Position numbers and translations under genes: made by a program
NCBI GenBank assembly: GCA_030706385.1
Contig: JAUZOQ010000035.1
Coordinates: forward strand, 1 to 32,751
Length of the DNA stretch: 32,751 bases
Direction of reading: 5' to 3'
Origin: Bacteroidota bacterium
GTDB taxonomy: Bacteria > Bacteroidota > Ignavibacteria > Palsa-1295
Notes under the pieces: model-generated
The model's database searches: none
The model's input: the letters and a program-made list of their open reading frames with translations, nothing else
What the model was told of the DNA's origin: nothing
Part shown: positions 1-32,751 of the stretch, one piece after another
Layout: every line of letters starts with the position of its first letter
Numbering within the stretch: position 1 is the first letter of the stretch

Positions 1-150
1 GCTGGGAAGTTTCTCTCGGAATTAAAGCTGGCCGAAGAGGCGGAATCGAAGATCGAGATCACATCCGCACCATTTATTATGTCGAGACCGGATATTACTT
101 CTTCTCCGGCTGAATCGGCATTCGTCGTGACAATCGTAACACGGGACTAA
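1..150 (+). CDS. 3' end of an unidentified gene (partial)
   Basis: The first frame is open from the window edge and ends in TAA at 148-150, giving the last 49 residues of a protein (begins AGKFLSELKL, ends FVVTIVTRD). The tail alternates charged and beta-prone segments and I do not recognise the family. It converges on the RsbW-like gene, whose stop lies only 3 bases away. The opposite strand is also partly open here, so coding on this strand is inferred from the tidy stop position and clean spacing to the next gene. Confidence 0.5.
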   Translation, partial: AGKFLSELKLAEEAESKIEITSAPFIMSRPDITSSPAESAFVVTIVTRD

Positions 151-153
151 GGG

Positions 154-576
154 CTACAATTTTTTCATCAGTCGTATAAGGCTCCTTCCGTCGTGGTAAT
201 CGTACTCGATCTCATCGACGAGTGCATGGATGAGGAAAATACCGAGGCCTCCTGGCTGCCGCGACTCAAGACGCTGGCGGATATGTTCGGATTCGGGTAG
301 AACGTCAGGCCGGAAGGGCTCGACCGATTGCCAGGATATTTCGCAGATCACCGTCCGGGTTTCCGGATCGATGCCGCAGCGGCAAAAGATATCGCAGGGC
401 ATTTCGCTTGCAACATGCTTGATCACATTCGAGGCGATCTCATCGGCAGCGAGTTCAAGCGCATGCAGCGTCAGCTCGTCGACTCCGTCGCCGGAAGCGG
501 TGCGGACAATGAATGACCGCAGCTCAGCGAGGATCTGCGTATCGGCAGGAAGCGTTATGGTCGGAAAACTCTTCAC
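154..576 (-). CDS. RsbW-like anti-sigma factor / serine kinase-fold protein
   Basis: A 140-residue GHKL-type ATPase-fold protein of the RsbW/SpoIIAB family. Such proteins bind or phosphorylate a STAS antagonist and sequester a partner, classically a sigma factor. The N-box is visible (ELAADEIASNVIKH, residues 41-54, with E46 and N50) and so is a G2 box (GGLGIFLI, 109-116). The G1 box, normally D-x-G-x-x-F, reads QSVEPF at 83-88, so the adenine-contacting Asp and the Gly are both missing. The start is GTG at 574-576 and overlaps the stop of the STAS gene, so the two are translationally coupled. Family assignment is firm. Kinase activity is doubtful, and the target is unknown because no sigma factor lies in the window. 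Confidence 0.85.
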   Translation of the reverse strand: MKSFPTITLPADTQILAELRSFIVRTASGDGVDELTLHALELAADEIASNVIKHVASEMPCDIFCRCGIDPETRTVICEISWQSVEPFRPDVLPESEHIRQRLESRQPGGLGIFLIHALVDEIEYDYHDGRSLIRLMKKL

Positions 577-950
577 TTCACTTTCGAGAATGAAACGAGA
601 GCATCGTCAAGATTCGGCAGTACTTCGAAGACAATAGGAAAGCCCAGGAGATCGAGCACATGGTAGATCTTCTCGGGTACTTTGATCAGTTTCATATCTC
701 CCGATTGCGCGCGGACTTCTTCGATCAGCCCCATCAGCACTCCGAGCCCGGCACTTGAAATGTATCCGAGAGCAGAGAAATCGAGAATAAGTTTTGCCTT
801 CTTTTCATTGCGTACGCGTTCTTCCAGGAAGCGTTCGAAATCCGGAGCCGTATGTGCATCGAGCTGGCCGGACAGCTCGATGAGCGTGATCCCGGCAGTC
901 GGTGCTTCGGCTTCCGTTGCTGTGAATTGTGAAGGTATCGGTAGTTGCAT
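573..950 (-). CDS. STAS-domain anti-anti-sigma factor (RsbV/SpoIIAA-like)
   Basis: A 125-residue single STAS domain. The strand-helix pattern starts at about residue 20 (GITLIELSGQLDAHTAPDFE) and the signature LDFSALGYISSAGLGVL spans about 57-71. Ser66 (or Ser65) in YISSAG aligns with the serine that is phosphorylated in RsbV/SpoIIAA. In the known circuit the dephosphorylated form binds the RsbW-like protein and releases its client, and a SpoIIE-type phosphatase restores it. Here the phosphatase is 29 bases upstream and the RsbW-like gene overlaps downstream, so all three parts of the switch are in one operon. The cytosolic location and role are inferred from the family. Confidence 0.9.
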   Translation of the reverse strand: MQLPIPSQFTATEAEAPTAGITLIELSGQLDAHTAPDFERFLEERVRNEKKAKLILDFSALGYISSAGLGVLMGLIEEVRAQSGDMKLIKVPEKIYHVLDLLGFPIVFEVLPNLDDALVSFSKVK

Positions 951-979
951 GGTATTTCCCTTTCGTGTTTTCTAAACTT

Positions 980-3232
980 CTATAATCTTCTGATGACGAC
1001 GAATGTCGCATCGTCGGTGAACGATGCAGCGCCTGCATACATTAATACATCGCGCAGGATCCTATCCGTCATTTTCTGGATGTCGGTTTCTTCAAGTGCT
1101 GCACGGGCGATCTCAGCGAACCGGATGTAACCCAGTTCGTCTTCCTGGGCATTTCGAATTTCCGTTATGCCGTCGCTGAAGATAATGATCGTCTCTCCGC
1201 TCTCGACAAGAATTTCTTTTTCTTCAAGCACATCGTCGAAAATTTTCTTGCCGACAAATCCGATGCCCATTCCTTTCGGCTGAACATAATCATACTGTCC
1301 TGTCGGAGATACGATCAAGAGCGGTGTATGGCCGGCGCGTGCATATTTGATCGCATTCCCTTTGAAGCTCAGGGCAGCAAGCGTAACGAATGATCTGCGA
1401 AATCCCTGAAGCCCGAGATTCTGCATGATGGCATCGTTAGTGCCGATAAAGACTTCGCGAATGCTCATCATCATTGGCGCAAGTGCCTGCACGATCCCCT
1501 TTGTCTCGGCCATGAAGATGGATGCCGATATTCCTTTTCCGGAAACGTCTCCGATCACGATGAGCGGTGAGCCGTCCCAGAGCTTCGAGAAATCGTAATA
1601 GTCGCCACCGACTTCATACGCCGGAATACTAATTGCGCTTACTTCGAATCCCGGAATATCGGGCACGCGGCTCGGAAGCAGGCTCTTCTGCATTGCGCGT
1701 GCAGCACGAAGCTCTCCGTCGAATTTCTGTTTTTCTATCGAATCGGTCAGAAGCCGTGCAGTATCCAAGGCGAGTGAGGCAATATCGCTGAATGCCGTCA
1801 GCACCATGACGTCTTCGTTGTCGAAACCGTACTCGCGTTCTTTTGCAATATAGAGGGCTCCGCGCAATTCATCTTTATGCAAAAGCGGAACAGCGATCAG
1901 AGAGGAGAGTTGAGTGGGGCCATCGACCGATCCATTCTCATCCCAATTGCTATCGATGAAGGATCCCGTCGTCAGTAAAACAGGCCGCCGTGTCTTTTCA
2001 AGTTCTTCGGCAAGCGTCCCCTCGATCTTATCGCGTGCTCTCATGAACGGAGAGATCTCATTAGTGATCCGTTCGGCGATCGCGGCAGGAATGGAATCGT
2101 AGGAATGATAGATCGAGCCGTTGGAAATCTCCGTTCCAAATGTAGGTTTCATGTGCAGCTCGAGCCAGGCGCAATCCGATTTTGTCGCTTCACGAGCAAG
2201 CGAGGTGATCTGATCGGCAAGCTTCGGAATATCGAGCAACAGTTCGCTGGTGAGCACATCGGAGCTGAATCGTGTCAGCTTTGTCAGCGACTGCACTTCT
2301 GCAGCGCGGCGCTCGACAAGTTCGGTAGAAGAAAGAGTGAATAGAGCGTTGAAAAATATGAGGCCGAAGTATGACGTCAGACCGAGCAAGGAGATCGTCA
2401 GCATTGCATGAAGAATGACGGCATAGCGCTCTAATGTCGCCATGTTCAGATACAGAATGAATGCCGTCAGACTTAGGATCGCCGAGAGTGCACTATAGGT
2501 AAGAATTCGATTTTTCTCCGTGCGCGAAACATGCGGCATCCATGGAATGCGGAACCACAGAAAGAGCGTCGTGAAGATGACAAGCGAGCGAAGACTATAC
2601 AGCGTGATCAGGGTGATCGTATTCTCCACGAAGACATGCATCTTCAGCAGGTACTGCATGATTCCGAAAAGAGCGATTGGCACGAGCCAGATCATTATGC
2701 GGCGCCGCAGTTCGGCCGTCCGCTGCCAAAGAAAGAGGAATCGTACGAAGCCCACAAAGAGAACCGCAAATCCGACGAGCCAGATCGCTCCCATGATGTC
2801 GATGCTCGTTACCGTATTAGGATTTTTTGGCTCGTTGTTCGGACCGAGGGAGAGCGTAAACAGATAAGGAAGAAATGACAATAAACATCCTATCGCAAGA
2901 GAAACGACGAACCACCTCAGTACTTTTACAGGAATAAGACTGGATTCGGGTTTACCGACACTTCTGGAAAGATCGCGATACCTAATAATGAACGGGGTAA
3001 TGGCCCGGGAAGAAAAGAATAATCCGAGGATCAGTAGAAGTGTCCGCACAACTTCGAGTGTCGATCCTTGAAGAGTCTTAAGGGAATTGGCAACCAGATC
3101 GATGACGAGGACAAGGGCAAAGGTCAGGAATCCGAAAAGCGCATTGAAGGCAGCACGAGTCCCCGCTGCCCGGACAAAAGCCAGGAAGCGGCGCCAGATA
3201 ACCCGCCAAATCGTTAATTCTTTGCGTGCCAT
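980..3232 (-). CDS. Membrane GAF-SpoIIE (PP2C) serine phosphatase, RsbU-like
   Basis: A 750-residue sensor phosphatase. Residues ~25-300 hold about eight hydrophobic segments (for example LFGFLTFALVLVIDLVA and WFVVSLAIGCLLSFLPYLF). A GAF-like domain follows at ~325-490 and a SpoIIE/PP2C domain at ~510-750. Metal-binding motifs of the phosphatase are intact: GGDYYDF (D544), GDVSGKG (D562), SDG (D687) and DDATFVVI (D740/D741). The expected reaction is dephosphorylation of the STAS protein encoded next. The membrane part and GAF domain probably sense a signal, whose nature cannot be read here. ATG start at 3230-3232. First gene of the phosphatase-STAS-RsbW operon. Confidence 0.93.
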   Translation of the reverse strand: MARKELTIWRVIWRRFLAFVRAAGTRAAFNALFGFLTFALVLVIDLVANSLKTLQGSTLEVVRTLLLILGLFFSSRAITPFIIRYRDLSRSVGKPESSLIPVKVLRWFVVSLAIGCLLSFLPYLFTLSLGPNNEPKNPNTVTSIDIMGAIWLVGFAVLFVGFVRFLFLWQRTAELRRRIMIWLVPIALFGIMQYLLKMHVFVENTITLITLYSLRSLVIFTTLFLWFRIPWMPHVSRTEKNRILTYSALSAILSLTAFILYLNMATLERYAVILHAMLTISLLGLTSYFGLIFFNALFTLSSTELVERRAAEVQSLTKLTRFSSDVLTSELLLDIPKLADQITSLAREATKSDCAWLELHMKPTFGTEISNGSIYHSYDSIPAAIAERITNEISPFMRARDKIEGTLAEELEKTRRPVLLTTGSFIDSNWDENGSVDGPTQLSSLIAVPLLHKDELRGALYIAKEREYGFDNEDVMVLTAFSDIASLALDTARLLTDSIEKQKFDGELRAARAMQKSLLPSRVPDIPGFEVSAISIPAYEVGGDYYDFSKLWDGSPLIVIGDVSGKGISASIFMAETKGIVQALAPMMMSIREVFIGTNDAIMQNLGLQGFRRSFVTLAALSFKGNAIKYARAGHTPLLIVSPTGQYDYVQPKGMGIGFVGKKIFDDVLEEKEILVESGETIIIFSDGITEIRNAQEDELGYIRFAEIARAALEETDIQKMTDRILRDVLMYAGAASFTDDATFVVIRRL

Positions 3233-3297
3233 AGAATAGAACTATAGAATACGCTTTTAAGAGGTGGAGAGTTCGGCATTTACGGAGGGCCTGAGAG

Positions 3298-3762
3298 CTA
3301 TTCCAATATTGCCAGTAGGTGAAAACGAGTGCAAAGAATCGGCATTGCCTCTGTGGGAGACTTCCCTATTTTTTCGCATTCGAGCTGGAAGAATTCCCAA
3401 TGCGATTTTCGCCAGCTTTCCAGGCTCCGGTCATTTTCCGCTTCCAGAAATGCATATTCGGCTGTAACCTGATCGAACGGGAGCACGAACACCTCATCAA
3501 AACGGATCACGGCAACAGGTTCGTCATTCCAATCGAGAATGACTTCAATATCCCCGGCTTTCGGAGGCATTTCTCTTTCGGCTTCCCATCCCCAGACGAG
3601 GCTTGAAGTCGCACGTTTCTCGCCATGAGTGATAAGACGGATCAGGGCAGCAGAGGATTCCGGACTATTGCCATATCTTCCAAGCGCCGGCTCATCCGTC
3701 CCAAGATCATAGCCCTTGCGGCGAACAATATCTGCGATATTTTTTCCTGAGGGTGCGATCAT
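3298..3762 (-). CDS. ASCH-domain protein
   Basis: A 154-residue protein from the ATG at 3760-3762. The ASCH signature runs from GEKRATSSLVWGWE through GDIEVILDWNDEPVAVIRF and ends with the family-typical SLESWRKSHWEFFQLE. ASCH is a PUA-like beta-barrel fold proposed to bind RNA; some members hydrolyse N4-acetylcytidine. The role here is unknown. The frame extends upstream to a TTG at 3873, but those 37 residues do not resemble the family and cover a 21-bp palindrome, so I prefer the internal ATG. It lies downstream of hflX on the same strand. Confidence 0.8.
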   Translation of the reverse strand: MIAPSGKNIADIVRRKGYDLGTDEPALGRYGNSPESSAALIRLITHGEKRATSSLVWGWEAEREMPPKAGDIEVILDWNDEPVAVIRFDEVFVLPFDQVTAEYAFLEAENDRSLESWRKSHWEFFQLECEKIGKSPTEAMPILCTRFHLLAILE

Positions 3763-3849
3763 AAAAAAGTCGTGCGCTTGAATACGATTTTCGCACAGGG
3801 AGAGTTCGGAAGAATCAATCCTCCTTTCGTATACAAGATAACAGAAGAT

Positions 3850-3870
3850 GATCTCATTGATAATGAGATC
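3850..3870. promoter_or_regulatory. 21-bp palindrome upstream of the ASCH gene
   Basis: GATCTCATT-GAT-AATGAGATC is a perfect inverted repeat with 9-base arms and a 3-base spacer. It sits between the hflX stop (3893) and the preferred ASCH start (3762). No T-run follows on the minus strand, so it is more like an operator or RNA hairpin than a terminator. Function is inferred from position only. Confidence 0.4.
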
Positions 3871-3892
3871 CAATAGATCGTTTGCTCCCTGG

Positions 3893-5191
3893 TTATGCGG
3901 CCTTCGCGAGCAGCCGCTCTACGCGGGCAAGATTGCGGTGATGGACCGATAGCTTCATGATGACGGAGTGATCTCCGAACTCGCGCTCTTTGACTTCGGC
4001 AAGTTCATGGAGCCGTGAAGCGATCTCGAAATGATCGAGCGGTACTTCGACCGTCATCTCACTCGAAGCCTCGGCAATAACGCTTTCGATCTCTTCCTTC
4101 AATGAGGTGATCCCTACTCCCTTGAACGCGCTGATGAAAACCGAATGCTTGAAGTGGCCTTTCAGCTCTTCGAATATATGCCGATCCTCTTTCTTGACAA
4201 GATCGGTCTTATTAAATACCATGATAACCGGCTTGTCGTGAACTTCAAGTTCAAGCAACGTTTGTTCGACGATAGCAATATGCTCATCGAGATCGGAATG
4301 GCTGACATCGACAACATGCAGCAAAATATCGGCCTGCTCGACTTCGGCAAGCGTCGTGCGGAACGAGGCGATAAGCTTCGGCGGAAGTTTGCGAATAAAG
4401 CCGACCGTATCGGTAAGTAAGATCTTTCTTCCATGCGAAAGCCCGACTGAACGGGTTGTGGCGTCGAGTGTAGCAAAAAGCCTATCTTCGACAAATACTT
4501 CCCCGGCAGATATGACATTGAGGAGCGAGGATTTTCCTGCATTGGTATATCCTACAAGTGCGACGCGTGCAAGTTCATCTGATCGTCCTTCACGCCGCGT
4601 TTCCTGCTGGCGCTCGATGGCTCCGAGTTTTTCTTTAAGTTTGGATATGCGCGTATTAATGAGTCGGCGATCGGTTTCGATCTGCGTTTCGCCGGGACCC
4701 TTCGTGCCAATGCCTCCGTACTGCTTGGATAAGTGCGTCCACTGCCGTGTAAGGCGCGGAAGGAAATATTCAAGCTGCGCAAGTTCGATCTGCGTTTTTG
4801 CTTCGCGCGTTCTGGCGCGAGAGGCAAAGATATCGAGAATCAGTCCGGAGCGATCCAGAACTTTGATCTCCAATTCTTTCTCAAGATTACGAACTTGAAC
4901 GGGCGAGAGATCGTCATCGAAAATCACGATCTGGAGCGAAAGCATTTCTACATGCTTCTTCAATTCTTCGACCTTGCCTTTGCCGAGATAAAGCGCACCA
5001 TCGGGCAGTTGTTTTTCCTGCGTCATGCGCAGGAGAACATCGGCCCCTGCCGTATCGGCAAGGCGCTCCAATTCATCTAAATGCTCGGTTGCTTCATGGC
5101 GGGCGGATTCCGTATTGGTGCGGATGAGCACGACGATTGCTGCGCGCTCACGCTCTTTTGCGTTGGAAAAATACTCGAATGTGTCTTTCAA
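3893..5191 (-). CDS. hflX: GTPase HflX
   Basis: A 432-residue ribosome-associated GTPase that binds 50S subunits and splits stalled ribosomes in other bacteria. The N-terminal HflX domain has the GALYLGKGKVEEL segment near residue 65-77 and the hallmark GGIGTKGPGETQIETDRR near 159-176. The GTPase domain has G1 GYTNAGKSS (214-222), G3 DTVGF (261-265) and G4 NKTD (327-330). The frame opens with TTG at 5189-5191; there is no in-frame ATG upstream before a stop, and a GGAG lies about 14 bases upstream. The length is normal. Divergent from the Asp-box gene across a 149-base spacer. Confidence 0.97.
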   Translation of the reverse strand: MKDTFEYFSNAKERERAAIVVLIRTNTESARHEATEHLDELERLADTAGADVLLRMTQEKQLPDGALYLGKGKVEELKKHVEMLSLQIVIFDDDLSPVQVRNLEKELEIKVLDRSGLILDIFASRARTREAKTQIELAQLEYFLPRLTRQWTHLSKQYGGIGTKGPGETQIETDRRLINTRISKLKEKLGAIERQQETRREGRSDELARVALVGYTNAGKSSLLNVISAGEVFVEDRLFATLDATTRSVGLSHGRKILLTDTVGFIRKLPPKLIASFRTTLAEVEQADILLHVVDVSHSDLDEHIAIVEQTLLELEVHDKPVIMVFNKTDLVKKEDRHIFEELKGHFKHSVFISAFKGVGITSLKEEIESVIAEASSEMTVEVPLDHFEIASRLHELAEVKEREFGDHSVIMKLSVHHRNLARVERLLAKAA

Positions 5192-5340
5192 AATTTGGTA
5201 GAAGGTCTCCTCTGGTAGATTTAACGAGGAAGCGGGGTGGGATGTTCCAAAGTTGAGCGCGAATTAAGGGATGAAAATATTGTGAATTGATGTAACTAAT
5301 CAGAATTTGATTGGTTATTAGCAATACGAAGGTAAATGGT

Positions 5341-7413
5341 ATGAAATGCCTGGTCTATAGCCTGATTATTCTTGCTTTTGTACTCGGTCAAATATTGACT
5401 GCACAAGCACAATGGTTGCCTACAAATGGTCCCTACTACGGTGCTGTGACCACATTCATGAAGCATAAGGGTATTATCTACGCAACTTCAACGGGATTGA
5501 TATCGAGTTCGTCCGACGAAGGCAAAAATTGGAGAATATCAAGTACTGGAATACCCAATAGTAATATGACAAATATCTGTTCCATCGGAGATACTTTCTT
5601 CGTGGGAACATATCGCGGCGGTGTATACCGCTCAATCGATGCCGGAATGCATTGGGAGCCTTCGAACAAGGGCTTGAGCGATAATAATATTGTCTATCTC
5701 GACTTGACTGGCAATACCGTTTATGCAAATACTTTTGACAGTGGACTTTTCTGTTCAAAGGACTTTGGTAACAACTGGACTCGGCCTGATACCACGAAAA
5801 TTCCCTTCTCGATCATCACTGCTACTGCAACCTTCGAAAGCACTATCTATGTAGGCAGCTATCGCAATGCATATCGATCGAGTGATGGCGGTGATAGCTG
5901 GACAAACATTAGCCAAGCTCTTGTTGGCAAAGTAACAGGATTTGCCAAGATAGGCGGCGTAGTATACTGCAGTGCCAATAGTGAAGGAACGACAGGTGGG
6001 GAAATATACTCTTCAAATGACGAAGGTAACCATTGGACTCATCTTTGGGGCGATCCAGGAACAGTCGGCATAAATACAATCATCGCTTTCGAGAACTCTT
6101 TAATAGCAGCAAGTAGCGGACATGGTGTGCTGATCTCCTACGATAGCGGCTTATCATGGAAGGAAGTTAATGATGGTTTGAGAAACAAGAACATCTACAC
6201 GATTAATGATCTTGACAGCACTCTATTTGCAGCTACCTTGGAAGGTGGATTTGCTTCAACGGACAAAGGCATGACGTGGTTAGATATTAACAACGGATTA
6301 CTATCCACACAAGCTTTTTCTCTGGCGAATATTGATAACACACTTTTTGCTGCTACAGGAGTAATCTCAACTTCGAGAGACCTTGGCCTTACCTGGGCAA
6401 CCACGACACAAATTGATCAAACCGGCACCGGAGTAAACCAAATTATTGCATTCGATAAGTCCATCTTTGTATCAAATAGAGAAGGTAAGACTTTCCGTTC
6501 AACTGATAATGGAGAAAACTGGACCCTTTTTGCTGTCGGGGGAGCGGGGGTTTATCTTTCACTCTTTGATCTACAAGGGAAATCGCTTATTGCTGAAGCC
6601 GGAGATCTATTTTCTACTACAGACCTTGGGAATACATGGGAAAAATTAGGTTCAATCGCAGGAAATGCATACGCATTCGGTTCAATAGGAAATAATCTGG
6701 TCGCTAGTACATATAGCAGAACTACGTATCATTCTACGGATAATGGAAAAAATTGGACAGAAGTAAACATCGCATCGAAGAATATTCAAGTTACATGCTT
6801 TGCTCGATTTGGGAATAGAATCTTTGCCGGCACCTTTGGTGAAGGAATATATTATTCACTCGATAGTGGTGCGACATGGTTACCGAATAATTATGGGCTG
6901 GACGGAAAGGTGATTCAGAAATTGAGAGTTTTTAATAACTCTGTTTTTATCTGTTGTGAAAATGGCGTATTTGTTTCACTTGATAGTGGCAACCGATGGA
7001 TTTCTATTGACGAAGGGTTAATCAATACAGATGCATATGATATTGCGGCAATTGGCAATGAGCTTTTTGTCGGTCTCTATGGTGCTAGTGTATGGCACCG
7101 TCCATTTACCCAACTGAGCGTTGGTGATCAACCTCTGCGCATCGAGAATCGCCCGGTCGCAAGTCAAAATTATCCAAACCCGTTCAACCGAACGACAATT
7201 ATTTCATTCGTTCTCCCATCACCTGGGACCGTATCTCTGAAAATAATAGATCCTCTAGGAAAAGAAGCCGGCTCACCGCTATCCGAGCAAAATTTATGCG
7301 CAGGATATCATGAAATTCGTTGGGATGCAAACGGACTTCCGGACGGAGTATATTATTATCACTTAATGAGCGGATCCCTCAACGAAACGAAGAAGATCGT
7401 ATTGATACGGTGA
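5341..7413 (+). CDS. Secreted Asp-box (BNR) beta-propeller with T9SS-type sorting domain, copy 1
   Basis: A 690-residue exported protein. The ATG at 5341 gives a clean signal peptide (MKCLVYSLIILAFVLG..., cleavage near AQAQ) and a mature start QWLPTNGPY; the in-frame TTG at 5311 is less likely. About 13 Asp-box motifs (S-x-D-x-G-x-x-W, for example STDNGENW, SLDSGATW) recur every ~40-50 residues, as in sialidase/sortilin-type propellers. No sialidase Arg triad is evident. The last ~75 residues match the Por/T9SS type A domain (NYPNPFN, then GVYYYHLMSG, then KKIVLIR), so surface attachment or secretion is expected. Substrate unknown. By eye it is more AT-rich than its neighbours. Confidence 0.9.
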   Translation: MKCLVYSLIILAFVLGQILTAQAQWLPTNGPYYGAVTTFMKHKGIIYATSTGLISSSSDEGKNWRISSTGIPNSNMTNICSIGDTFFVGTYRGGVYRSIDAGMHWEPSNKGLSDNNIVYLDLTGNTVYANTFDSGLFCSKDFGNNWTRPDTTKIPFSIITATATFESTIYVGSYRNAYRSSDGGDSWTNISQALVGKVTGFAKIGGVVYCSANSEGTTGGEIYSSNDEGNHWTHLWGDPGTVGINTIIAFENSLIAASSGHGVLISYDSGLSWKEVNDGLRNKNIYTINDLDSTLFAATLEGGFASTDKGMTWLDINNGLLSTQAFSLANIDNTLFAATGVISTSRDLGLTWATTTQIDQTGTGVNQIIAFDKSIFVSNREGKTFRSTDNGENWTLFAVGGAGVYLSLFDLQGKSLIAEAGDLFSTTDLGNTWEKLGSIAGNAYAFGSIGNNLVASTYSRTTYHSTDNGKNWTEVNIASKNIQVTCFARFGNRIFAGTFGEGIYYSLDSGATWLPNNYGLDGKVIQKLRVFNNSVFICCENGVFVSLDSGNRWISIDEGLINTDAYDIAAIGNELFVGLYGASVWHRPFTQLSVGDQPLRIENRPVASQNYPNPFNRTTIISFVLPSPGTVSLKIIDPLGKEAGSPLSEQNLCAGYHEIRWDANGLPDGVYYYHLMSGSLNETKKIVLIR
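7319..7361 (+). repeat. 43-bp exact repeat in the sorting-domain tail, copy A
   Basis: These bases are identical to 9466-9508 in the next gene. The wider tails 7303-7413 and 9450-9560 match at 103 of 111 positions, while sequence immediately upstream has clearly diverged. This suggests gene conversion or recent exchange of the tail. Confidence 0.9.
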
Positions 7414-7508
7414 GGTTTTCCGCTCATTATTGAAAGCATCAACTTATTGTCCTAATTCTGTAACTTTCGGCATGCCCATCAGTTCTAGGAATACATAATC
7501 ATTTTTCC

Positions 7509-9560
7509 ATGAACAAGTATTCACTTCGATGCGCAGTTATTGCCTTCCTCCTCACTAGCTTGGGCTCTGCATCTGCTCAATGGCTTCCGACAAACGGCCC
7601 GTACGGCGGACCTGCCGGAGTTATTGGCAGCATCGATACTGCTGTTCTCGTTTCAGCAGGGGTGGGAGGCCACGTATACCGATCCACGAATGACGGAACA
7701 TCGTGGACGGTTATCCCCTCCCTTGTCGGCACTCAAGTCTCGGATTTCGCAACGAGCGGTAGTACGATCTTCGCCGGTGCAAATCCGAAATGGCTGCTCA
7801 AATCTATGGATGAAGGTCTTTCATGGACTCCGACGAATTTCGGCTCGACAACGCTTTGGATCACGACGATCGCCGTCAGTGGCAATACAATTTTTGTCGG
7901 AGCCGATAGTGCGCTAATGCGTTCGACGGACAATGGGAACACGTGGACATGGCTAAGAAAGAATCCATCGGATAACGACAATTACTATCAAGACATTGTT
8001 CTTTCCGGGAATACTGTGTATCTCGCCACATCGCGGATCTCGCGATCTACAGATAATGGAGTGAACTGGACGATCGACTCGAGCCAGGATTTCACTTATC
8101 CATATTCATTACTTGTCGACGGAGATTCTTTGTATTGCGCTACCTATTCATCCGGCATTTTCCGGACTAAGCTGAATGAAGATCACTGGATTCAATGCAG
8201 TGCAGGTTTGCCGGAGCATTACAGGTATTATTCGCATTCATTATGCAAACAAGGGAATTATCTTTTTTTTGCTTTAGGAGACTACGGCGTCTATCGGTCT
8301 TCGGACAATGGTAATCACTGGGCCTCTGCGAACAACGGCCTTACCGATTCGTCCGTGTATTATCTCGGCGCAAACGGAAACAACCTCTTTGCCACAACTC
8401 ATCGAGGAATATTTCGTTCGATCGATAATGGCAGCTCCTGGTCGCTTTTGAATTCAGGTATAATGGAGAATGAAGTCGATGCTTTGTCCTCTGTCGGAAA
8501 CGATCTTTTCGCCGGAACATGGACTTCCGGAGTCCAACGCTCGAGCGATGAGGGCAAGACTTGGCTTCCTTCAGGCATGAATCGGGAAAGAATTGTTTGC
8601 TTCGGAGCTGATAACGATACGCTCTATGCTGGAACCGCGGATGGAATTTTCAGAACGAGTGATCACGGAAATTCATGGAAGACTTTAGGACTCAAGTCAA
8701 GTTTCCGCGCAATCATCGCAAAAGATCACTATGTTATTACCGGTTCTGACAACTTCGGTGGTATTCATCGTTCGAGTGATGGAGGTGGAACGTGGGAATC
8801 GATTCTGAGCGGGATCGATTCGACGGTGTATTGTTTCGCATCGAAAGGTGATGCACTATTTGCCGGTACTCGACGCGGAGTTTTTGTTTCGCTTGATGAC
8901 GGCCGGACGTGGATGAATGCGAGCACCGGGCTGAGCAAAGAAATCTATGCGCTTGCCATGAGCAATGATACTCTTTTTGCCGCCACTGCGACTGAGGGAG
9001 TATTCTTCACGTCTGATGAAGGTGCGAGCTGGACTCCATACGGCACCACTCTGGCAAACACGAATATTCGCGCTTTGCAGACGGATAAGTACTTACTTGT
9101 TGGCACATTCGGTGGCGGAGTTTTTCTTGGAGCAAGTCAGCAAACTCCGTGGGTTGAATTTAATGGCGGATTAGGGTCGATGTTTGTCAATGCATTCGTC
9201 GCAAAAGATAGTATGATCTTTGCTGCTACTTCGCGAGGAGTCTGGAAACTTCCACGCGCACAAGAAAGCGGAGTGAGCGGCACTGTGATTAATAACGGCC
9301 TATCGCTCGATCAGAATTATCCCAATCCCTCCTCAGGCCATACAATGATCTCTTTCGATCTTCCCGAATATTCTTCCGTTACACTCTTGATTACCGATGC
9401 TCTCGGCAAACATGTTTGTACACTTCTCGACGAAGAAAAACTCTCTTCAGGACATCACGAAATTTGTTGGGATGCAAACGGACTTCCGGACGGAGTATAT
9501 TATTATCAGTTAATGAGCGGATCCCTCAACGAAACAAAGAAGATCGTGTTGGTGCGGTGA
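7509..9560 (+). CDS. Secreted Asp-box (BNR) beta-propeller with T9SS-type sorting domain, copy 2
   Basis: A 683-residue paralogue of the preceding gene. The signal peptide is MNKYSLRCAVIAFLLTSL..., cleaved near ASAQ, and the mature protein starts QWLPTNGPYGG, as in copy 1. About eleven to twelve Asp-box motifs are visible (SMDEGLSW, STDNGNTW, SSDEGKTW, TSDEGASW), so it should fold as one or two beta-propellers. The C-terminal sorting domain has NYPNPSS, GVYYYQLMSG and KKIVLVR. The pair is separated by 95 bases without a clear terminator. The body differs from copy 1 throughout, and only the final ~110 bp are nearly identical. The function of the propeller is unknown: binding or glycan recognition is possible, and catalysis is not supported. 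Confidence 0.9.
   Translation: MNKYSLRCAVIAFLLTSLGSASAQWLPTNGPYGGPAGVIGSIDTAVLVSAGVGGHVYRSTNDGTSWTVIPSLVGTQVSDFATSGSTIFAGANPKWLLKSMDEGLSWTPTNFGSTTLWITTIAVSGNTIFVGADSALMRSTDNGNTWTWLRKNPSDNDNYYQDIVLSGNTVYLATSRISRSTDNGVNWTIDSSQDFTYPYSLLVDGDSLYCATYSSGIFRTKLNEDHWIQCSAGLPEHYRYYSHSLCKQGNYLFFALGDYGVYRSSDNGNHWASANNGLTDSSVYYLGANGNNLFATTHRGIFRSIDNGSSWSLLNSGIMENEVDALSSVGNDLFAGTWTSGVQRSSDEGKTWLPSGMNRERIVCFGADNDTLYAGTADGIFRTSDHGNSWKTLGLKSSFRAIIAKDHYVITGSDNFGGIHRSSDGGGTWESILSGIDSTVYCFASKGDALFAGTRRGVFVSLDDGRTWMNASTGLSKEIYALAMSNDTLFAATATEGVFFTSDEGASWTPYGTTLANTNIRALQTDKYLLVGTFGGGVFLGASQQTPWVEFNGGLGSMFVNAFVAKDSMIFAATSRGVWKLPRAQESGVSGTVINNGLSLDQNYPNPSSGHTMISFDLPEYSSVTLLITDALGKHVCTLLDEEKLSSGHHEICWDANGLPDGVYYYQLMSGSLNETKKIVLVR
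9466..9508 (+). repeat. 43-bp exact repeat in the sorting-domain tail, copy B
   Basis: Identical to 7319-7361 in the upstream paralogue; see that entry. Confidence 0.9.
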
Positions 9561-9568
9561 ATAAACCA

Positions 9569-9601
9569 GAACTTGGATTCGTCGGATTAATGGATTAATC
9601 G
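9569..9601 (+). repeat. Left inverted-repeat arm around the GxxExxY gene
   Basis: The arm begins GAACTTGGATTCGTCGGATT. It matches the reverse complement of 10101-10133 at 30 of 33 positions. It starts 8 bases after the stop of the Asp-box gene and ends 2 bases before the stop codon of the GxxExxY gene. Internally it is built of degenerate ~9-base units of the form GGATTnnTC. Confidence 0.9.
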
Positions 9602-9603
9602 GA

Positions 9604-10002
9604 TTATATATACTGTGGCTTGAATTTTCTATTGAGTAGGCGTTTAACCTGAAGACTTCTGGCTCCGAAATTTATGAGAAGTCCGATCTCGAGATTATAG
9701 GCTTCAAGGTAGTTTAGTCCCTGAGCCAAATGAACGTCTTCCAGATCAGTTATCGCTTTCAACTCAACAGGAATTTTATTATCAACTAAGAAGTCAACCC
9801 TCCGGACACCTACATTCTCGCCTTCATAACGGAGCGGCATCTCATGTTCGCGAGAATGTTGTATACCATTCTTGCGAAATTCTATCTCTAAACAGCGCTG
9901 ATAAACCACTTCCTGAAAACCGTTGCCCATCGTTCGATGGATTTTCATCGCACATCCGATGATCTTCTCGGTAAGTTCTTTTTCTTTGAAATCGTGACCC
10001 AT
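9604..10002 (-). CDS. GxxExxY protein (PD-(D/E)xK nuclease-like fold)
   Basis: A 132-residue member of the GxxExxY family. The naming motif is G28-x-x-E31-x-x-Y34 (GNGFQEVVYQ). A nuclease-like core follows: RRVDFLVDNKIPVELK places D70, E80 and K82 in a PD-(D/E)xK arrangement. The C-terminus QGLNYLEAYNLEIGLLINFG is typical. Full length by family standard, ATG start at 10000-10002. The biochemical activity of the family is not established to my knowledge. It stands alone between two unrelated genes and is enclosed by 33-bp inverted repeats, the main oddity of this locus. Confidence 0.9.
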   Translation of the reverse strand: MGHDFKEKELTEKIIGCAMKIHRTMGNGFQEVVYQRCLEIEFRKNGIQHSREHEMPLRYEGENVGVRRVDFLVDNKIPVELKAITDLEDVHLAQGLNYLEAYNLEIGLLINFGARSLQVKRLLNRKFKPQYI

Positions 10003-10100
10003 AATTTCAAAAATTGGATTCTTGAACTAGCTAACTCCCAAAAGAAACATTCTCGATCATAAAAAACATTCGGGTTTTTCACAACGCTTGAATCTACATC

Positions 10101-10133
10101 CGATAAATCCCTTAATCCGACGAATCCGAGTTC
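10101..10133 (-). repeat. Right inverted-repeat arm around the GxxExxY gene
   Basis: Reverse complement begins GAACTCGGATTCGTCGGATT and pairs with 9569-9601, differing at 3 of 33 positions. Its outer end overlaps the first two bases of the nadA stop codon (10132-10134). Bases 10034-10100, between the arm and the GxxExxY promoter region, hold nothing else I recognise. Confidence 0.9.
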
Positions 10134-11280
10134 AGCCCGCTTTCTTCGTCACTTCCAGCATTCTCTCGAGTGCGACCTTGGCCCATTTCTTATCGGAATC
10201 TCCGACAACGATCTGATTCTTTACGATCCCTTTATCGAGATCTTCCAGAATTCCGAGCAGTGCTTCGGGCGAGATGCGGTACATCGTTGCACACTCACAG
10301 GCGTAGGGAGCAAGCGTGGTGATGAATTTATCAGGATTCTCTTTTTTTAGGCGATTAACTAAATGATGTTCGGTGCCGACAGCCCAGCTTGTGCCGGGAG
10401 CAGCTTCGGCGATCGTCTTGCAAATAAATGAGGTCGAGCCCACAAGATCGGCCTTCTTCACAACTTCGAACGAACACTCGGGATGGACAATAACGGTCGT
10501 GCCCGGATATAAGGCGCGCATGATATCGGGATGCGACGGTTGGAAATGCTGATGCACGGAGCAATGCCCGCGCCATAAGATGATCTTCGCTTTGGCGATC
10601 TCCTCTTTCGTGAGGCCGCCCAACCCGCCCTGCGATTGATCGAAGAGGACGATCTCATCGAGCGGAATTCCCATTTGGTAGAAGGCTGTATTTCTTCCCA
10701 GATGCTGATCGGGAAAGAAGAAGATCTTTTCAAACCCTTGAGTGAAAGCCCATTCGAAAAGGAATTTATTATTGGAGCTGGTCGAAACGGCACCGCCGTG
10801 TTCGCCGCAAAATGCCTTGATCGCCGCGCTGGAATTCATGTAGGTGATCGGACAGATCTTTTTCGTATCCGTAACTTCACTGAGAGCCTCCCATGCATCG
10901 AGCACTTGTTCGGTTCTGGCCATATCGCTCATGGAGCATCCCGCTTTCAGATCGGGCAGGATGACCTTTTGCTTATCGCCGCTTAAAACATCGGCTGTTT
11001 CGGCCATGAAATGTACGCCGCAGAAGATGATGAACTCACGATCGGAGAGATTAGCAGCGTATCTGGCAAGCTCGAAAGAATCTCCGGTCTTATCGGCAAA
11101 CTGAATAATATCGTCGCGTTGATAGTGATGGCCTAAGATGACAACCTTGTCGCGCAATTTCTCCTTCAACGTATGGATACGCTGGACGATCTCCTGCGAA
11201 GTCGTCTCCGAAGAAAGAAAATCTTCTACGGTAACTTCGGATAGCTCCGGTAATATGATCGGTAAGTCAGTAGTTGTCAT
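10132..11280 (-). CDS. nadA: Quinolinate synthase NadA
   Basis: A 382-residue [4Fe-4S] enzyme that condenses iminoaspartate with dihydroxyacetone phosphate to quinolinate, the precursor of NAD. Family motifs seen: GHHYQRDDI, VHFMAETADVLSGDKQKVILP, then KAGCSMSDMA, then HPECSFEVV, and YACECATM near the C-terminus; these supply the three cluster cysteines. I start at ATG 11278-11280 (MTTTDLPIILPE). The frame extends 34 residues further upstream, but that part is basic, low in homology and runs into the ygfZ-like gene. nadB and nadC are not in the window. Same strand as the upstream ygfZ-like gene, 40 bases apart. Confidence 0.96.
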   Translation of the reverse strand: MTTTDLPIILPELSEVTVEDFLSSETTSQEIVQRIHTLKEKLRDKVVILGHHYQRDDIIQFADKTGDSFELARYAANLSDREFIIFCGVHFMAETADVLSGDKQKVILPDLKAGCSMSDMARTEQVLDAWEALSEVTDTKKICPITYMNSSAAIKAFCGEHGGAVSTSSNNKFLFEWAFTQGFEKIFFFPDQHLGRNTAFYQMGIPLDEIVLFDQSQGGLGGLTKEEIAKAKIILWRGHCSVHQHFQPSHPDIMRALYPGTTVIVHPECSFEVVKKADLVGSTSFICKTIAEAAPGTSWAVGTEHHLVNRLKKENPDKFITTLAPYACECATMYRISPEALLGILEDLDKGIVKNQIVVGDSDKKWAKVALERMLEVTKKAG

Positions 11281-11320
11281 GATCTCATGTATCGGGCGAT
11301 AAGCCCTTCTCGCATTCTTG

Positions 11321-12319
11321 TCAAATTTCAAACGGCAGTTTCGTAAGCTTTGCCGGGACCTTTGCGTCTCCGACATTTGCACTCATATCCGGAATTGCAT
11401 AGGCCGTCTTAATAAATGCAAGTCCGATAGAATTTTCCAGCAATGGTGAGAACGCCAGGCTGGTGATCTCTCCGATCGCCTCACCATCGGAATTCACAAT
11501 CGCTACGGGTAGAGATCCGTTAGCAAACGCTCCTTCGATCTTGATGCCCATCAGATGTCGCTGCACCTTATCGTAGGTATCAAGCCGGGCAATAACTTCC
11601 TGGCCGATGTAGCATCCTTTTGTCCAGCTAATAGCCTGGACAAGCGTCGTCTCAAGCGGATTATGCTTCTCATTCAGCTCATTGGGTGCAGTCGGAATGC
11701 CGGCTTCGATCCGTAAGAGATTATACGTATCGTCATCGAGCACTGTTCCGCCTGCTGCTTCTATTCCCTTCTGAAGGAATTGCTTTAATTCGCTCCTTTT
11801 CGATGCATCTGCGAAGATCGCCCATCCGCTTTCAATAATTCGATGTGTCTTTTGCAGCATAACGGGCACTCCCTGAATATTTAATTCAAGAAAATGAAAA
11901 TTCTGCAAACCGATCAGGCTCGTTTCTGTGAACTGCTGCAGGAAGCTGAGAGCTTGCGGACCGAAGACGAGCAACTGCGATAAAGAAGCGGATATCTTCT
12001 CGAATTTCGCATCTTCCATGATGACGAATTTATTCAGCCATTCGATAACCTGATCTTCTCTTCTGCCGCTTGAAATGAGCAATGCTCCTTTGCCCTGCGA
12101 GAGCACGGTCAGAAGATCGATGATCCTTCCTTTTTCAGTCGTTAGAACCGTCTGTGCTCCGGCTCCGGGCTTATCCACAAGCGAAAGAAGTTCGTTCGTT
12201 GACATTCGATGCAGCAAGTCGATGGCATCGGCTCCGGTTGCGCGGATGCGTCCGAACTTCTCGGAGGCATCGAATAGGGCTAACGATCTATGGGCCTTTT
12301 CGTAGGATTCAATATTCAT
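11321..12319 (-). CDS. ygfZ: YgfZ/GcvT-like folate-binding protein
   Basis: A 332-residue protein of the tRNA-modifying/iron-sulfur-repair YgfZ group, related in fold to the glycine-cleavage T protein. The diagnostic motif KGCYIGQEVIARLDTYDK is present with its conserved cysteine, and the N-terminus has the expected RMSTNELL segment. YgfZ uses folate to support assembly or repair of certain [4Fe-4S] proteins. Its position directly upstream of nadA, a [4Fe-4S] enzyme, fits that role, although a functional link is inference. ATG start at 12317-12319. Divergent from the DUF4234 gene. Confidence 0.92.
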   Translation of the reverse strand: MNIESYEKAHRSLALFDASEKFGRIRATGADAIDLLHRMSTNELLSLVDKPGAGAQTVLTTEKGRIIDLLTVLSQGKGALLISSGRREDQVIEWLNKFVIMEDAKFEKISASLSQLLVFGPQALSFLQQFTETSLIGLQNFHFLELNIQGVPVMLQKTHRIIESGWAIFADASKRSELKQFLQKGIEAAGGTVLDDDTYNLLRIEAGIPTAPNELNEKHNPLETTLVQAISWTKGCYIGQEVIARLDTYDKVQRHLMGIKIEGAFANGSLPVAIVNSDGEAIGEITSLAFSPLLENSIGLAFIKTAYAIPDMSANVGDAKVPAKLTKLPFEI

Positions 12320-12379
12320 AAGGCTTTAAAACGAAAGATAGCGGGGATGAATTCAGAAATACAGCAGAACGATAAGCCG

Positions 12380-12387
12380 TATATTTG
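12380..12387 (+). promoter_or_regulatory. Candidate Bacteroidota-type -7 element
   Basis: TATATTTG matches TAnnTTTG exactly, 30 bases before the ATG of the DUF4234 gene. I see no TTTG at the expected -33 distance, so support is partial. Confidence 0.35.
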
Positions 12388-12417
12388 TTGCAGAATTCAC
12401 TATTATCCCAAATCGCT

Positions 12418-12744
12418 ATGACAAAACGCAGTCCAATCGCCGTATTTTTCCTAAGTATCTTCACCCTTGGCATCTATATTATCGTCTGGCGTGTAAAAAC
12501 CAAGGGCGAGATGAACCGCTTGGGATGCAACATCCCGACTGCCTGGCTGCTCATTATTCCTTTCGTTAATATCTGGTGGCTATGGGAATATGCCGAAGGC
12601 GTTGAGAAGGTAACACAGAAGCAAATGTCGCAGGTCGTCGCATTTATTCTTCTTCTGCTACTGAGCGCGATCGGCGATGCAGTCATTCAAGATTCATTCA
12701 ACAAGATCAATCTTGTCAGTGAGATCAGAACAACAACGGCATAA
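12418..12744 (+). CDS. DUF4234 small membrane protein
   Basis: 108 residues from the ATG at 12418 (MTKRSPIAVFFLSIFTLGIY). The pattern is that of DUF4234: a first helix ending in TLGIYIIVWRVKTKGEMN, then a PFVNIWWLWEYAEGV segment, then a third hydrophobic helix AFILLLLLSAIGDAVIQ. Function of the family is unknown. The frame opens earlier at a TTG (12385) that overlaps the promoter-like TATATTTG, so the later ATG is preferred. It is followed after 72 bases by the GT-C array and may be cotranscribed. Confidence 0.85.
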   Translation: MTKRSPIAVFFLSIFTLGIYIIVWRVKTKGEMNRLGCNIPTAWLLIIPFVNIWWLWEYAEGVEKVTQKQMSQVVAFILLLLLSAIGDAVIQDSFNKINLVSEIRTTTA

Positions 12745-12816
12745 TTTGCCATTCGTTTTTCAACCTGGGGAGTGGGTGGAATCCATTCCCCGATTTGAGA
12801 GCTGCACCGCAGATCG

Positions 12817-14331
12817 ATGGTGAGACGGGTTCTTCTTCTGGCCGCCTTTTTTGCGCTGGCAATCGGTCTCTATCGCAACGGTCTCCATATCCCGTACTAT
12901 GACGATGATTATCAGGAAGTCTTCACCACTCCGCATGAAACCCTGACGCATGCATTCGTTATTTCGAATCCGTTCAATCATTTTTATCGTCCCTTCGAAA
13001 CGGCAATTCTTTCAGCTATTCAGTTTCATTGGAATTGGGATACGTTTCCGCTAAGGCTGGTTCATCTCCTTTTGCATGCAGCCGGTGTATTGCTTGTTTT
13101 TCATATGCTTCGCACATGGAAAGTATCACTCGTTGCGAGTGCGATTGCTTCCGTATTCATGCTTGCCTCGCAGATGAGCGTCTATGCCATGGCGAGTAAT
13201 AATACCGTTTCGCAACTGCTCGGAGCATTCTTTTCCGCTCTATCGATTTGGATGCTGTATCGATATCTTTCTGTGGCAACTGAGTCGCGAAGCCGATGGA
13301 ATATGATGGTAAGCCTTCTCTTCTTTTTTCTTGCACTTCTTTCGAAGGAGACGAGTGCCTCGCTTCTACTCTCTCTTCCGTTACTCGCCTTTGTATTTCA
13401 GGATAGAAAAAAAAGCTTTGCAGGGCGTCTGAAGAAGGTAGTTATTTTCTCATTGCCGTATTTCGTATTATTTGTCATCTATTGGTGTCTGAGGGCTAAC
13501 TCCGGCGCATCTGTTCCGGATGCGAACGGACCGATCACAGCATACCACTTCGATCTGGGCAGCAATGTTGTTCGTAATGTGGGATTATTCATCGGGCAGA
13601 CTTTCCTTCCACTATCGACCGTGACGGTTCTCCGGTATTTTTATCTTCATGATATCGCTGCCATTATTTTGGCAGTAGTATTTACCTTGCTTTTTGCTAC
13701 CATTCTCCTCTACGGACTGTGGAAATCGCCTCGAAGGAATTTTGCAATGGTGATCTTTTGCTTTATTTTTTTTAGTTGGCTTCCGATGATCTTCATTACG
13801 CATATTACGGAATGCTATATGTATAATTCCGTGATCCTCGTCTCTGTTCTATTCGGAATTGCAGCGGAGTATTATTGGAGGCTTGCGTCGGAGCGGCGAT
13901 CATTCCTCAGCATAGGAGCCCTCAGCATTTTTTCAGTGGTCGTAGTCACCAATGCCCTGGGCACTGATGAAAAATGTTCGGATATGGCGGAACAAGGGCG
14001 TCGTGCAGAGATTCTCTTTCCACAAATTGTGAGCGCAGCAAAGAAGATGCCTGCGGGATGCTCAATGATTCTCACGAATCTGAAGGATGCGCAATTTTCG
14101 CAATCACGATATCTTATGCCTTGCTTCAATGTGCTGAATCATTCCGATTCGCTTGTTCACTACTATTCCGGGCGGGCAGATATTATTCTCTCACGAGGAG
14201 ATTTAGAAGATCTCACATTGCTTCCACCCGGACGTAGTGGAATCGTCTTCGGCTGCGATCCTAAGACTTTGCGCGTTCAGCCGGTAGCATCGAGGCCTGA
14301 CTCGCTTCTACACTTATTTTCCGAGAGATGA
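12817..14331 (+). CDS. GT-C-type membrane glycosyltransferase, copy 1
   Basis: 504 residues, with about ten to twelve hydrophobic segments and a ~110-residue C-terminal non-membrane domain. An acidic motif YYDDDYQ after the first helix (~25-31) sits where GT-C enzymes of the PMT/TMTC type carry the catalytic Asp. Further shared marks are HFYRPFE, the LVHLLLHAAGVLLVFH helix and LLSKETSASL, as in TMTC/PMT-like transferases. Expected role: transfer of a sugar from a polyprenyl-phosphate donor on the periplasmic side; acceptor unknown. First of three tandem paralogues; its stop overlaps the next start (ATGA). Confidence 0.75.
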   Translation: MVRRVLLLAAFFALAIGLYRNGLHIPYYDDDYQEVFTTPHETLTHAFVISNPFNHFYRPFETAILSAIQFHWNWDTFPLRLVHLLLHAAGVLLVFHMLRTWKVSLVASAIASVFMLASQMSVYAMASNNTVSQLLGAFFSALSIWMLYRYLSVATESRSRWNMMVSLLFFFLALLSKETSASLLLSLPLLAFVFQDRKKSFAGRLKKVVIFSLPYFVLFVIYWCLRANSGASVPDANGPITAYHFDLGSNVVRNVGLFIGQTFLPLSTVTVLRYFYLHDIAAIILAVVFTLLFATILLYGLWKSPRRNFAMVIFCFIFFSWLPMIFITHITECYMYNSVILVSVLFGIAAEYYWRLASERRSFLSIGALSIFSVVVVTNALGTDEKCSDMAEQGRRAEILFPQIVSAAKKMPAGCSMILTNLKDAQFSQSRYLMPCFNVLNHSDSLVHYYSGRADIILSRGDLEDLTLLPPGRSGIVFGCDPKTLRVQPVASRPDSLLHLFSER

Positions 14332-15797
14332 AGCGGACTCTTTCATATCTGTCGGCATTTATCGGCTTCATTGTTCTTGCCGCCTTCGTGTATAGAAACG
14401 GATTTCATATTCCGTATTTCTACGACGATTACGAGCATGTATTCACTCATCCTGGGTTCGATCTCTTCGGCAGCTTTCTTCAGGCCAATGGCTACGCACA
14501 TTTTTACAGACCGTTGGAAAAGATCCTACTTTCGGTCGTTCAAATGCAATGGGGCTGGGATACATTTCCGATCCGCATACTCCATATCCTGCTCCATGCC
14601 TCCGGAGCATTGCTCGTTTTTCATGCGCTTAGGACATGGAAGATGAATACGATCAGCGCTGCAGCGGGAGCGATCTTCATGATCGTCTCGCAGCTCTGTG
14701 TCTATGCAGTGGCAAGTAATGATTCGCAGTCGCAGCTCGAAGGCGCATTATTTTCTGCGCTTGCACTTTGGCTCCTTTATCGATATACGAATCAAGCCCA
14801 CCACCATGTCTGGAAGTATGTGGCAAGCGTCGGATGCTTCTTGCTTGCACTTTTCTCGAAAGAAACGAGTGCAGGACTTTTGATTGCCATTCCATTTGTA
14901 ATCAATGCTCAGGGAGATTCTCGTCAACCGATTTCCAAGCGCATTCAGAAGATGCTCTTGCTCCTTACTCCATACGCAATCTGTTTCCTGATCTATTGGG
15001 TTCTCAGGCTGAATGCCGGAGGCTCGACAGCAGCATTCGGTGCTACGAGTTACTCGTTTCATTTCGGGCTTAATGTATTCAGAAATCTCGGATTATTTTT
15101 CGTGCAGGCAATTCTTCCGGTTTCAAGTCTTGCAGCGGCTCGAGCAGTTTATTATAGAGAGTACGCGCTGCTTACAGTAATGCTTTTGTATACGGGCCTC
15201 TTCGCATACTTCTTTATTTGCGGGTTGCTTCGATCTCCGAGACGGAATCTAGTGATTGGTCTCTCGGTGCTTGCGTTTTGCAGTTGGTGTCCTGCTCTCT
15301 TTCTCGGATGGATGAATGAGTTGTATCCGTATAATTCGATCCCGATCATTGCCGCACTCTTTGGAATCTCTGCAGAGTATTATCTATCCTCCAGGAAAAC
15401 TCCCTTCATTCGATCGGCTGCGATGCTATTGTTTCTGGGTGTCCTAATAACCAATGCGATCGGAACAAACGAAAAGACAATGGGAATGTCGGAGTTGGGA
15501 AGCCGTGCAGAAGCATTTCTTCCTCAAGTTATTTCATCGGCGAAAGAACTTCCTGAACATGAGACATTGTATCTTGTGAATCCCGACGGACCTACTTTTG
15601 AGTACTCTCAATTTTCCATGCGCGGTTTTCGCGTGGTGGCAGGCTGCGACAGCCTGGTTCGATATTATGCCACGCGTCCGGATTTCCAATATTTCATCAG
15701 CGATAGCACAAACTGCGCAGCAGAGATGAAACATTCGCCGGGACTTGCATTCACCTATGATCCGGCAACATTACAAATGTACCGGATGAAGTTCTGA
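14328..15797 (+). CDS. GT-C-type membrane glycosyltransferase, copy 2
   Basis: 489 residues, paralogous to the genes on both sides. The acidic loop reads FYDDYEH. HFYRPLEK, the WGWDTFPIRILHILLHASGALLVFH stretch (here split across several motif blocks) and LFSKETSAGL are conserved, as is the C-terminal extracytoplasmic domain. The ATG overlaps the stop of copy 1 by four bases, so the two are translationally coupled. Substrate not predictable. The first acidic residue of the copy 1 motif is absent, but the D-D pair remains. Confidence 0.75.
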   Translation: MKRTLSYLSAFIGFIVLAAFVYRNGFHIPYFYDDYEHVFTHPGFDLFGSFLQANGYAHFYRPLEKILLSVVQMQWGWDTFPIRILHILLHASGALLVFHALRTWKMNTISAAAGAIFMIVSQLCVYAVASNDSQSQLEGALFSALALWLLYRYTNQAHHHVWKYVASVGCFLLALFSKETSAGLLIAIPFVINAQGDSRQPISKRIQKMLLLLTPYAICFLIYWVLRLNAGGSTAAFGATSYSFHFGLNVFRNLGLFFVQAILPVSSLAAARAVYYREYALLTVMLLYTGLFAYFFICGLLRSPRRNLVIGLSVLAFCSWCPALFLGWMNELYPYNSIPIIAALFGISAEYYLSSRKTPFIRSAAMLLFLGVLITNAIGTNEKTMGMSELGSRAEAFLPQVISSAKELPEHETLYLVNPDGPTFEYSQFSMRGFRVVAGCDSLVRYYATRPDFQYFISDSTNCAAEMKHSPGLAFTYDPATLQMYRMKF

Positions 15798-15876
15798 TCA
15801 CCCGATCCTTGCACCGGATGTACCGAACGAGACGATATTTATTATCTGTTCCAAAGCACACTAACTGTAACCATAA

Positions 15877-17385
15877 TTGATCTCAAAGCCAGTCATAGAA
15901 AGGGTTCTGCTTTTTGTCGGTCTTGTTGCACTCTCGCTTCTAGTTTATAGAAGCGGCCTCCATATTCCGTATTATGCCGATGACTACCAGCGTCTTTTCA
16001 CGAATCCCGATGAGGCAATGCGGCACGCATTCACAAAGGCAAATCCTTTTGATGCTTCTTATCGGCCACTTGAAGCATTTTCGTTAGGTTTTATTCAGAG
16101 CCATTGGGGCTGGGATACATTTCCGTTTCGCCTCTTGAATTTGCTCTTTCATGCGGCCGGAGCGCTTTTGGTTTTTCATGCGCTTAGGTATTGGAAGATC
16201 AGTACGATTACAGCATTAAGGGCAGCCGTATTTGTTATCATTTTGCAGATGGGCGCTGCTGCAATTCTGGGGAATGATACGCAATCGCAAGTCACCGGTG
16301 CTTTTTTTTCTGCGCTGTCGCTGTGGCTGTTATATCGCAGTCTGGAATCCGGATCGTTGCAGCTATGGAGATACGCCGGCAGTATTATTTTCTTTTTTCT
16401 TGCCCTTCTCTCGAAAGAAACCAGCAGCGGACTTGCTCTCGGTGTTGCTTTTCTCTGCTATGCCTTCTCAAAGAAGGAGAATGTTTCCGGTAAGATTGGC
16501 GATTCGATCATCAAGCTCGTGCCCTATGGAATTTGCGTGCTTGCGTATTGGCTGCTTCGGAGCAATGCAGGAGCGATCAGTCCAACACTAGGAAATGCAA
16601 ATCTTTCACTGAATTTAGGCGCTAATATTCCGATAAATATCGGGCTCTTCATGATCCAGAGCGTTCTTCCGATTTCGAGTATGGCAGTTGTAAAGGCTTT
16701 TCAATATCGGGATCATCTTCTCCTCGCTCTGATATTTGTCTTGACATCGGCCTTTACATTAGCAATGTTTTTCGGAGCAATTCGATCCGGAAGGAAGAAA
16801 CTCGCACTGGGTCTTGTCGTCTTGCTATTCTTCAGTTGGTTTCCGGCAATCTTGCTCAACCATATCGGAGAGCTTTATGCCTATAACTCCATCTTTCTTA
16901 TTGGAGCGCTATTCGGAATAGCTTTTGAGTACTATCGCACTTCGTTTTCAAAACGTCCGGTCATCCTCGGAGTTTCGTTGCTCATGATCATCGTTGCATT
17001 CACAAATTATTCGGGTGTCGAGGAAAAAGCTTCCTCAATGAAGGAACAGGGCGACCGTGCGGCAATATTTCTTCCCCAACTCATTTCCTTGGCGCAGAAA
17101 ATGCCGCAAAATGAGTGGATGTATCTTGCCGGACCGAAGGATACATCATTCTATTACTCGATGTTCAGAATTCAAGGATTCAGAGTATCGGCACTCTCCG
17201 ATAGCGTAGTCCGTTTCTTTTCCGGCAGGCCGGATGTCAGAGTTTATGTAGCCGATAGTGCCTCCTGCGCAAAATTGGCCAAGACGTATCCTGGAATCCT
17301 CTTCACGTTCGACCCTGCAGACTTCCGGATCTACCCGATGCCGGAGTCCGGACCAGAAAACAACAAATTGAAAATGATCCGATAA
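15877..17385 (+). CDS. GT-C-type membrane glycosyltransferase, copy 3
   Basis: 502 residues, same family as copies 1 and 2. The acidic loop is YYADDYQ, followed by SYRPLEAF, RLLNLLFHAAGALLVFH and LLSKETSSGL, then a C-terminal extracytoplasmic domain. The start must be TTG at 15877-15879: a stop (TAA, 15868-15870) precedes it in frame and the next ATG is ~45 codons in, beyond the first helix. A 79-base spacer separates it from copy 2, and no terminator is evident there. Tandem duplication and divergence is the simplest history. Confidence 0.75.
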   Translation: MISKPVIERVLLFVGLVALSLLVYRSGLHIPYYADDYQRLFTNPDEAMRHAFTKANPFDASYRPLEAFSLGFIQSHWGWDTFPFRLLNLLFHAAGALLVFHALRYWKISTITALRAAVFVIILQMGAAAILGNDTQSQVTGAFFSALSLWLLYRSLESGSLQLWRYAGSIIFFFLALLSKETSSGLALGVAFLCYAFSKKENVSGKIGDSIIKLVPYGICVLAYWLLRSNAGAISPTLGNANLSLNLGANIPINIGLFMIQSVLPISSMAVVKAFQYRDHLLLALIFVLTSAFTLAMFFGAIRSGRKKLALGLVVLLFFSWFPAILLNHIGELYAYNSIFLIGALFGIAFEYYRTSFSKRPVILGVSLLMIIVAFTNYSGVEEKASSMKEQGDRAAIFLPQLISLAQKMPQNEWMYLAGPKDTSFYYSMFRIQGFRVSALSDSVVRFFSGRPDVRVYVADSASCAKLAKTYPGILFTFDPADFRIYPMPESGPENNKLKMIR

Positions 17386-17454
17386 CTTTTCCCTTATATT
17401 ACTATTCTATTTTAAAGGCACCTGTATTTTTTATATCAATACTACCAGAACACT

Positions 17455-18228
17455 ATGCCAGAAATGACAACATACGCTCCAGGCAATTTTTGCTGGATGG
17501 AGCTAGCAACCAGCGATCAGAAAGCAGCGAAAGATTTCTATTCGAAAGTTTTCGGATGGACAACTGACGATCAACCGATGGGCCCCGATCAATTCTACAC
17601 CATGCTAAATGTGGGCGGAAAAAGTGTCGGAGCGCTCTATGGTATGGATAAAGCTCAACTCGATCGGAAAGTACCACCACATTGGAATGTTTATATCTCC
17701 GTAGCGAGCGCCGATGCGGCGACAGCAAAAGCTATCTCCCTCGGTGGCAAGGCTTTAATGGAGCCGTTCGATGTCATGGATGTCGGAAGAATGTCCATCG
17801 TCGAAGATCCGACCGGAGCGATGTTCTGCATTTGGGAAGCGCGCAATCATAAAGGAGCGCAACTTGTCGGAGAGACCGGATCTTTTTGCTGGTGGGAGTT
17901 GAACACCAGAGATACTGCAAAGGCAAAAGCATTTTACACAACTCTTTTCGGCTGGACAGTCGGAGGAGATGCAAACTACACCGAGTGGAAGAATGGTGAT
18001 CAATCCATCGGAGGAATGATGGAGATCCAAGCTGAATGGGGCCCGGTACCGCCGAACTGGCTTGCCTACATAATGGTACCCAATTGCGATGAAACAGTGT
18101 CCAAGATCAAAGAGGCTGGAGGTTCAGTCATGATGGATGCTATGGATATTCCCGATATGGGACGTTTTGCCGTCGTCGCAGATCCGCAGCATGCTGTATT
18201 TGCTGTGTTTCAAAGGAATGCGAAGTAA
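17455..18228 (+). CDS. Two-domain VOC (glyoxalase-fold) protein
   Basis: 257 residues made of two homologous VOC modules (about 5-130 and 135-255). Each begins with a G-x-F-C-W-x-E-L segment (PGNFCWMELATSD; GSFCWWELNTRD), followed by KDFYSKVFGW or KAFYTTLFGW. Each ends with VEDPTGAMFCIWE or VADPQHAVFAVFQ. This architecture is typical of VOC family proteins similar to the mycobacterial CFP30B-like antigens. The reaction is unknown; candidate metal ligands are the E in the first strand of each module. Cytosolic, as no signal peptide is seen. Confidence 0.9.
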   Translation: MPEMTTYAPGNFCWMELATSDQKAAKDFYSKVFGWTTDDQPMGPDQFYTMLNVGGKSVGALYGMDKAQLDRKVPPHWNVYISVASADAATAKAISLGGKALMEPFDVMDVGRMSIVEDPTGAMFCIWEARNHKGAQLVGETGSFCWWELNTRDTAKAKAFYTTLFGWTVGGDANYTEWKNGDQSIGGMMEIQAEWGPVPPNWLAYIMVPNCDETVSKIKEAGGSVMMDAMDIPDMGRFAVVADPQHAVFAVFQRNAK

Positions 18229-18254
18229 ACAATTCCGCCTTCATTTTTTCCTGT

Positions 18255-18315
18255 AATCGGCCTCATCAATGGTCCTGTTTAAGTCAGGCAGGAGCAAAGA
18301 TTAGGCCGATTTTTC
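18255..18315 (+). terminator. Possible terminator or structured RNA after the VOC gene
   Basis: AATCGGCCT at 18255-18263 pairs perfectly with AGGCCGATT at 18303-18311, which runs into a short T-run. An inner hairpin TCCTG/CAGGA (18273-18277 with 18289-18293) is possible. The long distance between the outer arms makes a simple terminator uncertain; a small structured RNA is an alternative. The rest of 18229-18446 shows nothing else clear. Confidence 0.4.
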
Positions 18316-18432
18316 ACGCTGGTGAGGAAGCTATTTCCCGGAGGAAATCGGCATTCTCCAAATTACCCTCCCGGTCGAAAAAATGTCTTAATTTCGTCCT
18401 GAGTATTATGTCATTATTTCACACAATACATA

Positions 18433-18439
18433 CGGAGGA
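18433..18439 (+). promoter_or_regulatory. Strong Shine-Dalgarno site of the YIP1 gene
   Basis: CGGAGGA lies 7 bases before the ATG at 18447. Most genes in this window lack such a site, so this one fixes the YIP1 start and suggests efficient initiation. Confidence 0.75.
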
Positions 18440-18446
18440 TTAATCT

Positions 18447-19058
18447 ATGAGTCTCGTCGATAGAGCGAAAAACATCATCATTACTCCGAAGACGGAGTGG
18501 GCCGTCATAGCCGGAGAAGAGGCCAATGCCAGCGCAATCTACACCGGCTATGTGCTTCCTTTCCTGATTGTCGATGCCGTCTTTGCATTCATCGGCCATG
18601 CCTTTATTTGGGGCTTCGGTCATTATGGTGATTTTGCAATGAGATGGGGCATCTACAATGCCGTGCTGATCGTTGTTGGCGGAACGCTCGGAGTGTGGCT
18701 TACGGCAATGGTCGTCAATGCTTTGGCGCCCTCATTCGGATCGGAGAAGAATATGGGTAGGGCTATGCAGCTAGTTGCATATTCCTACACTCCGGCATGG
18801 GTCGGTGGACTGTTGATGATCCTTCCGATGATCGGCTGGATCGGTTCGCTCTTCGGACTCTACGGCATATATCTTATCTATCTGGGGTTGCCCCATATCA
18901 TGAAGACACCGGCCGACAAGGTTATTACCTACATGGTGATCGCTATACTGGTGTTGATCGGAATATACATTGTTGTCGGCTTGCTATTTGCAGCAATCTT
19001 CCTCGGTATGTTCGGGCTGGGAGTTGCTTCCAGTATGAACTGGAGAATGAATATGTGA
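18447..19058 (+). CDS. YIP1-family membrane protein
   Basis: 203 residues. A cytosolic N-terminus with the typical opening SLVDRAKNIIITPKTEWAVI is followed by five hydrophobic helices (for example YVLPFLIVDAVFAFIGHAF, YNAVLIVVGGTLGVWLTAMV, GLLMILPMIGWIGSLFGLYG, IYLIYLGLPHIM, VIAILVLIGIYIVVGLLF). It is a common single-copy integral membrane protein in Bacteroidota of unknown role. A strong ribosome site lies upstream and a perfect terminator follows, so it is probably monocistronic. Confidence 0.9.
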   Translation: MSLVDRAKNIIITPKTEWAVIAGEEANASAIYTGYVLPFLIVDAVFAFIGHAFIWGFGHYGDFAMRWGIYNAVLIVVGGTLGVWLTAMVVNALAPSFGSEKNMGRAMQLVAYSYTPAWVGGLLMILPMIGWIGSLFGLYGIYLIYLGLPHIMKTPADKVITYMVIAILVLIGIYIVVGLLFAAIFLGMFGLGVASSMNWRMNM

Positions 19059-19083
19059 TCGCTGGTAATGAAATTTTCTTGAA

Positions 19084-19109
19084 GGGCGGATCGATCCGCC
19101 CTTTTTTTT
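19084..19109 (+). terminator. Intrinsic terminator after the YIP1 gene
   Basis: GGGCGGA-TCGA-TCCGCCC (19084-19101) forms a perfect 7-bp GC-rich stem with a 4-base loop and is followed by eight T. Textbook rho-independent form. Confidence 0.93.
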
Positions 19110-19158
19110 GTCACAAATGGGAGGAGTTGTGTGTCATAACACATATATCTACGCACAA

Positions 19159-19638
19159 CCTATGTCAATGAAAGAGGAAGACACTGTTAGCAACTCAAGA
19201 AGAGATTTTTTGCGAGTCTTTGGTGCCGGTTTGGCCGGCATTACCATCGTCGGATTCGCAGCACCGATGTTTGAAGGGTGTAGCTCCGGCACTTCGGCAG
19301 ATACAACCGATTCGGCCGATGCAGGGAAGACGATAACTGTAGACGTATCATCACTAGCAGCCGATGACATGGCCATTCATGCCGCAACTCCGAGCAAAAA
19401 AGAAATTCTTGTCGTACGAAAATCGGCAGGTGTGTTTGTTTCCGTTCTCCTTGTTTGCAAGCACATGGGCTGTACCTATCCGAGTATCGACCTCTCCGGC
19501 CAGAAGATCGCCTGCAGTTGTCACGGTTCTCAGTATTCGATCTTCGGCCATGTAACACAAGGACCGGCGACTACGGATCTGACGACATTCACCACGACAT
19601 TCGATTCGGCATCGAACAAGGTAACCGTCAAATTCTAA
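19159..19638 (+). CDS. Tat-exported Rieske [2Fe-2S] protein
   Basis: 159 residues from the ATG at 19159. A twin-arginine signal SRRDFLRVFGAGLAG lies near residues 12-26, so folded export is expected; a cysteine follows in FEGCSSG, but it is a poor lipobox. The Rieske domain has CKHMGC and CSCHGSQY, giving the two Cys and two His cluster ligands plus the extra Cys pair that forms a disulfide in bc1/b6f-type proteins. Such proteins carry electrons in respiratory complexes, but no cytochrome b gene is adjacent. It converges with the phosphatase gene with a 4-base overlap. A longer reading from 19108 would overlap the terminator and is unlikely. Confidence 0.9.
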   Translation, partial: PMSMKEEDTVSNSRRDFLRVFGAGLAGITIVGFAAPMFEGCSSGTSADTTDSADAGKTITVDVSSLAADDMAIHAATPSKKEILVVRKSAGVFVSVLLVCKHMGCTYPSIDLSGQKIACSCHGSQYSIFGHVTQGPATTDLTTFTTTFDSASNKVTVKF

Positions 19639-20429
19639 ACAGAGTTGATGATGTCTTTCATCAACTCATGCTGCAACCCGTTTGAGGCAATGATGCCCTT
19701 TCGGTAGATCGAATAATCCGATCCATCATAATGCGTGATCATTCCGCCTGCCTCGCAAACGATCAGACTTCCCGCTGCGCTATCCCACGGAGCAAGGTGT
19801 GCTTCGAAAAACCCATCGAACCTTCCGCAGGCAGTGTAACAGAGATCAAGTGCTGCACTGCCGAGACGGCGTACAAGCAATCCTCGATGGAGAAAGGCAT
19901 CAAAGCGCTCGATGGCTTTGTCTTCATTCTTGGCAATATCGTAAGCAAATCCGGTAACAAAAAGCGACAGGCCGTGATCGGTGATCTCCGAGACATGGAT
20001 CGGTTTCCCATTTAGATGTGCGCCGCCACCACGGATCGCCGTAAACATCTCATCGCGAGTAGCATCGTAGATCGCGCCGCACTCGATCTGACCTCCGACC
20101 TCGACTCCGATCGAAACGCACCAGATCGGAAGACCATGTGCGAAATTAATCGTACCGTCGATAGGATCGACGATCCAACGAATCCCGGAATTCGTTTTCG
20201 TGCTTGCCCCTTCTTCACCGAGATATTCATGATCGGGATAGATCTTTGCAACTTCCGATTGAATATATTCTTCATTCCGTTTATCGACATGCGTGACCAG
20301 ATCGAACTGATTGGTTTTTCGCTCGATGCGCAATGCCTTGCTTTGCTCGGCAAGAGCAAATATCCCTGCCTCCCGTGACAGGCGGATCGCAAGATCGAGA
20401 TACCCTTTACTTTCGGAATTCGATATCAT
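19635..20429 (-). CDS. suhB: Inositol-monophosphatase-family phosphatase (SuhB-like)
   Basis: 264 residues of the Mg-dependent, lithium-sensitive phosphatase family, acting on inositol-1-phosphate or related sugar phosphates (also bisphosphate nucleotides or fructose-bisphosphate in relatives). Metal-site motifs: GEEGA (71-75), WIVDPIDGTINF (85-96) and APWDSAAGSLIVCEAGG near residue 210-226. Normal length, ATG start at 20427-20429. Divergent from plsY across a 30-base spacer. The exact substrate cannot be set from sequence, so the gene symbol is tentative. Confidence 0.9.
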   Translation of the reverse strand: MISNSESKGYLDLAIRLSREAGIFALAEQSKALRIERKTNQFDLVTHVDKRNEEYIQSEVAKIYPDHEYLGEEGASTKTNSGIRWIVDPIDGTINFAHGLPIWCVSIGVEVGGQIECGAIYDATRDEMFTAIRGGGAHLNGKPIHVSEITDHGLSLFVTGFAYDIAKNEDKAIERFDAFLHRGLLVRRLGSAALDLCYTACGRFDGFFEAHLAPWDSAAGSLIVCEAGGMITHYDGSDYSIYRKGIIASNGLQHELMKDIINSV

Positions 20430-20446
20430 TCTTCAAATAAATATGT

Positions 20447-20454
20447 TATCTTTG
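20447..20454 (+). promoter_or_regulatory. Candidate -7 element just ahead of plsY
   Basis: TATCTTTG matches the Bacteroidota TAnnTTTG consensus and ends 5 bases before the plsY ATG at 20460. Transcription would then start at or next to the ATG, which implies a leaderless mRNA. No clear -33 TTTG is seen. Confidence 0.4.
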
Positions 20455-20459
20455 AAATA

Positions 20460-21074
20460 ATGGACACATTTCTCTTCGCATGCGCAGGATACATTATCGG
20501 TTCGATCCCAGTTGCTTACCTGCTTGCGAGAAAACAATTCGGTATCGATCTGCGTCATAATGGCTCGCATAATATCGGAGCCAGGAACGCCTATGAATCT
20601 ACCGGAAACAAACGACTCGGCATCACGGTACTTATCCTCGACATGCATAAAGGGATCATCCCTCTCCTGCTCTTGGATAAACTCGGATACTGCAGCATGA
20701 CGCCTATCATCGCTGCTACGATTATTCTGGGCCACTGTTACCCGATCTGGCTGAAATTCCATGGAGGCCGCGGTCTTGCAACCGGAGCAGCGATCATGCT
20801 ACTGACATCGCCGGATATTCTCCTTTGCTGGTTGATCGTCTACGGAGTTTCGGGCTTCCTGAAAAAGAATGTGCACTTCCAATCGCTGGCTGCGACGGTA
20901 GGATGCGCAGTATTCGAACTTCTCGTCTATCCAAGTTCTCTCTTCTTTCACTTCCATTTCGTTTGCAAGGGAGATCCTCTTGCCTTTCATTATTCAACGC
21001 TCGGCATGTTAATGATCATTCTCTCCCGGCACATTCAACCGGTTATTGCTCTTTTTCGGAAAACCCAAGCATGA
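20460..21074 (+). CDS. plsY: Acyl-phosphate:glycerol-3-phosphate acyltransferase PlsY
   Basis: 204 residues, multi-spanning inner-membrane enzyme that acylates glycerol-3-phosphate from acyl-phosphate, the first step of phospholipid synthesis. All three PlsY motifs are seen: GSIPVAYLLAR near residue 14, HNGSHNIGARNAY near 33-45, and GHCYPIWLKFHGGRGLATGA near 92-111. Normal length. The stop overlaps the ATG of the following methyltransferase (ATGA at 21071-21074). No plsX in the window. Confidence 0.95.
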   Translation: MDTFLFACAGYIIGSIPVAYLLARKQFGIDLRHNGSHNIGARNAYESTGNKRLGITVLILDMHKGIIPLLLLDKLGYCSMTPIIAATIILGHCYPIWLKFHGGRGLATGAAIMLLTSPDILLCWLIVYGVSGFLKKNVHFQSLAATVGCAVFELLVYPSSLFFHFHFVCKGDPLAFHYSTLGMLMIILSRHIQPVIALFRKTQA

Positions 21075-21718
21075 CGGAGAAACTACACTACGACTTTTTG
21101 CCGCAGTTGGATAATCCGGCAAATGTCCATCGGATCGAGATGGAGATGATCCCTATCGGCTCACTGGTGCTTGATGTGGGTTGTCATACGGGAATCCTTG
21201 GTGAAATTCTTCGGAAGGAAAAGCAGGCAAAGGTGATCGGCATTGATACGGATTCCGAAGCGCTCCGGGTGGCGGGCGAAAGGCTTCAAGCTGCACATCT
21301 TATCGATGTCGAACAGGACGGTTGGAGCGAAAATCTGCTCCGTGAAGGCTTTCATAATTTTGACGTGATACTTTTTGGAGATGTCTTGGAACATACGCGC
21401 TACCCCGAACGTATTCTTCTTCAGGCAAAAAATCTGCTCAGGATCGGCGGCCGGATCGTCGTTAGCGTTCCGAATGTCGCTCACTGGCGCGTTCGCCTGG
21501 GTTTGCTCTTTGGCAGATTTGAGTACGGCGATTCGGGAATTCTCGACCGTACGCACTTGCGCTTTTTTACTCGGCAAAGCGCAAAGGCATTGCTGGAGAA
21601 CTCGGGTTATCATGTGCTCGCAACCGATGTTGCCGGTTACTCTCTACCGCATTGGTTGATACGGATGTTTCCCGGATTATTTGCAGTGCAGATCGTCATG
21701 AACGCCGAGCCGAGATAA
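21071..21718 (+). CDS. MetW-like class I SAM methyltransferase
   Basis: 215 residues from the ATG at 21071, which overlaps the plsY stop; the frame is open further upstream inside plsY but that part is not homologous. SAM-binding motif I is LVLDVGCHTGILGEIL near residue 32-47, then GIDTDSEAL, FDVILFGDVLEH and IVVSVPNVAHWRVR. The tail DRTHLRFFTRQSAKALLENSG is typical of the methyltransferase type 11/MetW-like group. The acceptor is unknown. Coupling with plsY and htrA suggests envelope-related use, which is inference. Confidence 0.88.
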   Translation: MTEKLHYDFLPQLDNPANVHRIEMEMIPIGSLVLDVGCHTGILGEILRKEKQAKVIGIDTDSEALRVAGERLQAAHLIDVEQDGWSENLLREGFHNFDVILFGDVLEHTRYPERILLQAKNLLRIGGRIVVSVPNVAHWRVRLGLLFGRFEYGDSGILDRTHLRFFTRQSAKALLENSGYHVLATDVAGYSLPHWLIRMFPGLFAVQIVMNAEPR

Positions 21719-21728
21719 TTTTTTTTGT

Positions 21729-22970
21729 ATGTCAAGGTTTTTTTCCATATCACAAAGGACATTTCATCGTATGATGCTTGGTACACAACTTCTTGCCTTC
21801 ATGGCTCTCCTTGCGCCTCTGGGATCGTGTTCGAGCAAAGATAAACCCGATCTTGAGAAAGCGCATATTTATGCGGTTAGCGCTTCTACAGTAAGCGATC
21901 GCGATTCGCTTAACGACAACATCACTTCAACACGGCACAATGCCATTACTCGTGCAGTTGCCAAAGCTAGCCCGGCCGTTGTCGGAATTAATGTTACAGA
22001 GATCCGCGAGCAACGGATCTATGATCCTTTCGAAGGTTTTGACGATCCGTTCTTCCGGCAGTTCTTCGGCAATCAACGCCGTGGACCGACAACACAAAAG
22101 TATAAAGTTGAAGGTCTCGGATCCGGGTTTCTCATTTCACCCGATGGATACATTCTCACCAATGATCACGTCGCCGGTAATGCTGCGAAGATCATTGTGA
22201 CGACAACATCAGGGAAGCAATATGATGCGAAGCTGGTCGCAACCGATCCCATCCAGGATGTTGCGCTGGTCAAGATCGATGCCGAAGATCTCCCCTATCT
22301 CACGCTTGGTAATTCTGACGATCTTGCCATCGGCGAATGGGCAATTGCGATGGGAAACCCATTTGGTCTATTCAAAACCAATGATAAGCCTACCGTTACC
22401 GTCGGAGTTATTTCCAATACCGGTGTGAATCTTGGGTTGGAGCAGGGAAAGAACTATCGTGGAATGATCCAAACCGATGCTGCTATTTCAAGTGGCAACT
22501 CCGGAGGGCCACTGTTAACGGCTAACGGCGAAGTTATAGGTATAAATGCCATTATTCATACGACAGCTCAGAATTACGAGGGTGCAGGTTCGATCGGTTT
22601 GGGATTCGCTATTCCTATCAACAAAGTAAAGACGATCATCGAAGGTTTTCGCTCCGGCAAAAAAGCGAACCGGAATTTTGGAAGTCTCGGATTTATCGGG
22701 CAGACTCTCGACGATGACATTAAGCAGTATATCAATGTGCAGGCCGATGACGGACTTGTCGTCACAAATCTCTATCGCAATTCTCCTGCAATGGCTTCAG
22801 GCTTGCAGGTCGGAGATGTTATTACGGCGATCGATGGTGAGCATGTCCGCTCTTTGGAGGATCTCAATAGCATCTTAACAGATCGCAAAGTCGGAGATGT
22901 CGTAACATTTACCGTACTGCGCAGTGAGGGAAAGATGCAGTTGAAGATGCAATTGCCATCTGCAAAGTAG
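21729..22970 (+). CDS. Lipoprotein HtrA/DegQ-like serine protease
   Basis: 413 residues. A signal with lipobox LGSC (Cys34) makes it a probable lipoprotein, whereas most DegP/DegQ enzymes are soluble. The S1C trypsin domain carries the full triad: H147 in TNDHVAG, D177 in DPIQDVALVKI and S258 in SSGNSGGPLL. One PDZ domain follows (about 325-410; GLVVTNLYRNSPAMASGL, then GDVITAIDGEHV). A DDPFFRQFFG segment before the protease domain is typical of the family. Role: degradation or chaperoning of misfolded envelope proteins. Ten bases after the methyltransferase stop and closed by a terminator. Confidence 0.95.
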   Translation: MSRFFSISQRTFHRMMLGTQLLAFMALLAPLGSCSSKDKPDLEKAHIYAVSASTVSDRDSLNDNITSTRHNAITRAVAKASPAVVGINVTEIREQRIYDPFEGFDDPFFRQFFGNQRRGPTTQKYKVEGLGSGFLISPDGYILTNDHVAGNAAKIIVTTTSGKQYDAKLVATDPIQDVALVKIDAEDLPYLTLGNSDDLAIGEWAIAMGNPFGLFKTNDKPTVTVGVISNTGVNLGLEQGKNYRGMIQTDAAISSGNSGGPLLTANGEVIGINAIIHTTAQNYEGAGSIGLGFAIPINKVKTIIEGFRSGKKANRNFGSLGFIGQTLDDDIKQYINVQADDGLVVTNLYRNSPAMASGLQVGDVITAIDGEHVRSLEDLNSILTDRKVGDVVTFTVLRSEGKMQLKMQLPSAK

Positions 22971-23016
22971 GACTGGGATTTATGGGATTCGTTGCGATTC
23001 CTGAGATGAAAATAAA

Positions 23017-23043
23017 AAAAGGTCAGGCTATGCCTGACCTTTT
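23017..23043. terminator. Bidirectional terminator between htrA and the DUF4412 gene
   Basis: AAAAGGTCAGGC-TAT-GCCTGACCTTTT forms a 12-bp stem with a 3-base loop, A-rich on the left and T-rich on the right. It can end the plus-strand htrA transcript and the converging minus-strand transcript. Confidence 0.9.
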
Positions 23044-23063
23044 CTTGTTTCAAGGAGTTGAGC

Positions 23064-23873
23064 TCAATTCTTCACGATCTCGTAATCCTTGGGGATCTCA
23101 AAAACGTCGTCATCGACTTTTTCTTCCTTCAATTCTTTCAGTTCGCTTTTGATGAATACTTTTCCATCTTTCGTTAAGGTCATCTTTACCGGCACTTTGC
23201 CTTCGCCTGCGATGGGCTTGAGGAGCGCCATGATCTGTTCCATGCCGCCTTCGCCTGTACGGTTCCTGCCAAGAAAGGCATCACGCATGACATCGTAAAA
23301 TTTCAGGCGCGGGTCCTGTGTGATCCACATATCCATATCCATTCCTTTGAACGTACCTTTGTATTCTTCGCAATCAAGGCCATTGATCGTTTGCTTTGCA
23401 CCGGTCGGCTTCGGAAGCATCTCGTCAAGAGAATCGAGGAGATCGGAATGCGCGTTGATCGAATCGTCAACTTTACTTCGGGCAGCATCGGCTGCTCGTA
23501 AATTCGAAACATAGGCACGCTTGCCGACAAGAATCGTCATCGTTCTTGCATTACGATCGATAATGCTTTTTGCCGGGAAAAGCCCTCCGAACATCCCTAC
23601 TTCATAGGCAACTTTATCTCCACGAACGTACAACGTAATTGTCGCATTGATGCCAACGCCGGATGATGGAGCTTTCGACTCAGCGCTTGGCGATGGAGCA
23701 GTGTAGGTCGTATCGTGCTTCTCTTTTTTTGGTGCGAATCCGCTTGCATCGAGCGAGATCTGCTGAACGATCTTTCCCTCAAATGCCCTGCCAGGCATCG
23801 AGGCTTTGTCGCTGCAGGAAGAGAGAAACGTTACTAGGAGAATGAAGAAAAAATACTGGCTGACGTGTTTCAT
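23064..23873 (-). CDS. DUF4412-like lipoprotein
   Basis: 269 residues with a lipoprotein signal ending LSSC (Cys20). After a Ser/Pro/Lys-rich linker (about 45-70) comes a DUF4412-type beta-rich domain, with the characteristic ITLYVRGDKVAYEVG, DRNARTMTILVGKRAYV and INGLDCEEYKG blocks. It ends with VFEIPKDYEIVKN. DUF4412 proteins are periplasmic or outer-membrane-attached and of unknown function, often compared with LolA/LolB-like folds. It starts 20 bases after the Kelch gene stop, so the two are probably cotranscribed. Confidence 0.85.
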   Translation of the reverse strand: MKHVSQYFFFILLVTFLSSCSDKASMPGRAFEGKIVQQISLDASGFAPKKEKHDTTYTAPSPSAESKAPSSGVGINATITLYVRGDKVAYEVGMFGGLFPAKSIIDRNARTMTILVGKRAYVSNLRAADAARSKVDDSINAHSDLLDSLDEMLPKPTGAKQTINGLDCEEYKGTFKGMDMDMWITQDPRLKFYDVMRDAFLGRNRTGEGGMEQIMALLKPIAGEGKVPVKMTLTKDGKVFIKSELKELKEEKVDDDVFEIPKDYEIVKN

Positions 23874-23893
23874 AATGAAATATAATATTTTTT

Positions 23894-25093
23894 TTACTCC
23901 TTTACGACCGATCTTTTTATTAGTTCCGTACCATTAGAAATCATCACCATATAGACACCAGGAGTTAAGCGTGAAATATCGAGCATAGGATCGACTCCCA
24001 GTTCAGTCATGACCTCCGTATAGCCATGCGCTCTTCCGAGTTGATCGAAGATGCGAATTTTATATTCGCAGTAGGATCTAAGGCCTCGTAAATGCAATTC
24101 CCTCTGTGCGGGCTGGGGATAAAATGATATATTGGACGATTCACTTTCTGTACCCATGGCAGATGCCTTTGGAGGAGTGAAGGACCACCAATCTCTTAAC
24201 TCCCCAGTGTCACCAATGCCGGTTCCGGTGCCTATATAGGCGGTATCCCCAATTACTGTGGCAACTGCACCAGTTCGTATCTGTGATGGAAAGAACTCAA
24301 TCTGGCTCCATGTACGCATCGACGTATCGTAGGAAAACACTTGATAAAAATATTGATCGTGCTTATGTTCGCCAAGCATAAGATAGCCCTTCCCCTTGAT
24401 TGCAAATGCAACACCTTTGGCTCGACCGAGCCCCGGAAATACCGGAAGAGCAGTCCAAGCATTTGTACTTGGGTCATACCTATAAAAATCGTTAAAGGAA
24501 GAATCTAAAGTTTCTCCTCCCATCCAATAACCGTAAGAACCGATGCTAAACATCGCAGGAAATCCTCTGGGAGCAGCAGGGATATCTTCTTTTTTCGTCC
24601 ATTTGTCGCTAGCCGGATCGTATTGATAAAATGAAGGATTGACAAAGTCACCACCCCCAATGTATGCCTTCCCATTCAATACGAAAACGCCATTCCCTTC
24701 AATTGTCACATCGGGAAAATCCGCCTTGCGTGACCAACTATCGAGAACAGCGTCATATTCCCACAGATCTTTTTTACGGTCGCAACTTCCTAGAACAGTA
24801 TCAAGGCCAAGGCCGACGTATCCCTTCATCCCTATGCTAAATCCGATGCCATTCAGACGATTAGTCATGACTCCCGGAAGATCAAATTTCTTCGTCCAGG
24901 TTCGCTCTCTGGGGTAATACTCGTAAAGCTCTTTACCTGATTTTCCCCCGCCGTAGTAAAACTTTTCTGCGATCGAGAATGCAAGAGCACCATCATTGCC
25001 AGTTCCCGGAGGGTATGGGATACTACCCCACGACTGTGCGCCGGAAGTCTTAGCTAAGATGCACAGCCCGATGAGAAGCCAACATTTCCACAT
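23894..25093 (-). CDS. Secreted Kelch-repeat beta-propeller with T9SS-type sorting domain
   Basis: 399 residues. Signal peptide MWKCWLLIGLCILAKTSGAQ, then about six Kelch-type repeats (motifs GMKGYVGLGLD, NGKAYIGGGD, GSYGYWMGGE, KGKGYLMLGE, IGDTAYIGTGTG with following W-x-Y-x-P/D positions). These should form one six-bladed propeller. The last ~75 residues are a sorting domain (SFYPQPAQRELHLRG ... YKIRIFDQLG ... LTPGVYMVMIS). It is probably exported by a type IX system encoded elsewhere. Binding function is unknown. ATG start at 25091-25093. Confidence 0.9.
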   Translation of the reverse strand: MWKCWLLIGLCILAKTSGAQSWGSIPYPPGTGNDGALAFSIAEKFYYGGGKSGKELYEYYPRERTWTKKFDLPGVMTNRLNGIGFSIGMKGYVGLGLDTVLGSCDRKKDLWEYDAVLDSWSRKADFPDVTIEGNGVFVLNGKAYIGGGDFVNPSFYQYDPASDKWTKKEDIPAAPRGFPAMFSIGSYGYWMGGETLDSSFNDFYRYDPSTNAWTALPVFPGLGRAKGVAFAIKGKGYLMLGEHKHDQYFYQVFSYDTSMRTWSQIEFFPSQIRTGAVATVIGDTAYIGTGTGIGDTGELRDWWSFTPPKASAMGTESESSNISFYPQPAQRELHLRGLRSYCEYKIRIFDQLGRAHGYTEVMTELGVDPMLDISRLTPGVYMVMISNGTELIKRSVVKE

Positions 25094-25153
25094 ATTTTAG
25101 GACGATTACACGAATGCTATAGAACATTAGGCAAAGAGTATAGTGCCTTCGTC

Positions 25154-25182
25154 AATTCGATCTTGGAGGGGAATGTCGAATT
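25154..25182. promoter_or_regulatory. Spaced inverted repeat in the divergent promoter region
   Basis: AATTCGA (25154-25160) and TCGAATT (25176-25182) form 7-base inverted arms 15 bases apart, between the Kelch gene and the O-methyltransferase. This is compatible with an operator but short enough to be chance. Nothing else stands out in 25094-25245. Confidence 0.25.
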
Positions 25183-25245
25183 AACTCTACCTATTTTTTT
25201 GTTTCATTTCATCTACTTTTTCCAATTAAAATCTCATGCCCTCTT

Positions 25246-25911
25246 ATGAAAGGAACACCGTTAACCGAGCAAACCTATAATTACATTGTCGAAAATTTTG
25301 CCGTCGAAGAAGCCATGCTGCTGCAGCTCATGCAGAAGCGTGCCGAAGAAGCCGGGATTCCGATGATCATGATATCCGAAGAGCAAGCGAAATTCCTCGG
25401 CTTCTTCCTGAAAGCTATTCGAGCAAAGCGTGTTCTTGACATCGGAACACTGTTCGGCTATAGTGCTGCAATCATGGCGAAAGCGATCGGCACGGATGGC
25501 GAAGTCGTCACGCTCGAATTCGAACCTCTTCATGCTAACGCTGCCCGCGCGAATTTTAAGCATTTGGGTTTGCAGAACATCTCTCTTCTTCAGGGGCCGG
25601 CGATCGATCACATGAAGACAATGAAGGACGGAATTTTTGATTTCATTATGATCGATGCCGATAAACCGAATTATTCGCTCTACCTGAAAGAATCGCTTCG
25701 CCTCATCAAAGATGGAGGAGTGATCGCCGGAGATAATGCTCTTGCCTGGGGAAAGATCGCCAATATGCATCTGCCCGTTTACGATCCCGATTATGTCAGC
25801 GCAACAGCAATGCAGCAGTTCAATAGAGAATTTGCTGCGGATAAATCCATGTTCAGTTGTATCGTCCCTGTAGGTGACGGATTGGCAATGGGGTACGTTA
25901 AGAAGTCATAA
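25246..25911 (+). CDS. SAM-dependent O-methyltransferase (catechol-OMT-like family)
   Basis: 221 residues, normal length for the bacterial O-methyltransferase family 3 (caffeoyl-CoA/catechol type). Motif I is VLDIGTLFGYSAAIMA near residue 63-78, the acidic residue after beta-2 is in VVTLEFEP, and the metal/catalytic motif is IMIDADKPNY near 134-143. Further family blocks are GGVIAGDNALAWGK and FSCIVPVGDGLAMGYVKK at the C-terminus. It likely methylates a small hydroxylated compound with a divalent metal; substrate unknown. Followed after 19 bases by the TraB-like gene. Confidence 0.92.
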   Translation: MKGTPLTEQTYNYIVENFAVEEAMLLQLMQKRAEEAGIPMIMISEEQAKFLGFFLKAIRAKRVLDIGTLFGYSAAIMAKAIGTDGEVVTLEFEPLHANAARANFKHLGLQNISLLQGPAIDHMKTMKDGIFDFIMIDADKPNYSLYLKESLRLIKDGGVIAGDNALAWGKIANMHLPVYDPDYVSATAMQQFNREFAADKSMFSCIVPVGDGLAMGYVKKS

Positions 25912-25930
25912 CATCTTTTACAAAAGCTAC

Positions 25931-26824
25931 ATGAATCTTTCGAATCCTAAAGGGGTGCGGCTGCTTCTCCCTACACTCATTCTCCTTCTTTTTTCTACTG
26001 CATTCGCGCATCCGAAATCCTCTCTCCTTTGGGAAATCTCAGGTCATGGATTGAAGACTCCTTCCTATCTCTATGGCACCGTGCATTCGTTTGATGAGCG
26101 TGCGTTCCGCTTTGCGAAGCTTGCCGAATCCTATATTGCTAAATGCGAAGCCTTCGGCATGGAGATCAATATGTCGAATTTAGAAGGAGTTGACATCTTC
26201 GGAATGATGAAATATATCACGATGCCGGGAGATACGACACTCGATATGTTAATGACGCCTCAGCAATATGCGAAGCTCGACGCATATGTTACCGATACTC
26301 TGCATCTCTCTTTGGTCATGTTCAAATCGATCAAGCCGATGTTTCTTCTTGGAATGCAGGAAGGAATGAGCCTGTCAGCAGATTCATCCGATTTCCTCGA
26401 TGAGTATTTCATGAAGTTTGCCGAGAAGCATAAGAAGGAAATCATCGGTATCGAAACGATCGAAGAGCAAGTGAGAGCGCTCGATCTTGTTCCTCTTAAG
26501 GAACAGGCAAAAATGGTTATGGATATGATAGAACCCGATACAACGAAGCCCGAGGCCTCGATCGAAGATCTTGTCGATATCTATGCCCGTGGCGATCTCG
26601 ATGCGATCTATTCGTACTATAAAAAAGAAGATCTTTCCAATACCTTTAATGCTGCTCTTATCACCGATCGCAATCACCGAATGGCAGATCGTATCGATTC
26701 GATCATGCATAAGAAGAGTCTATTCGTAGCCATCGGCGCCTTGCATCTTCCGGGCGATGAAGGGCTAATCAACTTACTCCGCAAAAAAGGATATGCTCTC
26801 ACACCTCTGTGGAAAAAAGATTAG
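25931..26824 (+). CDS. TraB/GumN-family protein (Tiki-like putative metalloprotease)
   Basis: 297 residues from the ATG at 25931, which yields a good signal peptide (MNLSNPKGVRLLLPTLILLLF..., cleavage after AFA). The in-frame start at 25874 overlaps the O-methyltransferase and lacks the signal. N-terminal motif YLYGTVHSFDERAF carries the family G-T-x-H, and the C-terminal VAIGALHLPGDEGL gives the second conserved G-x-x-H-L. Between them are MLGMQEGMS-like and IGIETIEEQV blocks, the latter containing the family E-T. Relatives include Tiki proteases. Expected in the periplasm; substrate unknown. Confidence 0.88.
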   Translation: MNLSNPKGVRLLLPTLILLLFSTAFAHPKSSLLWEISGHGLKTPSYLYGTVHSFDERAFRFAKLAESYIAKCEAFGMEINMSNLEGVDIFGMMKYITMPGDTTLDMLMTPQQYAKLDAYVTDTLHLSLVMFKSIKPMFLLGMQEGMSLSADSSDFLDEYFMKFAEKHKKEIIGIETIEEQVRALDLVPLKEQAKMVMDMIEPDTTKPEASIEDLVDIYARGDLDAIYSYYKKEDLSNTFNAALITDRNHRMADRIDSIMHKKSLFVAIGALHLPGDEGLINLLRKKGYALTPLWKKD

Positions 26825-26892
26825 CTCTCTTTTCCGATCCTTCCATATCTACTGAATAGCAGAAAGAGCGTAATTTCTTCGTAAATTCGTCC

Positions 26893-27846
26893 ATGCTTAA
26901 TTGGATTTGGCTTGGACTTATCATCATCGCTATTGCTGTCGCGACAGGACGTGATATTTCCGAGCTATCGCAGGACCGGTTCCGAAACGGGAAAGCACTA
27001 CCGCTGACCGTCCTCGCAACCAAACAAGTAAGCCCCGATCATTATAGTAGTGAAGTGATCCTTCTCCGTTCGGATCTTACGACATTCTACGATCCTTCCG
27101 ATATTCGCACGCTTCACTCCGATACTCTTCACCTTACCGTCGAACAGACTTATGCCGGAGTTGCTTCATTCGCCCTGCCGTCGGATGCGCTCAAAGTATG
27201 GCAGGATATGGCGGCAGCACAGGGCGATGAAAAACGAGTGACCGGTATTGCGCATAATTCGCAGACACCTGGTGCGTTGCTCTTCACTCCTGATCCAGTG
27301 AAATTCCGAGTGCTTGCAAAGGTCGCCAACGACGGCTTGCTCAAGAGCGCCGATACAGCTGTCACCATTATCCTGGGTCTGATCGGAGTGATGGCTCTCT
27401 GGCTCGGTATTATGAAAATTGCCGAGGCTGCCGGACTCATTACTCTTCTCGCAAAGCTTGCGAAGCCTTTGATGGTCCGGCTCTTTCCGGAAGTACCGCC
27501 GGAGCATCCGGCAATGGGCGCAATGCTTTCGAACATGGCTGCAAATTTCCTGGGGCTATCGAACGCAGCGACGCCGCTGGGATTGAAAGCAATGGAAGAA
27601 TTGAATAAGCTCAATCCGAATGCCGGAACAGCAACTAACGCCATGTGTATGTTTCTGACGATCAATACGAGTGCCATTACGCTCATACCGGCCACAGTTA
27701 TCGCTATCAGACTCTCACTTGGCTCGAAGAATCCTTCGGAGATCATTATTCCGACGTTCATTGCCACAATTATCGCTCTCATCTGCGGCGTGATGTTCAA
27801 TAAATTCATTCAGCGTTTTTTCCCCATCAAAGAAGCGAATGATTGA
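26893..27846 (+). CDS. SpmA-like membrane protein with an extracytoplasmic insert
   Basis: 317 residues. The N-terminal helix (MLNWIWLGLIIIAIAVA) and residues ~140-317 align with Bacillus SpmA (about 196 residues): LWLGIMKIAEAAGL, PPEHPAMGAMLSNMAANF, GLSNAATPLGLKAMEEL and NTSAITLIPATVIAIR. This is the nucleoside-recognition (gate) domain. Between the first helix and the core lies an extra ~110-residue block predicted to be outside the membrane. SpmA and SpmB affect spore core dehydration in Firmicutes, but homologues are widespread in non-sporulators with unknown role. Overlaps spmB by 8 bases. Confidence 0.9.
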   Translation: MLNWIWLGLIIIAIAVATGRDISELSQDRFRNGKALPLTVLATKQVSPDHYSSEVILLRSDLTTFYDPSDIRTLHSDTLHLTVEQTYAGVASFALPSDALKVWQDMAAAQGDEKRVTGIAHNSQTPGALLFTPDPVKFRVLAKVANDGLLKSADTAVTIILGLIGVMALWLGIMKIAEAAGLITLLAKLAKPLMVRLFPEVPPEHPAMGAMLSNMAANFLGLSNAATPLGLKAMEELNKLNPNAGTATNAMCMFLTINTSAITLIPATVIAIRLSLGSKNPSEIIIPTFIATIIALICGVMFNKFIQRFFPIKEAND

Positions 27847-28372
27847 ACTGCTCAAGATACTATCGACGCTTGCCGTACCGCTGGTGATTCTGATCATCGT
27901 CGGAGTGGGTGCATTCAAGAAAGTCAAGGTCTATGAAGAATTTGTCGAAGGAGCGAAAGAAGGATTTACTACAGCTGTTCGTATCATTCCGTACCTTGTA
28001 GCAATGCTCTGTGCGATCGGAATGTTTCGTGCAAGCGGAGCGATGGATTTTCTGACGAGCGCTTTGAGCCCGATCACCGGAGCTATCGGTATTCCGAGCG
28101 AAGTATTTCCGCTTGCCGTGATCCGCAATCTTTCCGGCTCCGGCTCTCTTGGCCTGATGACCGATCTGGCAAAAACATACGGAGCAGATTCGTTCATCGG
28201 AAGGCTTTCGGCCATCATGATGGGAAGCCATGAGACGACGTTCTATGTGCTGGCAGTTTATTTTGGCTCCGTTGGAGTCAAGAAAGCCCGGCATGCACCG
28301 TTATCGGGAATCTTTGCCGATATAATCAGTGTCATAGTAAGTGTAATTCTCGCAAGAGCAATGTTTTTATGA
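27839..28372 (+). CDS. SpmB-like membrane protein
   Basis: 177 residues, the standard SpmB length, with four to five helices. Conserved blocks are EGAKEGFTTAVRIIPYLVAML, RASGAMDFL, IPSEVFPLAVIRNLSGSGSLG and IMMGSHETTFYVLAVYFGSVG, all family hallmarks of the nucleoside-recognition gate domain. It probably forms a membrane unit with the preceding SpmA-like protein; transport of a small molecule or ion is suspected for the family but unproven. Its stop overlaps the next start (ATGA), so the outer-membrane-type gene is coupled to it. Confidence 0.92.
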   Translation: MIELLKILSTLAVPLVILIIVGVGAFKKVKVYEEFVEGAKEGFTTAVRIIPYLVAMLCAIGMFRASGAMDFLTSALSPITGAIGIPSEVFPLAVIRNLSGSGSLGLMTDLAKTYGADSFIGRLSAIMMGSHETTFYVLAVYFGSVGVKKARHAPLSGIFADIISVIVSVILARAMFL

Positions 28373-29778
28373 TGAAGAAATATCTTTTCCCGATTCTTCT
28401 TCTGGTGTGCATTGTTCGCTCAGGCCCGGCGCAGAACCTCTCTGACCGTGCACAACCCTCTTCGGACCCGAGCCAAAAATATCAAGGCGTTGGTGGCGGG
28501 CTCGGAGCAAGTATCTTCCAGGGCAAGCCCTACCTCCTCTTGAATGCTGCAACCCAATTCGAACTGTGGAAAACTCTTGGTATCGGCATCGATGGCAATA
28601 TTCGCATTGGCAGCGACGGAAAATTCCGTAAAGAGGATTTTGACGATTGGTACGATGCACTCCGATGGATCAGCTATATCCGCATCGGTCATCCCGGCGA
28701 AGATCTTTATGCTCGCATCGGAGGACTCAATAACGTCACGCTCGGGCACGGTACGATCGTCGATAATTATTCGAATAATTCTTCCTACGACGATCGCCGC
28801 ATCGGCCTTATCGGCCGGATCGATATGGGAGCCTTCGGCGGCGATGCGTTTACTTCCGATGTGCTTGTCAATAAAGGCCTCGTTGCCGGGCGCGGATTCG
28901 TGCGGCCTTTCCAATTCGTGCCGCTTTTAGGAAAGAACTGGTTCTTCTCGAATATCGAACTTGGCGGAACGGCATCATACGACTTCGATACGAATGCCGT
29001 TCGCATCATTCCGAATCATCCGCCGTACGTTCAGGTCTTTCATGTAAAGAATGGAGACGAAGTTCGCGATTCGATCGTCATTCTCAAGGATTCGGCACGA
29101 GTCCCTTCTCCGCTTACCGTCTACGGCGTCGATGCATCGGTAACGGTGTGGAAGAGCGATAATCTCGAAGGCAAGGTCTACGGTGACTATGTCGATATCG
29201 TGCATTTCAATCAGGGCTTCATGTTCGGCGCACGCTCAAGCTTCCTCCTCGATTCTTCAACTTTCGTTGACCTTCGGTTGGAGCGATATCTTTTCAAGAA
29301 TCATTTCCTTCCGAATTATTACAACTCCTTCTACGAACGAGAGAGATTCAACGATGATATCGATACGCTGAGCTATATCACGAAAGCTACTCGGCTTGCC
29401 GATACATCGAGCGGTGAGGGAAACGGATTCAAGTTCGGAAGCTTCTTCAATTTCAGCGATAAGGTGCAGGTCGGAGTTACGTATGCGCATCTTGATAATC
29501 TCCGGCATGCAGATCTTCTGCAGATATCGCTGACCTTCCCGAAGATCTGGTGGAAATTTTTCGGAGCTATCAACTACATGAAAAGCAACATCGACGGACC
29601 GAAAGATTATATCGGATTCAACGAAAACACGCTAGCCTCGGCGCGGCTCTCATTCCAGCCATACAAATTCCTCGTGTTTAATCTTCTCATGCGGTGGACC
29701 TTTACGCGCGATGCGAATAATCACGTTTCGACGCAATCGATCATTGAGCCGAAGGCCGTTTTTATTGCACGATTCTAA
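28369..29778 (+). CDS. Probable outer-membrane beta-barrel protein
   Basis: 469 residues. Signal peptide MMKKYLFPILLLVCIVRSG..., cleavage near PAQ. The body is rich in alternating amphipathic strands with aromatic ends (GGGLGASIFQG, LYARIGGLNNVTLG, FMFGARSSFLLD, KVQVGVTYAHLDNL) and the last residue is Phe (FIARF), the usual barrel-insertion end. I do not recognise a named family; a porin-like or assembly role is possible. Coupled to spmB by a 4-base overlap, so it probably serves the same process. Start may be either of two adjacent ATGs. Confidence 0.75.
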   Translation: MMKKYLFPILLLVCIVRSGPAQNLSDRAQPSSDPSQKYQGVGGGLGASIFQGKPYLLLNAATQFELWKTLGIGIDGNIRIGSDGKFRKEDFDDWYDALRWISYIRIGHPGEDLYARIGGLNNVTLGHGTIVDNYSNNSSYDDRRIGLIGRIDMGAFGGDAFTSDVLVNKGLVAGRGFVRPFQFVPLLGKNWFFSNIELGGTASYDFDTNAVRIIPNHPPYVQVFHVKNGDEVRDSIVILKDSARVPSPLTVYGVDASVTVWKSDNLEGKVYGDYVDIVHFNQGFMFGARSSFLLDSSTFVDLRLERYLFKNHFLPNYYNSFYERERFNDDIDTLSYITKATRLADTSSGEGNGFKFGSFFNFSDKVQVGVTYAHLDNLRHADLLQISLTFPKIWWKFFGAINYMKSNIDGPKDYIGFNENTLASARLSFQPYKFLVFNLLMRWTFTRDANNHVSTQSIIEPKAVFIARF

Positions 29779-29794
29779 GAGCGAGTGCCGGCGA

Positions 29795-31678
29795 TCAGAA
29801 CGAATCGCCTCGTAAGGTGCGAGCACGCTTGCGTGCTTCGGTGCAGAGCGGAGATTTCGGATATCTCTCTAAAAAATCCTCATACATTCGCTGCGCCTTC
29901 GGTTTATCCTTGATCATCGTTTCAACGATCTCCGCTTCGCGGAATGTTGCTTTATCCAAAAGCGGACTTGTCGACATCTTCTCCTGCATCGAGGCAAGCA
30001 ATGCAAGAGCATCGTTCGGCTTACCCTGCTGAACGAGGATATCCACGGCTCTCATGATGGATTCATCGGCGATCGTTGCCGTCGGATAGGTTTCCGGAAT
30101 GGAGCGGTATGCCGAAAGCGCTGCATTCACATCGTTACCCAGCGACTGCAGTTCGGCTTTGGCAAAAAGTTTGAGAGCTGCATCGTTGCCGCCATTCTCG
30201 GAGATCAGCGAATGCAAGGCGATCGCATCGTTGGCGTAATCGCTATTGGGATCGGCGATGATGGAGTCGAGCTTTGCCGTTGCCGAGTCGAAGCTTCCGC
30301 TGAAATAATCGATACGCGCACGCTCGAATAGAATATGCTTCAAGACTTCGGCATCTTCAGGACGGCGACGACTAGCAACAAGGCCGGAGATCTTATCAAG
30401 GCGTCGCAAAGCCGTCGGCAGATCGTTCAGCGCCAGAGCGATCTCCTCCAGAGCAAAATACGCATCGCGTGTCCGTTCGGTGAGCGATGGCGAGCGCGAG
30501 ACGATCAGCTCGTAAATTCCTTGTGCTGCCGAGTAATCATGGAGTATCTTGAACGAAAGCTCGCCGGCATGAAGCAAGGCATTGAAGGCAAGTTCGTTCG
30601 GACGGTTCAGCGAGAAATCCTGGTACTCGCTGACAAGCCTGCGGATCGAGTCCCGCGGCGGCTCCGGCATCGAGCGCAAGTACGCTTCCTTCGTTTCTAA
30701 ATACCCAAGCTCGGCCATGGCGACGAAATCTTTTCTGCGCGGATCGGTGGCTGCACCTTCGCGGAATCGCTTGATCGCTTCTTTATATGCCGTGACGGCA
30801 ACATCGAGCGCTCCTTCTTTGCGAACGCGTTCGGCAAATTGGAAAAGCTCGTCTCCGCCGGCGCTGCGAGAAATGGAAGTTATTCCCATATCGTCGAGCT
30901 TCAGGAAGATGGCAAGCGCTCCGCGATAATCCTTCAACTCGCCATAGCACCAGCCAAGCAGACGCAACTCGGCGACGGAAGCTTTCTTAATATCGATATG
31001 CGAAGTCACCACGCGGAGGATCTGGCGGCGAAGGCTTGTATCGGCAGTAAAGAGAGCGATGCGCTGCTGGATGTAGGAGAGATTCTGATCGTTCGAATGC
31101 AGCATGGCAAGATACTCTTTCGTACCCTCTTCGTATTTGCCAAGCTTGAAATAGAGGCCGGCGATCTCGCCGGTGAGCAGATCGCCTTCTTCCGATTTCT
31201 TCCGCTGCTCCAGAAGCATGGCAAGAGCCTCTTCCTGGTAGCCCACTTCCATCATCGTCTGAGCGACGACGATAGAAGTCGAATAATATCCTGCATCCTT
31301 TGCGAACTTCCCGGCAGCGGCAAAGGCTTCCAAGGCTCCGGCCTTATTATTAAGCTTCGTACGCACACGGGCAAGATTCAGATAGAGATCGAATGTCGGC
31401 GGCTCTGCTGCTATGCGCTGTGTGAGCAGGGTTTCCGCTTCGGCATAACGCTTCAGCGCATAAAGGCCGCGGAAAAGGCCTTCGGAGACTTCCGTTACTG
31501 CCGGGCGAGCCTGATGCAATTCGCCATAGATGCGTATAGCATTGGTAAGATCATGCGTTTCCTCATAGACTCGGGCAAGCTGGTATTGCGAACTGAACGT
31601 GCGATCGTTCATCGGCTGCGCCCAAAGCGTGCCGGAAATGAGGAAAACAGATGCTATGGATAGAATAAATAGCTTCAC
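29795..31678 (-). CDS. Secreted TPR-repeat protein
   Basis: 627 residues from the GTG at 31676-31678, which gives a good signal peptide (MKLFILSIASVFLISGTLWA, read with GTG as Met). The longer TTG start at 31765 puts 29 unlikely residues in front. Many TPR-type helical pairs follow (for example AIRIYGELHQARP, YEEGTKEYLAML, ALAIFLKLDDMG, AQRMYEDFLERYPKSP), so the protein is an alpha-solenoid scaffold. The end, with repeats spaced by YPKSP-type turns, resembles periplasmic TPR proteins such as those of the YbgF/BamD kind. Partner unknown. Convergent with the outer-membrane gene. Confidence 0.85.
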   Translation of the reverse strand: MKLFILSIASVFLISGTLWAQPMNDRTFSSQYQLARVYEETHDLTNAIRIYGELHQARPAVTEVSEGLFRGLYALKRYAEAETLLTQRIAAEPPTFDLYLNLARVRTKLNNKAGALEAFAAAGKFAKDAGYYSTSIVVAQTMMEVGYQEEALAMLLEQRKKSEEGDLLTGEIAGLYFKLGKYEEGTKEYLAMLHSNDQNLSYIQQRIALFTADTSLRRQILRVVTSHIDIKKASVAELRLLGWCYGELKDYRGALAIFLKLDDMGITSISRSAGGDELFQFAERVRKEGALDVAVTAYKEAIKRFREGAATDPRRKDFVAMAELGYLETKEAYLRSMPEPPRDSIRRLVSEYQDFSLNRPNELAFNALLHAGELSFKILHDYSAAQGIYELIVSRSPSLTERTRDAYFALEEIALALNDLPTALRRLDKISGLVASRRRPEDAEVLKHILFERARIDYFSGSFDSATAKLDSIIADPNSDYANDAIALHSLISENGGNDAALKLFAKAELQSLGNDVNAALSAYRSIPETYPTATIADESIMRAVDILVQQGKPNDALALLASMQEKMSTSPLLDKATFREAEIVETMIKDKPKAQRMYEDFLERYPKSPLCTEARKRARTLRGDSF

Positions 31679-31796
31679 AAATTGGCGTACGAATTTCCCA
31701 TGATTTTGTAACCCGATTTCAAGGGGAAAAGTCGCCGGAGTGGGAAAAGGAAAGAGGTAAAGCAATTCTTATCCAGTCAGGCCTGTTCTTTTGGGC

Positions 31797-31937
31797 ATGA
31801 TCGGTAATTTGCTGAATGGAGATACTATCATATTACTATTTTTCATAGTAATACCGATCTTCATTCTCATTCTGTTTGTCAAGGGCAACCGCCCTAAACC
31901 GCCCGAAGATGAATGGGATAAATGGTCAAAGCTATAA
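31797..31937 (+). CDS. 46-residue single-helix membrane protein
   Basis: ATG at 31797 to TAA at 31935-31937. One strong hydrophobic helix (about residues 10-28, TIILLFFIVIPIFILILFV) is followed by KGNRPKPP and an acidic/Trp tail EDEWDKWSKL. The composition, with positively charged residues just after the helix, is typical of genuine small membrane proteins. No family recognised. It lies between two minus-strand genes, divergent from the TPR gene; a competing minus-strand frame over the same bases looks non-coding. Confidence 0.6.
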   Translation: MIGNLLNGDTIILLFFIVIPIFILILFVKGNRPKPPEDEWDKWSKL

Positions 31938-32019
31938 ACCAACCCCCGCATCTTAGCACCGTATATCCCGCCTTGCCAAAATTCGCGTTGAGTCGGCATG
32001 GCGTTGATGAAATATGGCC

Positions 32020-32571
32020 CTAATAGGTTAGGAGGCGTTGAATCGTGCTGTCGTGACTGTACATGCTATCGCTAGGAATTTCGATATAATGGAATTTTTC
32101 ATGGCTAATTATCTGGCCGGTGTCGCCTAGGTCACGGCGAATCCTGGCAATGAAGTCCACCAAGGACGATATCGCGTGCGTATTTCCACTACCAAAAACG
32201 GATTCCAAAATAGCCGGGATCTCGGGATCGGCGGAATAAACATAAAGCTTTGACAGGCATCTATTCACCTCTAACTCAGTCCACGGTTTGCTGCCTGTAT
32301 TCCGCTGATATGGCTTTAGTGACGGAACGTCGCCAAAGTGAAACTGGAGCGTACTGAGTTTCCTATACATCAAATCGAGTGCCTCAATATACGTATCCCG
32401 CTTCGCATTAAGGTAATTCTCTTTCTTCAGAGTCTCGGCGGCGGTCATAGGTTTTTGGGACTCGAGGTTCAGGTTAATGAAATAATAGAGGAGAGCTGCA
32501 ACTACGAAATCACTAATGAGGTGAGCAAAAAATGCTCTTGTGAATACCGGTTCTTTCCCGTTCTTAGACAT
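32020..32571 (-). CDS. Unidentified membrane-anchored protein
   Basis: 183 residues with ATG at 32569-32571. A single N-terminal hydrophobic helix (FFAHLISDFVVAALLYYFI, about residues 14-32) is followed by a mostly helical soluble part containing ENYLNAKRDTYIEALDLMYRKL. I recognise no family or catalytic motif. The anchor-plus-helical layout suggests an inner-membrane protein with its bulk on one side. The stop lies beside a small hairpin (CCTAA-TAGG-TTAGG). No clear operon partner. Confidence 0.65.
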   Translation of the reverse strand: MSKNGKEPVFTRAFFAHLISDFVVAALLYYFINLNLESQKPMTAAETLKKENYLNAKRDTYIEALDLMYRKLSTLQFHFGDVPSLKPYQRNTGSKPWTELEVNRCLSKLYVYSADPEIPAILESVFGSGNTHAISSLVDFIARIRRDLGDTGQIISHEKFHYIEIPSDSMYSHDSTIQRLLTY

Positions 32572-32751
32572 ACGCGAAAATACAAAGATATTTCGCTAGG
32601 CACTGATATTCAGATGTAGCGGCAGCGAGGTGCAGCGTTACCCCAGCATGTACGATTAAGACCGCGACCTAAAATGAACGGTAAAATGCGGCTTGATGAA
32701 ATCGCATAGCTTCCGAGCATAGCCGAACATATTATTTGAGTCAATAAAATA
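32572..32751. other. 180-base right-end stretch with no supported gene
   Basis: Neither strand holds a convincing coding region. A minus-strand frame stays open from the window edge to a TAA at 32656-32658 (31 codons), which could be the tail of a gene beyond the window or chance. Confidence 0.4.

Follow-up and report, generated by a model that had tools for sequence, protein, structure and literature searches.

Two genes for Gate-domain inner-membrane proteins, spmA and spmB, run directly into a third gene, whose product resembles an outer-membrane barrel, in the stretch of Ignavibacteria DNA analysed here (32,751 nt in full, referred to as the window). This arrangement raises the question of whether the three proteins work together across both membranes or whether their genes have come to share a neighbourhood for other reasons. 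The initial annotation took the first view and described an inner-membrane gate and an outer-membrane channel acting as one envelope-spanning system, adding that no system of this make-up had been described; the latter statement agrees with the open-licence literature, in which no description of an spmAB-barrel operon was found among the matches listed.

Layout of the locus and predicted folds

The three genes form one tight run on the + strand, consisting of spmA (26893-27846; 317 aa), spmB (27839-28372; 177 aa) and the barrel gene (28369-29778; 469 aa). The span of 27839-29778 given in the initial annotation covers spmB and the barrel gene and omits spmA. The coding regions of spmA and spmB share 8 nt. 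As read from the sequence, the TGA stop codon of spmB (28370-28372) overlaps the first ATG of the barrel gene (28369-28371) in an ATGA motif (28369-28372, + strand). A second in-frame ATG, possibly the genuine start codon, lies at 28372, where the match to the family profile begins. The overlap of 4 nt is a local feature: the SpmB match and the barrel match that follows it lie 3-6 nt apart in members of the window's genus, compared with 9-835 nt in other genomes. A scan of the locus for sigma-70 promoters and terminators gave no excess over shuffled sequence. A single-sequence search found one copy of the barrel gene in the window's genome, and no barrel was found in a plasmid collection. Upstream of spmA lies a TraB/PrgY/GumN-like gene (25874-26824, + strand; Pfam E 9.1e-58), the product of which had been put forward as a possible third part. 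It was found in 0 of 80 named loci (tblastn; best 80 of 175) and, among the loci searched, preceded spmA in three cases only, those of the window, its congener G001 and G005; it was thus rejected as a third part and excluded from the unit.

Both SpmA and SpmB matched the Pfam Gate domain (PF07670), with E-values of 5.5e-13 and 2.4e-15 and scores of 49.7 and 57.3 bits, respectively, against a cut-off of 29.6 bits. No other protein in the window's genome assembly (96% complete) matched Gate at E 0.001. The Gate proteins occurred as a pair, encoded by two adjacent genes overlapping by 8 nt here and as ~540-aa fusions in related families. An alignment of 17 SpmB sequences contained 69 invariant columns. 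Against NCBIfam, SpmB reached 36.1 bits with PRK10519 ("hypothetical protein"), below the cut-off of 111, and 0 of 28 SpmA proteins were matched. Searches of the PDB with the SpmA and SpmB profiles gave no credible match; a match of the SpmA profile to a ribosomal protein (E 0.52) was discarded as chance. In the predicted structure of SpmA, an N-terminal helix is followed by a domain of ~100 residues (36-133) and then by the Gate core. The model was poor in its membrane part (overall mean pLDDT 71.1, pTM 0.48), and ten-residue blocks between residues 31 and 130 had pLDDT values of 81-90. The additional domain, which is presumably periplasmic, had no convincing fold match in the PDB; the best rows obtained with the whole SpmA model, in which the membrane part is poorly predicted, were weak (Foldseek E 0.07, Z 5.3).

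The third protein had been described as barrel-like on the basis of its sequence, and structure prediction supported this. Read by eye, its N-terminus resembles a signal peptide and it ends in a Phe (IARF); in many of its homologues a few residues come after the last aromatic. AlphaFold2, supplied with an alignment of the window's protein and 78 homologues, gave a model that was mostly strand, with a mean pLDDT of 86.4, a pTM of 0.83 and 22 strands of at least 6 residues within residues 40-468. We therefore predict with confidence that the third protein is a large β-barrel, putatively of the outer membrane. Foldseek matched the model to the large outer-membrane barrels BtuB and AlgE. Among the matches listed in the fold comparison, channels of the OprD/OpdK type, AlgE and Wzi had Z-scores of ~13-14; mitochondrial VDAC and Tom40 had scores equal to or above those of the outer-membrane channels, so that these matches are to be read as general barrel likeness and not as membership. 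No PorV-type fold was present among the 50 fold matches listed. Two of the most conserved stretches (~residues 119-145 and 310-326) fall largely outside the strands of the model and may line or constrict the channel.

A search of the PDB with the barrel profile returned 0 matches, none of the 79 aligned members matched Pfam at E 0.001, and across Pfam and NCBIfam at that threshold the family matched nothing except the model for the Leptospira protein ImpL63 (NF047543). This model matched the window's protein with an E of 5.6e-16 and 79 of 79 aligned barrel proteins (best E 1.5e-28). The score of the window's protein, 58.3 bits, is far short of the 1000 bits set for the equivalog. Matches to NF047543 were found in 11 of 61 phylum genomes and 0 of 14 control genomes, with 0 of 61 above the cut-off. 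By these profile matches, the window's barrel protein is evidently homologous to ImpL63 and belongs to a different equivalog.

Conservation and limits of the gene order

Coupling of the genes was surveyed in 100 genomes, comprising the window's own and its relatives, with the families labelled anonymously as f1, f2, etc. Single-sequence search found the barrel gene in 43 genomes, and a profile search raised this to 45 by adding G066, where the match is a fragment of 22 residues, and G086, where it is distant (E 6e-26); SpmB was found in 69. In 26 of the 43 barrel-bearing genomes spmB lay directly upstream, on the same strand and within 835 nt, and these cases fell into five families (f1, f3, f8, f16 and f17). 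When an unfused SpmB and the barrel occurred together, their genes were adjacent and on one strand in 26 of 28 genomes; 1646 nt separated them in G005, and in G020 they were on different contigs. The locus of G006 is cut by a contig end. A fused SpmAB (at least 500 residues) was adjacent to the barrel in 0 of the 11 genomes that had both, and three more genomes of this kind occurred in a draw from the whole phylum. Both genes were present in 40 of the 100 genomes, the barrel only in 5, SpmB only in 29 and neither in 26, an association with a Fisher p of 9e-5 that ignores kinship and counts the G066 fragment and the G086 match. Accordingly, 29 of the 69 SpmB-bearing relatives had no barrel match even by profile; in the window's own family (f1) this was the case for 5 of 12 SpmB-bearing genomes, one of them only 67% complete.

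A survey of named genomes, consisting of the best 80 of 175 relatives' loci, placed SpmB directly upstream of the barrel in 32 loci, among them L063, with only a partial SpmB, and L047, with an N gap. Among the coupled loci were those of Candidatus Kryptonium thompsonii and of numerous MAGs assigned to Ignavibacteria or Bacteroidetes; the 48 uncoupled loci (4 of them with less than 700 nt of upstream sequence) came from Melioribacteraceae, Ignavibacteriaceae and other MAGs. In L047 an apparent SpmA-SpmB fusion beside the barrel was rejected as natural, since the open frame crosses N, also at the join.

Flanking genes were compared across clades in 38 loci picked for having the trio, using a simple ORF caller that may produce spurious neighbours. 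The gene immediately upstream of spmA was homologous in 1 of 418 cross-clade pairs, rising to 2 of 418 when any of the three nearest upstream genes was considered, and therefore the gene order has been kept beyond background synteny. On the downstream side the control was less strong: the gene next to the barrel was homologous in 49 of 367 pairs, and any of the three nearest in 90 of 367. Within the window's family plain synteny would suffice as an explanation, because a TPR gene likewise keeps its place next to the barrel in G001, G002, G005 and G006; the case for coupling beyond synteny comes from comparing families with one another. On a tree of the barrel proteins (97 rows), the label "adjacent" required 4 changes, compared with a mean of 31.2 for shuffled labels; the tree was made by a quick method with no bootstrap, and 2 of the 4 changes are forced by well-supported branches. 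As judged from this tree, the association of spmAB with the barrel reads as one old coupling, apparently long kept and with few breaks. Thus, across five families in which the upstream flank has turned over, the order spmA-spmB-barrel is conserved beyond chance, and it is restricted to certain lineages in part of the class.

The limits of this coupling became apparent in an even draw from the phylum, in which the barrel was found in 32 of 148 genomes (six of them by weak matches only, E 1e-11 to 1e-17). The barrel gene adjoined spmB in 7 of the 32 and was away from spmB, or in a genome with no SpmB match, in 25. Seven adjacent and six non-adjacent cases were already known, and the remaining 19 genomes were searched for SpmB: it was present in 13, beside the barrel in 0 of these 13, and was not matched in 6. 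In those six genomes the barrel matches were strong (E 3e-134 to 4e-143). More distant barrel matches with no SpmB match also occurred in the class genomes G027, G054, G062 and G086. That the barrel is mostly found away from spmAB therefore holds outside the coupled group (25 of 32 in the phylum draw). Since each of the two, barrel and SpmB, is found in genomes with no match to the other, they are not an obligate envelope-spanning machine. The reading of the initial annotation goes past the evidence in this respect: the parts are separate in other lineages and the TraB-like protein is uninvolved. By its distribution, the barrel is an independent protein of outer-membrane type whose coupling to spmAB extends over only some of the lineages that carry it.

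Neighbouring genes and possible roles

Genes for a proline dehydrogenase and an OPT oligopeptide transporter were frequent near the coupled loci of the named survey. Anywhere in the locus (flanks of up to 8 kb), the former was found in 23 of 32 coupled and 1 of 48 uncoupled loci, and the latter in 20 of 32 and 1 of 48, respectively. In G024 and G074 the order is spmA-spmB-proline dehydrogenase-OPT with no barrel between, and in G033, likewise with no barrel, the proline dehydrogenase gene follows spmB, with OPT further on after a gap. Neither gene stands beside spmAB in the window, and both are also missing in f8, f16 and several other coupled loci. The frequent presence of the two genes elsewhere suggests that spmAB in this class belongs with peptide or amino-acid handling, the barrel being an added outer-membrane step. 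At uncoupled loci the gene preceding the barrel often encodes a C25 sortase of the type IX secretion system that resembles PorU2 (cluster C2, 28 of 80 loci), a call made by clustering in which the one representative scanned was below the NCBIfam PorU2 cut-off. Its neighbours in other lineages also presumably include bshA, malQ and clpC, named by their first residues. We know of no transport activity for SpmAB or for the barrel family.

The account that we favour, tentatively and at somewhat less than an even chance, is that the operon provides consecutive, separable membrane steps in the uptake of a small substrate. SpmA and SpmB, which belong to the Gate family by their domain matches, would act as a transporter-like pair in the inner membrane, and the third gene would supply a predicted ImpL63-like outer-membrane β-barrel, probably a substrate channel. 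The barrel would admit the substrate to the periplasm and SpmAB would handle it at the inner membrane, and co-transcription, to which the gene order points, would balance the outer- and inner-membrane steps within a single route of uptake or handling. Peptides or amino acids would be the best guess at the substrate, because the proline dehydrogenase and OPT genes are often close by. Contact between the two membrane parts would be unnecessary, and they would work apart in other lineages. A rival explanation, to which we give a lower probability but which we regard as a serious one, is that the operon is a grouping only, in which an independent house-keeping barrel has stood under the spmAB promoter since one ancestor with no shared pathway. 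The barrel's function is possibly unrelated to spmAB, because the uncoupled barrel so often follows a PorU2-like sortase, and its different neighbours in other lineages, the six genomes with a strong barrel match and no SpmB, the four class genomes with more distant matches and the clustering of adjacency on the tree (4 changes) all agree with such a grouping. It accounts less well for an order that survived in five families when the upstream flank did not, and for adjacency in 26 of the 28 genomes that have an unfused SpmB and the barrel.

Two further explanations appear unlikely. SpmAB and the barrel might serve cell-wall or outer-membrane homeostasis and not nutrient uptake, as might be expected from the position of spmAB in Bacillus, where it adjoins dacB, which encodes a cell-wall carboxypeptidase. 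Insertion of a transposon upstream of a "spore maturation" gene with a Gate domain led, in Shewanella vesiculosa, to more and smaller membrane vesicles; the same insertion is also upstream of rsmF, a separate disruption of which is given in the methods there, and the effect is not assigned to the Gate gene (PMC12096838). The proline dehydrogenase and OPT genes point to metabolism instead, and we consider envelope maintenance improbable. A physical trans-envelope complex is possible, and in its most explicit form, to which we assign a similarly small and slightly lower probability, the extracytoplasmic domain of SpmA would dock on the barrel and so join both membranes. The ~100-residue domain is confidently folded between the first helix and the Gate core, and the use of ImpL63 as an inner-membrane reference in Leptospira, from Triton X-114 and biotinylation experiments (PMC2780356, PMC2698987), would fit a protein held to that membrane. 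However, 100 residues are short for spanning the periplasm, and the domain was present, as judged by length, in almost every one of 39 SpmA genes, with or without the barrel. It occurs where no barrel was matched (e.g., f2, f5 and G024), and it is missing in G033 and in the three f21 genomes fetched, which bear a barrel away from spmAB. A barrel-specific dock was thus rejected, and the domain lends no special support to docking because it occurs with and without the barrel. That an SpmA domain docked to an ImpL63-like barrel forms a trans-envelope conduit, and that the inner-membrane behaviour of Leptospira ImpL63 reflects such a tether and not genuine residence in the inner membrane, strikes us as very unlikely.

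Comparison with known systems

Leptospira ImpL63 is described as an inner-membrane protein, whereas the window's family is predicted to consist of outer-membrane barrels. In three Leptospira papers, ImpL63 is used to mark the inner membrane or to control for loading (PMC2780356, PMC2698987, PMC5100919): it was undetected in Triton X-114 outer-membrane preparations (PMC2780356), showed relatively little biotinylation in intact cells (PMC2698987) and was used as a blot control (PMC5100919). One of these reports also describes OmpL36 and OmpL37 as mostly insoluble in detergent and notes that the protoplasmic-cylinder fraction has yielded several outer-membrane proteins of Leptospira (PMC2698987). 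On account of this behaviour of other outer-membrane proteins, the data are compatible with the idea that ImpL63 is an outer-membrane barrel attached to the cylinder. If ImpL63 is truly an outer-membrane barrel, fractionation controls built on it would need checking.

With OprD-type channels, AlgE, Wzi and other large barrels, the window's protein has a predicted barrel shape in common, but identities in the fold alignments were 6-13% and there was no sequence match. For the inner-membrane pair, an article of 2012 states that spmA and spmB apparently had neither activity data nor structural characterisation (PMC3533761). SpmAB proteins are widespread and have no known biochemical activity, and a conserved operon that combines them with a barrel, often near proline dehydrogenase and OPT genes, offers a testable guess at their substrate. 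Like SpmA and SpmB of Bacillus and YjiG and YjiH of E. coli, the window's proteins are two neighbouring small Gate-domain membrane proteins. They differ from these pairs in the extra ~100-residue domain of SpmA and in the outer-membrane-type gene that follows spmB; to our knowledge, the Gate proteins of Bacillus and E. coli do not have the extra domain and are encoded in different contexts.

Genomic context of spmAB and the barrel gene

In two families of relatives' genomes (f10 and f11), SpmA and SpmB were found as a single fused chain of ~540 residues. The loci with this fused chain were L127 (4805-6436), L128 (5583-7214), and L156-L165. The barrel gene was non-adjacent in 11/11 genomes possessing both the fused protein (f10, f11) and the barrel. 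In many genomes where the barrel gene did not directly follow spmB, a PorU2-like C25 sortase gene (type IX secretion) lay upstream of it, as in L076 (2579-7894) and 27 other loci, the sortase assignment for all 28 being based on a scan of one representative. A proline dehydrogenase gene often lay downstream of spmAB, as did one for an oligopeptide transporter of the OPT type (L040, 9614-12676, and similar loci; also L139 and L150), whether the barrel was present or absent.

SpmA and other genes of the window

Modeling of SpmA (window 26893-27846) predicted an extra folded domain of ~100 residues at residues 36-133, for which a PDB fold search with the model gave no clear match. The domain was absent from the three f21 genomes examined.

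Inspection of the ORF list by eye showed a tandem of three similar membrane proteins of ~500 residues each (window 12817-17385), seemingly paralogues. The same inspection showed a tandem pair of similar ~700-residue proteins (window 5311-9560); their C-terminal ends are alike and look like type IX sorting tails.

The barrel family and ImpL63

In passages of published work (PMC2698987, PMC2780356), the Leptospira protein ImpL63 serves as an inner-membrane marker, yet its model (NCBIfam NF047543) was matched by the whole aligned family of predicted outer-membrane barrels (79/79 in alignment A6), including the window protein (28369-29778).
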